Origin: Psychrobacter sp. DAB_AL43B
GTDB taxonomy: Bacteria > Pseudomonadota > Gammaproteobacteria > Pseudomonadales > Moraxellaceae
DNA length: 64,000 bases
Direction of reading: 5' to 3'
Assembly: GCF_900168255.1 (NCBI RefSeq)
Contig: NZ_LT799838.1
Span: 2,852,001 to 2,916,000, forward strand
Both the position numbers and the translations under genes were made by a program. Positions 1 to 64,000 of this stretch are shown one piece after another. The notes beneath the pieces were generated by a model, which saw nothing but the letters and a program-made list of their open reading frames with translations, was not told the origin of the DNA and did not search any database. Positions within the stretch are counted from its first letter, which is position 1; every line of letters starts with the position of its first letter.

Positions 1-177
1 TTTTTGACCTTGAGTTACAGTGAACTCAACTTCTTGGCCTTCAGCTAAAGTTTTGAAGCCTGAACCAGTGATTTCGCTGTAATGAGCAAAAACGTCTGCG
101 CCAGTTTCTGGAGCGATAAAACCAAAGCCTTTAGCTTCGTTGAACCACTTAACTGTACCTTTTTGAGTATCTGACAT
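1..177 (-). CDS. Cold-shock protein, CspA family (3' end outside window)
   Basis: Small cytoplasmic single-stranded nucleic-acid-binding protein (OB-fold cold-shock domain) that melts RNA secondary structure. The window holds the first 59 codons, starting [20 protein letters not shown]; the family is usually 65-72 residues, so only a few codons are missing beyond the left edge. RNP1 (KGFGFI, about residues 16-21) and RNP2 (DVFAHY, about 28-33) are both visible. The ATG at 177 is preceded by an AGGA ribosome-binding site at about 185-190. An A/T-rich untranslated leader lies upstream, as is usual for cold-shock genes. The csp paralog letter cannot be decided from this fragment. Confidence 0.93.
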
Positions 178-295
178 ATCGATAATCCTACTTTTTAATT
201 TATTAATGGCCTAGTGACCGGTAACGCTTGCAAATAGCTACTGAACGATAAATATTAAAACGAAGGATTATAACTAATACTACGAGGTAATGATT
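178..295 (-). promoter_or_regulatory. Probable promoter and leader of the cold-shock gene
   Basis: A perfect TATAAT hexamer is read on the minus strand at 267-272. It would place transcription start near 260 and give a leader of roughly 80 nt before the csp ATG. No good -35 hexamer is visible, so the promoter call is tentative. Long structured leaders are typical of cspA-like genes, but the leader's folding was not evaluated. Confidence 0.35.
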
Positions 296-421
296 TGGTG
301 CAGAACTGCTCTTAAGCTTGGAGGTATTATAAGGGCAACATCTCATTATCGCAAGCCTTATCTTAGATTTCGTGTAACTGAAGCTAGATATTGGCTATTT
401 TTCGTCCTAATTGCAACAATT

Positions 422-844
422 TTAGGCATTTGGCAAGCGGAACAAATATATCGCTACCCCACTACATACCAAGGCTACCGACCATGCCACCCACATCATA
501 TCGGCAGGAATGCTAAAAAATAACATCGTTGTCGATATTGCCATCATTATGGTTGCCAACCACTTCGCGTATAGCGGTACGGCGCGGCGATCTTCCCAAT
601 CGCGGACATATTTACCAAAATATTTATGATTTATCAGCCAAAAATGGAAGCGTCGTGAGCTACGTGCCCAGCAACCTGCCGCCAGTAAGATAAAAGGTGC
701 GGTCGGCATGACAGGTAATAGGATACCAATGATACCCAAGGCAAAAAACACCCAGCCAAATATCAAAAACATCCAACGCACGGTTGGACTGTTATGTTGA
801 TTGGTCTTAGGTCGATAATAAAAAGCTTTCTTTGATTGAGTCAT
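422..844 (-). CDS. DUF454 (YbaN-like) inner-membrane protein
   Basis: 140-residue membrane protein of unknown biochemical role. Four hydrophobic segments lie at about 24-43, 45-60, 95-112 and 117-135. The glycine/proline-rich stretch GIIGILLPVMPTAPF (about 37-51), followed by a charged ARSSRRFHFWL loop, is the signature of DUF454, the family of E. coli YbaN. Length matches the family (about 115-140). It stands alone on the minus strand, between the cold-shock gene and a long intergenic stretch. The ribosome-binding site before the ATG is weak. The family assignment is firm; no function is established. Confidence 0.85.
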   Translation of the reverse strand: MTQSKKAFYYRPKTNQHNSPTVRWMFLIFGWVFFALGIIGILLPVMPTAPFILLAAGCWARSSRRFHFWLINHKYFGKYVRDWEDRRAVPLYAKWLATIMMAISTTMLFFSIPADMMWVAWSVALVCSGVAIYLFRLPNA

Positions 845-1130
845 GAGAGTTTTATCAGTCAGTGTTAGACATTAGGTCATTAGGTATGGACTACCTATAT
901 AAGCTATCAAAGATAAAGAAGTTGATAACGCAGTTCAAGACTGATTTTGCACGGTTTTGCTACTGATGGGTATGTTTGGTTAGTGATTGAGTAAATGAGT
1001 ACAACTAAATATTTTAGAATTATTATCTTTAGCATGGCAATTAGTATCAGCTCTGAGACGAATAACATGTGTATTTCGCTATATTTTGGATAGCTAGCAT
1101 CTTGGTTTTAAGTCAAATGAATGGGATAAA
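845..1130. other. Intergenic stretch without a recognisable gene
   Basis: AT-rich non-coding DNA between the DUF454 gene start and the terminator at 1131-1165. No convincing ORF, RNA gene or repeat was seen. It should carry the promoter of the DUF454 gene, but no clear -35/-10 pair was identified. Confidence 0.5.
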
Positions 1131-1165
1131 AAAACCGCTCACAGTTTAGGTGGTGAGCGGTTTTT
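1131..1165 (-). terminator. Rho-independent terminator (bidirectional shape)
   Basis: Perfect 12-bp stem between 1131-1142 and 1153-1164 (AAAACCGCTCAC paired with its complement). It is flanked by A-runs on one side and T-runs on the other. Read on the minus strand it ends in a run of seven T and lies 47 bp past the stop of the 163-aa membrane protein gene. A partial copy of this hairpin recurs at 1946-1980. Confidence 0.85.
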
Positions 1166-1211
1166 ATTGACTGTACAAAGCATTCTCGACAGATAGGTTT
1201 TACTTCTAATG

Positions 1212-1703
1212 CTAGACCAATATCAACGCCAGTAATGCAAATATCAAAAAATAGCCAAAGACAGCCATAATCGCATACATGGTTTTAATATCTTTACCAT
1301 TGATCTGCATGCTGGCTAACGTATTGCCAAGTTTCAAAATCGAGATGGTATAAAAATAAAATGCTAATAACAGAAGTACTATGCTAATGGTGAATATGGC
1401 GATGGAAGACAGCGCGCCAAAGAAAACCACCGTTCCAGGGAACAACGCCTCGCCTTTGATAATTAAAACCAATAGTACGATAGCCACACCTGATGCGGAC
1501 GCGTGGAAAAATATAATATCGTGCCACGTTGCATCCGTTCTATAAAAACTGGACTCAATATCGAGCCTGTCGCTACTGAGTGCTTTTGGCATAGCGCCCT
1601 TATCACGGATTAACTTACGACCTTTTATATTACTTATAGCAATAAGGAGGGTAAAAAATGACAGGGCGACCCAAAAAATGACATACATATTTATCTTTAT
1701 CAT
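1212..1703 (-). CDS. Hypothetical membrane protein (four TM segments)
   Basis: 163 residues with hydrophobic segments at about 5-24, 61-82, 90-117 and 142-162. A short polar loop follows the first. It is not a family I recognise. The ATG at 1703 has an AGGA Shine-Dalgarno about nine bases upstream, and a strong terminator follows, so it looks like a complete single-gene transcription unit. No catalytic motif is visible. It lies in a run of small, poorly conserved genes between the cold-shock gene and valS, which suggests an accessory or fast-evolving protein. Confidence 0.7.
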   Translation of the reverse strand: MIKINMYVIFWVALSFFTLLIAISNIKGRKLIRDKGAMPKALSSDRLDIESSFYRTDATWHDIIFFHASASGVAIVLLVLIIKGEALFPGTVVFFGALSSIAIFTISIVLLLLAFYFYTISILKLGNTLASMQINGKDIKTMYAIMAVFGYFLIFALLALILV

Positions 1704-1945
1704 AGTAATTATTCCTAAACCTAGAGAAACTTGATTTAAAAATATCTTGTGTACTACAAGATTCGATATAATATCTTCTACTTATTTCCCTATTTGTATA
1801 GTCTCAATTTTTATAGTTATTAATGCTCATCTGTTTATATTATCAGCCCTATCGCTTTGATTTGTAACAAAATGTCTAATACAAAGTTTGCCGTAGCAGT
1901 GCTAGTAACTAGCAAGTAGCCTGTTTTGTTTGGTGACTAACATAG
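1704..1945. other. Intergenic stretch without a recognisable gene
   Basis: AT-rich and non-coding in all frames by inspection. It lies upstream of the 163-aa membrane protein gene, so it must hold that gene's promoter, but no unambiguous hexamers were found. Confidence 0.5.
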
Positions 1946-1985
1946 AAAAACCGCTCACAGTTTAAATTGTAGGCGGTTTTATTTT
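1946..1985 (-). terminator. Rho-independent terminator, degenerate copy of the one at 1131-1165
   Basis: AAAACCGC at 1947-1954 pairs with GCGGTTTT at 1973-1980, with further imperfect pairing inside. It ends in T5 on the minus strand. It shares a 19-base identical stretch with the terminator at 1131-1165, but its second arm has changed. It follows the micro-ORF at 2004-2078 and the lipoprotein gene. Confidence 0.7.
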
Positions 1986-2003
1986 GAACGATAAGATTCT
2001 GAC

Positions 2004-2078
2004 TTATTTCGCTACCCATCCTATCTCGCGTGCTTCTTCAAGCCAGCTTATATAATCCGACTTAAAAACGTTGCTCAT
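2004..2078 (-). CDS. Possible 24-residue micro-protein
   Basis: An ATG-initiated ORF begins five bases after the stop of the lipoprotein gene. It encodes MSNVFKSDYISWLEEAREIG plus WVAK, ending in TAA, with a terminator about 20 bases later. The peptide is amphipathic and Trp-rich, not low-complexity. There is no strong Shine-Dalgarno of its own, so translation would depend on coupling to the upstream gene. It may be a real small protein or the surviving end of a lost gene. Nothing in the sequence shows a function. Confidence 0.3.
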   Translation of the reverse strand: MSNVFKSDYISWLEEAREIGWVAK

Positions 2079-2083
2079 TTAAT

Positions 2084-2482
2084 TCAGGGGTAACTTTCCC
2101 AATAGTCGGCGATGACGGCTGGGAAACAATAGTCTTTTGGCATTACAGTAATAGCGATTGGCACTAATATTGATTTGGTCACGCCGCCGATACTCTCACA
2201 AGTGGCATCGGTGGGTACGTCATAATAAATCAAGCGCAAAGTATTCTGTGGACAGAGGTCTGAGCACTGGAATGATTTTACCACCTCGATACCATGATGA
2301 TAGCCAATGACCCATTGCTGCGCGCCTTCGGTTGGCGCTGATTCTTTTTTCTGTGCGGCTCGAATGAGATCGGCGTCTGTCAAAGTGTCTTCATTAGTTG
2401 GCGGTGAAACGATAACGCAAGCGCTTAGGCTTAATAACAAGGCGCTTAAGGTGAGAGCTTTGGTAGTTGATATTGTGTTCAT
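2084..2482 (-). CDS. Small lipoprotein, unknown function
   Basis: 132 residues. A typical lipoprotein signal runs from 1 to 21 and ends in the lipobox LSAC, with Cys22 as the predicted lipidated residue; the following VIVSPP would not retain it at the inner membrane. The mature part has four cysteines (CSDLC, TCES, YCFP) that could form disulphides in the periplasm. An AAGGA site precedes the ATG. No domain is recognised. A possible micro-ORF follows five bases after its stop, and the two may be co-transcribed. Confidence 0.72.
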   Translation of the reverse strand: MNTISTTKALTLSALLLSLSACVIVSPPTNEDTLTDADLIRAAQKKESAPTEGAQQWVIGYHHGIEVVKSFQCSDLCPQNTLRLIYYDVPTDATCESIGGVTKSILVPIAITVMPKDYCFPAVIADYWESYP

Positions 2483-2506
2483 GATGAACGTCCTTGTTTA
2501 CAACCA

Positions 2507-2533
2507 CTAAAGTCGATATTTATAGGACTTTAG
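2507..2533. promoter_or_regulatory. Inverted repeat upstream of the lipoprotein gene
   Basis: CTAAAGTC (2507-2514) and GACTTTAG (2526-2533) are perfect 8-bp arms around an AT-rich centre that reads TATAAATAT on the minus strand. The centre could be a -10 element lying inside an operator. It lies 25-50 bp before the lipoprotein start. It is not followed by a T-run, so it is not a terminator. Confidence 0.3.
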
Positions 2534-2588
2534 CGAGTAGGCTTCCAAGTTTTACCAATATTATGGCACACAAAACTCAATTTATTTA

Positions 2589-3674
2589 TTACTCTTCCTG
2601 AGAGTTCAGAATAGACTCCATGATGATATCATTTCTTATTTTTCTCTCTTTTAAGTTATTCGTGCCTTCCTTTGCAGCTATTCTATAGCCATTTTCATAA
2701 GCAGGCTCGTTGTTAAAACCATTTAACTTAAGACACAGTTCAGTTTTATCTAAAGATTCTAAATTATCAACCTTTAACAGAGCGACAAACAAAGAGAACA
2801 TGTTAGCTTTATTAAACCATATAGATTTTTTATCCAGATTCAAATCCAGATAAAAACGAGCAACTCGATTAAAGTTCGTAGTAACCCTATCTTTAAATTC
2901 AAAATCCTCTAAATACGTCTCTAGGTATTCATCCACTTTATCGTTTCGATTATAGAATCCTCCTAAGTATGTTGATACCATATTTAAAGTATATTGAAGG
3001 TTTATTTTCCTTGAAATATCTCTTATGGAAAATATCCGTTTATCCGTCATTAGTTCTTGAAAAGCAATAAATTCAAGTTTGTTATTCCTTGCCCAAACTA
3101 AAAATTCTTTTGGTATATTTGGATCAAGTTTAAAATCTTCACCGTCCATTTCAGAATCATCAATCTCAATCTGCTCACACAAAAACTGACAAACTAACAT
3201 AAAATATGACGATCCATATTCAGAAGCTTTCTTTTCAATCGCCGTCAAAGAATCAGACGTCCTATTAATTCTTTGGAATATGTCTAAAACTCTAGGATCT
3301 GTATTTTTAATATCAAGCTCACATACTGGGATTTCATACTTAAAAAATTCTGATTTCTCTTGCTCATTGAAATCTCTAAAATATCTATTACCTACAGAAA
3401 AATCATTGTTAACAAATGAAACTATTGCATTTGTTCTTTGTTGACCATCTACGACACATGAAGTAGATACCATCTCATTCACATCTATTTCACCCTTAGA
3501 AATAAAAATAAGTGGAAATGGATAACCATCAAGTATTGTTTTAATTAAATCTTTCTTATGTAATTCTCTCCAAACTAAATTTCTTTGGAAATATGCATTT
3601 GTAATTAGATTTCCATTTTTTATGTCACGAACAAGATTTAATAACTGAACAGATCTGATTTGATATGGAATCAT
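2589..3674 (-). CDS. DUF262 (GmrS/ParB-like) domain protein
   Basis: 361 residues. The N-terminal part has the hallmarks of DUF262: FQRNLVW (about 29-35), then a hydrophobic segment with DGYPFPLIF (about 49-57), then the signature DGQQR (76-80). DUF262 occurs in the GmrS half of type IV restriction enzymes and in other defence proteins, where the DGQQR region is linked to NTP hydrolysis. The C-terminal DUF1524/HNH nuclease common in GmrSD fusions is not evident here; the rest is mainly helical, charged sequence. The start codon overlaps the stop of the preceding nucleotidyltransferase gene by four bases (ATGA), so the two are translationally coupled. The gene is clearly more AT-rich than the chromosome around it, which suggests transfer. 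Family assignment firm; role in defence or as a toxin-antitoxin is inference. Confidence 0.82.
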   Translation of the reverse strand: MIPYQIRSVQLLNLVRDIKNGNLITNAYFQRNLVWRELHKKDLIKTILDGYPFPLIFISKGEIDVNEMVSTSCVVDGQQRTNAIVSFVNNDFSVGNRYFRDFNEQEKSEFFKYEIPVCELDIKNTDPRVLDIFQRINRTSDSLTAIEKKASEYGSSYFMLVCQFLCEQIEIDDSEMDGEDFKLDPNIPKEFLVWARNNKLEFIAFQELMTDKRIFSIRDISRKINLQYTLNMVSTYLGGFYNRNDKVDEYLETYLEDFEFKDRVTTNFNRVARFYLDLNLDKKSIWFNKANMFSLFVALLKVDNLESLDKTELCLKLNGFNNEPAYENGYRIAAKEGTNNLKERKIRNDIIMESILNSQEE

Positions 3675-4252
3675 TTATAATCCTTAAAGTTGTTATTTTT
3701 CCACTTACTAAGACCATTGATTTGCTTTTGCTTGAAATTATCTTCAGACATATAAAAGCAACATGATACACCTGAGAAGAGACTTCTGTAGTCTATAGAC
3801 ATTTCATCGAAGAACTTTAACAAATCTTTCTTCAGTTCTATTTCTGGCATGAAATTATAATTAATCATACCCAGGCTTATTCCATATTTGTATTTTTCTA
3901 AATTAGAATTACGAAATAAATGACCTTTTGAATAGTTCCTAGTTTCACTCAATACTCTATTAAAAATATCACAATAAAGCTTGTTATTAATAATAGCTAG
4001 GTCAAGGTCAGAAGATCCTGGATTATAAGATGTTCCTTTATACAAGCTAAATCCTAACTTAGCTGATCCACAAACTAATATATCATTTATAGGTACACTA
4101 AAATTTAGACTGACTCTGTTTAATATATCGTCAGCTACTATTAAATTTTCAGTGAATGCATACGTAGGATGAACCAAAAAGAATCTTCTGACAATATCAT
4201 CTAAAGGAGTATCGTTACTAAGACACTCATCTATTTGTCCTTGATAATCCAT
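3671..4252 (-). CDS. Nucleotidyltransferase-fold protein paired with DUF262
   Basis: 193 residues. The sequence shows a polymerase-beta-type nucleotidyltransferase core: GS at 62-63 in CGSAKLGFSL, and after a 19-residue interval SDLDLAII with Asp82 and Asp84 as the metal-binding pair. A third acidic residue may lie in MPEIELKKD (about 134-142). It is small, like the minimal NTases of toxin-antitoxin and defence modules, and shows no second domain. It is the first gene of a two-gene operon with the DUF262 gene, with an ATGA overlap. Two 14-bp palindromes lie in its leader. The region is AT-rich. The substrate (nucleotide, tRNA end or protein) cannot be told from sequence. Confidence 0.75.
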   Translation of the reverse strand: MDYQGQIDECLSNDTPLDDIVRRFFLVHPTYAFTENLIVADDILNRVSLNFSVPINDILVCGSAKLGFSLYKGTSYNPGSSDLDLAIINNKLYCDIFNRVLSETRNYSKGHLFRNSNLEKYKYGISLGMINYNFMPEIELKKDLLKFFDEMSIDYRSLFSGVSCCFYMSEDNFKQKQINGLSKWKNNNFKDYK

Positions 4253-4318
4253 AATTAACCTTTTTAAGACCTATGAAGAGAATAGAGAGATTGCTCCATA
4301 GCCATTAAGCCCTTTTGT

Positions 4319-4350
4319 ATCTTATATAAGATCTCAATCTCATATAAGAT
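4319..4350. promoter_or_regulatory. Twin 14-bp palindromes, probable operator of the NTase-DUF262 operon
   Basis: ATCTTATATAAGAT (4319-4332) is a perfect 14-bp palindrome. ATCTCATATAAGAT (4337-4350) is the same word with one change. The copies start 18 bp apart, close to two helical turns, and lie 67-98 bp before the NTase ATG. On the minus strand TTATCT and TTATAT, 17 bp apart, could be the -35/-10 hexamers, so a protein bound here would cover the promoter. Autoregulation by a product of the operon is inference. Confidence 0.45.
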
Positions 4351-4440
4351 AATCCTATTTTTACAGCAAGTGTTTTAATAGAAATAGTATCTAAATTTCA
4401 GATCAATATGCATTATTCAAACTTTCAAGTAACCCATAAT

Positions 4441-4463
4441 AAAACCACCTTACAAGATGGCTT
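4441..4463 (-). terminator. Terminator behind the duplicated valS end
   Basis: On the minus strand CCATCT and AGGTGG form a short stem (one G-T pair) with a four-base loop, followed by TTTTATTA. It lies about 28 bp past the stop codon of the valS fragment. It is probably the native valS terminator brought along with that fragment. Confidence 0.5.
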
Positions 4464-4487
4464 TATCTTATTTAGCAAATATAGAAA

Positions 4488-4640
4488 CTACAACGCCTTT
4501 AACTCTTCCATCTGCGCCGTCATGGCGGTCAACTGCCCTTCTAACTCAGCCTGTTTCGCTTTTTCAGCATCGACCACTTCCACAGGCGCTTTACTGACAA
4601 AGCCTTCATTACCCAGCTTACGCGAAATGCTTTCAGCTTG
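4488..4640 (-). pseudogene. valS: Duplicated, diverged 3' end of valS
   Basis: This stretch encodes the last ~50 residues of valyl-tRNA synthetase ([13 protein letters not shown] through MEELKAL and the TAG stop) but has no start and no upstream domain. It aligns without gaps to 4988-5140, the end of the intact valS, at an offset of exactly 500 bp, with about 10 mismatches in 153 bases by my count. Most mismatches are synonymous; one changes Leu to Gln. Homology stops sharply at 4641 and just past the stop codon. The divergence argues for a copy derived from another strain or species rather than a recent tandem duplication. It is probably the scar of an insertion or recombination at the valS 3' end. 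Confidence 0.88.
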
Positions 4641-4641
4641 C

Positions 4642-4968
4642 TTAAAAAAACCATTTAAACCCAACCAAAACCACCACAGTTACAACCAACCCTAACCAAC
4701 CAAATCCCTTTGTACCTTGTACTGGTATCGTCGCATTTATTTCAGGAAATAGAATAGCGCCATACGATACTAGAGGTAATATTATCAGCAAGGTATCAAT
4801 ATGGCGATTCGGTGAGAAGTATGGAGGATTCAAGAATAGATAAATAAGCACATATACCACCATAAATACAGTGGCGAAAATGGCATGCATATCTAACGGC
4901 TCATGACGATTCCAATAAAAATATAGAATCGCCATGTTTAAGAACGCAAGTATTAAGGTTATGATCAT
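4642..4968 (-). CDS. Hypothetical small membrane protein
   Basis: 108 residues with hydrophobic segments at about 1-18, 28-45, 60-76 and 88-106, and short polar loops. It begins 19 bp after the valS stop on the same strand and may be read from the valS transcript; no good ribosome-binding site precedes the ATG. Its last codons (FKWFF, TAA) end exactly where homology of the duplicated valS fragment begins, so its C-terminus may have been cut or created by the recombination junction. No family recognised. Confidence 0.55.
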   Translation of the reverse strand: MIITLILAFLNMAILYFYWNRHEPLDMHAIFATVFMVVYVLIYLFLNPPYFSPNRHIDTLLIILPLVSYGAILFPEINATIPVQGTKGFGWLGLVVTVVVLVGFKWFF

Positions 4969-4987
4969 TATAACGATTACTTATAAT

Positions 4988-7945
4988 CTACAACGCCTTT
5001 AACTCTTCCATCTGCGCTGTCATGGCTGTCAATTGCCCTTCTAACTCAGCCAGTTTTGCTTTTTCAGCATCGACCACTTCTACGGGCGCTTTACTGACAA
5101 AGCCTTCATTACCCAGCTTACGCGAGATACCTTCAGCTTGACCTTTTAACTTATCATATGACTTACCTAAACGAGCCAGCTCAGCGGTTGGGTCAATCAG
5201 TCCTTTCATTGGGACAAGCACGCGTAGCTGTCCAATCATACTTGATGATGATAGTGGCACGTCATCGCCCTCTTTTAGTATCTCTAGGCTCTCGACTTTG
5301 GCAAGCGCTTTAAACTGATTTTTAATACGAGATAGACGCGCATCTTCGTCGCTAGAGATATTTTGTAGCAATACTGGCAGACGCACCGCATTACCCAGCT
5401 TCATCTCGCCACGGATATTACGCACACTAGCGATGAGCTGTTGTAGCCACGCCATATCAGCTTCAACTTGCGCGTTAATTTGCGCATTATCAGTTTGTGG
5501 ATAATCAGCGATTACGATGCTATCAGTATTTTTGCGACCCAATAACGGTGCTATCGTCTGCCAGATTTGCTCAGTCAGATACGGCATGATTGGGTGGCTA
5601 AAGCGTAGCGCAGTCTCTAATACATGGAGCAATACATAGCGAATTTGCGCTTTACGCTCATCCGACACCGAGTCATCATTTAGGCTGGCTTTGGCAAGCT
5701 CAACATACCAGTCACAGTATTCATTCCAGATAAATTCATAAATATCATGGCTGACCATATCGAGACGATACTGAGCAAAATGCTGATGAATATTGGCAAC
5801 CGTTGAGTTTAGGCGACTCATAATCCACTTTTCTGGTAATTCCCAAACCTCTGGATTGGCAGTTTGGTCAATCGCTTGGGCATTGCCTTCTTTATCCACA
5901 CAGTTCATCAGCACAAAGCGGCTGGCGTTCCAGATTTTATTACAGAAGTTACGATAGCCCTCGACACGTTTGAGATCAAAGTTGATATCGCGACCAGTAC
6001 TGGCAAGCGAGGTAAAGGTAAAACGCAGCGCATCGGTACCAAAAGCTGGGATACCTTCTGGGAACTCTTTACGCGTTTGCTTTTCAATTTTTGCCGCATC
6101 TTTTGGATTCATCATATTGCTAGTGCGTTTTTCGACTAACGCTTCTAAATCAATACCATCAATCAAATCGATAGGATCTAAGACGTTACCTTTAGATTTA
6201 GACATCTTCTGACCATTGCCATCACGCACCAGACCATGAACATAAACGGTCTTAAACGGTACTTGCGGCGTGCCATCTTCGTTTTTGACAAAGTGCATGG
6301 TCATCATGATCATGCGTGCAACCCAAAAGAAGATAATGTCAAAACCGGTAACCAACACGCTGGTCGGGTGAAAGGTTTTGAGCACGCGCGGATCAGCATT
6401 GACGTCTGCCCAATCAAGCGTACTAAATGTCCATAGACCGGAGCTAAACCACGTATCAAGGACGTCATCATCTTGGCGTAATTTTACGTCGTCGCTTAGA
6501 TTATATTTTGTGCGCACTTCTGCTTCATCACGCGCCACATAAATCTCACCGGTCGCGTCGTCATACCAAGCTGGGATACGATGTCCCCACCAGAGCTGAC
6601 GACTGATACACCAATCTTGCAAATCAGTCATCCACGACATATACATGTTTTTATATTGCGCAGGGACAAACTCAATACTGCCATTTTCTACCGCGTCAAT
6701 CGCAGGCTTAGCAAGTTTATTGACTGCCACATACCACTGATCGGTCAACCACGGCTCAACGATCGTACCGCCACGCTCAGCGCGCGGGGCTTTAAGGGCG
6801 TAGTCTTCTATTTCCTCTAACCAACCCTGCTCGCCTGCTTGCGCCACTAAAATTTTACGCGCGGCAAAACGCTCAAGTCCAGCATATTCACTTGGTGTGG
6901 TTTCAAGCTCTGGCTCACGCGTTTGCAGGTCAGGATAAACTTCCATCGCTGGTAAAATATTGGCGCGCTCATCAAGGATATTAATGAGTGGCAAGTTATG
7001 ACGACGACCCAATTCATAGTCATTAAAGTCATGGGCAGGGGTGATTTTTACACAGCCAGTACCAAAGTCTTTTTCGACATAATCATCAGCAACGATAGGT
7101 ACAACGCGTCCAGTAATTGGTAAAGTAATCGTTTTGCCAACTAAATGTGCATAACGCTCATCGCTCGGATTGACTGCAACAGCAGTATCGCCGAGTAAGG
7201 TTTCAGGACGCGTGGTTGCTACGACCAGATAGTTTTTACCATCTTGAGTGGTGATATCTTTATCGGTGAAATGATAACGGAAATGCCACAAGCTGCCTTT
7301 TTCGTCATGATTTTCAACTTCTAAATCCGATAGCGCAGTTTGGAATTTAGGATCCCAATTCACCAGACGCTTACCACGATAAATTAAGCCATCATCGAAA
7401 AGACGGACGAACACTTCTTTAACGGCATTTGATAAACCATCATCCATGGTAAAGCGCTCACGCGACCAATCGACCGAGCTACCCAAACGGCGAATCTGAC
7501 GGGTGATATTGTCGCCCGACTCTTCTTTCCATTCCCAGACTTTATCGATGAAGTCTTCGCGCGTCATGTCACGGCGCTTGATACCTTCAGCTTCCAGACG
7601 ACGCTCAACGACCATTTGGGTTGCAATACCAGCATGATCCGTACCCGGTTGCCAAAGCGTATTGTCACCATCCATCCGGTGATAACGCGTTAGCGCATCC
7701 ATAATGGCATTATTAAAGCCATGACCCATATGCAGCGAGCCAGTCACGTTTGGCGGTGGTAGGGCGATAGAGAAAGACTCATCTTTATCAAAGCTCGGCT
7801 TAAAATAACCGCTTTCTTCCCAACCTTGATACATGCCAGCCTCAACCTCAGCAGGATTGTAGGCGTGCTCAAGTTGGCTTAGGGCTGCTTGGATAGATTG
7901 GGTCAGGTTGGTCTTAGTGTTAGTATCGGTATTAGGGTTGCTCAT
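4988..7945 (-). CDS. valS: Valyl-tRNA synthetase
   Basis: 985-residue class I aminoacyl-tRNA synthetase that charges tRNA-Val in the cytoplasm. The HIGH motif reads HMGH (72-75) after PPPNVTGSL. The editing (CP1) domain includes [18 protein letters not shown] appears as QKMSKSKGN at about residue 580. An anticodon-binding domain and a C-terminal coiled coil (the tRNA arm, rich in Lys/Glu/Leu) follow. Length is slightly above E. coli ValS (951). The start at 7945 is chosen because HIGH then falls at the usual distance. No leader attenuator was seen. The final 150 bp are duplicated 500 bp downstream. Confidence 0.98.
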
Positions 7946-8064
7946 AATAGAATGGTCTTTTATTAATAATGAATGTGGTCAAATAAATATGTTAAAAATA
8001 GATGAAATAATTAGTAGAGTGATTTTAACGCAGATAGCAGGATTTTGTTAGATGCTAAGGTCAT

Positions 8065-8643
8065 TTAGGCGTATAGCGCTTTGAAAATAGACTCTATCTT
8101 TGGATGATTATCTGTTATCCATTGATGACAAAGCTGAAAAAACTGACATTGCATACGATATAACGTTACAGGATCATTATAGCCATGCGTGATGTATCCC
8201 ATATAGAAATTGTCGCCAGCATCCTCTATACAATAAAGCAAATCCTTGAGCTTACTTATCTCCTTTAAATGACTATCATTGTTGAAAAACTCATCAAATT
8301 TATAATAAAATCCTACTGCCTCATTAGCAAAAACATAGTGATTGTTTGGTGCTGTCGCATAGTTGTTCATGAGCCTGTAAGTATAAATCCACTTAGATTG
8401 CTCTGTATAGATGTCTGGAAAACCTAAACTAGAAAGTGCTCTTTGAAACGATTCTTTATTGCCTCTTGGATATATAGGGTCATCATCAATTATCGATAAC
8501 ATCTCATCGTCGTAGTATTCATTATCGAGTAAGTAATGAGTGTACTCGACAATTTTCTTATCTGATAATAAATCAAGCTTCAGAAGACTAGCCGTCACTG
8601 CCATCTCGCTTTGCCAAGGGCTATATTTAGATAATGTTCGCAT
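8065..8643 (-). CDS. Hypothetical protein
   Basis: 192 residues, cytoplasmic by composition, without signal peptide or membrane segment. It is rich in aromatic residues (Tyr, Phe, Trp) and acids, e.g. DNEYYDDEMLSIIDDDP at about 40-56. The ATG at 8643 has a GAGAGG site in front. Base composition is more AT-rich than that of valS next door, hinting at an accessory gene. I do not recognise the family. Size and composition resemble small immunity-type or phage-derived proteins, but nothing proves this. Confidence 0.6.
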   Translation of the reverse strand: MRTLSKYSPWQSEMAVTASLLKLDLLSDKKIVEYTHYLLDNEYYDDEMLSIIDDDPIYPRGNKESFQRALSSLGFPDIYTEQSKWIYTYRLMNNYATAPNNHYVFANEAVGFYYKFDEFFNNDSHLKEISKLKDLLYCIEDAGDNFYMGYITHGYNDPVTLYRMQCQFFQLCHQWITDNHPKIESIFKALYA

Positions 8644-8800
8644 AACCTCTCACCACTACATTAAAACAATAGATTTGACTAAGAATCAGGATAAAGAATT
8701 AACAACAGCAATTAGCTGAATACTAAACATAATAGGTTATAGTCCTACTATAGAATAGACCAGATACTAAAATCACTATCTGATAAACAGCGAGCTGACC

Positions 8801-9910
8801 GTGTCCCAAGATACCGAGCATAAGAACAACTCTCAGGCTGACAATGTAGACGATAAGCGTTTAGTTGATGGTGCCGCTAATCATGACTATAAAGTTGAAA
8901 ATAAACAAGACGGTGATATTGATAGCAGTGACATTGATACTACTGACACTGATGCTACTGACACTGATGCTACTGAGAATTTAGACGACCACGACTTCTC
9001 TGAAGATATTAGCGAAGAGGACAAAGCCTCTATCAAAGAAGTCGCTGGCGATGACAATCTTAGCGCACCTAAAAGCTATGCCAGCATCTTAGTTGAACAA
9101 GTCATCGATGCCAGAGAAACCTTTAACCGCTCACTTGGCTCATTATTTACCAGTGCCTTTACCGCTGGGCTTGAGATTGGCATCAGCTTATTTGTTATTC
9201 TAGCCGCTTTTGCGCTACTGAGCGAGGTACTACCTAGTGATTATGCGATGGTACTGGCGTCGCTATTATATCCGTTAGGTTTTATCATCGTCGTTATCGG
9301 TCAGTCGTTATTATTTACTGAGCAGACCTCGCTGTTAAGCTTACCCGTACTCAACAAAATAGAGCCACTATGGAAGCTGCTACGGCTTTGGGGAATTGTC
9401 ATTGCTGGTAATATCGTCGGCGGTTGCCTGTTTGCAGCATTAATGATTGGCTTAGGTATTAACATGCAGCTATTTACCGTCGCTAATATTGATGCCTATG
9501 CGCAGCATGTTTTAGGCTTTGAGTGGTGGGTGATATTTGGTAGCTCAGTATTAGCGGGTTGGATGATGGGCGTGGCAGCTTGGCTTGTGACTTCGGCGCG
9601 CGATACGCTTAGCCGCATTGTCTTGGTAACTCTTATTACGGGTAGTATTGGCTTTTTAGGTTTGCATCATAGTATCGTTGGCAATATCGAAGTATTCTCT
9701 GCCTTATTGTATGGCAATACTGTCAGCTTAACGAGCTACTTATGGTTTTTAGTGGTCGTACTGGTTGGCAATACGGTAGGCGGCGTGGTGTTTGTCGCCG
9801 TACTCAAAAACCGTACCTTCTTATTTGATATCGAAAAGATAAAACAGCAAGCTGAAGATGAGGAGCAAGATAAAGTAGCGCGGATAAATGCGCGTCGGCG
9901 TCGGCGTTAA
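8801..9910 (+). CDS. Formate/nitrite transporter family protein with acidic N-terminal extension
   Basis: 369-residue inner-membrane protein. Residues from about 95 onward match the FNT channel family (FocA/NirC/YfdC): ARETFNRSLGSLFTSAFTAG, then about six membrane segments with conserved small residues (AGNIVGG, VGNTVGGVV). The E. coli YfdC branch is the closest in style. The first ~85 residues are a hydrophilic, Asp-rich extension including a 15-bp tandem repeat (TDTDATDTDAT). The start is a GTG at 8801; there is no in-frame ATG before the membrane domain. The C-terminus ends in an Arg-rich tail. The substrate (formate, nitrite or another small anion) is not determined. Confidence 0.8.
   Translation: MSQDTEHKNNSQADNVDDKRLVDGAANHDYKVENKQDGDIDSSDIDTTDTDATDTDATENLDDHDFSEDISEEDKASIKEVAGDDNLSAPKSYASILVEQVIDARETFNRSLGSLFTSAFTAGLEIGISLFVILAAFALLSEVLPSDYAMVLASLLYPLGFIIVVIGQSLLFTEQTSLLSLPVLNKIEPLWKLLRLWGIVIAGNIVGGCLFAALMIGLGINMQLFTVANIDAYAQHVLGFEWWVIFGSSVLAGWMMGVAAWLVTSARDTLSRIVLVTLITGSIGFLGLHHSIVGNIEVFSALLYGNTVSLTSYLWFLVVVLVGNTVGGVVFVAVLKNRTFLFDIEKIKQQAEDEEQDKVARINARRRRR
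8942..8971 (+). repeat. 15-bp tandem repeat inside the FNT gene
   Basis: Two perfect copies of ACTGACACTGATGCT (8942-8956 and 8957-8971), preceded and followed by partial copies. It keeps the reading frame and encodes the repeat TDTDA. It lies in the disordered acidic extension, where length change should be tolerated. Confidence 0.85.
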
Positions 9911-9958
9911 GCTCTTAATGGCGCATTACAGATTTTTCAACTCGCTGGTAATCACTTT

Positions 9959-10177
9959 CTAATCACCGCCGCCTCCACCGTCACTACCACTAGAGCCACT
10001 GTCACTACTAGAAGAGCCACTGCCATCAGAACCGCTGTCACCTTTATCGCTACTGTCAAGATGCTCCGACAGCCAAATCGATATACTCTCATGATTATTA
10101 GCATCATTCAACCATGTTACTATCCTAAAAAAAGCATACATTAACATGAGTGCAAAAATTATTTTTAAGAGCAACAT
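9959..10177 (-). CDS. Small membrane-anchored protein with Ser/Gly/Asp tail
   Basis: 72 residues: one N-terminal hydrophobic segment (about 2-24), a short linker (WLNDANNHESISIWLSEHL), then a low-complexity tail of Ser, Gly and Asp ending in five Gly and Asp. The ATG has an AAAGG site upstream. It converges with the FNT gene 48 bp away. No family recognised. The tail resembles flexible linkers or the ends of small C-tail proteins. Real by ribosome-binding site and organised composition; function unknown. Confidence 0.6.
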   Translation of the reverse strand: MLLLKIIFALMLMYAFFRIVTWLNDANNHESISIWLSEHLDSSDKGDSGSDGSGSSSSDSGSSGSDGGGGGD

Positions 10178-10288
10178 AGTATTGCCTTTTATAAGGCGAG
10201 CATTGGTGTGAAATGTAAATTAATGCAGGATGTTAAGTATAAATAAACCTAAATAAAAATTGCCTAATTGCCATAAAACAACAATGCT

Positions 10289-10759
10289 CTAGGCGTGCTC
10301 GCTGCTCATAACTGCCGTACCGTAAGCAATCGCTTCGACCATGCTACCTAATTGATTAATATTACTAACCTCAAGACGCAAGCCGTAGATATGATTATAG
10401 CCTTTAGCCTGCGCTTGGGTGCGCATACGTACTACTGCCTCGCGGCGAGCGCGATCCAGTAAAGTCTCATAGGTGGTTAGATTTTTACCAAAGATACTTA
10501 AAATACGAGCAATCACCATTTTAAAATAATCTTGCGCGATAACAACGCTGCCGAGCACCAGATCGCCTTGTGTATTATCAGCAAGCGCTGGCTGATAAAA
10601 ACGCTCAGTGGATACAATAATATAACTTAGGGATTTTTCTGCAAGTACTAACTGTGCGAGATGCTGACGTTCATGACGCGCACCAAAAAACCAACCCACC
10701 ACAAACAGGACGATAAGCGGTGCATAGTTCATCAGCATTTGGCTGAGAGAGTTATTCAT
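10289..10759 (-). CDS. YbjQ-like (UPF0145) domain protein with membrane anchor
   Basis: 156 residues from the chosen ATG at 10759 (MNNSLSQ), which has AAGAGA upstream; a start nine codons earlier has no ribosome-binding site. A membrane segment at about 12-28 is followed by a UPF0145/YbjQ-type domain: LVLGSVVIAQDYF, GKNLTTYETLLDRARREAVVRM, YGLRLEVS and AIAYGTAV. UPF0145 proteins form small oligomers of unknown role, sometimes called heavy-metal-binding. It lies 98 bp downstream of a second, soluble YbjQ-like gene on the same strand, so the pair probably arose by duplication. Confidence 0.7.
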   Translation of the reverse strand: MNNSLSQMLMNYAPLIVLFVVGWFFGARHERQHLAQLVLAEKSLSYIIVSTERFYQPALADNTQGDLVLGSVVIAQDYFKMVIARILSIFGKNLTTYETLLDRARREAVVRMRTQAQAKGYNHIYGLRLEVSNINQLGSMVEAIAYGTAVMSSEHA

Positions 10760-10857
10760 GGGACGTCTCTTGTCATCAAAAAGCATCGTTGCTTTAAACC
10801 AGTACTTTAAATCAGTGCTTTAAGCTAGCGTTTTACATCAGTGCTTTAAGCAGTGGC

Positions 10858-11328
10858 TCATTCACCAAAAGGGTTGAAACGTGGTAATTCATCCGTAGCT
10901 GCTGGCGTCGTAGTGGGTGATTGAGCAGGCGCTTGCGCTGGCTGTTGATAATGCGTATGACCGTAATGGTCGCTCGGAGGCTGAGGCGACGCAGACTGTT
11001 GTTGCACGCGTACAACTTTGACAGCGGTACCGTAAACAAAAAGCTCGGAAGCTCCTTGCGCAATGCTAGATGTCGAAAACCGCAAGCCAACGACTGCATC
11101 AGCGCCCAAGGCTTCTGCCTTTACCACCATCCGATCTATCGCCTCTTGACGCGATTCTTCTAACAGTTCGGTATAGGCGGTCAACTCGCCGCCAACGATG
11201 TTTTTTAGACCAGCAAACAAGTCTTTACCGACGTGCTTTGAGCGCACGGTACTGCCATAAACCACATCTAAGCGCTCTGTTATTTGATAGTTAGGCAAGT
11301 ACTCAAGGTTGGAGAGTTGCACGGTCAT
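10858..11328 (-). CDS. YbjQ family (UPF0145) protein
   Basis: 156 residues. The first ~105 residues are a standard UPF0145 domain: VVYGSTVRSKHVGKDLFAGL, GGELTAYTELLEESRQEAID, ADAVVGLRFSTSSI and LFVYGTAVKV. The last ~45 residues are a Pro/Gln/Ser/Thr-rich, probably disordered tail absent from the usual ~105-residue family. An AAGG site precedes the ATG. The next gene downstream is a membrane-anchored paralog. Biochemical function unknown. Confidence 0.85.
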   Translation of the reverse strand: MTVQLSNLEYLPNYQITERLDVVYGSTVRSKHVGKDLFAGLKNIVGGELTAYTELLEESRQEAIDRMVVKAEALGADAVVGLRFSTSSIAQGASELFVYGTAVKVVRVQQQSASPQPPSDHYGHTHYQQPAQAPAQSPTTTPAATDELPRFNPFGE

Positions 11329-11382
11329 AATACTGCCTTATCTTTGAGTTATCCGGATTAAAAACAACGTCTATAGTTCGCC

Positions 11383-11940
11383 CTAGTCGTTGGTATGAAA
11401 CAATAAAAACAGCTCAGTTAGATTGCCTTCAATACTATTGGCCATTTGCGCCATTTTATCTTGATCCTTACGCATCTCGATAAGGTCTGGATCTTCGTCA
11501 TCAATACCGCTCAACACAATCATCGGCAAGGTCAAGACTGCCACATCTTCTGCTGTCTCTTCGTTTTCCATCCAATCACTGGCTTCATCGCCATACATCG
11601 CATCGACGAACCCAATCGACCAAGCAACGATATCTGAATCATCAGAAAAATCGACCGCCACTTCTTCATTGCCCGCATCTTCACCAAACGGCAGCTCAAT
11701 AGGCGTCTCGTTTTTTAGCTCAGCAATAATAGACTCACGCCAGCGCTGAATACCATCAATCACGTTTGCTGGAATCTCGCTCACATGACCTTCAAACAAT
11801 GCCTCCAACCAATTAGGCAGCGGACGTCCAATGACGGTCGCGGTCAAAAAACCATGGGTGGCGACACTATCGAGCACAAACTGACTTTCTTCATTGTCTA
11901 AATAATCTAATAATTCATCGAAACTTAGTTGGTTATTCAT
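11383..11940 (-). CDS. UPF0149 (YecA/YgfB) family protein
   Basis: 185 residues, acidic and cytoplasmic. It shows the UPF0149 pattern: an N-terminal DELLDYLDNE helix, HGFLTATVIGRPLPNWLEALF (about 29-49), and DIVAWSIGFVDAM (about 103-115) with GDEASDW after it. The C-terminal SEC-C metal motif of longer YecA proteins is absent. An AAGGA site lies ahead of the ATG. Molecular function is not established for the family. Confidence 0.85.
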   Translation of the reverse strand: MNNQLSFDELLDYLDNEESQFVLDSVATHGFLTATVIGRPLPNWLEALFEGHVSEIPANVIDGIQRWRESIIAELKNETPIELPFGEDAGNEEVAVDFSDDSDIVAWSIGFVDAMYGDEASDWMENEETAEDVAVLTLPMIVLSGIDDEDPDLIEMRKDQDKMAQMANSIEGNLTELFLLFHTND

Positions 11941-12253
11941 CGTGTGGTTGTCCTTGGAGGATAGCTTGCGTCATGCGCAATAAATAATGTGTTAAATACA
12001 AAATGGTAGGAAATATAAGGATGACATTTATCTGAATTAAGAAAATAAATCCAAATAAACTTTGATAAAGTAAACTTATTGAAGAGGGCTGGTTGAAAGG
12101 CCATTGTTAAAAACAGAATACAACCAGCTTAGCACAGTCGACTGAGGATCATTAGTTAACGATGGTTAGCTAATACCAATTAGATCATTATCACTTATTA
12201 AGAAGTGGTTTTACTGAGTATGTAAGCGAAAATTCTACCGCTTAAATGACGAA
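11941..12253. other. Intergenic region with an 8-bp inverted repeat
   Basis: No gene is apparent. GCTGGTTG (12088-12095) and CAACCAGC (12121-12128) form an 8-bp stem with a 25-base loop. No T-run follows, so it is not an obvious terminator. CACTT/AAGTG (12190-12210 region) is a second, weak hairpin. The region should contain the promoter of the UPF0149 gene. Confidence 0.45.
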
Positions 12254-12490
12254 TTAAATATCGTCATCGTCCCAATCATCACCGTCTTCATCGAAATTAT
12301 CTATATCGTCAAGATCGTCTTTTAGCTCTTTAGCCAAACGTTTTTCTTCTAGCAAATTATCGATCAAACGGCGTTTTTCAAGACTGCTTAAGCGCGTACG
12401 CACACTCGTCTCGGCTTCTTCTACCATCTTTGCATCGTCATCGTCGACAAAATCATCATCAAAATCGTCATCAATATCAGCATCACTCAT
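12254..12490 (-). CDS. PA3496-like small acidic protein
   Basis: 78 residues, extremely acidic at both ends (runs of Asp). A basic/helical core, VRTRLSSLEKRRLIDNLLEE followed by KRLAKEL, lies at about 30-57. This RRxIxxLLEEKRLxKEL core is the hallmark of the small gammaproteobacterial family named after Pseudomonas PA3496 (putative envelope integrity). An AGGAG site seven bases before the ATG supports the start. Single gene. Function poorly known. Confidence 0.75.
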   Translation of the reverse strand: MSDADIDDDFDDDFVDDDDAKMVEEAETSVRTRLSSLEKRRLIDNLLEEKRLAKELKDDLDDIDNFDEDGDDWDDDDI

Positions 12491-12684
12491 GACAAACTCC
12501 TATCGTTTTTAGGCAAGTGTATTAAAAATATATCGTTATATATATGCCTTATAAAGTCTCTACTAGGCGTTGTCAATCCTTTTTATCACTATGGCTGATT
12601 TATGAGTAAATACCAAGGTGAAGATAACAATTATCGCACAGGCAATTGTAGAGGCTTTGGTTAAGCTAAAGGAGCTATTTATAC

Positions 12685-14223
12685 CTACTCTGCTGCCTCT
12701 TCAATCATCAGTACCGCGTTACGCACATCTGCTAAACGCTGAATCATGGCATCATTGCCGCCATCAAATACCGCACACTCACGCTCATAAACAGTCGTTG
12801 GACGCATGACACTTTGTACTTGGACATGATTACTGATTTGTTTGAGACCGCCATTGGGGAGCAAGATGAGCATCTGCTCTTTTTTACCCACGCTTTCTAG
12901 CAGCTGACTCATGGCCTCGACTTGAGCATTGTCACTCACCCCAGCTTTTGCTGGCAAGGCAAATCGTGATAACTCGATGTGCTTATCATGAATGATTTTA
13001 TTGAGCATCAAATACAGCTTACCCAACATAACACCCGCTAAGGCCACTTTTGCGTGGCTATTGTCTGCCTTGAGCATCACATAAGCGCCACTTTCATCAA
13101 AGTATGGCTCATTCAATGCGCTCACACCCAGCAACAATGGCTGTTTGAGTAATTCAGTCACCGCTTGATTCAATAGCTGCGTACATAACGCTAAATAAGG
13201 CAGACGCTGAGACGGCGCTAAGCGCTCAAGCATATTAAATTCATCATGAAATACAATTTGTACGCTGATACTATCAAACGGCCGGGTGGCAGACAATCGA
13301 GAGGCGTTATGAGATTGATTGCTACTATCAACGCCATTCGTACCGTTTGGACTACTATCTACTGCATGATTGATCGCATGGCTTTCTGTCGTATTGCTTG
13401 CAGCGGTATCAGTGCCATTAGCAGTGTCATTATCATTGAGCGCTGTATCTTGATTCTGCTGTGTTCTTACATACTGATTTACGGCACTATGAATGTCTAA
13501 TTTTCGAGTATTAGATAAAGGGTTATGTAGCGCACTGGCATCTGCTTGAGGGTTAAGCTGGCTATCTAAAAGACTATCAACATCATACCCCAAACCATCA
13601 CTCTCGCCAGTTTCCTTCTCAGCAGCAGTAGGCGCTGATTGACGACGTTCCAATTCGCGATCGTAGCCGCGCTGATCGAATTGTTTATATTGCTCGCGAT
13701 GCAAGTCTTGGACATCACGGCTGATGGCGTTGATTTGCTCCCTAGTAGGGCGCGCAATGTAACTATAAATGAGCCATAGCAATAAATGTAGCAGCATCGT
13801 TCCAATCACAAACGGCCATTGCATCGCAATGATTTCGCCTTTGCTAATATCTTTTAGGGTTAATGCCACACTACCGATAACCGCATCGCCTTTGGTGGCT
13901 ATCTGGCTAATCGTGTCGCCTTGTTGCATTGGCGCATTGCCGACGGGCACCAATATATCGCCATTATTGTCTTTGATTAGTATACGGGTCACGTCCTGCT
14001 CGCTGGTATAGCGATTGGCAATGACACTCAAACTGACTCGGTCTTTATTTTCTAAAGACAGCCGTGCTTCATCAATGAGCTGAGCGACCATTTGCTCGCC
14101 TTTTTGCGCACGACTGTTGCTCAGCTGTTGATCGGTGCTGATGACCAACAATAGAGTTTGCAAACAAAAACTAACCAGAAGAATAATGGCAAACAACCCT
14201 TGCCGCGGCGCTAAATAGGTCAT
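12685..14223 (-). CDS. SMP/YtjB (AhpA)-like membrane protein
   Basis: 512 residues. Membrane segments at about 10-28 and 131-152 enclose a ~100-residue periplasmic domain (LSVIANRYTSEQDVTRILI region), followed by a RPTREQINAISRDVQDLHRE linker, as in the SMP/AhpA family. E. coli YtjB is only 214 residues. Here a polar low-complexity stretch (about 190-310, rich in Asn/Asp/Ser/Thr) and a conserved cytoplasmic C-terminal domain (about 315-512) are added. The position also supports the call: smp genes lie divergent to serB in many gammaproteobacteria, as here. Function is unclear. Confidence 0.7.
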   Translation of the reverse strand: MTYLAPRQGLFAIILLVSFCLQTLLLVISTDQQLSNSRAQKGEQMVAQLIDEARLSLENKDRVSLSVIANRYTSEQDVTRILIKDNNGDILVPVGNAPMQQGDTISQIATKGDAVIGSVALTLKDISKGEIIAMQWPFVIGTMLLHLLLWLIYSYIARPTREQINAISRDVQDLHREQYKQFDQRGYDRELERRQSAPTAAEKETGESDGLGYDVDSLLDSQLNPQADASALHNPLSNTRKLDIHSAVNQYVRTQQNQDTALNDNDTANGTDTAASNTTESHAINHAVDSSPNGTNGVDSSNQSHNASRLSATRPFDSISVQIVFHDEFNMLERLAPSQRLPYLALCTQLLNQAVTELLKQPLLLGVSALNEPYFDESGAYVMLKADNSHAKVALAGVMLGKLYLMLNKIIHDKHIELSRFALPAKAGVSDNAQVEAMSQLLESVGKKEQMLILLPNGGLKQISNHVQVQSVMRPTTVYERECAVFDGGNDAMIQRLADVRNAVLMIEEAAE

Positions 14224-14659
14224 GATATGTTAAACTTTTTTGGATAAATGGAATTAAAAAACGAGGCGTTGGCTCATTTTTTAGAAGGATATGTCGCTAT
14301 ATTTGCTTAATTTAATACCGCATCGTCTAAATGAATCCTTATTTAAATAAAGACTATTTATGAGACGCTGCCATCGTACAGTAGATTTGTTGTGCAAGTA
14401 TGTTTGGGTCAAGCATTTATCAAGTACTTATTAAGCACTCGCCCGCTCATTTAAGCCTACTATATCACCATAGTAAGGGTTATGGCGTTAGCTAGTATCA
14501 TAAATTTATGGTAATACGTTTCTTTTATTCTACCGACCTTTTTGGACGTGACGGGTGTTTTTATCCGGCTGTGATACTTTGCGCCTCATCTATAGGCGCT
14601 GCCGAGTAAAACTGTTATTATTCCTAATCTTATACCAGCATACAAGGGACAATTGAGCG
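14224..14659. promoter_or_regulatory. Divergent intergenic region between smp-like gene and serB
   Basis: 436 bp with no ORF of note. It must carry both promoters, but no confident hexamers were identified. Visible structures are the 12-bp palindrome TTATTTAAATAA (14339-14350) flanked by CGTCT/AGACG arms, and a short GC-rich hairpin GCGCCT/AGGCGC (14581-14599) about 60 bp before serB. Neither has a T-run. Confidence 0.4.
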
Positions 14660-15847
14660 ATGCTAAAAAATACATCTTACTCGTTACCAAAAGACAGCAA
14701 AGCATGGCAACAAGCCGTCGATTCTGTGGCCTCGCTATTACCAGAGGGTACTAATTTACAAGATTTTGATGCGCTGCAATCCTTGCCCATTTTTGCCTTG
14801 ATTGTGGTACTGCCGACGCATGTATCCTCGCTCGATATCCACCAATATGTACAATCATGGGTTGATGAGCAGCCAAATTGGCATCTGGTCACGGTGGCAG
14901 AAGATGCCGATGCGAGTTTTGTAGATATTGAGATTGCTGATACAGACACGGCGCAAACATTTGCCAAACCCTCGTTTATCGATGTGCAAGTTTTCCGCTA
15001 TTTGCTGGTACCGGTTACTGATACCTTGATGCATCCTGCTAAAAAAACGGCAGCAGCCCATATCATTGACGATCAATTGACCACGCGGTTGCGTCGCGAC
15101 TTGACTGAAGACTATAAAAACGCTCAAAGCTCAATAACGAGCGACCAATTGGATGTCGTCGACTGTCATATCCTATCGGTTGGTCATATGCTGCGCACCC
15201 ATAAGCTTGCTTGCTTCGATATGGACTCTACGTTAATTGAACAAGAAGTCATCGTTGAGCTGGCAAAAACAGCAGGGATTGGCGAGCAAGTAGAAATCAT
15301 CACTGAGGCGGCGATGCGCGGTGAAATGGATTTTGACGAATCTTTTGCTCAGCGTGTGGCACTATTACAGGGCATCCCAACCAGCGTACTTGATGAGATT
15401 TGCACACGCTTAACTTTATCGACAGGCGCTCGTACCACTATCAGCGCGCTTAAAGCCTTAGGCTACCATACGGTATTGATATCAGGTGGTTTTACCTATT
15501 TTGCCCGCTATATCGCTGAGCAATTAGGTATCGATGAAGTGCATGCCAATCCTTTAGATATCGAAGAGGGCGAAGTCACCGGTCATGTGCAACTGCCTAT
15601 TATTAATGGCGCTAAGAAAGCGGCTATCGTCGCTCATACTGCTGAGCGCTTGGGCATTGCAATGTCGCAAGTGATCTGCATCGGTGATGGCGCCAACGAC
15701 TTACCGATGATGGCAAGCGCTGATCTGGGTGTGGCTTTTAATGCCAAACCTATCGTACAAGCGCGCGCAGATGCGGCCGTCAATGTCACAGGGCTTGAAG
15801 GCACACTTTATGCGCTTGGCTATCCGGCATTCGCCCGTAGCAAATAA
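14660..15847 (+). CDS. serB: Phosphoserine phosphatase
   Basis: 395 residues. It catalyses the last step of serine synthesis, hydrolysing O-phosphoserine. The HAD core starts at about 185 with FDMDSTLIEQEV (nucleophile and acid/base Asp pair); LISGGFTYFA (motif II, about 276) and IGDGANDLPMM (motif IV, about 340-350) follow. The N-terminal ~165 residues are an ACT-like regulatory region, as in the longer SerB type of Pseudomonas and relatives (E. coli SerB is 322). It is divergent from the smp-like gene, and a hairpin terminator follows. Confidence 0.96.
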   Translation: MLKNTSYSLPKDSKAWQQAVDSVASLLPEGTNLQDFDALQSLPIFALIVVLPTHVSSLDIHQYVQSWVDEQPNWHLVTVAEDADASFVDIEIADTDTAQTFAKPSFIDVQVFRYLLVPVTDTLMHPAKKTAAAHIIDDQLTTRLRRDLTEDYKNAQSSITSDQLDVVDCHILSVGHMLRTHKLACFDMDSTLIEQEVIVELAKTAGIGEQVEIITEAAMRGEMDFDESFAQRVALLQGIPTSVLDEICTRLTLSTGARTTISALKALGYHTVLISGGFTYFARYIAEQLGIDEVHANPLDIEEGEVTGHVQLPIINGAKKAAIVAHTAERLGIAMSQVICIGDGANDLPMMASADLGVAFNAKPIVQARADAAVNVTGLEGTLYALGYPAFARSK

Positions 15848-15868
15848 CGATTACAGACTGCTAATAAT

Positions 15869-15905
15869 AAGCTAGGCTAATGTATTTTTCATTGACCTAG
15901 CTTTT
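15869..15905 (+). terminator. Terminator of serB
   Basis: AAGCTAGG (15869-15876) pairs with CCTAGCTT (15896-15903), with AATG/CATT pairing inside and TTTT at the end. It lies 22 bp after the serB stop. Confidence 0.6.
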
Positions 15906-16000
15906 GTAGTTTACTCTCTCTTTTATACGGTGTTTTTGGTGCTATTATGCCGCCAAACGTTACCCTCACTTTTACATTGTCAAACAAGAAAGGAATGTCC

Positions 16001-17041
16001 ATGACGGCATCACAATCACCACGGCCAGATGCGCCGTCATCTTCCGATGATTTAGATAAGCAAGCTTTAGATAAACAGCACTTAAATAACGAACATTTAG
16101 TTAAAGATAGCACGCCTATTTATAATGATAATCCAAAGCAGCTATTGGGTGTCTACGTCAAGGGTATCGCTATGGGCGCAGCTGACATTGTACCGGGTGT
16201 TTCTGGCGGTACGATCGCGCTGATTGCTGGCATTTACGAGCGCTTAATTAATGCCTTAAGTAGTATTGGTCCAAATTTTTGGCAGATATTTCGGCAAGAA
16301 GGCGGTATCAAAGGCTTACTGGCAGTATGGCGACAAGTCGATGCCACTTTTTTATTGTGCTTATTGCTCGGTATCGCCACCAGTCTTGTAACGTTAGCCG
16401 GTATGATCAAGCATTTATTGGACAACCAGCCTTTGATGATTTGGTCATTCTTTTTTGGTTTGGTTATCGCGACTGTTTTTCTGTTATTAACTGAGATTAA
16501 GCGCTGGAATATCGGACGGGCGCTATTGTTCCTGCTTGGGATGGGTAGCGCTATTATCATCAGTAGTCTGCCTTTAATGACCACCACGCCAAGCTTACCC
16601 TATCTGTTCTTTGCCGGCGCTATTGCTATTTGCGCGATGATACTACCTGGTATATCAGGCTCGTTTATTTTACTATTAATGGGCGCTTATAATACGGTAC
16701 TTGAAGCCGTACATACCTTGAACTTTGCCATTATCTTTACTGTCGTTGCTGGTATGGCAACGGGGCTGTTGCTGTTTACCCGCATGCTCAAATGGTTACT
16801 ATCGCGTTATTATCAAGCAACGCTAGCCTTGCTGATTGGTTTTATCGCAGGCTCCTTAGTCAAAGTATGGCCATGGAAAACCGATGCCCTAGGTACACTA
16901 AACAGCGAAGCAATCAATAACGTCATGCCGTGGCAGTATCCTACTGGCGCGCATTGGTTGACCACTTTAGGTTTGATGCTATTGGGTGCCATATTAGTGA
17001 CAGCGTTAGCATTTTGGGGTCGCCGTAGTATTCGTCCTTAA
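16001..17041 (+). CDS. DUF368 membrane protein, probable undecaprenyl-phosphate translocase
   Basis: 346 residues from the ATG at 16001, which has AAGGA six bases upstream; the ORF could start at 15947, but without a ribosome-binding site. After a polar N-terminus (about 50 residues) comes GIAMGAADIVPGVSGGTIAL with a second related segment CAMILPGISGSFILLLMGAY, the internally repeated signature of DUF368. About eight membrane segments are visible. DUF368 proteins (PopT type) have been shown to recycle the C55-phosphate carrier lipid across the inner membrane for cell-wall synthesis. That function is taken from family knowledge. Confidence 0.87.
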   Translation: MTASQSPRPDAPSSSDDLDKQALDKQHLNNEHLVKDSTPIYNDNPKQLLGVYVKGIAMGAADIVPGVSGGTIALIAGIYERLINALSSIGPNFWQIFRQEGGIKGLLAVWRQVDATFLLCLLLGIATSLVTLAGMIKHLLDNQPLMIWSFFFGLVIATVFLLLTEIKRWNIGRALLFLLGMGSAIIISSLPLMTTTPSLPYLFFAGAIAICAMILPGISGSFILLLMGAYNTVLEAVHTLNFAIIFTVVAGMATGLLLFTRMLKWLLSRYYQATLALLIGFIAGSLVKVWPWKTDALGTLNSEAINNVMPWQYPTGAHWLTTLGLMLLGAILVTALAFWGRRSIRP

Positions 17042-17062
17042 GAAATTTGTTCTACTTTTACT

Positions 17063-17093
17063 AAAAAAGCGCCCATCATTGTGGCGCTTTTTT
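17063..17093 (+). terminator. Terminator of the DUF368 gene
   Basis: Perfect 11-bp stem AAAAAAGCGCC (17063-17073) with GGCGCTTTTTT (17083-17093), ending in T6. It starts 21 bp after the stop. Confidence 0.9.
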
Positions 17094-17254
17094 AATGGCT
17101 GTCGCTGCAAAATTTACCGTGTGTTTTTATAAATCAATCTAAAAAACCAAACGTCAGCTGTTGTCGCAAAGTCGCCCTCAGCCTCTTTAGCTTTGTGTTT
17201 TAAACTTCCATAATAGCCTTGTTGGAATTCACCTTATGAAGAGCGAGATGAACA

Positions 17255-17644
17255 ATGTTATTAATAATACTTTCCACTTTTGGTAGTGAGCCGTGGAGCA
17301 CAAGTGCAATATTGGGTTATGGTCTACTTATAGGCTCAGTCGTGGCGCTTGCTTTATCGTCGCAGCGCTGGTTACTATGGTATCTGTTCGGTGGGATGCT
17401 GTATTGGTTAGCCGTTGAAGTCATTGATAGCTTATTAACGCATTGGTTTGTGTTATCAGAATGGCACAATTACGTGGTCGCGATGGGTATCAGTTGGCTG
17501 CCGCTAGGCGCTTGGGTGTTATATCGGGCGCTGCGTTATGAAGATGTCAGTCAGTCCATCAAGAAGCAGCGAGAATTGGAAGCGGCACGCTATATTGAGC
17601 ACACGCCTGTCTATGATGACGATTATCAGCCACGCTTTCATTGA
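17255..17644 (+). CDS. Hypothetical membrane protein
   Basis: 129 residues with three hydrophobic segments (about 17-35, 40-63 and 70-92) and a charged C-terminal tail ending DDDYQPRFH. The ATG at 17255 is preceded by a GAG-containing weak ribosome-binding site. Trp-rich membrane segments (WLLWYLFGGMLYWLAVEVID) are notable. No family recognised. It stands alone between the DUF368 gene and the SCP2-domain gene. Confidence 0.6.
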   Translation: MLLIILSTFGSEPWSTSAILGYGLLIGSVVALALSSQRWLLWYLFGGMLYWLAVEVIDSLLTHWFVLSEWHNYVVAMGISWLPLGAWVLYRALRYEDVSQSIKKQRELEAARYIEHTPVYDDDYQPRFH

Positions 17645-17716
17645 GAATGTGCCTATCCTACTAACGTCATCGAATGTTACAAGATACTTAAAGCTCTCTA
17701 CGTAACTACTAAAGAA

Positions 17717-17746
17717 TTGACACCTAGCAATCGTTTATAATGTAAT
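17717..17746 (+). promoter_or_regulatory. Probable promoter of the SCP2-domain gene
   Basis: A perfect TTGACA (17717-17722) is followed by TATAAT at 17736-17741 (13-bp spacing, short) and TGTAAT at 17741-17746 (18-bp spacing). The latter pairing has a workable spacer. The leader to the ATG at 17823 would be about 70 nt. Confidence 0.5.
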
Positions 17747-17822
17747 TATATATTTGTCGCAAAAATTGTTATAAAGTACCCATTATTTTGCGTCTCATTT
17801 CTCATTCTTTAGGAGTTCGATT

Positions 17823-18329
17823 ATGTTTACTGTACCTGTTTTAGATATCAAGTCTGATCCATTAGATGTTTTGTTGACGGTGATTGGTTATCGTTTGTCT
17901 ATGCTTGCTGATAGCGATAACGAAGATGTCAAAGCGCTATTTGCGGATCGTAAAGTAACGATTGAGTTTGCCAGTACTGAATCTGATGTTGCGCGTCATT
18001 TTAGCTTCGATAATGGTCAATTTAGCCAACATAGTGGTCATGCTAAAGCAGCCGACCTTACTATTAACTTCAAAGACTCGATGACAGGCGTTAAGCTTTT
18101 AACCAAAGGTAATCTTCCTGCCTTTATGACTGCCGTGCAAGAAGGCAACTTAAGCATAGAAGGCGATTATAGCCTAATGATGTGGTTCAATAAGCTTGCC
18201 AAACATATCGTGCCAGCCATTCCAGAAGAATATAAACCGTATATCCAAAAAGCCAAACCTTACGCTTATAAAGCACAGCAGTTTGCCAACCATTGGGTCG
18301 GTGTTGCTAAGCACAAGTTAGGTAAATAG
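17823..18329 (+). CDS. SCP2 sterol-binding-like domain protein
   Basis: 168-residue cytoplasmic protein. The middle (about 45-125) has the SCP2 pattern: KVTIEFAS, HFSFDNGQF, ADLTINFKDSMTGVKLLTKG and VQEGNLSIEGDYSLMMWF. Lys/Tyr-rich C-terminal helices follow. SCP2 domains bind lipids. Bacterial single-domain members include UbiJ-type accessory factors, but this gene is not next to ubi genes, so a specific role is not claimed. It has a TTGACA promoter and a very strong terminator and is monocistronic. An AGGAG site precedes the ATG. Confidence 0.78.
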   Translation: MFTVPVLDIKSDPLDVLLTVIGYRLSMLADSDNEDVKALFADRKVTIEFASTESDVARHFSFDNGQFSQHSGHAKAADLTINFKDSMTGVKLLTKGNLPAFMTAVQEGNLSIEGDYSLMMWFNKLAKHIVPAIPEEYKPYIQKAKPYAYKAQQFANHWVGVAKHKLGK

Positions 18330-18393
18330 ATCGAGCAAACAGGCAGCTGCTATTATGGATCTGATTGACCATTTAGCAGGGTTCTGATTTTCT

Positions 18394-18430
18394 AAAAAGG
18401 TTGCGGTATACTATACCGCAACCTTTTTTT
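18394..18430 (+). terminator. Strong terminator of the SCP2-domain gene
   Basis: Perfect stem GGTTGCGGTAT (18399-18409) with ATACCGCAACC (18413-18423), three-base loop. It is extended by A5/T7 runs on both sides, so it works in either direction. Confidence 0.93.
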
Positions 18431-18538
18431 CTTTAAATTATACTGCTTAAAATTTTATCTTCTCAAAATTAAAATAAATAAAATACATTCACACTTACCT
18501 TATACGTTAATGCTTACTATGTTTATAAAAGGATTTAT

Positions 18539-19720
18539 ATGATGGCAGGATTACTTAGTATCTCAGAACCTAGCGACACACTTAATAATCAGATAAACGC
18601 TAACAATGACTTTCTAGCGACATTGACAACCGATGCCACTAAATCGACTAAAGCGACTGAAACAATCATAAAAAAACACAGTCGCGAGCAGATTGGCCAA
18701 TTATTCGATTTACCATTAATGGATTTATTACTACAAGCACAGACTATCCATCGTCAGAACTTCAACGCTAATGAAGTGCAAATTAGCACCTTATTATCTA
18801 TCAAAACTGGCAACTGTCCTGAAGATTGCGGCTACTGCTCACAATCCGGTCATCACCGTGATACTACAAAGCTACAAGCCGAAAAGCGCATAGACGTTGA
18901 TAAGGTAATTGCCGCTGCCAAACGTGCTAAAGCCACTGGCTCATCGCGATTTTGTATGGGCGCCGCATGGAAGCATCCAAGCGCGAAAGACATGCCTTAT
19001 GTGGTTGAGCTGGTCAAAGAAGTGAAAGCATTAGGGCTTGAAACTTGCATGACTTTGGGAATGCTTGATACGGAGCAAGCGACGCAATTAGCAGATGCCG
19101 GACTGGATTATTATAATCATAACTTGGATACCTCAAGAAGCTATTATGAGCAAGTGGTCAGTACGCGCAGCTATGATGAGCGTCTGGATACTATTGCAAA
19201 CGTACGCAATTCGGGCATCAATGTCTGTAGCGGCAATATTGTCGGTATGGGTGAAAGCCGTGATGACCGTATTGACTGGGTTCATGAACTGCTTAAGATG
19301 CCAAAAGCACCTGAATCTATTCCGGTCAATTTATTAGTTCCTATTGCAGGAACACCGATTGGCGATCGCGTGCTTGCAGAAGGTCAGCTGTCAGTCCTTG
19401 AATGGATTCGTACCATTGCCGTGACGCGTATTTGCTGTCCGAGCAGTTATGTACGTTTATCTGCTGGACGTGAAAGCTTGTCCGATTCTGAGCAAGCATT
19501 GGCATTTATGGCGGGTGCTAACTCATTTTTTTATGGTGATAAACTACTCACTACCGGCAATGCTAGCCAATCAGGTGACGATAGATTGATGCGTGAGCTT
19601 GGTTTGACGAAGCAGTTTGCAGCCCCTCGTGCACCTAAGCAAGTACCTGTTGTGGACGCTATGAGCGGTCATCAATCACAAGTCATTTCGGCTGATTTGG
19701 GCGGAGTAGTTTTGGCTTAA
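18539..19720 (+). CDS. bioB: Biotin synthase
   Basis: 393-residue radical-SAM enzyme that inserts sulphur into dethiobiotin. The [4Fe-4S] motif CPEDCGYC carries Cys93, Cys97 and Cys100. [17 protein letters not shown] and YYNHNLDTS are the conserved BioB blocks for SAM and substrate binding. The N-terminus is about 40 residues longer than in E. coli BioB (346 aa), with a polar Thr/Lys/Asn-rich extension. The ATG at 18539 has AAGGA five bases upstream, supporting the long form. No other bio genes lie nearby. Confidence 0.97.
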
Positions 19721-19796
19721 CGCTACCATTATGAGATAATCTGCGCTAAGCTTGCCCGCATTTATTATTGTTAAAAATAACCAGAGAGACTCTAGC

Positions 19797-20231
19797 ATGG
19801 CAGATTATTTTAACTGGATTAAAGCAGCACATATTATTTCAGTGGTGACTTGGTTTGCAGCAATTTTCTACTTGCCGCGCTTATTTGTCTACCATGCCAT
19901 GAGCGATGACAAGGTCAGTCACGACCGCTTTATTATCATGGAGCGCAAGCTATATCGCGGTATCATGACGCCATCTATGATAGCGACTTGGGCTTTTGGT
20001 TTATGGATGGTATTTTTAGGCTGGGATGTCTACAAAACCCAAGGTTGGCTACACGTAAAGATTTTCTTAGTGGTTCTATTGTCCGCTTATCATGGCGCCT
20101 GCGGTTTTTATCGTAAAAAGCTCGTCGATAGGCCACAATATAAGTCGCATGTTTTTTGGCGCTGGTTTAATGAAGTACCCGTCTTTGCTTTAGTAATTAT
20201 TGTTATTTTAGTGGTCGTTAAACCTTTCTAA
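19797..20231 (+). CDS. hemJ: Protoporphyrinogen IX oxidase, HemJ type
   Basis: 144-residue inner-membrane haem-synthesis enzyme that oxidises protoporphyrinogen IX. The start is set at ATG 19797 (MADYFNWIKAAHIISVVTWF), giving the family's usual ~140 residues; a GAGAGA site lies upstream. A longer reading from 19752 adds 15 atypical residues. Four membrane segments are visible. Conserved features include the His in AAHIIS, LPRLFVYH, MERKLYRGIMTP, WLHVKI and YHGACG. HemJ, not HemG or HemY, is the type known from Acinetobacter, in line with the proposed lineage. Confidence 0.93.
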   Translation: MADYFNWIKAAHIISVVTWFAAIFYLPRLFVYHAMSDDKVSHDRFIIMERKLYRGIMTPSMIATWAFGLWMVFLGWDVYKTQGWLHVKIFLVVLLSAYHGACGFYRKKLVDRPQYKSHVFWRWFNEVPVFALVIIVILVVVKPF

Positions 20232-20260
20232 CATGAGCTTTAATAGAAGTAATATTTAAT

Positions 20261-20302
20261 AAAAAAGCGTCCATCACTTAATAAAGTGACGGACGCTTTT
20301 TT
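20261..20302 (+). terminator. Terminator of hemJ
   Basis: Stem of about 19 bp between 20261-20279 and 20284-20302 (AAAAAAGCGTCCATCACTT against its near-complement, with one unpaired position), four-base loop, T6 end. It starts 30 bp after the hemJ stop. Confidence 0.92.
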
Positions 20303-20320
20303 ATGTCTAAATAAATTAAA

Positions 20321-20469
20321 TATAGTCAGTTCAAAAGAAAACACATACTATTGTCACAATATTCTGCTGGTATAAATTCTTCTCGCTTGCTGTGCACTTA
20401 GTCAGACAGAGGCTTCGAAAAATTCATACCAGCAATACTGTATTCTTTTTATAGTGAATCGACTCTATA
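20321..20469. mobile_element. MITE-like element with inverted ends
   Basis: A non-coding ~149-bp unit whose two halves are imperfect inverted copies. The outer ends are TATAG...CTATA; AGTCAGTTCA on the left matches AGTCGATTCA on the right complement. Further in, GCTGGTATAAATT (20366-20378) pairs with AATTCATACCAGC (20421-20433) with one mismatch. TTAAA lies directly outside both ends (20316-20320 and 20470-20474), like a target-site duplication. It sits between the hemJ terminator and a convergent gene. No transposase is present, so it would be a non-autonomous element. The exact ends are uncertain by a few bases. Confidence 0.6.
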
Positions 20470-20496
20470 TTAAATCATGCAAATTAATAATCTATA

Positions 20497-21258
20497 TTAA
20501 ACGTTCGGACGCATGATTTGATAGACATTACTTAAATCATAAACACGATAGCGCGCAGGTTCACGTCGGCTTTCGCCAGCATAGCTTAATATCAGTGCTT
20601 GCTTAGCTTGCTCATCAACCCAGCCTACAAACAAGCCACTATGCTCGACCCCATTATAGCCATGGTTGATATAATAGAGCCAATCACCGACTTCAATCTC
20701 GCCACTATTGGCATAAGGACCTTGACCGTAAGTGCCTTTGTGTATGGTGTCGCGGGTCACCCCTGCTCGTTTAAACACGGCATTCAGATAATCCCAGCAG
20801 CCGCCTTGAATAATCGTACGCTCGTTTAGCGCCATTTTACGGGCAATGCTAATCACTTCACGGGCAGCAAGACTACTTTGCGTCTCAGCATTGCTCAATA
20901 GCGGTAGATACTCGCTATCGACATTATCATAATTACCCGATAAAAATGCCGGTAATACCGTCGGCATTTTTGCTTGTACCTCAGGATAACGATAAGCAGT
21001 GTTAACAGCTGGCTGAGTATTCGCAGCATTTGAGCGATAGTTACCAGCACCAGCACGTTGGATAGTGGAGCGCGTACTGATTTTAGCAGCAGGAACAGCA
21101 GGGTACGATGGTGTATAGCGGGCGCTATAATCGGGTTGAGCGGACTTTTGGGCAATTAGACTACTCATGCTATCGGCATGAACTTGACCAACCGCGCCCA
21201 GAGTAAGCAATAATGCACTGCACGACGTTGTGATTGACCAAATGGGCAAACGCGACAT
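20497..21258 (-). CDS. Secreted protein with NlpC/P60-like domain
   Basis: 253 residues. A signal peptide of about 29 residues ends VHA-DS. A ~100-residue Ser/Ala/Pro-rich linker follows, then a C-terminal papain-fold-like domain: QGGCWDYLNAVFKRAG (Cys154 the likely nucleophile), GEIEVGDWLYYI and GVEHSGLFVGWV (His206). This Cys...GD-hydrophobic...HSG pattern is that of NlpC/P60/CHAP-like amidases acting on peptidoglycan or other amide bonds. The fold is inferred from motifs only, and CWD is not the most common form. An AAGGAG site precedes the ATG. Single gene. Confidence 0.62.
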   Translation of the reverse strand: MSRLPIWSITTSCSALLLTLGAVGQVHADSMSSLIAQKSAQPDYSARYTPSYPAVPAAKISTRSTIQRAGAGNYRSNAANTQPAVNTAYRYPEVQAKMPTVLPAFLSGNYDNVDSEYLPLLSNAETQSSLAAREVISIARKMALNERTIIQGGCWDYLNAVFKRAGVTRDTIHKGTYGQGPYANSGEIEVGDWLYYINHGYNGVEHSGLFVGWVDEQAKQALILSYAGESRREPARYRVYDLSNVYQIMRPNV

Positions 21259-21495
21259 GACTAGCTCCTTGTCAATAGAGTATCAATAACAGTAGTAGTG
21301 ATAACCGTATCAATTATAAGTATGATGAGATTTTCAATCTTACTTATAAACCATTTGGGCAGGAGTCTGCAAGCCTTATCACTCCTAAGTAAGCGCTAAA
21401 AGGTATAATTATAATGATAAGCGGTCAATGAATGAGGCGAGATAGACAGGTTAAAAAAGCTTTTGGGATTAAAAATTCCTTTAATAATAAAGGCG

Positions 21496-21987
21496 CTAAT
21501 CGTTGCTCATTTTGATGGTGACATGACGTTTCGTCAGTGCTTGACCTTGTAAGATAGCTTTGGCAGCAGTGGCTTCTTGGATATTATCAAAGCCGCTGAT
21601 GTGATACTTACGTTTAGCATCACCATCAACGATTTCTAATTGCTCACCAATTAGACTAATTTTATCACCGTCATCCAGCTGGATAGGTATACGTTTACCT
21701 TGATTGTCATGTACCAGCTCACCAGCGCGCACCCATAATATGCCGCTATTAATCACACCCGTCATGGCTTTTTTGCGCTGTTGGCGTTGCCGATTAAAAA
21801 AGAAGCTACCGATAATCAGCAATGCTAGCGCACCAATAGACCATCGTACCGGCAACAAACTCATCGCCAGCGCTACGGCTACTGCGCCTACCAATAACGC
21901 CGCGCCAAACCAAAACAACCCATTATCTAATGCTTGGGGCTGTCCTTGTAAGGTAATTTTAGCGCCGTCATCAGTCAGCTTAAGCAT
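21496..21987 (-). CDS. Hypothetical membrane protein
   Basis: 163 residues. Two membrane segments at about 23-45 and 48-64 form a hairpin, followed by a basic RQRQQRKKAM stretch and a cytoplasmic domain of about 90 residues (LWVRAGELVHDNQGKRIPIQ, GDKISLIGEQLEIVDGDAK) that looks beta-rich. No family recognised. It follows rph on the same strand by 74 bp and could be in one transcript with it. Confidence 0.6.
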   Translation of the reverse strand: MLKLTDDGAKITLQGQPQALDNGLFWFGAALLVGAVAVALAMSLLPVRWSIGALALLIIGSFFFNRQRQQRKKAMTGVINSGILWVRAGELVHDNQGKRIPIQLDDGDKISLIGEQLEIVDGDAKRKYHISGFDNIQEATAAKAILQGQALTKRHVTIKMSND

Positions 21988-22061
21988 GGATTAATACCTG
22001 TTAAAGAGCGTGAGAGGATGATTGAAAAGCGTTGAGCAATTGGTATAGCTGTCCTACATTA

Positions 22062-22778
22062 CTACCAGCCGAGTGCAGTTTTTTGCATGGCAATAAGCTC
22101 AGCGATACCTTTTTCGGCAAGAATCAGCATATCATCAGCTTGCGCGCGAGTGAATGGCTTTTCTTCTGCCGTACCTTGCAGCTCAATGAATTCGCCTTTT
22201 TGGGTCATCACCACATTTAGGTCAGTATCACAGCTGGCATCTTCTTCGTAATTCAAATCCAGATAGGCTTCGCCATCTTTCATACCGACAGAAACCGCAG
22301 CAACCAAACCAATTAGTGGATCCGCTTTAAGTTTTTTGGTTTTTTGGATGCTCTCTAACGCATCAATAAGCGCAATTGCTGCACCAGTCACACTAGCAGT
22401 ACGCGTACCACCATCGGCTTGCAAGACATCACAATCAAGGTAAATGGTGTTTTCACCAAGCTTGCTCAAATCAATCATGGCACGTAAGCTACGACCGATT
22501 AAACGCTGGATTTCTTGCGTACGACCTGATTGCTTACCACGTGCCGCTTCACGCTGATTACGGGTATTGGTCGCGCGTGGCAACATGCCATATTCGGCAG
22601 TGATCCAGCCTTTGCCTTTACCTTTGAGCCAGCGCGGTACGCCAGATTCAACACTAGCGGTGCACAGTACTTTGGTATCGCCAAAGCTGACCAATACTGA
22701 CCCTTCGGCATGCTTAGTATAATGGCGCTCAAAGCTGATTGAGCGAAGTTGGTTAAGCTCACGGTTGTCAATACGCAT
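22062..22778 (-). CDS. rph: Ribonuclease PH
   Basis: 238-residue phosphorolytic 3'-5' exoribonuclease that trims tRNA precursors. Conserved blocks are DNRELNQLR at the start, [48 protein letters not shown] (phosphate-binding Arg region), [19 protein letters not shown] and [16 protein letters not shown]. Length equals E. coli Rph. AGGGA precedes the ATG. Full length with an intact C-terminus, unlike the frameshifted K-12 gene. Confidence 0.97.
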
Positions 22779-22945
22779 AAAATTCCCTAGTACGAGGTTG
22801 TAAAAGCAGTGTTATAAAATAAAAGGTTTAGGTTTATATTCATGGTTATTTGGTTAGCCAGTCGGTATTTACAGAAAATTTATATTTTGAAATAAATGAT
22901 AACTGAGTGCACTAACAGCGCTAAATATTAGGTTATCCTAACGTG

Positions 22946-22990
22946 ACAACGGTGCAATAGCAAGATTCACACAAGCTATCGCACCGTTGT
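22946..22990. repeat. Large stem-loop between fadD paralog and rph
   Basis: 16-bp arms ACAACGGTGCAATAGC (22946-22961) and GCTATCGCACCGTTGT (22975-22990) with one mismatch and a 13-base loop. It lies 25 bp after the stop of the upstream fadD gene on the minus strand. There is no T-run on the minus strand and only TTTT on the plus strand. It may be an mRNA 3'-end stabiliser or a weak terminator. Confidence 0.55.
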
Positions 22991-23014
22991 TTTGGATAAG
23001 AATAGTCGTAAAAG

Positions 23015-24799
23015 TTATTCTAAACCTTCCATCTTACGCAATTCTTTACGCAGGATTTTACCCACGTTTGATTTTGGTAATTCATCAACGAATTGAATAT
23101 GACGCGGACGCTTATAGCCGGTCAAGTTCTTTTTGCCAAAATCAAGCAGTTCTTGCTCGGTAACGTCACCTTTTTTGACCACAAACAGCTTTGGATCTTC
23201 ACCGCGGTCATCATTTGGAATACCAATCGCGCCGCACTCTACTACCGCTGGATGCTCGCTCATGACTTCTTCGATTTCATTTGGATAGACGTTAAAACCA
23301 GAGACCAAAATCATGTCTTTTTTGCGATCAACGATTTTAATAAAGCCTTTTTCGTCCATGATACCGATGTCGCCGGTTTTTAAATAACCACTGGCAGTAA
23401 AGGTCTCAGCCGTTTCTTCTGGCCGATTTTGATAGCCAATCATGACTTGTGGACCTTTGACACAGATTTCACCACGATCACCTAGTGCGACCACATTTTC
23501 ATCATCATCAATCAAGATGATATCGGTGCTAGACGCAGGAATACCAATTTTTCCGGTGAATTCAGCGATAGTCATTGGGTTAAAGGCAACCACTGGTGAG
23601 GTTTCAGACAAGCCATAGCCTTCAACAATTGGTAGACCCGTAATTTTATGCCACTCTTTTGCCACGCTTGGTAATACGGACATGCCGCCACCGATAGAGG
23701 CTTTTAGGCTAGAAAAATCTAAATCTGCAAAGCCTTCTTTATGTACTAGACCGTTAAACAAGGTATTGACCGCTGGGATAAAGGCCGGTTTATATTTAGC
23801 CATCTCTTTAATCAAACCATCAAGGTCACGCGGATTTGGAATCAACAAACTAGCACAACCTTCATACATGCCATACATGCCACAAACCATAAATGAGAAC
23901 ACATGGTATAGCGGTAGTGCGGTCAAAATAACATCATCCGAATCTACATCATCCTCAAAAGCACTACTCATTAACGCGCTAATCTGTAGCATATTGGCGA
24001 CTAAGTTACCGTGCGAAAGCATCGCGCCTTTGGCAACACCTGTGGTACCGCCCGTATATTGCAATAACGCCACATCGCTTAAATTCAAATCAGGACGCTT
24101 ATATTTGCTGGCTGAGACTGCATTTAATGCCTGCTTAAAGCTGGTACTTTCTGGTAAACGATAAGCGGGTATCATTTTTTTGACATGGCGTGCTACAAGA
24201 TTAACCACAGTGCCTTTTACTAGCCCCAACATATCACCAAGCTTACAAACGATGACATGCTTAACTTGACCTTTATCTTCAGCGTCTTGGTAGGTCTTGG
24301 CGAAGTTTTCGACGATAAATAAAGCTTTGGCGCCACTATCATGGAGCTGATGCGACAATTCACGGCTGGTATATAAAGGATTGACGTTAACCAAAACCAT
24401 ACCGGCACGTATAATACCCAGCATGACGATTGGATACTGCAAAATATTGGGCATCATCACCGCAACTTTGTCGCCTTTAACCAAGCCTAATGACTGCAAA
24501 TAGCTGGCAATTTGACGACTGTATAAATCTAATTGCTTAAACGTGATGGACGCACCCATACAAATATAGGCAGTTTTTTGACCATAACGGCTGGTGTTAC
24601 GCTCGAACACCTCAAGTAAAGATGTACTGTCATCTGGCATATCGATCGTCGCTTCGATACCATAGCGCTCATAAGCACTCAGCCACGGTCTGTCACTCGC
24701 TATCGTCGGCATGGTAGGAAATACGTTAGTTCCAGCCATTGATTGAGCGTTGTGAGCAGCTTTATGGTCTGTGGTTTCTTTATTGATACTGTCCGTCAT
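23015..24799 (-). CDS. fadD: Long-chain fatty-acid-CoA ligase, second of a tandem pair
   Basis: 594-residue AMP-forming acyl-CoA synthetase that activates fatty acids for beta-oxidation or lipid synthesis at the inner membrane. The AMP-binding P-loop reads YTGGTTGVAKGAMLSHGNL (about 240-258). GYGLSETSPVV, YLKTGDIG and DRKKDMILVSGFNVYP (hinge) follow, and KSNVGKILRKELR holds the catalytic Lys near the C-terminus. The N-terminus is about 30 residues longer than in its neighbour. AGGGA precedes the ATG. The upstream gene is a clear paralog, an arrangement like fadD1-fadD2 of Pseudomonas. A 474-bp gap with terminator-like hairpins separates the two, so they are probably transcribed apart. Confidence 0.93.
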   Translation of the reverse strand: MTDSINKETTDHKAAHNAQSMAGTNVFPTMPTIASDRPWLSAYERYGIEATIDMPDDSTSLLEVFERNTSRYGQKTAYICMGASITFKQLDLYSRQIASYLQSLGLVKGDKVAVMMPNILQYPIVMLGIIRAGMVLVNVNPLYTSRELSHQLHDSGAKALFIVENFAKTYQDAEDKGQVKHVIVCKLGDMLGLVKGTVVNLVARHVKKMIPAYRLPESTSFKQALNAVSASKYKRPDLNLSDVALLQYTGGTTGVAKGAMLSHGNLVANMLQISALMSSAFEDDVDSDDVILTALPLYHVFSFMVCGMYGMYEGCASLLIPNPRDLDGLIKEMAKYKPAFIPAVNTLFNGLVHKEGFADLDFSSLKASIGGGMSVLPSVAKEWHKITGLPIVEGYGLSETSPVVAFNPMTIAEFTGKIGIPASSTDIILIDDDENVVALGDRGEICVKGPQVMIGYQNRPEETAETFTASGYLKTGDIGIMDEKGFIKIVDRKKDMILVSGFNVYPNEIEEVMSEHPAVVECGAIGIPNDDRGEDPKLFVVKKGDVTEQELLDFGKKNLTGYKRPRHIQFVDELPKSNVGKILRKELRKMEGLE

Positions 24800-25171
24800 A
24801 ATCTTCCCTAAATATTACCGTTAAAATATAGAATATATCTAATTAAATCACCGTGGTCGTTAGTCACTCATTTATAAAATCAAAAACTTGTGAATAAGAA
24901 GCCTCTTCGCTCATAAGCGAATAGATTTTGTCATTCACAAATTTTTTAAATCAAAAGTTATTACCTTGATACTAAATTTATTATCTACTATAAAGACCGA
25001 TAAAAATGACCTTACTCAATCGCTTTATGCCGATAATTTTGTGAAGGCTTTGGGCTCAAAAAGTCTAAAAACCACGCACTTTTATCGTTCAATACCAAAA
25101 TATATCGGCACGAACTATAGCAGTTTTGCGGACAATTCTCTATGGATACTACCAAATCATAATAGAAAAAT
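24800..25171. other. Intergenic region between the fadD paralogs
   Basis: Contains the promoter region of the downstream fadD and the hairpin at 24888-24947. A 90-codon plus-strand ORF here (24966-25238) runs through the fadD terminator and has no ribosome-binding site or recognisable motif; I do not call it a gene. Confidence 0.45.
24888..24947. repeat. Nested hairpin with T-runs on both strands
   Basis: TTGTGAAT (24888-24895) pairs with ATTCACAA (24933-24940). Inside is a second hairpin, TTCGCT (24906-24911) with AGCGAA (24916-24921). T6 follows on the plus strand and T5 on the minus strand. It could be a two-way terminator or a small repeat element; it lies about 90 bp before the fadD start at 24799. 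Confidence 0.4.
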
Positions 25172-25210
25172 AAAAAAAATGATAAGGGCTTATACAAGCG
25201 ACCTTATCAT
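25172..25210 (-). terminator. Terminator of the first fadD paralog
   Basis: On the minus strand ATGATAAGG and CCTTATCAT (25202-25210 and 25179-25187) form a 9-bp stem followed by eight T. It begins 63 bp after the stop at 25274. Confidence 0.85.
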
Positions 25211-25273
25211 CTTTTATAGCCATTCCTATCAGCGATAAAGATGGCTAAAAGCTACTCTAAACTTGATGGTAAA

Positions 25274-27004
25274 CTATTTACCATGATTCTTTTCTTCAAG
25301 CACACGTAGATCTTTGTGTAAAATCTTACCAACGTTCGATTTTGGTAGCTCATCGATAAACTCAACATAACGCGGACGCTTATAACCGGTTAGATGCTCT
25401 TTGCCGTAAGCGAGGACATCTTCAACCGTTAGACTGTCATCACTACGTACCACATAAATCTTCGGTACTTCGCCGCTCTTTTCATCATCGATACCGATGA
25501 CGCCGCATTCTAAAATCTTTGGATGAGCTGACATCACATCTTCTACTTCGTTTGGATAAACGTTGAAGCCTGATACCAAAATCATATTCTTTTTGCGATC
25601 AACGATTTTAAAGTAACCTTCTTCATCCATCACGCCGATATCACCAGTACGGAAATAACCATCAGAGGTCATGACTTCAGCAGTGGCATCATCACGCTTC
25701 CAGTAGCCTTTCATCACTTGTGGACCACGAACACAAATTTCGCCGCGCTCGCCAAGTGGAACTTCATTACCTTCTTCATCCAAGATAGCCATCTCAGTCG
25801 CAGGCATTGGTAGGCCAATATTACCTGAGAATTCGCCGGTACCTTCCGGGTTTGCTGACGCCACAGGTGAAGTCTCTGACAGACCATAACCTTGTACGAT
25901 CACATTACCGGTAATTTTTTGCCATTTGTCAGCCGTATCTTTTAAAACCGCCATGCCGCCGCCCATAGACATCTCAAGCTTGCTATGATCTAAGGCTTTA
26001 AATACCTCACTATTTGCCAACGCGTTGAATAGGGTATTGACTGCTGGGAAAAACGCCGGTGGGTAATCTTTATAAGCTTTTATTAAGCTGGCACCGTCAC
26101 GTGGGTTTGGCACCAATAGTCCGATACAGCCGCGATATAAGCCGAACATGCCGCAAACCGTAAATGAGAAGATATGGTATAGCGGCAAGGCCGTCATAAT
26201 GACAGGCTGCTCAGCCATACCTTCAAACTTATCAAAAGCATCACCAAGATACGTATCACACTGAATCAGGTTAGCCACTAAGTTGCCATGCGTGAGCATC
26301 GCGCCTTTGGCGACGCCTGTGGTTCCACCGGTATATTGCAAAACCGCAATATCATCAAGGCAGATGTTATCTGGACGCTTATATTTTTTGGCCGAAAAGC
26401 GATTAAGTGCCGTTTTAAAGTTGGTGCTATTTTTAAGATTATAATCAGGTACCAACTTTTTCACATGGCGCACGACCATGTTGACAATAAAGCCTTTTAA
26501 CGGACTCATCAAGTCGCCCATCGACGTCACAACGACATGGTCAACCAAGTTTTTACCAATATCTTCATAAGTTTTGGCAAAGTTCTCTAAAATGAACAAT
26601 GCTTTGGTATCAGAATCTGTTAGCTGGTGCTCAAGCTCTTTTGAGGTATAAAGTGGATTGACGTTGACCAAGGTCATGCCAGCACGCAGCACACCCAATA
26701 CTGCAACCGGTAGCTGCAAAATATTTGGCATCATAACGCCGACTTTATCGCCTTTTTTCAGGCCCAGGGACTGCAAGTAGGCAGCGATTTGTTTGCTATA
26801 GCGATCTAAATCTTCGTAGGAGAGCTTTACATCCATACAGACAAACGCTGTTTTACCAGCGTGCTTAGTAAAATTCTGCTCAAATATATCGATTAACGAG
26901 GTATTGGCAGCTGGCATATCGATATCGTACTGGATACCAAGCTTTTCGTAAGTTTTAACCCATACTTTGTCATTACGACGAATTTGGTTACCTTGATTTT
27001 CCAT
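25274..27004 (-). CDS. fadD: Long-chain fatty-acid-CoA ligase, first of a tandem pair
   Basis: 576 residues, the same enzyme class as the downstream gene and strongly similar along its whole length. Motifs: YTGGTTGVAKGAMLTHGNL (about 228-246), GYGLSETSPVA, YFRTGDIGVMD, DRKKNMILVSGFNVYPNE and KSNVGKILHKDLR near the end. Length is close to E. coli FadD (561). TAGGAG lies upstream of the ATG. Which paralog handles which chain length cannot be read from the sequence. A strong terminator follows. Confidence 0.94.
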   Translation of the reverse strand: MENQGNQIRRNDKVWVKTYEKLGIQYDIDMPAANTSLIDIFEQNFTKHAGKTAFVCMDVKLSYEDLDRYSKQIAAYLQSLGLKKGDKVGVMMPNILQLPVAVLGVLRAGMTLVNVNPLYTSKELEHQLTDSDTKALFILENFAKTYEDIGKNLVDHVVVTSMGDLMSPLKGFIVNMVVRHVKKLVPDYNLKNSTNFKTALNRFSAKKYKRPDNICLDDIAVLQYTGGTTGVAKGAMLTHGNLVANLIQCDTYLGDAFDKFEGMAEQPVIMTALPLYHIFSFTVCGMFGLYRGCIGLLVPNPRDGASLIKAYKDYPPAFFPAVNTLFNALANSEVFKALDHSKLEMSMGGGMAVLKDTADKWQKITGNVIVQGYGLSETSPVASANPEGTGEFSGNIGLPMPATEMAILDEEGNEVPLGERGEICVRGPQVMKGYWKRDDATAEVMTSDGYFRTGDIGVMDEEGYFKIVDRKKNMILVSGFNVYPNEVEDVMSAHPKILECGVIGIDDEKSGEVPKIYVVRSDDSLTVEDVLAYGKEHLTGYKRPRYVEFIDELPKSNVGKILHKDLRVLEEKNHGK

Positions 27005-27384
27005 AATCTTACTGCTCCTAATAATAGTGCGCTACTGTAAACCCATAATAATCACAATGTGATAAACGTACGAAGACCCGGCGCACAAGCTAACCACTAT
27101 GATGGCGAGCGAGGCTAGCGGTATAAAGGTACGGCCATGAGTCAACAATTTAGCGGTAAATGGCCCTTTGTTGTTTAACATACACACTTTGTACAAACTA
27201 CTCAATATAAAAAAATGCTACTTGAGTTCGCAAAGTAGCTTGACGATGCATATTTTTATTTATATCAGTGAGTTAAGCCTCATTACAGCTAAATAAGCCA
27301 CCTATTATTGATAAACATTTATCGTCTATTGTGATATAAATTCTATTGAGCTTTGAAAGCAGTATTTAATAAAACGATAAACGC
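27005..27384. other. Intergenic region upstream of fadD
   Basis: Part of the 713-bp gap between fadD and parC. Besides the terminator at 27210-27239, no gene was seen. The part next to 27004 should carry the fadD promoter; no clear hexamers or FadR-like operator were identified. Confidence 0.4.
27210..27239 (-). terminator. Terminator on the minus strand, upstream of fadD
   Basis: GCTACTT (27218-27224 region) pairs with AAGTAGC (27233-27239), nine-base loop; on the minus strand it ends in ATTTTTTT. It would end a minus-strand transcript coming from the mini-gene remnant at 27385-27505, since fadD itself starts only at 27004. Confidence 0.65.
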
Positions 27385-27505
27385 TTAGCCTTTACCCAGC
27401 TTGCTTAAATCGACTGTATCATTATTAACCTTGTTAAGGTCGCGTTGATTAAAAAGCCAATACTATAAGTAGGATAATAAAAACAAGTAAAATGATAAAA
27501 AACAG
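27385..27505 (-). pseudogene. Frameshifted remnant of a small membrane protein gene
   Basis: On the minus strand one frame encodes a pure membrane helix (FFIILLVFIILLIVLAF) and stops at 27454-27456 or thereabouts in a T5 run. The next frame continues at 27450 with NQRDLNKVNNDTVDLSKLGK plus G and a TAA stop (27385-27387). Removing one T would fuse both into a ~38-residue protein of one helix plus a polar tail. No ATG is present in frame; an in-frame stop precedes the first CTG (27505). So it is either a decayed gene or one with an unusual start and a sequencing error in the T-run. Family unknown. Confidence 0.35.
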
Positions 27506-27717
27506 TTAGATTAACTATACTTACCTTATTTTGTAAAAGCTATCAACCAAAACGTTATGCTAAATAGAAACGGCATGCTCAGCACGTCATGCACTGTCGT
27601 CTATACTGACTTACACCTTTTTAATTATGCCAATATCCTTTACGATAGCACTATCTTATTTACCCAATTGAACCGATTGTTTATACCTATTAAAAACTTA
27701 TAAGTGAATCCTATTTT
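27506..27717. other. Upstream region of parC
   Basis: AT-rich, no ORF of note. TTGAAC at 27668-27673 could be a -35 element for parC, but no well-spaced -10 was found. Confidence 0.35.
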
Positions 27718-30036
27718 ATGTCCGATGTTATTGATAATGCGATTGCCCCAATAATTCCAAGCGAACCGATGGATACACGCTCTGTGGCGGAATTCACTGA
27801 GCAAGCTTATCTCAACTATGCGATGTACGTCATTATGGATCGGGCGCTGCCAAATATTGCCGATGGTCTAAAGCCTGTCCAGCGCCGTATCATCTATGCG
27901 ATGAGCGAGCTAGGGCTAAAATCAACAGCGAAAGCGAAAAAGTCTGCGCGGACGGTCGGTGATGTGCTGGGTAAATATCATCCGCATGGCGATAGTGCTT
28001 GTTATGAAGCGATGGTACTCATGGCACAGCCGTTCAGCTATCGCTATCCATTGATTACCGGTCAAGGTAACTGGGGTAGCCCAGATGATCCGAAATCTTT
28101 TGCCGCCATGCGTTATACCGAAGCTAAGATGTCCGCTTATGCCAATACGTTACTCGCAGAGCTCGGTCAAGGTACGGTCGATTGGCAAGATAACTTCGAT
28201 GGCACCATGCAAGAGCCGACCACCCTGCCCGCCCGTCTGCCCAATATTTTATTAAACGGTACGACCGGTATCGCCGTTGGCATGGCAACGGATATTCCAC
28301 CGCATAACCTCAATGAAGTGGTTCGCGCCGCTATCCGTCTGCTTAAAAACCCTGAGCTATCGGTTAAGCAGCTTACCCAGTCGATACCAGCACCTGATTT
28401 GCCGACGCCTGCCGAAATCATCACTAGCAAAAAAGACTTGCAAGCCATGTATGAAAGTGGACGTGGCAGCTATAAAATGCGCGCGACCTTTCATATTGAT
28501 CCTAAAGAGAAAAATCTCGTCATCATCGATGCCCTCCCTTATCAAGTCTCAGGTAATAAAATCCAAGAGCAAATAGCCAAGTTGATGACCGATAAAAAGC
28601 TGCCGTGGATTACTGACATTCATGATGAATCAGACCACGAAAATGCTTGCCGTATCGTCTTAGAGCTGCGCTCAACGCGAGTCGATGTCGATCGCGTGAT
28701 GAGTCATCTGTTTGCCAGTACTGATCTAGAAAGTAATTACCGCGTCAATATGAATATGATTGGCTTAAACGGTAAACCGCAGGTTAAAAATCTTAAAGAA
28801 ATCCTAGAAGAATGGCTCGTTTGCCGCCGTTCAGTGGTCACGCGCCGTTTGCAGTATCGCCTCGATAAAATCGATAAGCGCTTACATATTCTCGCAGGTT
28901 TGCTAATTGCCTATCTAAATATTGATGAAGTGATTCGCATTATTCGCGAAGAAGACGATCCAAAATTAGCATTGATGCAAGATTATGATTTAACCGATAT
29001 TCAAGCCAATGCCATCTTGGATATTCGTCTGCGTCAACTGGCAAAACTTGAAGAGTTTGAGCTGCGCCGCGAGCAAGACGAGCTGGCTGCTGAACGCGCT
29101 ATTATTCAAGAGTATTTGGACAATCCAGACAGTTTGACCACTCTGATGATCGATGAGCTCAGCGCCGATATGAAAGAGCACGGCAACGAGCGTGTGTCAC
29201 CACTGGCAGAACGCGAAGAAGCACAAGCGTTAAAAGAATCTGACCTCGTACCAAGCGAGCCGATTACCGCTGTACTATCGAAAGCCGGTTGGATTCGTGC
29301 TGCTAAAGGCCACGAGGTTGATGCTGCTGGTATGAGCTACCGCTCGGGCGATGCTTATCAAGCACACGTCCGCGGTAAATCGAATGAAAGAATCTACGTG
29401 CTCGATAGCACAGGGCGCAGTTATAGTATCGATGCGCATAACCTCGCCTCGGCTCGTGGTCAGGGCGATCCGCTCACCAGTGTTTTAAAACCGCCAGCAG
29501 GAGCAACTTTTGAGCAATTGTTAACCGGTGACAATGACCAGCGCATCATCTTAGCCAGCTCGCAAGGCTATGGTTTTATCAATACGCTTGGCAATTTAGA
29601 TAGTAATCAAAAAGCCGGTAAAAACATCATTAACCTTGCTGCCAATAGCCGATTGTTACCTATCGCCCGTATCGATGATCAAGCTGATTTGATTGTAAGC
29701 TCTGAGAATAATGACAACTCTGCTAGCGAAAATAGCTCTACTCCTGACCATATCGCTGTCGTGACCAATGCTGGCTATTTATTAATCTTTGCACTGAGCG
29801 ATTTGCCTGAGCAGGCTCGCGGTAAAGGCAATAAAATGATTACTCTAAAAGGTGATGAAGAAGTGCTGACTATCACGCCGCTCAGTAAACAAGACAGCCT
29901 AATCATTACTGCTGGCAAGCGTCATGTGACCTTAAAACCGATGGATTTAGCGAACTATACTGCGAAACGTGGTAGTCGTGGCGGTCAGCTGCCAAGAGGC
30001 TTTCAGAATGTGACGAGTGTTGAGGTGGTTAGGTAG
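27718..30036 (+). CDS. parC: DNA topoisomerase IV subunit A
   Basis: 772-residue type IIA topoisomerase subunit that, with ParE, decatenates replicated chromosomes. The catalytic Tyr133 lies in MRYTEAKMS. The quinolone-resistance region [12 protein letters not shown] has Ser93 and Glu97 at the positions equal to E. coli Ser80 and Glu84, the drug-sensitive state. The breakage-reunion domain, a coiled-coil stretch (about 440-480) and a C-terminal beta-pinwheel domain follow. The C-terminal region has a polar insert ([13 protein letters not shown], about 660). Start ATG at 27718. parE is not in this window. Confidence 0.97.
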
Positions 30037-30084
30037 TTAGAGCGATATAACTACTAAAAAATGAATCTTAATTAAGGACTTATC

Positions 30085-30726
30085 ATGGAAGATTTAACCA
30101 TATTTGAGAACTGGCTCGCAAAGCATCTACCTGAGGTTGTGAAAGATTTGCATCCGCCTGCTACTTTAGAAGAAGTTCAATTGTTAGAAAAAACAATTGG
30201 CAGAAGCTTACCAGAAGATTTTATTTTGTTATATCAATGGCATAATGGACAAATGGGTAATGCCGCTACTGGTCCTTGGTATGGCTTAGAATTCATGCCT
30301 ATCAAAAAAATTATTAAAAGTATTGAGTTAGAAAAACAGATAATGGAAGAGTTAGGAGAAGATGAACTTAATTCGATGAGTGAATGGATGAAATCAACTC
30401 CTGACGGTTATGTTAAAAAGGCTAATAGCAATCCATTTTGGGTACCATTTGCCCACGACCATGGCGGAAACTTTCTAGGAATAGATTTAGACCCAGACAA
30501 GCTCGGTACCATTGGACAAGTAATTAACTTTGGTCGTGATGAAGAGCGGAAAATTGTGGCTAGCGAAAGTGTTAGTGACTTCCTATCATGGCTAGTAAAA
30601 GAGTTGGGCAACAGTAATTTTAATATAGCTATCGAAGATGATGAAGATAGAAGTTTGAATATGCTTACTCCCGAGAGCGGACATTTTTTAGATGCTTTAG
30701 CAAAAATTTATCCTGAGCAAAAGTGA
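30085..30726 (+). CDS. SMI1/KNR4 (SUKH) family protein, possible orphan immunity protein
   Basis: 213 residues, acidic and cytoplasmic. The SMI1/KNR4 pattern is clear: ATLEEVQLLEKTIGRSLPED (26-45) followed by FILLYQWHNGQ, then WYGLEFMPIKKI, and NPFWVPFAHDHGGNFLGIDL (116-135). The last ~40 residues form an acidic tail. SUKH proteins are best known as immunity proteins against contact-dependent and polymorphic toxins. No toxin gene is nearby, so it is either an orphan immunity gene or a housekeeping member. AAGGA precedes the ATG. It is visibly more AT-rich than parC upstream. Confidence 0.82.
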   Translation: MEDLTIFENWLAKHLPEVVKDLHPPATLEEVQLLEKTIGRSLPEDFILLYQWHNGQMGNAATGPWYGLEFMPIKKIIKSIELEKQIMEELGEDELNSMSEWMKSTPDGYVKKANSNPFWVPFAHDHGGNFLGIDLDPDKLGTIGQVINFGRDEERKIVASESVSDFLSWLVKELGNSNFNIAIEDDEDRSLNMLTPESGHFLDALAKIYPEQK

Positions 30727-30867
30727 TGGCATATGATGGATAGCCACATAACATTAACAAAAACACATGAATTCATTTTATTACAACCACGCTACTTCTT
30801 TATAGTTAATACGTTTTAAATCACTAGCGATGGTAATATTTAACATAATAGGACTGTTAAACTCACT

Positions 30868-31662
30868 ATGAATAATAAAGCCCCCACCCCCAAAATCATA
30901 TTTTTTGATATCGACGATACCTTAAGCCGCAACGGTATTATCGCCGCGCACAATCAAGCAACGCTTGAAGCGCTAGCTAAGACTGATATTAAACTGGTGA
31001 TTTCGACAGGACGATCAAAAGCCATATTGCCTGCGGATATTTTAGCGTTACTAGATGCCGATGTACTAGATGCTATCATCTGTATGAATGGACAATACAG
31101 CTTTAATAAAGAGGGCATGATTAGTCATTACCCATTAACAGATACGCAGACCAACAAAATTGTACTGTTATGCCAAAAAAGTGAACTCATCCATAAATTT
31201 GACTCAGCAACTCATATTGCATGGTCACATGAGAACGAGCGTCTGCGTGAATACAATGCGATAACGCCAAACTCTATCCTTGACCCAGATTATCATAAGG
31301 CCAATACGGTTTATCAATGCTCGGTATTTTTTAACAACCAAGAAGAGAAAATGCAGGAGGTTGATTTCGCTCAGGATGATTTAAAACTGGTACATTGGCA
31401 TCATATTGGCGCAGATATCTTGCCAGCAGAAGCGTCCAAAGCACGAGGTATCATAGATTTATGCCAGCATTACGCCATTGATGCGAAGGATTGCATGGCA
31501 TTTGGTGATGGATTGAATGATTTAGAGATGTTTGATTTGGTCGGGTTTGCCGTAGCAATGGGCGATGCAAAAGCAGAACTTATAGAGCGTGCAGATTTTG
31601 TCACTGGTACGATTGAAGAGCATGGTATTCAAGCGGTGGTTGAGCATTTACTTGTAGTCTAG
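30868..31662 (+). CDS. HAD-family hydrolase, Cof type
   Basis: 264-residue phosphatase of the Cof/YidA-like HAD IIB group. Motif I FFDIDDTLS has Asp14 and Asp16; motif II is VISTGRSKA (about 49-57); the late motif is FGDGLNDLEMF (about 212-222), preceded by Lys in SKARGI. The cap is of the IIB type by length. Such enzymes act on sugar phosphates or other small phosphoesters; the substrate here is unknown. Monocistronic; weak ribosome-binding site. Confidence 0.85.
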   Translation: MNNKAPTPKIIFFDIDDTLSRNGIIAAHNQATLEALAKTDIKLVISTGRSKAILPADILALLDADVLDAIICMNGQYSFNKEGMISHYPLTDTQTNKIVLLCQKSELIHKFDSATHIAWSHENERLREYNAITPNSILDPDYHKANTVYQCSVFFNNQEEKMQEVDFAQDDLKLVHWHHIGADILPAEASKARGIIDLCQHYAIDAKDCMAFGDGLNDLEMFDLVGFAVAMGDAKAELIERADFVTGTIEEHGIQAVVEHLLVV

Positions 31663-31734
31663 CAGTCAGTTCAAAAATCGTAAAAGAGAAAAGCTTAAAT
31701 TATATTAGCTATACTGCGTTTAATTACTCCTACA

Positions 31735-32529
31735 TTATTGTTTAAATTGATTAAACGCATCCACACCAAGCCAATCTGCTCCCAGCATCACTACACTCAG
31801 TACTAATCCTATAAGCAAACACAACTTAAAACCAAAAGGCATATACCTGTATGGCATTTGGGTAATGCCATACAGGTGCATATTTTCCACTTTATTAATG
31901 GGATAAAATATTAGTCCAACAGCTATCATAAACATAAAAGGCGCTAAGAAATAAAACCCCAATAATTGCATCGGCTTTTCTGCATAGAAAATAACCATCA
32001 AATATGCGCTCATCACCATAATAAATAGAGCAATAAGACGAGTGATAAATCGTGGTTTGGCAAATTGACGAGCATATTTGCCTACATCGTGGACACGCTG
32101 ATTTTGGACATTAAGTATAGGATCAGTATAAATTTGTTCTATCGATTTTATGGCAGGAATTAAGCGTCCAATCTGCCAAACATCTCTAATTGAGGAATAC
32201 AACCAATAAGTTAAAATAAATACAATAAGCAGTAGCCACCATTTTACATTTGGATAGACTGCCCAAATCATAACTACAAATATGAATAATGATATGAGTG
32301 AGACAAGGCACTTTAAAAGAGCGTTCAACCGCTTTGCTTGCAGTCCTATTAATATAAGTCGTTTTCGAGCAATAAACGTAGGTGACTCCGCGCCAAGCGG
32401 TATCTCATTGGTCAGTTTTTTGCCCATAATGCTGAGTGTGCCTTTGATACTGGCATCGTTCAGCCCTACTCCATGATGAAGAATCTCCATCAGCTCATCA
32501 ATACGAGCTTGGTGTTTATGATTTATCAA
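31735..32529 (-). CDS. Hypothetical membrane protein
   Basis: 264 residues. After a ~70-residue cytoplasmic N-terminus come membrane segments at about 79-96, 97-112, 165-183, 192-210 and 233-252. No family recognised. The frame opens with a TTG at 32529; an ATG 13 codons later (MEILHH) is the other candidate, and neither has a clear ribosome-binding site. It follows the small membrane gene at 32594-32860 on the same strand by 64 bp, so the two may be co-transcribed. Confidence 0.55.
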   Translation of the reverse strand: MINHKHQARIDELMEILHHGVGLNDASIKGTLSIMGKKLTNEIPLGAESPTFIARKRLILIGLQAKRLNALLKCLVSLISLFIFVVMIWAVYPNVKWWLLLIVFILTYWLYSSIRDVWQIGRLIPAIKSIEQIYTDPILNVQNQRVHDVGKYARQFAKPRFITRLIALFIMVMSAYLMVIFYAEKPMQLLGFYFLAPFMFMIAVGLIFYPINKVENMHLYGITQMPYRYMPFGFKLCLLIGLVLSVVMLGADWLGVDAFNQFKQ

Positions 32530-32593
32530 AATATATAAATTCCAGCTGCGTTTATCTTTTAGAGACTAAAATAGTTTAGTTTCTTAATAACTT

Positions 32594-32860
32594 CTAACCC
32601 CTCCCCATAACCAAACCATAAATCCAACTACCCAGTTTGTATAGGCCAACAGCAATCAAAATGAATATTAATGCAGCGATTAGATAAGCCAAAAATGTTG
32701 GCATATTGGTCAACCAACCAATACTAAACGCCACACCCAAATACGTTTCTAATGGCCAGCTTAAAAGTGGCGTGTCTATACCACCCGTATTAAAAAATGC
32801 CATGATGGCGCACAGACCTATCAAAGCAGTGATGATTCCAGCAATTTTTTGGTTATTCAT
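32594..32860 (-). CDS. Small hypothetical membrane protein
   Basis: 88 residues with hydrophobic segments at about 7-24, 33-50 and 53-75. AGAGAG before the ATG supports translation. It lies 52 bp after the SDR gene on the same strand and may share its transcript. No family recognised. Confidence 0.55.
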   Translation of the reverse strand: MNNQKIAGIITALIGLCAIMAFFNTGGIDTPLLSWPLETYLGVAFSIGWLTNMPTFLAYLIAALIFILIAVGLYKLGSWIYGLVMGRG

Positions 32861-32912
32861 ATCATCTCTCTTTTACAATTGATTCAAATTTATCTCATAA
32901 ATAATCGAACCA

Positions 32913-33710
32913 TTACGGCATTGTCAAACCACCATCAACCGCAATAGATTGACCAGTGATAGCCGAACTCAAGTCTGACGCCATTAGCAATACTGAATTG
33001 GCAAAATCGGCAACTGAGGTTGCTTGGCGCAATGGCGTCGTCGTGGCGATATAATCAAACACTTCTTCAGTCGTTAATTTACTAGCATCAGTAGTTTTCA
33101 ACAGTCCACCTGCCAGTAAGTTAACACGGATACCATATTGTCCAAGCTCAGCCGCTAGATTACGCGTCAAACCAATGAGCGCAGATTTTGCCGTAGTATA
33201 GTCGTAATAAGTCACCACCGGATTATAAACAAGATTGGTTGAGATATTGATAATCTTGCCCATCTGCTGGGCTTTCATTTGCGGTAATACTGCTTGCACG
33301 GTATTAACTGCGCCTTGGACAATACCATCTATTTGCTGAGAAAAATGCGCCCATTTAACGGTCTCAATACTGGTGTAATCAGCACTTGGGTTGAACTGAT
33401 AGCTCGGCAAAGCATTATTAATCAAGATATCAATACGCCCGAAACGTTCTACAACTTCCGCTGCCATCGCTTGCATTTGTGCCAAGTCAGTCACATCACC
33501 TTGATAAGCAAACGCTTGCCCACCTGCCGCTTCGATATGAGCAACGACTGTTTCAGCAGCCGCTTTACTATTGAGATAATTAACACAAACAATCGCGCCT
33601 GCCGCTGCCATTTGCTGAGCAATTTGCGCGCCGAGACCACGACTCGCGCCTGTAACTATGGCGACTTTATTGGTCAATAATGCTGGTATAGTCGCTTGAA
33701 TCTCATTCAT
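32913..33710 (-). CDS. Short-chain dehydrogenase/reductase (FabG-like)
   Basis: 265-residue NAD(P)H-dependent oxidoreductase. The Rossmann motif TGASRGLG is at 20-27, NNA at 98-100, and the catalytic Ser157, Tyr171 and Lys175 are in INIST and YTTAK. The C-terminal DGGLTMP is also typical. It is closest in style to 3-oxoacyl-ACP reductases, but it stands outside a fab cluster and its substrate is not known. About 10 residues precede the usual start of the fold. It heads a minus-strand group with two small membrane protein genes. Confidence 0.85.
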   Translation of the reverse strand: MNEIQATIPALLTNKVAIVTGASRGLGAQIAQQMAAAGAIVCVNYLNSKAAAETVVAHIEAAGGQAFAYQGDVTDLAQMQAMAAEVVERFGRIDILINNALPSYQFNPSADYTSIETVKWAHFSQQIDGIVQGAVNTVQAVLPQMKAQQMGKIINISTNLVYNPVVTYYDYTTAKSALIGLTRNLAAELGQYGIRVNLLAGGLLKTTDASKLTTEEVFDYIATTTPLRQATSVADFANSVLLMASDLSSAITGQSIAVDGGLTMP

Positions 33711-33995
33711 TATGTTTTATCCTTTATTATTTGATACTTATAGAAAACAAGGCTTATTTTAATGGCTTTATTTTAGTGACACTACAAACTAGACAGCGCC
33801 AATCATAGCATGATTAACGAATTGCATAATGTGGGGCTATTCTCACTACCTTTATATACTTTAATTAAAACTAAGCAAATTCAAGCAGTTGCCCTTTAAA
33901 TTTCGACTTAGCATAACCATAACCGTATAATGAATATACTATAACGGTATCATGTGCCCGACTTTTATCTTTTTGCCCTATTTAGGAGAGCCATC

Positions 33996-35120
33996 TTGTC
34001 CCATTTATCATCAAGTCTTTCAACTAGCAACCTTACCCGAATGCTACCTAAAGCACTGTTGTGCGTTGCTATTGGGCTTTCGCTTGCTAGCTGTAGCAAA
34101 TCTGACAATGCCGCGGCTGATGGTAGTGCTGCTCCCAGTAATGTCACGCTCAATCTCTATAACTGGTCAGAGTATATGCCACAAGAGATTCTCGATGGCT
34201 TTACTAAAGAGACCGGCATTCGAGTTAATTACACCACCTTTGATTCAAATGAAGCAATGTACGCTAAATTAAAACTGCTTGATGATTCGAGCCAATATGA
34301 CTTGGCGATTCCATCGACTTATTATGTCGAAAAAATGGCAAAAGAAGGTCTGCTACAAGAGCTTGATAAATCTAAATTAAGCAACTTTAAAAACCTCGAT
34401 ATTTCATTTACTAATACTAAAGTTGACCCAGAGAACAAATACTCGATTCCCTATATGTGGGGCAGCACCGGTCTTGCTATCAACGGCGAAACGGTTGATC
34501 CTGCTACGGTTAATAGTTGGAATGACTTATGGCGTCCTGAGTTTAAAGGTCAAGTGATGCTGATGAATGATATGCGTGAAGTGTTTGGCATGGCGCTATT
34601 GACCCTTGGTTACTCAGGTAATAGCAGCAATCCTGATGAGATTAAGGCAGCCTATGAAAAGCTGACGACCTTGATGCCAAACGTCAAAACTTTTAACTCA
34701 GACGCCTCGCGCATGCCCTATATGGAAGGCGAAACGAGCGTCGGTATGACGTGGAATGGTGAAGCAATCATCGCCAATAACGAAGGTCTGACCAGCTTGG
34801 TTTATAAATACCCAACCGAGGGCGCGATATTATGGATGGACAACTTCGTCATTCCTAAAAACGCCAAACAGGTCGATGCGGCGCATAAATTTATTGATTA
34901 TCTAATGCGTCCCGAGAACTCTAAGATTGTCAGTGAAGAGATTGGCTATGCATCGCCTAATATCGCGGCTCGGGAATTGATGCCTGAGGACGTTAGAAAT
35001 AATCCAACCATCTATCCGAGCAAAGAAATATTAGCAAAAGCTGAATTCCAAGAAGATGTCGGTGATGAGGCGTTGCAAGTCTATCAGCAATATTGGGATA
35101 AGCTAAAAACCGGTCGTTAA
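33996..35120 (+). CDS. Polyamine (PotD/PotF-like) ABC-transporter binding lipoprotein
   Basis: Periplasmic binding protein, 374 residues if started at the TTG at 33996, which has AGGAG seven bases upstream; the frame opens earlier with a GTG at 33954 lacking such a site. The signal ends in the lipobox LASC, so the protein is lipid-anchored. The mature part is typical of spermidine/putrescine binders: LNLYNWSEYMPQEILDGFTK, YDLAIPSTYYVEKM, YSIPYMWGSTGLAING and IDYLMRPENSKIVSEEIGYA. No permease or ATPase gene (potABC) lies beside it, so it works with a transporter encoded elsewhere. A bidirectional terminator follows. Confidence 0.88.
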   Translation: MSHLSSSLSTSNLTRMLPKALLCVAIGLSLASCSKSDNAAADGSAAPSNVTLNLYNWSEYMPQEILDGFTKETGIRVNYTTFDSNEAMYAKLKLLDDSSQYDLAIPSTYYVEKMAKEGLLQELDKSKLSNFKNLDISFTNTKVDPENKYSIPYMWGSTGLAINGETVDPATVNSWNDLWRPEFKGQVMLMNDMREVFGMALLTLGYSGNSSNPDEIKAAYEKLTTLMPNVKTFNSDASRMPYMEGETSVGMTWNGEAIIANNEGLTSLVYKYPTEGAILWMDNFVIPKNAKQVDAAHKFIDYLMRPENSKIVSEEIGYASPNIAARELMPEDVRNNPTIYPSKEILAKAEFQEDVGDEALQVYQQYWDKLKTGR

Positions 35121-35165
35121 TTATCTAGCTATTAAGCTCAAAAGACAGCTTAGAATATCACCCAT

Positions 35166-35201
35166 AAAAAAACGCTGACTTTAAATGGTCAGCGTTTTTT
35201 T
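35166..35201. terminator. Bidirectional terminator between the pot-like and FUSC genes
   Basis: Perfect 14-bp stem AAAAAAACGCTGAC (35166-35179) with its complement (35188-35201), A7 and T7 on either side. It serves the two converging genes. Confidence 0.93.
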
Positions 35202-35238
35202 AGCATTGATATTTAGCATTGATATTTAGCATTGATAT
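35200..35238. repeat. Three perfect tandem copies of a 13-bp unit
   Basis: TTAGCATTGATAT repeated at 35200-35212, 35213-35225 and 35226-35238. It starts inside the terminator T-run and ends eight bases before the FUSC gene stop. Probably a replication-slippage repeat with variable copy number. Confidence 0.9.
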
Positions 35239-35245
35239 TTGGTAT

Positions 35246-36481
35246 TTATAAATGCAAATCAGTTTCGCTACCTTTATGTTCAATTCGGCGTTGTTCGCGG
35301 CGCTGATAGCGCAGACCAGAAGCAGCAAACCATTGCGCTTGAGTCGCTTGTAATAAGTCACTGAGCCCCTGCAACTGTACTTGTAATGTTTGGGTCAACC
35401 AAAAATAGCCTTGCCACTCAAAGCCCAAACTTTCTACACTTGGATATTCTGATACCGCAATACGGGTAATGGGACGAAAAACTTCGTCATTTGGGCTACG
35501 TAATACTGCCGCCATATGTTGCATCGCTTGCGTCAATTCATGTTGATAATGTATGAGCAGAATATGATTTTCATCGTCAATCTCAATATTAGCCAAGCGC
35601 GGCGCAGCACTTAATAACAAATCAATGGTACCGATAATATTACGATGCGTGCGCTGAATCGTCTCTAGGGTTTCTTTATCGATTCCTGATTCGCTGGCAG
35701 TCGCCGCGATATGCGGACGGACGGCTAACAGGCGCTTATTAATTTTTTGTAACGCCTTAACCAAAGATTTATTAACCGGTGTATCAGGTACAGAGCGGCT
35801 CGCAGGATAAGTCAAACTTGATAAGCTGGTGGCCTTGCTAAATTTAAACGGCTTTGGCACCAAAACCTCAGCATCAATATGATTTCCAACCCCTGCATAC
35901 AGATTGCTGCACGTTTCAAGGTTGCTTGCCAATAAAAACCGCCACATCAAGGTAGATTTAAGTGGTAAAACTAAGGTCGCCGCTACTGCCACGCCAGCGC
36001 CAAGCAAAATATTAAAGGCGCGGTAAAGACCATCTTGCGCTATATTACTGTGATCAGGACTCGAGACAATCATAAGCATGGTAATGCCCGTTAACAGACC
36101 GATATAACCCAACTGCTTGACCGCCACATAACCGATGATGCCGCTAATAATGCCAATCAGCGCATAATACAACCACAACCAACCACCGATATCTTGAATC
36201 AGCCATAAAAAACTCAGTCCGACCACCACCCCAAGTGAGGTGCCCAATATTCGCTCTTTAGCCTTGGTATAGATCGCCCCTTGATACTGCAACAAGCCCA
36301 ATATCACAAACACAGTAATGGTCGTCCATTCACCATGCGGCAGGTTCGTAAGCTCATTTAACACTAATGCAGTGAGAACGGCGCTACCCAAACGTATCGC
36401 ATGCAAGACGTCAGCATGCTGATAGCGGGCATAAGGCTCAATAAGCGGTGCAGTAAATCGTTGCCAAAAATTTAGTTTCAC
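35246..36481 (-). CDS. FUSC family membrane protein
   Basis: 411 residues. The N-terminal half (about 28-180) has six closely packed membrane segments with ALRLGSAV-like and GEWTTITVFVILGLLQYQGA/KAKERILGTSLGVVVGL blocks, the fusaric-acid-resistance (FUSC) signature shared with YccS, YhfK and AaeB. The C-terminal half is a soluble helical domain. FUSC proteins are efflux components for aromatic acids or related compounds; the substrate here is unknown. The start is a GTG at 36481 with AAGAGA upstream. Single gene. Confidence 0.82.
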   Translation of the reverse strand: MKLNFWQRFTAPLIEPYARYQHADVLHAIRLGSAVLTALVLNELTNLPHGEWTTITVFVILGLLQYQGAIYTKAKERILGTSLGVVVGLSFLWLIQDIGGWLWLYYALIGIISGIIGYVAVKQLGYIGLLTGITMLMIVSSPDHSNIAQDGLYRAFNILLGAGVAVAATLVLPLKSTLMWRFLLASNLETCSNLYAGVGNHIDAEVLVPKPFKFSKATSLSSLTYPASRSVPDTPVNKSLVKALQKINKRLLAVRPHIAATASESGIDKETLETIQRTHRNIIGTIDLLLSAAPRLANIEIDDENHILLIHYQHELTQAMQHMAAVLRSPNDEVFRPITRIAVSEYPSVESLGFEWQGYFWLTQTLQVQLQGLSDLLQATQAQWFAASGLRYQRREQRRIEHKGSETDLHL

Positions 36482-36560
36482 GCAAGACGTCTCTTATAAT
36501 TAAGGAATAAAAATAGCGTTAAGTAATGATTATAAATTTAGCAATGCACAAAGCCATTAT

Positions 36561-36602
36561 CAAAAAATAACGCCTTTTACCTATTAAAAGATAAAAGACG
36601 TT
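36561..36602 (-). terminator. Terminator of gltD
   Basis: On the minus strand AACGTCTTTTATC and GGTAAAAGGCGTT form an imperfect 13-bp stem, followed by ATTTTTT. It starts about 78 bp after the gltD stop. Confidence 0.75.
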
Positions 36603-36679
36603 AAAGGTCAAACATGCTAGCACATAATACAAAAAACATGAGTATATGCTAATACTTGGCGCTCTGTTGCTGTAGAAAA

Positions 36680-38128
<1,449 letters not shown>

Positions 38129-38272
38129 TCAATAAGAAGCTTTGACAGTCAACGTATACGAGGCTAATTAATATGATAAATTAATAAAACTCGCTAATAC
38201 TTCGTTGCTGTCACGGCTCTGCTTAACATATTTGGATTGCAAACTTAACCTACAATATTTACCTGACGACCG

Positions 38273-41200
38273 TTATTGTGGGTCGGCCATGGTGGTCTTA
38301 AGTAAGGTTGCAATGTTTGCCGCTTTTGGCTTAACCAAGTAAAACTTACGCGCATAATGTTCAAAGTCAGCCAATATGGCCTGCCCCCAAGCGCTAGCCG
38401 TTTTATGCACATGGTTTTCGATGACTTGTTGTAAATAGATACGATGCCCTTCGGTTTGCTCGCTTGAGATACGATTTAAATCAATCAGCTCATGGTTACA
38501 GCGATCAAAAAAGTCACCTTCCATATCAAGTACGTAAGCAAAACCACCGGTCATCCCCGCACCGAAGTTAAGACCTGTGCGCCCAAGGACGGTGATAATA
38601 CCGCCGGTCATATATTCACAGCAGTGATCGCCAGTGCCTTCGATGACCGCATGAGCACCAGAGTTTCGGACGCCGAAGCGCTCGCCTGCAGTACCAGCAG
38701 CGTATAATTTGCCACCCGTTGCGCCATATAGACAAGTATTACCAATGATAGCCGTATCTTGCGCGGTGAAACTGGAATCCTTGGGTGGATAGATGACTAT
38801 CTCGCCGCCCGCCATACCTTTACCGACATAGTCATTGGCATCGCCTTCTAATTCAATATGTAAGCCACCAGCATTCCACACACCCAGACTTTGCCCTGCG
38901 GTACCGGTTAAATGCAGCTTAATCGGCATCTCATTCATGCCAAGATTGCCCCAAACTTCTGCAATCTCACCTGAGATACGCGCGCCAATCGAGCGATCGC
39001 AGTTACCGACGGCATAGCTATAATCGCCACCATTACCTTGGCGAATATTAAGTAGCATATCCTTTATCATTTGCTCAGCAAGTAAGCCTTTATCAAACGG
39101 CTCATTACGGGCAACCTGACAGGTTTGCGCTTTGCCGCTACTGGCTGGATGACTAAATAGTAACGGCGTTAAGTCAAGATGACGCTGCTTATCTGTCGTG
39201 CCTTCTAGCACTTCAAGTAAGTCAGTACGGCCGACCAGCTCTTCCATACTACGGACGCCTAATGCAGCTAGCCATTCACGCGTTTCGGTCGCCACAAATT
39301 TAAAGAAGTTAATCAGCATTTCAGCTTCACCGATAAAGTGATCATCACGTAGCTGGGCTTTTTGGGTGGCGACCCCAGTTGGGCAATTATTCAGATGGCA
39401 GATACGCAAGTATTTACAACCGACTGCTATCATCGGCGTGGTACCAAAGCCGAAGCTTTCCGCACCAAGAATCGCAGCTTTAACCACATCAAGTCCTGTT
39501 TTTAGACCGCCGTCAGTTTGAATACGAACCTTATGACGTAAGCCATTCACCCGTAGTGATTGATGAGTTTCAGCAAGCCCTAATTCCCACGGCGAGCCTG
39601 CATGATGGATAGAAGACAGTGGCGATGCTGCCGTACCACCGTCATAACCTGAGATGGTAATCAAATCGGCATAGGCTTTTGCTACCCCAGTCGCAATGGT
39701 GCCAACGCCCGGACGCGAAACTAACTTGACCGATACTAAAGCATCTGGGTTGACTTGCTTAAGATCAAAAATCAGCTGCGCCAAATCTTCAATCGAATAA
39801 ATATCATGATGCGGCGGCGGTGATATGAGCGTCACACCCGGTACTGAATAACGCAGGCGCGCAATCAAAGCATTGACCTTACCGCCTGGCAGCTGCCCGC
39901 CCTCACCGGGTTTTGCTCCTTGAGCGACTTTGATTTGCATGACTTCCGCTGAGCGCAAATAGGCTGGTGTGACGCCAAAACGACCGGAAGCGATTTGCTT
40001 AATTTTTGAGTTACGCAGTGTGCCGTAGCGTACGGGATCTTCGCCACCCTCACCTGAGTTTGAACGTCCGCCAATGGTATTCATCGCCATGGCAATGGCT
40101 TCATGCGCTTCTGGCGACAACGCCCCTAACGACATGCCCGCAGAGTCAAAACGCATAAGAATTGCCGAAATATCTTCAACCTCATTGACATCGATACCGT
40201 TGTCCGTTTTAAGCTGCAGTAAATCACGCAAAGTCGCCACTGGACGGTTATTGACCAGATCAGCATACTGACGATAATTATCATAATTGCCCGTCCGTAC
40301 CGCGGTATGTAGGCTATTAATCACATCAGGGTTAAAGGCATGATATTCTTTATCAAAAACAAATTTTAGTAAGCCGCCTTGATCCAGTGGCGCGCGCCGT
40401 TTAAATGCATTTGCCGCAAGCTGCGCTTGATCCGCTGCCAAATCAGCAAAGGTTGCGCCTTTAATACGACTTTGCACGCCTTTGAAACACAAGCTGACGA
40501 CTTCTTCAGAGAGACCAACCGCTTCAAATAGTTGCGCACCGCGATAAGAGACAATGGTAGAGATGCCCATCTTTGATAAAATCTTGAGCAAACCTTTATC
40601 TAAACCTTTACGAAAATTTACTCGCGCTTGAATCGGATCACCAAGCAGCTCACCAGTCGCGACCAAGTCATCAATCACATCATAAGCCAAATATGGATAG
40701 ATACAGGTCGCACCAAAGCCAATTAGTACCGCCACTTGATGCGAGTCACGAGCCAGACCGGTCTCAATAATTAAATTGCCATCAGTACGAATACCTTGAG
40801 CAATCAGATAATGATGTACCGCACCGGTGACCATAATGGCATTAGCTGGCACTTTAGCAGCATCAATATCTTTATCAGACAAGACTATCAGCGTATGACC
40901 GGCACGAATGCTACTAGCGACTTGCTCACAAATAGTGGTAATGGCAACGGACAATTCTAGATTGCGCTCATAATTTAAATCGATACGCGCCATTTTAAAT
41001 GCAGGATCAGCGAGCGTTTCTAACTGCTGCATCTTGCTCGCTGACAATACTGGCGACGACAAGATAATGCGATGGGCATCTCTTGCTGATGGTGCAAACA
41101 CATTGGTTTCAGCGCCTAGACACGTCTGTAACGACATCACGATAGATTCACGCAGCGGATCAATTGGCGGATTGGTTACTTGTGCAAACTGCTGACGGAA

Positions 41201-42736
41201 GAAATCACCGACATGGCGTATTTGCTGTGACAGCACTGCCATTGGCGTATCATCACCCATCGAACCGACTGGCTCTTGAGCATTTTCAGCGTTTGGACGG
41301 ATGATTTCTGTACGTTCTTCATTGGTGATGTGATACATTTTTTGTAGTGCTTTTAGCGGCTCACCGCGACATGCCCGCGCGGCAAGATCTTCCTCTAAAC
41401 GCTCATCATCACGGATACGTGTTGCTTCTTCACGTAACCATTTACGATAGGGATGCGCCTTTTTCAGTAAGGTCGCAATCGCCTTGGTATCCATGATTTG
41501 ACCCGTCTGCGTATCGATGACCAGCATTTGACCGGGGCCAACACGACCTTTGGCAAGCACATCCTTTGGTTTGTAGTCCCAAACACCAACCTCAGAGGCC
41601 ACGGTGATATAACCATTCTTAGTCGTCACCCAGCGCGACGGGCGTAGACCATTACGATCCAGCATACAGACCGCATAGCGACCATCTTGAATAACCAACC
41701 CTGCTGGGCCATCCCACGCCTCCATATGCTGCGAGTAAAACTCATAAAACGCCCGCAAGTCCATATCCATACTATCGACATTTTGCCAGGCAGGTGGCAC
41801 AAGGATAGACATGGAATGGAACAAACTCATACCGCCTGACATCAAGACTTCCAACATATTATCTAAGCTAGATGAATCTGAACCACTGCTATTTACCAAT
41901 GGTGTCAACTCGTTCAAATTGGGCAGTTTGGCAGATTTTAATTTCGGCGTACGTGCCTCAGACCAGCTGCGGTTACCCGTGATGGTATTCAGCTCACCAT
42001 TATGAGCAAGATAGCGAAATGGTTGTGCTAAGGGCCAACGCGGCAAGGTATTGGTTGAAAAGCGTTGGTGAAATACCACAATATGCGACGCCAAACGCTC
42101 ATCTTGTAAATCCAAGAAAAAAGCAGGCAAATCGGATGGCATTACCAAACCTTTATAAATGATGGTCTGACAGCTTAATGAGCAGACATAAAACAGCTCA
42201 TCACTCACTAAGCGCTGCTCTGCTTTTTTACGGGCAACAAACAGCTTACGGTTAAAATCGTCCGCAGCTAGATTATCAGGGGCATTGACAAATACTTGCT
42301 TAAAATCTGGTAAGGTCTGACGCCCAATATCACCGACAATGCTTAAATCAAGCGGTACGTCACGCCAGCCAGCTACCTCTAAACCTTGTGCTGTAATCTC
42401 ATCGCTTAATACCTGCTGACTATGCTGTGCTTGGGTTTTATCATCATTAACGAACACCATGCCAACCGCAAAGTTATTCGTCATCTTAAACTGCTGATCA
42501 GCCGCGATATCTTTAAAAAATGCAATAGGCGTCGCCAGTAATAAACCGCAGCCATCGCCGGTCTTACCATCAGCGGCAACACCGCCACGATGGGTCATGC
42601 AGCTTAGGCTATGAATGGCCGTTTTTACTAAATCATGGCTGGCTTGTCCCTCAATATGAGCAATCAAACCAAAGCCGCAATTGTCAGAAAAATCATCTGG
42701 CGTGGCCAAATGCGTGTGGGAAGAAATCATCGACAT
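38273..42736 (-). CDS. gltB: Glutamate synthase (NADPH) large subunit
   Basis: 1487-residue iron-sulphur flavoenzyme that makes two glutamate from glutamine and 2-oxoglutarate. The type II amidotransferase domain starts with the nucleophile Cys20 ([12 protein letters not shown]); in the family a short propeptide is removed to expose this Cys. The central domain, the FMN/synthase domain ([31 protein letters not shown]) and the 3Fe-4S cysteines in [12 protein letters not shown] follow, then the C-terminal beta-helix ([20 protein letters not shown]). Length equals E. coli GltB. AAAAGGA six bases before the ATG supports the start. Confidence 0.98.
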
Positions 42737-43350
42737 AGCGTGTCCTTTTAAATGAGCGGTAGTCTATGCAACCAATGTGATGCACAAACCATACTCCGCA
42801 AGCAGAACGGGTTAAATATATTCACATAAGCGGATTAATAAAGCGCAGGCAGAGAAAATAGTGCAAGCGTTTTGAGCCTGATAAAAATACTTATCACGAC
42901 TCCATTTATTCTAGAGCAAGTAGAGCTATTACCTTAACGCTAGCTACTAAAATAACATCGGTAATAAGATGAGATAGTCATCAAAAGACCAAGTTATTCA
43001 GCATTTAGGCGTTATCATCTACCGGTATCATCTGCCAGTATTGTCTCTGTTATAACGTTCAATGTGAACGCCACAACACCTGATGACTAACCCGTAAAAC
43101 AGCTCATATAACGCTAGTTTTCCATCACATCTGAATATCAAACACCCTGTATCTAAGCGCCTTAATAATCCTAATAATAAGAGGGATTGCGCTATTTACG
43201 ATAACTATACAGAGCATTGCCCAGCTTTATATTATTGAATGCTAGCTAAAAAATCTAGTTTTTTTATTAATTTATCCATCAGATTTTGTAAGCGCTTATA
43301 TTATCTTTCGTTATATTAAACATAAGAACACATGGATAAATTATTTATAA
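42737..43350. other. Long intergenic region upstream of gltB
   Basis: 614 bp without a convincing ORF. It holds the gltB promoter and leader, but no clear hexamers or Lrp/NtrC-type site were identified. Two adjacent near-copies of TATCATCTACCGG (about 43013-43038) and a CGTTC/GAACG inverted repeat (about 43057-43072) are visible. Confidence 0.45.
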
Positions 43351-43384
43351 AAAAAGCCCACTACAATTTTGAGTGGGCTTTTTA
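43351..43384 (-). terminator. Terminator of the aroK-aroB-SPOR group
   Basis: Perfect 12-bp stem AAAAAGCCCACT (43351-43362) with AGTGGGCTTTTT (43372-43383). On the minus strand it ends in seven T. It begins 21 bp after the SPOR gene stop. Confidence 0.92.
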
Positions 43385-43404
43385 ATACAGATTTATATTT
43401 TAAC

Positions 43405-44532
43405 TTAATTACTCTTTTCTTCGATCAGCTCTTTGATAGTATCGCTGTTCTCTTTTGCTACCGCTGCACTTTTACCCTTGCTATTATCTTTTGGTGCTGC
43501 TGCAGTTTTAGCATTGCTATTGGAGTTTTTATTCGCCGAGCCTGTATTTTGATTCTTACTATTGGCATTTGCACTATCAGGATTAGCATTATTACTGTTG
43601 CCGTTATTAGCACTAGCAGCCGGCGGCTTAGGAGTAGCAACCACTGGTGGTTTCTTCGGTGCATTGGTATCGGTATTCTTGGGTGCTGAAGTAGTCGCAC
43701 CTTGCTCTTCTGTGCCGACAATACGCTCTTCATTGACAGATAAGGTCTCAGAGGTATCGACGGACTGGCGAATGCTCTCAGCATTGGCAGCGTCTTGAGC
43801 ATTACGATTGGCAGTATTGCTTGCTGCTTGGTCAGTGTTGTTATTGGTTTGCTGACGAACCGGTACTTCTCGTTTGGTTGGTCGTAAATTTACCGAACGC
43901 GTGCGTTTAGCGCTTAAGTCTTTGACAGGGTCAGGACGTTCATAATTATCGATAATACTGACGTAGCGATTAATCTCTTCAGGCAATACTCGTACATTAG
44001 CAGGCAGCTTAAAGTCTATTAGCTTGGCAGCCCCGACCGCTTCTTGTGGACTGCTCATCAGCCCATAAGTCAGCATATAACGTACTTGCTCGTTATCATC
44101 AAGATAGCGGAAGTACGCAAACTTGTTGCGATCTTCACGACCTTCTAAGTAACTAGCAATCACATCATTTTCAGCGACATTCATCACCTGTACGGTCCAT
44201 TTGCCTTTGTTGGCCAGCAAATAACGCTTATCTTTAAATTCGTCAGGATAGCTACGCAAATCACGAACGGTGGCATCAAAACTTATCGGCTGCACATCGG
44301 TATCAAGCTCATGCAATGATTCGATTTTTAATGGTTGTTCAAGCTCAGCGCTCAACGTTTGCGGCGCTGATATTGGGGCGTTTTCTATTTTGGCACCCAT
44401 CGCCGGTGTTTGACTGAACATCCAGACTAAAGCGGTAAACACGCCCAGCAGCAAGGTCGCTATCAGCCAAATCAATGCTTGACGGCGATAGGATTGGCTA
44501 GCGGTGCGAGTCGTCGAGCGGGTTGCTGCCAT
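43405..44532 (-). CDS. SPOR-domain membrane protein (DamX-position)
   Basis: 375 residues: short basic cytoplasmic N-terminus, one membrane segment (about 19-39), a SPOR peptidoglycan-binding domain at about 110-190 (KGKWTVQVMNVAENDVIASY, AYFRYLDDNEQVRYMLTYGL), and a ~180-residue low-complexity tail rich in Asn, Ala, Lys, Ser and Pro. SPOR domains bind denuded glycan strands at the division septum. The gene lies after aroB like damX in enterics, but there the SPOR domain is at the C-terminus. Here the tail follows it. AAGGA precedes the ATG. Last gene of the minus-strand run. Confidence 0.82.
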   Translation of the reverse strand: MAATRSTTRTASQSYRRQALIWLIATLLLGVFTALVWMFSQTPAMGAKIENAPISAPQTLSAELEQPLKIESLHELDTDVQPISFDATVRDLRSYPDEFKDKRYLLANKGKWTVQVMNVAENDVIASYLEGREDRNKFAYFRYLDDNEQVRYMLTYGLMSSPQEAVGAAKLIDFKLPANVRVLPEEINRYVSIIDNYERPDPVKDLSAKRTRSVNLRPTKREVPVRQQTNNNTDQAASNTANRNAQDAANAESIRQSVDTSETLSVNEERIVGTEEQGATTSAPKNTDTNAPKKPPVVATPKPPAASANNGNSNNANPDSANANSKNQNTGSANKNSNSNAKTAAAPKDNSKGKSAAVAKENSDTIKELIEEKSN

Positions 44533-44648
44533 GGGAGTGTCCTTGGTAAAGATGTACTTAGAATTTATACTTAGTGCTCATAAAAAACACAGTCAAATAA
44601 AAACAAGACCAAACTGCCTAATTTGAATGCCCATTTGTCAGCAGCTAT

Positions 44649-45782
44649 TTATAAGATGCTTTCTGCCGTACCTTGCGAGTGATTTTTTGCCAACACCTCA
44701 GTCAGTAGCTGCGCATCAAAATCACTGGTTAAGACTGCCTTACCTAATGATTTTAACAAAATAAGGCGAATTTGTCCCTGTTTCACTTTTTTATCATGAC
44801 CCATCAAGCCTAAAGCCGTCTGTACTTCTATAGGCGGCGGATTGATTGGTAAGTTGGCCAAGGACAATACGCGTTTAACACGGGCGACTTCATCGCAAGT
44901 TAACCAGCCAATTTTTTGCGATAGCTCAGCAGCTTGCACCATACCAGCAGCGACCGCCTCACCATGTAGCCAGTTACCATAGCCTTCATGCGTTTCAATC
45001 ACATGACCAAATGTATGACCAAAGTTTAATAACGCCCGTACGCCTGATTCTCTTTCATCTTGGGCGACGATATTGGCTTTATATTCACAGCAGCGTTTCA
45101 CCGCCTCGCCAAGTACCGCCAAATCTAATGCCATCATCGCAGGTAGATTCTGCTCAAGCCATGTCAAAAAATCTACATCCATAATGAGGGCGTATTTAAT
45201 AACTTCAGCCAATCCTGCTGATAACTCTCGCGCTGGTAAGGTTTTGAGCGTACTCATATCAGCCAATACCATTTGCGGCTGCCAAAATGCCCCAATCATA
45301 TTTTTACCTTGTGGATGATTGATACCCGTTTTGCCACCAACGCTTGAATCCACTTGTGACAGTAATGTGGTTGGGATTTGAATAAAATTTACACCGCGCA
45401 TAAAGCTTGCCGCCGCAAAACCTGTCATATCGCCAACCACACCGCCACCAAGCGCGATAAGGGTGACATCACGATTAAAGTGCGCCGCCATTAGCGCATC
45501 ATAAATTTGGTTAATACTGGTCTGATTTTTATATTGCTCGCCATCTGGCAGTATACAAACCTTAACGGTAAATTGTTCTTCTAATAGTTGCTGTAGGGCT
45601 TCTAAATATAAGGGTGCAACCGTCTCATTGGTGACGATCAATACTTGCTGACCCACAATATATGGCGCAATTTGGCTTGCCATACTCTTGTTGTCTATGG
45701 CTATTTTTTCAGTAATGACGATTGGATAATCATGACTTTGCGTATGTACTGTCAAGTCAGCATGAAACAGTGGCGTTGCCAT
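44649..45782 (-). CDS. aroB: 3-dehydroquinate synthase
   Basis: 377-residue NAD- and zinc-dependent enzyme, second step of the shikimate pathway. DGEQYKN, the NAD-binding [20 protein letters not shown] (about 111-130), and [20 protein letters not shown] followed by N are the conserved blocks. [15 protein letters not shown] and HGEAVAAGM carry the metal-binding His residues. AAGGAG before the ATG. It follows aroK by 84 bp, the usual aroKB order. Confidence 0.97.
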
Positions 45783-45866
45783 GAAAGTCTCCTTAAGTCT
45801 TACGAGTAAAAGTTAAATAATAAATAGGTATTCAATAATATTTGTCACATCAACCACTTTTTGACA

Positions 45867-46427
45867 TCAGTCTTTTTCAGGTTCTGAAGCGACATACGTA
45901 GACGCGCAAAATGAATTGAGCTGCTGCAATAATTGATTGACCATATGCCGTGGATATGTGTGTCCCGTCGGCATGATAATATGCGCCACCTGCCGATATA
46001 ATGGGTCGCGCGCGCTATATAAATCTTGCAATATTTTTCTGGGATTCGGCTGCTGTAACAGAGGTCGCGATTTGTCTTTGGCGGTACGAGCCATTTGCAC
46101 ATCGACTGGAGCATTAAGGTAAATGACTATACCGCGCTGCTTTAGATACTCACGATTCTCAGCTGCCATAACCGCACCGCCGCCAGTCGCTAAGACAATT
46201 TGCGGTTGCTGGGTTAATTCATCTATTGCTCGTGTTTCACGTTCACGAAAGCCTGCTTCGCCCTCTTTAGCGAATATCCAAGCAATATCAGCACCCGTTT
46301 GCGACTCAACATACCAATCACTGTCTACAAACGGTCGTCCTAATTGCTTTGCCAGTAATCTGCCAATTGTGGTCTTCCCTGCTCCCATCGGCCCTACTAA
46401 AAATACCGACGGTAATTCCTCAACCAT
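45867..46427 (-). CDS. aroK: Shikimate kinase
   Basis: 186 residues from the ATG at 46427 (MVEELPSVFLVGPMGAGKTT). A GTG three codons earlier (46436) is the alternative. It phosphorylates shikimate. The P-loop GPMGAGKTTIGR is followed by the shikimate-binding DSD and the lid region KDKSRPLL; ATGGGAVM is the second substrate loop. Length matches AroK. It lies between pilQ (166-bp gap with terminator) and aroB. Confidence 0.96.
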   Translation of the reverse strand: MVEELPSVFLVGPMGAGKTTIGRLLAKQLGRPFVDSDWYVESQTGADIAWIFAKEGEAGFRERETRAIDELTQQPQIVLATGGGAVMAAENREYLKQRGIVIYLNAPVDVQMARTAKDKSRPLLQQPNPRKILQDLYSARDPLYRQVAHIIMPTGHTYPRHMVNQLLQQLNSFCASTYVASEPEKD

Positions 46428-46548
46428 AGTACTCACTCAGCTAAATTAGGTATGATACAACGTCATTGATATTCTGGCTAGTAATGAGCTGTGATTATTG
46501 TCAGTAAAATCCATGTAATTAAAGAAGTGCTAATCATCACAACCATAA

Positions 46549-46576
46549 AAAAAGCAAGCGCTAAGGCTTGCTTTTT
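46549..46576 (-). terminator. Terminator of the pilMNOPQ operon
   Basis: Perfect 11-bp stem AAAAAGCAAGC (46549-46559) with GCTTGCTTTTT (46566-46576), six-base loop. On the minus strand it ends in seven T. It begins 27 bp after the pilQ stop. Confidence 0.93.
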
Positions 46577-46602
46577 CGGACTGAAAACCAATGAAAGGCT
46601 TA

Positions 46603-48957
46603 TTAATCTAAGCGACTAATGCCATCATTGATCAGTTTTGGCGTGATAAATATCAGTAGCTCTTCTTTAGAGGTGCTACGTACATCTTTGCGGAAGGCGC
46701 GACCAATATAAGGCAAGTCGCCTAAGAAAGGTACCTTATCGACACCATTACTGGTACGGTTCTTAAAGACGCCGCCCAATACAATCGTTTGACCATCTTC
46801 GACAATCACGTTGGTTGAAATAGAGTCTTCGGCGATAGCAACCTGATTGTTAATAATGGTAGGTGTGCCATTAGTGATTAACAGTTGCAAACCAATCTTA
46901 CCATCTGGAGTAATGTTTGGCGTGGCTTCCAGACTTAATGCTGCTTCTTTAAAGCTGGTAGTAGTGGCGCCACTGGCCGATGCTTCTTGATAAGGAATCT
47001 GCGTACCAGAAGATACCTTTGCGGTTTGTTTATCAGCCGTCAAAATCTTTGGTGTAGAGATAACTTCACCACGATTGTCTGCTTGCATGGCTGACAACTC
47101 AAGATCCAACATAAAATCAGAGATACCAAGTAGACCAAAAGCAATACGGCCAGCAGGATTATCAACACCCAAGTCGACGTTTAAGTTATCAGGACGGCTG
47201 ATATCGTATTTAGGATAAGAGATCGTTTGTCCATTGACTGTCGTTGTCTCTACATCAAAATCTTTTAAATCCCATAAGGTTTGATTGCTACCACCAACCA
47301 GCAAGTTTCGGTTATTGGCGGCGCCGTTTGACAAGATACCCCAACGAACGCCAATCTCTTTACTAAAGTTATCGCTAGCGCTGACGATACGTGCTTCAAT
47401 CATTACTTGACGGACAGGAATATCAATTTTGCCAATTAACTTATGAATATTTTCAATACTGGCTGCCACATCTTTAACGATTAAGGTATTGGTACGCTCG
47501 TCGACCGTTACCGTACCACGATTAGACAATAAGGTGTTGCTGTCATTTGCGTTGCCTGTACTACTGCTGCCAGAAGAGCCGCCGCTACCTTGCGAGATAA
47601 GCGTCAAAACATCTGCTGCTTTTGCATAGCTTAGACGAATATATTCAGTGCGTAGTGGTGCATAAGACTCAACGGCTTGCTGTGCTTCAAGGTCTTGAGC
47701 TTCTTGCTGCGCAAGCTCAGTAGAGGGCGCAACCAAAATCACATTACCATTTTCGCGCTTGCCCAGATTTTTACTCTTGAGAATAATATCAAGCGCTTGA
47801 TCCCAAGGTACATTAATAAGGCGCAAGGTGATATTACCAGCGACCGAATCACTAGCAACGATGTTCATCTCTGTAAATTGTGCCAAAATATCTAATACAC
47901 TACGAATTTCGACGTCTTGAAACTCCATAGATAACGCTTCACCCGTATAAACTTTTTCTTCAAGCGTTGGTTCGCGTAGTAGCTCTGGCTTTCTGATACC
48001 GATATTTAACTGATTACCTGACTGATAGGCTTGATATTCATAATCTTCTTTCATATTAATGGTGATGACACCATTTTGACCTTGGTTTTTAGTATCAATA
48101 CTATCAACCAGACCGCTATTAATATTCAAGCGGCGTAATAGATTTCTAGGCACGGTACTTCCAGTCAAGCGTACGACCAGTTTATTACCTTGGCGCTGAA
48201 CATCCACTGGAATTGCTTCATTGGCAAGGGCAATACTTACATTACCGCCGCCATCATTCCCTGCTGAAAAATTAACGGCGCTTAGTCCGTCATAACTATA
48301 CTGCTTGCTAACTTGTGAGGCCGCAAGCTGTGGACTTAACAAGGGGTTGACTCGTACTACCATAGTGTCAGCAGGCACTTGGGTTTTTGTTACGGTCGGC
48401 TTAATAGGAGCAACTGCTCCGCTATTGCTCTCTACGATTGGGGTGACAATCGCAGTAGTGGTGATGGCAGCATTGCGATTAAGCACATCTTGAACAGGAT
48501 CATTGGTAATCACTTGGCTAACCACAGCACGATTAGGGTCGGTAATCGTCAGCAATAACTCATTGCCATCAATAGCCGTGGTATAGTTGCCAGCTTTTTT
48601 TAGCCCAACAATAAGACGCGTGGTACTATCGCTGTTCAGCGTAGTGACGTCATTGATTATACCGATATTATATTCATTAAAGCGACTGGCAAGCCCATTT
48701 TGCACCTGTTCAAAATCCAACACCAAACGGCTGGGATTATCTAACTGGTAAGCGGCAGGTAATACTGGCGCGCCTGTAAATCCCAAACGCATTTGCGTCA
48801 CGGCTGGGGCAGTCTGCACGACAGAAACATTATTGATGCGCTGTTCGGCATAGGCACTGCTACTTATTGCTACCATACTCATTGCCAATGCTGAGATGGC
48901 AAAAGTAGAAGATACGCGGTTGCTCATCGTCATTACCTTGTTATTGCGTACTGTCAT
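46603..48957 (-). CDS. pilQ: Type IV pilus secretin PilQ
   Basis: 784-residue outer-membrane channel for the pilus fibre. A signal peptide (ending SSAYAEQ, about residue 38) is followed by two AMIN domains for peptidoglycan binding (about 42-140 and 215-325). Then come a secretin/TonB short N-terminal domain (LSMEFQDVEIRSVLDILAQF), an N1 domain with a Ser/Gly-rich stretch (GGSSGSSSTG), and the secretin core ending VPFLGDLPYIGRAFRKDVRS. Start at 48957 has GAGGA eight bases upstream. Last gene of pilMNOPQ, with its own terminator. Confidence 0.96.
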   Translation of the reverse strand: MTVRNNKVMTMSNRVSSTFAISALAMSMVAISSSAYAEQRINNVSVVQTAPAVTQMRLGFTGAPVLPAAYQLDNPSRLVLDFEQVQNGLASRFNEYNIGIINDVTTLNSDSTTRLIVGLKKAGNYTTAIDGNELLLTITDPNRAVVSQVITNDPVQDVLNRNAAITTTAIVTPIVESNSGAVAPIKPTVTKTQVPADTMVVRVNPLLSPQLAASQVSKQYSYDGLSAVNFSAGNDGGGNVSIALANEAIPVDVQRQGNKLVVRLTGSTVPRNLLRRLNINSGLVDSIDTKNQGQNGVITINMKEDYEYQAYQSGNQLNIGIRKPELLREPTLEEKVYTGEALSMEFQDVEIRSVLDILAQFTEMNIVASDSVAGNITLRLINVPWDQALDIILKSKNLGKRENGNVILVAPSTELAQQEAQDLEAQQAVESYAPLRTEYIRLSYAKAADVLTLISQGSGGSSGSSSTGNANDSNTLLSNRGTVTVDERTNTLIVKDVAASIENIHKLIGKIDIPVRQVMIEARIVSASDNFSKEIGVRWGILSNGAANNRNLLVGGSNQTLWDLKDFDVETTTVNGQTISYPKYDISRPDNLNVDLGVDNPAGRIAFGLLGISDFMLDLELSAMQADNRGEVISTPKILTADKQTAKVSSGTQIPYQEASASGATTTSFKEAALSLEATPNITPDGKIGLQLLITNGTPTIINNQVAIAEDSISTNVIVEDGQTIVLGGVFKNRTSNGVDKVPFLGDLPYIGRAFRKDVRSTSKEELLIFITPKLINDGISRLD

Positions 48958-48984
48958 TATTTATTCCTCAAAAAATCTGCCGAC

Positions 48985-49518
48985 TTAGCTTATAGGGGAC
49001 ACTAGTGACTGGGGTTTTTCAACAAACCCAGCACGGCTGTCTGGCACAATTTCAATCAAGTTAATCTGGGTCGGCGTGATTTCAACAATACGGCCGTCAT
49101 TTATTCCAAGATAATTACCGACTCTAACGCTCGCAACCGAACCATCAGGACGCTGTACTAAAGCGTATTGCTGACCTTCGGGTGAAATAACGACACCGCG
49201 AAAGACCAGTTGCGATAGCTCGTATTGCTCAAGCGGTTCTTTGACTCGGGTTATATCAGGGCGCACGCCATCAATAGAGGTCGTCGGACCTTGTACATTC
49301 ACTAAACTTGGTGGCAAAAATGGGCTACGCTGTGCACTGGCGCTATAGACAAAATCTTCTACCAGCTCAGCTTTAGGCGGTGGCTCAATCGGCTGTGCTG
49401 ACTGGTTGCGAACATCAGCCATCGCCTGCTCTGCCAAACCAATACGATCAGTACAACCAGTCATAGATAAAACTGCAGTGCTTAAAATCAGTAGCATGGG
49501 TAGTTTTTGGCTAGTCAT
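48985..49518 (-). CDS. pilP: Type IV pilus lipoprotein PilP
   Basis: 177-residue inner-membrane lipoprotein linking the PilN/PilO pair to PilQ. Lipobox SMTGC with Cys22. A disordered linker (PIEPPPKAELVEDFVYSASA) is followed by the beta-sandwich HR domain: YELSQLVFRGVVISPEGQQY, ALVQRPDGSVASVRVGNYLG, NDGRIVEITPTQINLIEIV. The ATG shares one base with the pilO stop (TAATG). Confidence 0.95.
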   Translation of the reverse strand: MTSQKLPMLLILSTAVLSMTGCTDRIGLAEQAMADVRNQSAQPIEPPPKAELVEDFVYSASAQRSPFLPPSLVNVQGPTTSIDGVRPDITRVKEPLEQYELSQLVFRGVVISPEGQQYALVQRPDGSVASVRVGNYLGINDGRIVEITPTQINLIEIVPDSRAGFVEKPQSLVSPIS

Positions 49519-50252
49519 TAGTTGCCTCCTGCAGCATCAGTAGGAGCGGCTTCGGCAGTGGCAACCGTTTCATCGCCTTCAGGAGCCGCTTCTTTTGAGC
49601 GATAAGTTTTGGTTTGTAGTACCAAATTAAGCTCCGGTAAAACATCCAAGGTCGGCTGTGGATTACTGACTTCAAAATCGTGCATAGTGATAATGCGCGG
49701 TAAAGCTGCCAAACCACTAATAAAGCTACCAAACTGATGATATTCACCCAACGCAGCGATACGAATAGGCTGCTCAATGAAGAATTCATTTTCAATTTCA
49801 GGCTCTACTGAAATATCTTGGAAACGTATATTACTACCCACGCCCGTCATATTGATACCCTCTACTAATTCTGATACGCGAGTATCTTTTGGTAGCTGGT
49901 CGAGTAAGGTATTAAACTCAGTTTCCATCTGAATAACTTGTGCTTGATACGCCTTTAGATGGCGAGCACGTGATTCTTTTTCACGGTAGCTATCAAGTAG
50001 AGTTTGCTGTTGACTTTCAGCCGCTGTAATTTCGTCGATTTTACTGCTAATTGGTAGCGCCCATGAAATGGCGGCAATCAAGGCAATAATAAAACTAATA
50101 ACAGTGACTTTGACTGGGAGCGGCCAACTGCCATAGTTTTCAGCATCCAATGACTCAAAACTGCGTCGAAACTCATTTAAATCAAATTGCTTCTTTGATT
50201 TTAAAGCAGTCTTTTTGGTTTTAATAAGCGTTTTTTTACGGGTCAGCTTCAT
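49518..50252 (-). CDS. pilO: Type IV pilus alignment protein PilO
   Basis: 244-residue inner-membrane protein that dimerises with PilN. A basic Lys-rich N-terminus (about 25 residues), one membrane segment (about 48-67), a coiled coil (QQTLLDSYREKESRARHLKA region) and a ferredoxin-like periplasmic domain (FQDISVEPEIENEFFIEQPI and beyond) are visible. The last 30 residues are acidic and Ala-rich. The ATG overlaps pilN by four bases. Confidence 0.95.
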   Translation of the reverse strand: MKLTRKKTLIKTKKTALKSKKQFDLNEFRRSFESLDAENYGSWPLPVKVTVISFIIALIAAISWALPISSKIDEITAAESQQQTLLDSYREKESRARHLKAYQAQVIQMETEFNTLLDQLPKDTRVSELVEGINMTGVGSNIRFQDISVEPEIENEFFIEQPIRIAALGEYHQFGSFISGLAALPRIITMHDFEVSNPQPTLDVLPELNLVLQTKTYRSKEAAPEGDETVATAEAAPTDAAGGN

Positions 50253-50902
50253 AACTCACCTCCAGGTCCAGTAGTGCCATCTACAGGTGCAGCTGTCTCC
50301 GACTGTACTTTAGTCGTTACCACAAACTGTACATAACTGTCTTCAGGATAAATAGGACGCGGTTGTGCACCAGTGGTGACCGTGGTTTCTAAAGTAGGCG
50401 CAGCTTGATAAGCCGTGATATTTTGCTGGATATTACTGACGGCTGAATTACCCATCCACTTACTATTATCAAGATTACGAATCAAACTTGATACGATGTT
50501 TGGATTGTCTGCAAGACCTGTCAACGTCAGCACATCACCTTCACGCTTTAAATTATTTAAATAAAGTGCTGGAGGAATGGCTTTGGCAAGATCATCCCAT
50601 AAACGCACAGGCACAGGGCGTCGACCTTGTAAGTCTTGGATAACCTGCATACGTGAGATGATATCTTCACGGCGCTGCTCCAAGCTATCAATTTCTACTA
50701 AAGCTTTATCTAAGAGCGCATTTTCTTGCTCAATCAGCGCATTGGCATCCAACTGTTCGTCGAGTTCATTGTTAAAATAACTCCAAGAAGCGAATGCAGC
50801 GAGCAAAGTAAGCAAAGTCACTGCCACCACTAAGGTGATAAATTCTTTATTACGGCGTGCGCGCTCTTCTTGCCGCCAGGGCAATAAGTTAATACGAGCC
50901 AT
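50249..50902 (-). CDS. pilN: Type IV pilus alignment protein PilN
   Basis: 217-residue inner-membrane protein. Its cytoplasmic N-terminus MARINLLPWRQEERARRNKE carries the INLLPWR motif that docks into PilM. One membrane segment (about 23-43), a coiled coil (about 50-90) and a periplasmic domain similar to PilO follow. Start and stop overlap pilM and pilO (TAATG and ATGA), so translation is coupled. Confidence 0.96.
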   Translation of the reverse strand: MARINLLPWRQEERARRNKEFITLVVAVTLLTLLAAFASWSYFNNELDEQLDANALIEQENALLDKALVEIDSLEQRREDIISRMQVIQDLQGRRPVPVRLWDDLAKAIPPALYLNNLKREGDVLTLTGLADNPNIVSSLIRNLDNSKWMGNSAVSNIQQNITAYQAAPTLETTVTTGAQPRPIYPEDSYVQFVVTTKVQSETAAPVDGTTGPGGEL

Positions 50903-51957
50903 TAGTCAAAGCTCCTTAACGCTAGACCGCAAGCGGCCATTAAGCTTGGTGAATCAATCGCCAGCTGCTCATTATCGATATGCGGAGCAATGGTCATGTT
51001 GATAAACGGATTTGCTATGCTAACAGGCACGCCCAATCTCTGTTGGGCCATACCAGCAAGACCAGCAATAGAGCTACTGCCACCAGCAAGTACCACATGA
51101 TCAATACTGCTATATTGGCTTGAGGAGAAGTAAAATTGCAACGAACGAGTAATCTGTTGAATAATATTTTCTATAAATGGGGTCAATACATCAGAATAGT
51201 AATCATCAGGTAAAGTACGCTCACGTTTACTAATAGTGGCTTCTTCAGCCGATAGTCCATAACGGTTCTGTATCGCCTCAGTTAGCTGACTTCCACCAAA
51301 TAATTGCTCTCGGCTATAAATAAACTCACCGTTTTTAGCAACATATAAAGTCGTTTGATTATGCCCAATATCGACTAAAGCCACTAAATCTGGCAGATTT
51401 GGCAAACTGTCTGCCATCAAACCAAAAGCACGTTCGATCGCATGAGACTCAATATCCATGACTTTAGTTTGTAGACCACCAAACGTTAAGGCGTCAACCC
51501 TTTGGTCGACGTTTTCCGAGCGAGAAGCGGCGAGTAGCACTTGTACCATGTCGTCGTTTATAAGAGACGGACCTAATACCTCAAAATCCAAATTAACATC
51601 TTCTAATGGATAAGGCACATATTGATCAGCATCCAGACGAATTTGAGCTTCGCGCTCCACATCATTGAGCACCATATCCATATCGATGACTTTAGTAATC
51701 ACCGCTGACCCTGAGACTGCGGTTGCAGCGCTGCTACTCGAAACTTGGCAACGTCGAGCCAAGCTTGCTATGGCATTCCCTACAGTCTCAGTGTCTATAA
51801 TGAGTTTGTCGATGACTACGCCTTCTGGTAGTATTTCAGTACCATAAGATTTTAAATGAAAAACGCCTTGTTGGCGCTGTATGTCGACCAACTTTACTGA
51901 GGTGGTACAAATATCCACGCCAATTAAATGTCGACTCTTAGAAGTAAATAGCCTCAC
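50902..51957 (-). CDS. pilM: Type IV pilus assembly ATPase-like protein PilM
   Basis: 351-residue cytoplasmic actin-like protein that binds PilN and links the pilus machine to its motors. LIGVDICTTSVKLVDI (phosphate 1), DIGHNQTTLYV (phosphate 2, about 194-204) and VVLAGGSSSIAGL (adenosine, about 291-303) are the actin-fold loops. The start is a GTG at 51957 (MRLFTSKSRH). First gene of the operon; promoter shared region with divergent ponA. Confidence 0.95.
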   Translation of the reverse strand: MRLFTSKSRHLIGVDICTTSVKLVDIQRQQGVFHLKSYGTEILPEGVVIDKLIIDTETVGNAIASLARRCQVSSSSAATAVSGSAVITKVIDMDMVLNDVEREAQIRLDADQYVPYPLEDVNLDFEVLGPSLINDDMVQVLLAASRSENVDQRVDALTFGGLQTKVMDIESHAIERAFGLMADSLPNLPDLVALVDIGHNQTTLYVAKNGEFIYSREQLFGGSQLTEAIQNRYGLSAEEATISKRERTLPDDYYSDVLTPFIENIIQQITRSLQFYFSSSQYSSIDHVVLAGGSSSIAGLAGMAQQRLGVPVSIANPFINMTIAPHIDNEQLAIDSPSLMAACGLALRSFD

Positions 51958-52083
51958 AAACTCTATACCTTATATTTAGTGTACAATCTGATAGTTATTT
52001 GTAATAATTTAGTACAATACTTTACTTAACAGACATATTCAAGCATTTAAATTATCTATTGAGGATAACTTACACATTTATTA

Positions 52084-52112
52084 TTACTTGCCTATTTTGT
52101 TCAAGGTATAAT
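52084..52112 (+). promoter_or_regulatory. Probable promoter of ponA
   Basis: A perfect TATAAT at 52107-52112, with TTACTT at 52084-52089 exactly 17 bp upstream. The leader to the ATG at 52151 would be about 30 nt. The opposite-facing pilM promoter must lie in the same 190-bp gap. Confidence 0.5.
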
Positions 52113-52150
52113 GCCATACCTGTTGCAAATTTTAATTGATAAGTCTGACT

Positions 52151-54853
52151 ATGACCAAAAAAAATGCTACCGTTCGTCTTATTCACTTTTTGGTGGGGCT
52201 TTTCATCGCTTGTTTAGCGTTAGCGGTTATATTGGCGCTTGCCGTACCTATTGGATTTTATGGTATGGCGATGTATTTATCGCCAACCTTGCCTAGTACT
52301 CAAGAGATTAAAACGGCAAATTTAGAGATGCCATTACAGATATATAGTAGTGATGACAAGTTAATTGGACAGTATGGCAATCGCCTATCACTACCCATTA
52401 CCTTTGACGAGATACCGGAAGATTTGACCCACGCTTTTTTGGCAGCAGAAGATGCCTCATTTTTTCAGCATAGTGGTATCAGCATTAAAGGGCTTGGTCG
52501 TGCCGTTACTGAAGTAGTGACTGACGATGACAGCCAAACTGGCGGCTCAACCATCACCATGCAGGTGGCCAAAAACTACTTTTTAAGCTCAGAACGTACC
52601 TTAAATCGCAAGCTGACAGAGTTATTTCTAGCTCGTAAAATTGAAGACGAGCTGAGTAAAAACGATATCCTCACCCTTTATGTCAACAAAATTTATTTAG
52701 GAGAAGGCGCTTACGGTATTCGCGCCGCTGCTAAAAAATATTATAGTAAATCACTAGAAAGCCTCACCATTGCCGAAATGGCCATGCTAGCAGGGTTGCC
52801 AAAAGCGCCTTCTAAATATAATCCGGTGGCCAACCCTAGTCGCGCGCTCACGCGGCGTAACTGGATTATCGGACGCATGCATGAATTGGGCTATATTAAT
52901 AAAGCCCAACATGACGAAGCTATCAACGCCCCAATCGGCATTAACCTTTATCAAGAAAAACTTGATGTTAATATGCCTTATTTGGCAGAAATGACACGTT
53001 CTGCGTTGGTTGACCGCTATGGTGAACAAGTCATGCATGGCGGCTGGCGTGTACGCCTTACCGTTGATAGTAAAGCACAGACAGATGCCGAGGCTGCCGT
53101 ACTAACAGGATTGGTTGCTTATGAGCATCGCCATGGTTGGCGCGGCGCTGAAGCAAATGACGAACCCCTTGAAAACTTCCGCCGTTATAGCAATATGTCG
53201 CCCGCTAAAGTCACTAAGGTTAACGCCCGTAGTTTTGAGGCGACAATGCCTTCAGGTGAAAGTATTACGGTCAACTGGTCTGGTATGAGTTGGGCGCGCA
53301 AATATATTTCTGCCGATCGTATTGGTTACTTTCCTAGTAATGCCAGCCAAATTGTCAGTAAAAACGACATCATTCGCCTGATACCTACCGCTAGTGGTGG
53401 TTGGCAGTTGGGACAAATACCTAAGGTACAAGGTAGCTTGGTCTCTTTGAATCCTGAAACAGGTGCCGTTCGAGCACTGATTGGTGGCTTTGATTTTAAC
53501 CATAGTAAATTCAATCGTGCCCTTCAAGGCTGGCGCCAACCGGGTTCAACCATCAAACCACTTGTTTACACTGCGGCGCTAGAAAAAGGCTATCGTCCAG
53601 ATAGTATTGTCTCCGATCGTCCGATTCAAGTAGGTGACTGGAAACCTAAAAATTCTGATGGTCGTTTTTTAGGTGATATTACCTTACGCCGCGGGCTATA
53701 TTTATCACGTAACTTAGTTTCTATTCGCTTACTGCAAGCGATTGGAATCTCTGATGTGCGCAATCTATTGGATGAATTTGGACTGGATAAAGAAAAGCTA
53801 CCAACCACTTTGTCTCTGGCCTTAGGTGCCGGTCAGGCCACCCCATTACAAATGGCAACAGCTTACGCCACCTTTGCCAATGGCGGTCACCGCGTTCAGC
53901 CTTATTTTATCGAACAAATTTATAACTATAATAATAAACTCCTATTTCAAGCCAATCCTCAGCAAGCTTGTGCCTTATGTTTCAATGATCAGCTTGACGA
54001 CGTTAATAAAAAACTCCTCGAAGATTATGAATTGAAAAAAGAAAAGGATAGTAAGACAGTTGATTCTATTGATGAAAAAGCGCGCTCTAAAGCTAACTCT
54101 TCAAATGAGAATCCAGATAGTGATATAGACGTAGAGAATGGTGACAATACGGCCAAAGCTAGTAAAGAGGTGGATTTAAGCGTTTATGATGCTAGCCCAG
54201 AATCGGATCGTCTAAAAGCGCCTGTTATACAGTACGTACGTGCTGAGCAAGCGCCGCGTATTTTAAAACCAAGGGTGGCTTTTGAGATGGCAGATATCTT
54301 ACGCGATGTGGTACAGCGTGGTACAGCCTTTAAAGCAAAATCTTTGGGACGTGATGACATTGGTGGCAAGACTGGTACTACCAACGAGGCAAAAGATGCT
54401 TGGTTTGCAGGATTCCATCCTACCAACGCAACAGTGGTATGGATGGGGTTTGATCAACCCTCAACGTTGGGTCGACGTGAGTATGGTGGTGTAGCAGCAT
54501 TACCAGTATGGATGGACTTTATGAAAGCCCAATTAAAAGACACTCCTCATCAGTGGGTCTCTATTAATAACAGAGCTAAGTCCAAAAAACAAAAGCAAAG
54601 TATTATAGAGATGATAGATGAAGGGGTTACCGATCTTGAAGACGAAGATGCCGATATAGGCAAATCAGAAAAGCCCGTCAAGACCACCACACAACAACGT
54701 CAACCACCTACTCCTAAGCCTGTCGAAATGCCGGAGAGTACACCGGTATCAAAACCTACTAATAACAGTAGTGCTAATAGTAACAGTCCAACGCAGAAAC
54801 CAAAACCGTTAGCGCCCACGCCTGTGGAACGTATGCCAACGATGCCAGAATAA
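52151..54853 (+). CDS. ponA: Penicillin-binding protein 1A
   Basis: 900-residue bifunctional peptidoglycan synthase. The start ATG at 52151 is preferred over a TTG five codons earlier. After a membrane segment (about 9-36) comes the glycosyltransferase 51 domain with AAEDASFFQHSGISIKG (catalytic Glu) and GGSTITMQVAKN. Next are an OB-like linker domain and the transpeptidase domain with the active Ser in PGSTIKPL (about 467), and KTGTTNEAKDAW at about 740. An acidic insert of about 80 residues (DEKARSKANSSNENPDSDID) lies before the KTG motif, and the C-terminal ~90 residues are a Pro/Lys/Thr-rich tail. Divergent to pilMNOPQ, the classic gammaproteobacterial layout. Confidence 0.96.
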   Translation: MTKKNATVRLIHFLVGLFIACLALAVILALAVPIGFYGMAMYLSPTLPSTQEIKTANLEMPLQIYSSDDKLIGQYGNRLSLPITFDEIPEDLTHAFLAAEDASFFQHSGISIKGLGRAVTEVVTDDDSQTGGSTITMQVAKNYFLSSERTLNRKLTELFLARKIEDELSKNDILTLYVNKIYLGEGAYGIRAAAKKYYSKSLESLTIAEMAMLAGLPKAPSKYNPVANPSRALTRRNWIIGRMHELGYINKAQHDEAINAPIGINLYQEKLDVNMPYLAEMTRSALVDRYGEQVMHGGWRVRLTVDSKAQTDAEAAVLTGLVAYEHRHGWRGAEANDEPLENFRRYSNMSPAKVTKVNARSFEATMPSGESITVNWSGMSWARKYISADRIGYFPSNASQIVSKNDIIRLIPTASGGWQLGQIPKVQGSLVSLNPETGAVRALIGGFDFNHSKFNRALQGWRQPGSTIKPLVYTAALEKGYRPDSIVSDRPIQVGDWKPKNSDGRFLGDITLRRGLYLSRNLVSIRLLQAIGISDVRNLLDEFGLDKEKLPTTLSLALGAGQATPLQMATAYATFANGGHRVQPYFIEQIYNYNNKLLFQANPQQACALCFNDQLDDVNKKLLEDYELKKEKDSKTVDSIDEKARSKANSSNENPDSDIDVENGDNTAKASKEVDLSVYDASPESDRLKAPVIQYVRAEQAPRILKPRVAFEMADILRDVVQRGTAFKAKSLGRDDIGGKTGTTNEAKDAWFAGFHPTNATVVWMGFDQPSTLGRREYGGVAALPVWMDFMKAQLKDTPHQWVSINNRAKSKKQKQSIIEMIDEGVTDLEDEDADIGKSEKPVKTTTQQRQPPTPKPVEMPESTPVSKPTNNSSANSNSPTQKPKPLAPTPVERMPTMPE

Positions 54854-54884
54854 ATATACAACTGACAATATAGACTTATACCTT

Positions 54885-54929
54885 AAACAAAAAGGCTTGT
54901 TCAGTATTTACTGAGTAAGCCTTTTGTTT
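54885..54929. terminator. Bidirectional terminator between ponA and the DUF6586 gene
   Basis: AAACAAAAAGGCTT at about 54885-54898 pairs with AAGCCTTTTGTTT (54917-54929), with an inner TCAGTA/TACTGA stem. It lies about 30 bp after the ponA stop and close to the stop of the converging gene. Confidence 0.82.
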
Positions 54930-54935
54930 GTCCTC

Positions 54936-55463
54936 TTAAAACTCTACCATACCAGCACGTAGCTGTTCTATCAGCTCCAAAAACTGCTGGCGCCATTCAC
55001 GTATTGTTGCATCATCCGGCAACCACTGATTCGATAATGTAACGACATTTACAATAAGATCGGGCGACTCTGTTGCACCTCTATTTACCTGTTCATCGAT
55101 TATAGGATCAGATACTACGGCATATAAACAGCGCTGGTAAGCGTGCTCTATATTCGCTAAAAACCCCTGTTGTTGTAGCTGCTGTAAGCGCTGCACTTCC
55201 GGCGATACTTGGGTACGCTCACTGAGCGCCGCTTCAATATCTGACAGCGTTGGTGCCGCCAACGTTATATTATAAAAATAACCAAGCTCTTGTACAAAAG
55301 CTAAGAAAGTACCGTATAAATGAAAAATAGCCGTTTCACAATGCGCTTGATAGTGCTGCTTATCGTTAGTACTTGCCGCAGCTTGACAGGCCAGACGACA
55401 AAAATATAGCTTTTGATTGGTACGGTCAGCTTGATACTTAGCAACGCGAGTCTTACCAGCCAT
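54936..55463 (-). CDS. DUF6586 family protein
   Basis: 175 residues from the ATG at 55463 (MAGKTRVAKYQADRTNQKLY), which has AAGGA upstream; a start 15 codons earlier lacks one. RTNQKLYFCRLACQAA and CETAIFHLYGTFLAFVQELG followed by YFY match DUF6586, a helical family of unknown function found in gammaproteobacteria. Soluble by composition. It converges with ponA and shares its terminator. Confidence 0.75.
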   Translation of the reverse strand: MAGKTRVAKYQADRTNQKLYFCRLACQAAASTNDKQHYQAHCETAIFHLYGTFLAFVQELGYFYNITLAAPTLSDIEAALSERTQVSPEVQRLQQLQQQGFLANIEHAYQRCLYAVVSDPIIDEQVNRGATESPDLIVNVVTLSNQWLPDDATIREWRQQFLELIEQLRAGMVEF

Positions 55464-55610
55464 GCGCCTATCCTTTTTAATTATTAATGATGATGAGCTA
55501 TTATTCAAACAGCCATGACTGTTTTATAAAGCTACTTTATTGCAGTGTACTATTTTCTTAAGTAACTTCCTAAGAAAATAACCCGTGATTCTTCACTTTC
55601 TTAAAGGCGC

Positions 55611-55640
55611 AAAAAAGCCAGCAACATGGCTGGCTTTTTT
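55611..55640 (-). terminator. Terminator of the rpoBC operon
   Basis: Perfect 12-bp stem AAAAAAGCCAGC (55611-55622) with GCTGGCTTTTTT (55629-55640), six-base loop, T6 on the minus strand. It starts 31 bp after the rpoC stop. Confidence 0.95.
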
Positions 55641-55670
55641 ATTTATAAAAACAATTGAACGTTATTTCAA

Positions 55671-58600
55671 TTAATGATTACCTTGATTAAGCTCTTGAGC
55701 AAACGCTTCATCGAAGCTAGCAAAATCTTTGCTATCTGTACTGGCTGTCATATCAAACGCTGCATTCAAATCTTTATCATGCAGTTTTTGCTCCGCTTTT
55801 TCTTTACGGGCTTTATGATAAGCAAGACCAGTACCAGCAGGAATCAAGCGACCAACCACTACGTTTTCTTTCAGACCACGTAGCTCATCGACTTTACCAG
55901 TAACCGCAGCAGCCGTTAGGACACGTGTGGTCTCTTGGAAAGAAGCCGCTGAGATAAAGCTTTCAGTTGCAAGGCTTGCTTTGGTGATACCAAGTAATTG
56001 ACGCTCATACTGTACTGGGAATTTATCTTCCGCAACCAGCTTCGCATTCAACGCTTTAATATCAGCATACTCTACCTGATCGCCTTTGAAGTGGCTTGAA
56101 TCGCCGCCGTCGGTAATTTCAACTTTACGCAACATCTGACGAATAATGACTTCGATGTGTTTGTCGTTGATTTTTACACCCTGCAAGCGATATACATCCT
56201 GTACTTCGTTGACGATATAGTCAGCAAGCGCGGTTTGTCCTTTTAGACGTAAGATATCGTGCGGGTTTTGTGGACCATCAGCGATAACTTCACCACGTGC
56301 AACCGTCTCGTTTTCAAAGACGTTGATTTGACGCCATTTCGGGATCAGCTCTTCATGAATCTCGCCATCTTCATTGGTAATGATAAAGCGATTTTTGCCT
56401 TTGGTCTCTTTACCGAAGCTCACGACACCAGTCATCTCAGCCATGATAGCGTGATCTTTTGGACGACGTGCTTCGAATAAATCAGCAACGCGTGGTAGAC
56501 CACCGGTAATATCTTTAGTACCTGATGATGCTTGTGGTACACGGCCTAAGATCGAACCTGCTGCTACTTTTTCACCATCGCTCACGCGAATAATGGTTTC
56601 AGCTGGTAAGAAGTAAACCACTTCTTTACCTTCGTCCGTGTTCAAGATAATCGCAGGACGTAAGTCTTTTGCTGAGCTTGAACGGTCACGAGTGGCTAGA
56701 ATCTCAAATGAGCTCATACCAGTCGCATCATCAACCTTCACAGTCGCAGTTAAGCCATCAGTAATGTCACTAAAGCGTGCTGTACCGGCGAATTCTGTGA
56801 TAATAGGATGCGTGTGCGGATCCCATTTAGCGATGGTTTGACCACCTTCAACCTGATCTTCGTTTTTCACGAGTACGCTTGAACCATAAGGTACTTTATA
56901 GCGCTCACGCTCACGGCCAAGCTCATCAGTCAATGCAATTTCAGCTGAACGCGATACGATAACCAAGTGACCATCGGTATGTTGAACGGTTTTCATGTTT
57001 TCGAAATGCGCTTGACCAGCACTACGTACAGAGATGCTATTGTCTACAGATGCTGAGCTTGCGGCCCCGCCCACGTGGAAAGTACGCATCGTTAACTGAG
57101 TACCCGGCTCACCGATAGACTGCGCTGCCATCACACCGACTGACTCGCCGATATTGACTTGATGACCACGAGCAAGGTCACGACCATAGCACTGTGCACA
57201 AACACCATGTTCGATATCACAAGTAATGACCGAACGTACCCAGATATCATCAATTGCATTGTTATCAAGGACGTTAACCCAATGCTCATCGATTAAGGTA
57301 CCAGCTGGAATCAGAATTTTTGATTCGTCATCGTTATAAGATACGTCACGTGCCGTCACACGACCAAGCACTAATTCGCCTAGCTTCTCAATGATTTCAC
57401 CACCTTGGATATGTGGTTTCATGAGCAAGCCTTGCTCAGTACCACAATCTTTGCTAGTAATAACCAAATCTTGTGCCACGTCAACCAAACGACGAGTCAA
57501 GTAACCTGAGTTAGCCGTTTTCAATGCCGTATCAGCTAGACCTTTACGCGCACCGTGAGTTGAGATAAAGTACTGTAGTACGGTCAAACCTTCACGGAAG
57601 TTGGCTTTAATTGGTGTTTCGATAATTGAACCATCCGGTTTAGCCATCAAACCACGCATACCCGCCAACTGACGAATCTGTGCCGCACTACCACGAGCAC
57701 CAGAATCTGACATGATAAAGATAGAGTTAAATGACTTCTGCTCTTCTTCCTCACCTTGCGCATTGATTACTTTATCTGTAGCCAAGTTATCCATCATCGC
57801 TTTAGCGACTTTGTCATTGGTACGTGACCAGATATCAACCACTTTATTATAACGTTCACCAGCCGTTACGAAGCCTTGCTCAAATTGGTCTTCAATTTCG
57901 CGAACTTCAGCTTCAGCCACTTCAATGATTTGCTTTTTCAGTGGTGGGATGACCATGTCATCAATACCAATAGACACGCCAGATAGTGTTGCTTGAGCAA
58001 AACCAAGATACATCAATTGGTCAGCAAACATAACACTTTCTTTGACCCCTACTTTACGGTAGCAAGAGTTGATCAATTTAGAGATATTTTTCTTCGTCAT
58101 CTCTTCGTTACATTCATCAAACGACATACCTTTAGGCATGATGTTCCAAATCAGTAAGCGACCAGCTACGGTGTCTTGTAACTTGATTTCTTTAGTCTCA
58201 TTACCATCGTCATCGATATGCGTTTCAGTAACCCGGACTTTAATCTTAGCGTTCACATGCAAATCGTTTGAGCCAATCGCACGCAATGCTTCATTAACGG
58301 TGGCAAAAATCATGCCTTCGCCTTTGGCGTTGACCGATGAACGGCTGATGTAATACAAGCCCAAGACCACATCTTGTGATGGTACGATGATTGGCTCACC
58401 GTTCGCAGGGGACAAGATATTGTTGGTAGACATCATTAGTGCGCGTGATTCAAGCTGAGCTTCTAGGGTCAATGGCACGTGGACCGCCATTTGGTCACCA
58501 TCAAAGTCAGCGTTGAATGCAGTACAAACCAGTGGATGCAACTGGATTGCTTTACCTTCAATCAATACTGGCTCAAATGCTTGTAGACCCAAACGGTGAA

Positions 58601-59891
58601 GCGTTGGTGCACGGTTAAGTAGTACTGGATGCTCACGGATAACCATGGCCAGCATATCCCAAACTTGCGGCTCTTCACGCTCTACCATCTTTTTGGCAGC
58701 TTTAATCGTCGTTGCCAAACCATGAGATAATAATTTGTTATAAGTAAATGGCTTGAATAACTCAAGTGCCATTTTCTTCGGTAAACCGCACTGATGCAGA
58801 CGTAGGGTTGGGCCAACAACGATGACCGAACGACCAGAATAGTCAACACGCTTACCAAGTAAGTTTTGACGGAAACGACCTTGCTTACCTTTGATCATAT
58901 CAGCCAAAGATTTCAATGGACGCTTATTACTACCCGTAATCGCACGACCGCGACGACCGTTATCTAACAAGGCATCAACTGACTCTTGCAACATACGTTT
59001 TTCGTTACGTACAATAATATCAGGCGCACTCAGCTCAAGCAGACGCTTTAAACGATTGTTACGGTTAATCACGCGACGATATAAATCGTTTAGATCTGAT
59101 GTCGCAAAACGACCACCTTCTAGCGGCACTAATGGGCGCAAATCTGGTGGTAGTACTGGCAAGATGGTCATAACCATCCATTCAGGCTTGTTATGCGAAT
59201 CACGGAAAGCTTCTAATAACTTAAGACGCTTAGACATCTTTTTAAGCTTAGTCTCAGAGCCTGTTTGTGGAATCGCTTCACGTAGCTCATCAATCTCAAT
59301 ATCTAAATCGATATCTTTTAATAGGTCTTGAATCGCTTCTGCACCCATCTTGGCAACGAACTCATCACCAAATTCTTCAAGGGCTTTATAGTAATCTTCA
59401 TCATCAAGCAATTGATACTTTTCTAAAGAAGTAAGACCAGGCTCAGTAACGATATAGCTTTCAAAATATAGGACGCGTTCGATATCACGAAGCGTCATGT
59501 CTAGCAATAGACCGATGCGGCTTGGTAATGATTTTAAGAACCAAATATGCGCAACAGGACTCGCTAGGTCAATATGACCCATGCGATCGCGACGAACTTT
59601 AGCCGTGGTAACTTCAACGCCACATTTTTCACAGATAACGCCTTGGAATTTACGGCGTTTGTATTTACCACATAAACATTCAAAATCTTTTACTGGACCA
59701 AAAATTTTGGCACAAAAAAGACCGTCACGCTCAGGTTTAAAAGTACGATAGTTAATCGTTTCAGGTTTTTTAACTTCACCATGCGACCATGACTTAATAA
59801 CGTCAGGCGATGCTAAGGTAATTTGAATGCTATCAAACTCTTGATTACCGTTGCCGGTAGGGCTTTGCATGATATCGAGTAAATCTTTCAA
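55671..59891 (-). CDS. rpoC: RNA polymerase beta' subunit
   Basis: 1406-residue catalytic subunit. The Mg-binding motif [12 protein letters not shown] lies at about 457. The first zinc site is [20 protein letters not shown] (about 70-89); the second is [15 protein letters not shown]. The bridge/trigger region [20 protein letters not shown] and [11 protein letters not shown] are intact. The start is a TTG at 59891 with GGAG seven bases upstream (TTG AAA GAT). Length is close to E. coli (1407). It follows rpoB by 151 bp. Confidence 0.98.
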
Positions 59892-60042
59892 GTTGCTTCT
59901 CCGTTATCTTTATAATCATCTGACAGCGTATTATGAGCGCGGTTAAGATGAATGAAGGCAATGAATAGGGTTGAGACAAATCACTAAAAGCAGCAGCAAT
60001 GAGCATACTGCCTTTAGTTGACAACTAAGTTAAACAACGGAT

Positions 60043-63000
60043 TTAGTTGCTTTGTTTTAACTCAATATTGATACCCAGTGATTTGATTTCTTTGGTCAAT
60101 ACGTTAAACGATTCAGGCATACCTGGATCCATATATTGCTCACCATCGACGATGTTTTTGTACATACGCGTACGACCTTCAACGTCATCCGACTTCACTG
60201 TCAACATCTCTTGCAGCGTATATGTTGCGCCGTAAGCTTCTAGTGCCCAGACTTCCATCTCACCAAAGCGCTGACCACCAAACTGAGCTTTACCGCCCAA
60301 TGGCTGCTGCGTTACTAGCGAGTATGAACCAGTCGAACGTGCATGCATTTTGTCATCAACCAAATGGTTAAGTTTAAGCATATACATGTAGCCGACCGTG
60401 ACTTTACGATCAAACTTCTGACCAGTACGACCATCATATAACGTCTGCTGACCATCACGCGCCATACCCGCAAGCTCAAGTAAGTCTTTGACTTGATGCT
60501 CATGTGCACCATCAAATACTGCCGTACCCATCGGTACGCCATCACGTAAGTTATCCGCTAGCGCCATGATGTCATCATCGGTTAAGCTATCAAGATCGAC
60601 CTGCTCGCCGCCAACTTTGTTATAGATTTGGTCTAGGAAATCACGCAAATCTTTTATCGCAGCTTGGGCTTTGAGCATACCATCAATCTTCTCGCCCAAG
60701 CCTTTCGCCGCCATACCTAAATGCGTCTCCAATACCTGACCGATGTTCATACGTGATGGTACACCAAGCGGGTTCAATACGATGTCGACGGTATTGCCAT
60801 GCTCATCATAAGGCATGTCTTCAACTGGCATAATGCGCGAGACAACCCCTTTGTTACCATGACGACCAGCCATTTTATCACCAGGCTGGATACGACGCTT
60901 AACCGCTAGATAAACCTTAACGATTTTTTGCACGCCATGTTGCAAGTCGTCGCCTGCAGTCAGTTTACGTTTTTTCTCAGCAAATTTCACATCGATGTCT
61001 TTTTGCTTATCGACTAAGTACTCTGCAATTTGCGTCAAACGCTCAGAGATTTCTTCTTCAACTGGCTGGATATCAAGTAAAGTTTCAAGGCTCATATCTT
61101 TCATATCAGCCAACGCCATGACTGTACCGGCTTTTAGACCAGAACCACCACTGACTTTTTGGCCATCTAATAGATTACCAATACGGCCACGGGCTGCTGC
61201 TTCAAAAATACGTAGCTCTTCTTTTAAATCTTTACGATAGCTGTCAAGTTGTGACTTTTCAATAGCACGTGCGCGCGCATCTTTTTCAACGCCGTCACGG
61301 GTAAAGACTTGTACGTCAATAACCGTACCCTTGCTTGATGTTGGTACACGTAAAGACGTGTCTTTCACATCAGCCGCTTTTTCACCAAAGATAGCCCGCA
61401 GTAATTTCTCTTCTGGCGTTAGTTGTGTCTCACCTTTAGGCGTGACTTTACCAACTAAGATATCACCCGCATCGACTTCAGCACCGATATAAACGATACC
61501 GGCTTCATCAAGACTTGATAATGCAGCTTCGCCAACGTTTGGAATATCAGCAGTGATCTCTTCTGTACCTAGCTTGGTATCACGCGCTACACAAGTCAAC
61601 TCTTGAATATGAATGGTGGTGAAACGATCTTCTTTCACTACTTTTTCAGATAACAAGATTGAATCTTCGAAATTGTAACCATTCCACGGCATAAATGCGA
61701 TGCGGATGTTCTGGCCCAATGCAAGCTCACCAAGATCCGTTGACGGACCATCAGCCAAGATATCACCTAAAGCAATAGCATCACCTTGGTTAACAATAAT
61801 ACGTTGGTTGATACAAGTGTTTTGGTTCGAACGGGTGTATTTAACTAAGTTATAGATATCAATACCGGCTTCACCAGCAATCATCTCTTCTTCGTTCACA
61901 CGAACCACGATACGCGACGCATCAACGTCTTCGATCACACCGCCACGCTTAGCGATCACACAAACACCTGAGTCACGCGCAACGTGACGTTCCATACCTG
62001 TGCCTACTAACGGCTTATCAGCACGTAGCGTAGGAACTGCCTGACGTTGCATGTTCGAACCCATCAAGGCACGGTTAGCATCATCATGCTCTAGGAATGG
62101 AATTAAGCCTGCTGCGACCGATACTACCTGACTTGGCGACACATCCATATGCGTCACTTTTTCTGGTGGCATACGGACAAATTCACCATAGCTACGAACA
62201 CTGACCATCTCATCAGACAACGCGCCATCAGCGGTCACTGGTGAATCAGCCTGTGCAATGACTGTACCTACTTCTTCAATCGCTGACAGATACTCAATAA
62301 TATCCGTAACTTTACCATCAACTACACGGCGATAAGGTGTTTCTAAGAAGCCAAAGCTATTGGTCTTAGCAAACGTCGCTAGTGAGTTAATCAAACCAAT
62401 GTTTGGACCTTCAGGAGTCTCAATCGGACATACGCGACCATAATGGGTGTCATGGACGTCACGTACTTCAAAACCAGCACGTTCACGAGTCAAACCACCG
62501 GGTCCTAATGCTGACACACGGCGTTTATGCGTCACTTCAGACAATGGATTGTTCTGATCCATAAACTGTGACAACTGACTTGAACCAAAGAACTCTTTAA
62601 CCGCAGCCGCAACTGGCTTAGAGTTAATCAAATCTTGTGGTGATAAGTTATCAGATTCAGCTGAGCTTAAACGCTCTTTGACCGCACGCTCAACACGCAC
62701 TAGACCAACACGGAATTGGTTTTCTGCCATTTCGCCCACTGAACGAATACGGCGGTTACCTAAGTGGTCAATATCATCTACTTCACCGCGGCCGTTACGA
62801 ATCTCAATCAGCTCTTTTAATACATTGACGATATCAGCATTGGTTAGAACACTGCGTTCACGCTGAATGTCAGCGTCATCAGTATCTACAAAATCAAGAC
62901 CTAAACGACGGTTAAACTTCATACGACCGACATTTGATAAGTCATAACGATCGGCGTTGAAGAACATGCTATCAAACAACTTCTCAGCAGTTTCAACCGT

Positions 63001-64000
63001 TGGCGGCTCACCTGGGCGCATGACTTTATAAATCTCAACCAACGCTTCTTCGCGGCTTGAAGTGCTATCAGCGCGTAACGTATCGGCAATATAACTGCCT
63101 TGATCGATATCGTTAGTGAATAAGATACTGAACTCTTTGATAGATTCACTGGCTTCAAACGCGCTCAATTTAACCAATAATTCATGGTCAATAAGGGTGT
63201 TTGCTTTAGCGATTACTTCATCATTAACGATGATGTCTTCGGCTAAAATACGCTCATATAAGTATTCATCAGGAATCGAGATTTTCGTCATACCCGCTTC
63301 TTCAAGCTGGCGGATACGGCGGGCATTAATACGTTTGCCCTGCTCAACAACCACGTCACCTGCAGGTGTAACGATATCGAACTGTGCCATCTCGCCACGT
63401 AAGCGATCCGCAACCAGATCAATCTCGAATTGCTCTTCGCCTTTATAAACTTTCACTTTATCAAAGAATAAATCTAAGATCTCAGAAGTGCTTAAGCCTA
63501 AAGCGCGGAGGATAATTGACGCGAGTAATTTACGACGACGGTCAATACGAGCAAAAACTAAGTCTTTAGCATCGAATTCAAAGTCAAGCCATGAACCACG
63601 GTAAGGAATAATACGGGCGTTATAAAGCACTTTACCACTTGAATGCGACTTGCCTTTATCGTGGTCAAAGAACACACCCGGTGAGCGATGTAATTGCGAC
63701 ACGATAACACGCTCAGTACCATTAATAATAAAGGTACCGTTAGCGGTCATCAATGGCATCTCGCCCATGTAAACGCTTTGCTCACGGATATCTTTAATGG
63801 CTGCTTTGCTGTCTTTATCTTTGCTGTCTTTATCTTTGATAATTAAGCGAATTTTGACACGCATAGGCGCAGCAAAGGTTGAGCCACGTAAAATACATTC
63901 ACGCTCATCAAACTCAGGCGTACCTAAATAGTATTCAACGAATTGTAGCTCTGCGTTACCAGAGTGACTCTCAATTGGGAAAATAGAGGAATACGCAGCT
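60043..64000 (-). CDS. rpoB: RNA polymerase beta subunit (5' end outside window)
   Basis: The reading frame runs open to the right edge, giving 1318 codons plus stop; only the first ~50 residues are missing. Upstream of 63864 it continues [20 protein letters not shown], a conserved RpoB block. The rifampicin region [20 protein letters not shown] with RVSALGPGG is wild type by comparison with E. coli. Active-site blocks [20 protein letters not shown] and the C-terminal [20 protein letters not shown] are intact. An oddity is the duplicated KDKDS near the window's residue 60 (63806-63835). rpoC follows. Confidence 0.98.
63806..63835 (-). repeat. In-frame 15-bp tandem duplication in rpoB
   Basis: Two perfect copies of a 15-bp unit (AAAGATAAAGACAGC on the coding strand) encode [10 protein letters not shown]. 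They lie in the loop before the conserved [17 protein letters not shown] block, where E. coli RpoB has a short REAPEGT-type loop. Confidence 0.9.

Follow-up and report, generated by a model that had tools for sequence, protein, structure and literature searches.

Several described systems provide the nearest points of comparison for the gene pair reported here. GmrSD, BrxU and SspE combine a DUF262 domain, bearing QR, DGQQR and FxxxN-type motifs, with a DUF1524 nuclease. The portion of a review available to us (PMC10952713) describes NTP binding and hydrolysis by the DUF262 part of BrxU and SspE and connects that part with nuclease control, and the accessible part of the GrwAB report indicates that its DUF262 protein likely senses DNA modification (PMC12137116). 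PD-T4-2 also contains a DUF262 subunit. Menshen pairs a DUF262 protein with an OLD-like one, and we take the PADLOC families NsnA and NsnB to be its models. Nucleotidyltransferases (NTases) of the MNT type are partnered by HEPN proteins in HI0073/HI0074 and MntA/HepT, where MntA nucleotidylates HepT, and the CD-NTase core of CBASS has three carboxylates and works with a CBASS effector. Additionally, DUF262 (ParB)-RiboL-PSP/MAE_28990 HEPN operons are two-gene units of a DUF262 protein and a small protein, as set out in the available part of a 2013 paper (PMC3710099).

Here we describe an NTase-DUF262 gene pair in Psychrobacter sp. DAB_AL43B, whose genome is one contig of 3.31 Mb. The window, by which we mean the whole 64,000-nucleotide stretch of DNA analysed, contains the following features around the pair; we take the gene at 4988..7945 to be valS from its sequence.

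3671..4252, minus strand: first of the two genes, NTase-like, 193 aa, with GS at 62-63, D82 and D84
2589..3674, minus strand: DUF262 (GmrSD_N) gene, 361 aa, second gene of the pair, with FQR, DGQQR and FxRxN motifs
3671..3674, minus strand: ATGA overlap of the NTase and DUF262 genes, four shared bases
4319-4332 and 4337-4350: two 14-bp palindromes, lying 66-99 bases ahead of the NTase start
4482..4640: partial duplicate of the 3' end of valS, sharing 92% identity with 4982-5140
4642..4968, minus strand: 108-aa ORF directly after valS, present in some relatives (L053, L058, L072)
4988..7945, minus strand: valS-like gene, conserved flank of a variable interval
422..844, minus strand: DUF454 gene (Pfam 6.8e-39), the other conserved flank

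The two genes form an AT-rich stretch (GC 0.336) and share an ATGA, as the initial annotation had claimed, and translational coupling through this overlap is likely. Across the 22 loci listed, the spacing from the NTase gene to the DUF262 gene ranges from -22 to +12 bases, measured with longest-ORF starts.

The first gene had been described as encoding a minimal nucleotidyltransferase, and its motifs agree with this description: GS (95/95) and D82 (95/95) are invariant among the aligned NTase relatives, and D84 is kept in 94/95. No third conserved acid is present across these 95 sequences, and 18 residues separate GS from DxD; thus, catalysis by the NTase is not assured. The predicted structure has an NTase-like core, with HI0073 as the best structural match listed, but this match is weak and none of the listed Foldseek matches is significant. 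Sequence searches of the PDB gave nothing useful. The window NTase matches nothing above the Pfam cut-off, and PADLOC and NCBIfam give no match with an E value of 1 or below. Ten relatives were likewise without a match in PADLOC and Pfam except for sub-threshold rows, and the NTase and these ten together found no match better than 0.021 to the PADLOC families as a whole. The family phrog_32008, of unknown function, matches at 2.7e-4. The NTase as part of a named system was rejected by profile (Pfam, PADLOC, NCBIfam), and annotation based on these collections would miss the protein because no model there recognises it.

The second gene encodes a protein that matches PF03235 (GmrSD_N/DUF262) at 2.8e-18; it has no second Pfam domain, and DUF1524 was not found. 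Its relatives number 963 in total, the best 120 of which were listed, and most DUF262 members of the module are about 330-365 aa long. The FQR/YQR, DGQQR and FxR[IL]N motifs are each kept in 44/44 DUF262 relatives, and the DHxxP nuclease motif occurs in 0/44. A hidden nuclease in the DUF262 protein was rejected on these two grounds, and the initial account of a protein with FQR and DGQQR motifs and without an HNH or DUF1524 nuclease stands. The best PADLOC match is NsnA (5.8e-17, residues 5-315), and this profile reaches 1.3e-40 in one relative. As it also matches the DUF262 protein of locus L049, which has no NTase beside it, at 8.5e-32, the NsnA match is not specific. The PD-T4-2 DUF262 subunit gives a weak profile match in PADLOC (1.7e-8). 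Neither protein of the pair has a DNA-binding domain by Pfam.

The pair thus shares its DUF262 motifs with GmrSD, BrxU and SspE, but no DUF1524 nuclease was found in the module, which has an NTase partner instead. It differs from Menshen in that no OLD-like partner occurs among the window's neighbour ORFs, six of which were scanned with Pfam; here the partner is the NTase. DUF262-HEPN two-gene operons occur within the genus as well as on a phage, but in these the HEPN protein stands beside a more distant DUF262 protein and there is no upstream NTase. In MNT/HEPN pairs the partner is a HEPN protein, whereas here DUF262 takes that place, in the window as in 25 further loci, and Pfam detects no HEPN among the window's scanned neighbours. 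Moreover, HI0073 is a 102-residue chain, whereas the window NTase has 193 aa and a wider GS-DxD gap. PD-T4-2 has the DUF262 subunit in common at the weak level given above; for a counterpart of its second component, PD-T4-2_B, the NTases were searched against PADLOC as a whole, with no good match. For comparison with the three-carboxylate core of CBASS CD-NTases, the motifs kept in the NTases of the module are GS, D82 and D84. In keeping with the first impression of a pairing without a named system, the literature searched, which was available in part and lay outside preprints and most subscription journals, yielded no description of an NTase-DUF262 pair. Two-gene DUF262 defence is already a known kind of system, and the NTase as partner appears to be new.

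The adjacency of the two genes, suggested from a single locus, recurs across genomes. The NTase lies directly upstream in 26/26 close DUF262 loci with upstream DNA (profile E of 1e-69 or better), and NTase matches were found upstream of the more distant DUF262 genes (1e-57 to 4e-12) in 0/24 loci, the split between close and distant having been drawn after the result was seen. The 26 close loci, or 25 when the near-identical L148 and L150 are counted once, comprise the window, 20 loci reached with DUF262 queries and 5 reached with NTase queries. Query A6, which derives from NTase-linked DUF262 proteins, accounts for ten of the 20; the remaining ten were reached by other queries. Among eight scanned neighbours of distant DUF262 genes were five HEPN proteins and one EcoRI-type methylase.

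With NTase queries, a DUF262 gene was directly downstream in 5/6 loci. The sixth, on an Aliarcobacter plasmid (L038, 3932-4591), holds an NTase that the profile places in the family (5.4e-21) and that has both GS and DxD; the gene downstream of it encodes a 647-aa DUF4365 protein with no DUF262 profile match and no GQQR. The pairing is therefore not strict for the NTase, and the DUF262 side is unaffected by this exception. The NTase-DUF4365 arrangement, spanning 3932-6591, is perhaps a second kind of pair.

Pairwise distances among NTases and among their partners correlate at r = 0.906 over 25 pairs, a value reached in 0/2000 permutations, and the nearest neighbour is identical for the NTase and its DUF262 partner in 14/25. 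The two genes recur and co-vary as one module. One locus with a split NTase (L155) was left out of this comparison. In that single case (3387-4000) the NTase is broken into two ORFs beside an open DUF262 gene, which could be a sequencing error or the loss of one partner.

The module is rare by its NTase, which occurs in 2/100 genus genomes and 2/369 class genomes, the own genome being included in both. Several tblastn searches of plasmids and phages with the NTase gave no match, a scan with query A5 returned only three contigs already found, and a class-wide DUF262 search at 1e-60 found the own genome only (1/321). An order-wide NTase search gave an extra match of 1.5e-4 inside a 560-aa frame, which was set aside as weak. 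DUF262 matches occurred in 82 plasmid records and seven phage records, three of each being opened. Left out of the pairing count are L021, L022, L023 and L025, which belong to a set of 21 further genus loci with DUF262, and two loci that begin at a contig end (L032, L156); L145, L146 and L149 are the contigs of L044, L043 and L042.

The window pair lies between valS and the DUF454 gene, in an interval whose contents vary in Psychrobacter (L082-L101, L122-L140). The valS end gives a long match in 58/60 genus genomes, and just 30 bases in a 59th; the genes downstream of valS vary among genomes, with some cargo common within groups. A DUF454 gene like that of the window closes the interval at <=8 kb from valS in 31/39 sampled regions. 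Within the window, the valS end forms a 159-bp direct repeat (4482-4640 and 4982-5140), and a second partial copy of 70-153 bases lies close by in 12/60 genus genomes, our own included, as if cargo had been gained by an event duplicating the valS end. No integrase was seen in the window's interval.

Cargo ORFs from 31 Psychrobacter intervals (85 ORFs) jointly match 135 PADLOC families at 1e-10, a number of families and not of matching ORFs, and not of systems either because one protein can match many families. The cargo count excludes the 8/39 regions without DUF454 in reach and ORFs <150 aa, and also ORFs resembling the 108-, 132- and 163-aa neighbours in the window. As a control, 85 ORFs were taken from the 111 on the other side of valS, and these match 0 PADLOC families. 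Among the 25 of 135 families shown are AriA, GajA, Old, PD-T4-6, MkoA and mads genes. Ten cargo proteins were scanned singly: four match PADLOC (a PD-T4-6/mad6-like kinase, an OLD/AriA-like ATPase, a HEC-06/Orf5 protein and ThsB at 4e-99) and six do not. From the cargo matches against the zero of the control, we conclude that the window pair sits at a chromosomal site where defence-type genes gather. More distant DUF262 genes were also seen near valS in two further genomes of the genus (L137, 198-2077; L135, 6146-7744); a 228-aa gene comes after one of the two.

Elsewhere, on one viral contig (L037, 1754-6361), an ORF that we take to be cytosine-methylase-like from its motif, the NTase, a 502-aa DUF262 protein and an SRA-HNH protein stand in a row, which may be an extended, restriction-like form of the module. 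Two P2-like contigs (L043, L044) carry the pair between a gpA-type replication protein (phrog_91) and the portal (phrog_68); the gpA-gpQ interval is described as a hotspot of anti-phage systems, where P2 itself has old and tin, in the available part of the source (PMC9122126). Locus L030 has the order phage repressor, module, integrase, and L031 looks similar by layout. Downstream of the pair in L042 is a KAP NTPase with a PADLOC candidate match of 3e-86. A 6.2-kb Cronobacter plasmid and an 801-kb Pseudoalteromonas replicon each carry one copy. For Dyella (L002) and genome G541 (L045), no defence or mobile gene was recognised by eye in the stretch seen. Several copies, including that of the window, are thus in defence-type places and the context is not always housekeeping, in line with the candidate defence role that had been suggested.

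The module has an operon layout, recurrent pairing, co-variation, conserved motifs and a defence-type location, and it looks like an unnamed defence system because the pair recurs in bacteria and prophages, often at the places of anti-virus genes. Our preferred reading, to which we give a probability of about one half, is that the pair is a mobile two-gene anti-phage module in which DUF262 is an NTP-driven sensor and the NTase its output. The two proteins would be made together and most likely form one complex. DUF262 would bind and hydrolyse NTP through its QR/DGQQR pocket, acting as sensor and switch as in BrxU and SspE, and the small pol-beta-like NTase would take the place of the DUF1524 nuclease as output enzyme. 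Infection would release or activate the NTase, which may then transfer a nucleotide onto a cellular or phage target, so that phage growth stops. The NTase beside DUF4365 in Aliarcobacter suggests that another partner is possible, as an output enzyme might have.

The main alternative, less likely in our view, is a reversal of these roles: DUF262 would be the effector, and the NTase, as antitoxin or regulator, would nucleotidylate it as MntA does HepT, keeping it silent until infection. Being the upstream gene in every close locus, the NTase occupies the place of the antitoxin in several type II pairs (PMC3710099, available part), and the same 2013 paper calls ParB-type partners nucleases. HI0073, the best though weak structural match, is the MNT protein of such a two-protein pair. 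However, the DUF262 protein here is without a recognisable nuclease domain, and the HEPN neighbours of 5/8 distant DUF262 genes suggest that DUF262 is often the controlling partner. The initial suggestion made the NTase the effector and DUF262 the sensor or antidote; the NTase-first order and the nearest structural match would suit the reversed roles too.

That the pair is a toxin-antitoxin module mainly maintaining mobile elements, in which phage defence plays a secondary part or none, seems unlikely to us. A couple of small overlapping genes found on prophage contigs, on a 6.2-kb plasmid and within a variable interval of the chromosome would suit such a module, as would the palindromes at 4319-4350, which are possible operators. 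The palindrome pair scores above all 60 shuffles and is unique in the genome, allowing up to 2 mismatches. Yet no similar pair precedes the 15 other copies of the module examined, so a module-wide operator was rejected, neither protein has a DNA-binding domain by Pfam, and copies lie in defence hotspots. Upstream of two other copies, an inverted repeat in L027 exceeded all 60 shuffles and is terminator-like, and one in L045 was equalled by 1/60. A sigma-70 scan showed no excess (7 sites against a shuffle mean of 13.4).

Quite doubtful is a minimal nucleotide-signalling defence, in which the divergent NTase would make a nucleotide product, or attach one, and the NTP pocket of its DUF262 partner would read it. 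DUF262 may then be nucleotide receptor and switch, in a two-gene unit with no recognised effector domain. Modification-dependent restriction, with the NTase as accessory subunit and the nuclease from elsewhere, is very improbable. The row of genes in L037 and the likely sensing of modified DNA by the GrwAB DUF262 protein (PMC12137116, available part) point towards such a system, but these neighbours occur in L037 only, among the few loci with neighbour domain scans, and none of them is in the window.

The Psychrobacter valS-DUF454 interval is a place in which to seek further defence genes. If our preferred reading of DUF262 as sensor and the NTase as output is true, NTases would join DUF1524 nucleases, OLD-like proteins and HEPN proteins as outputs paired with DUF262. 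The NTase-DUF262 pair would then be a small system whose two roles are separable by point mutations.
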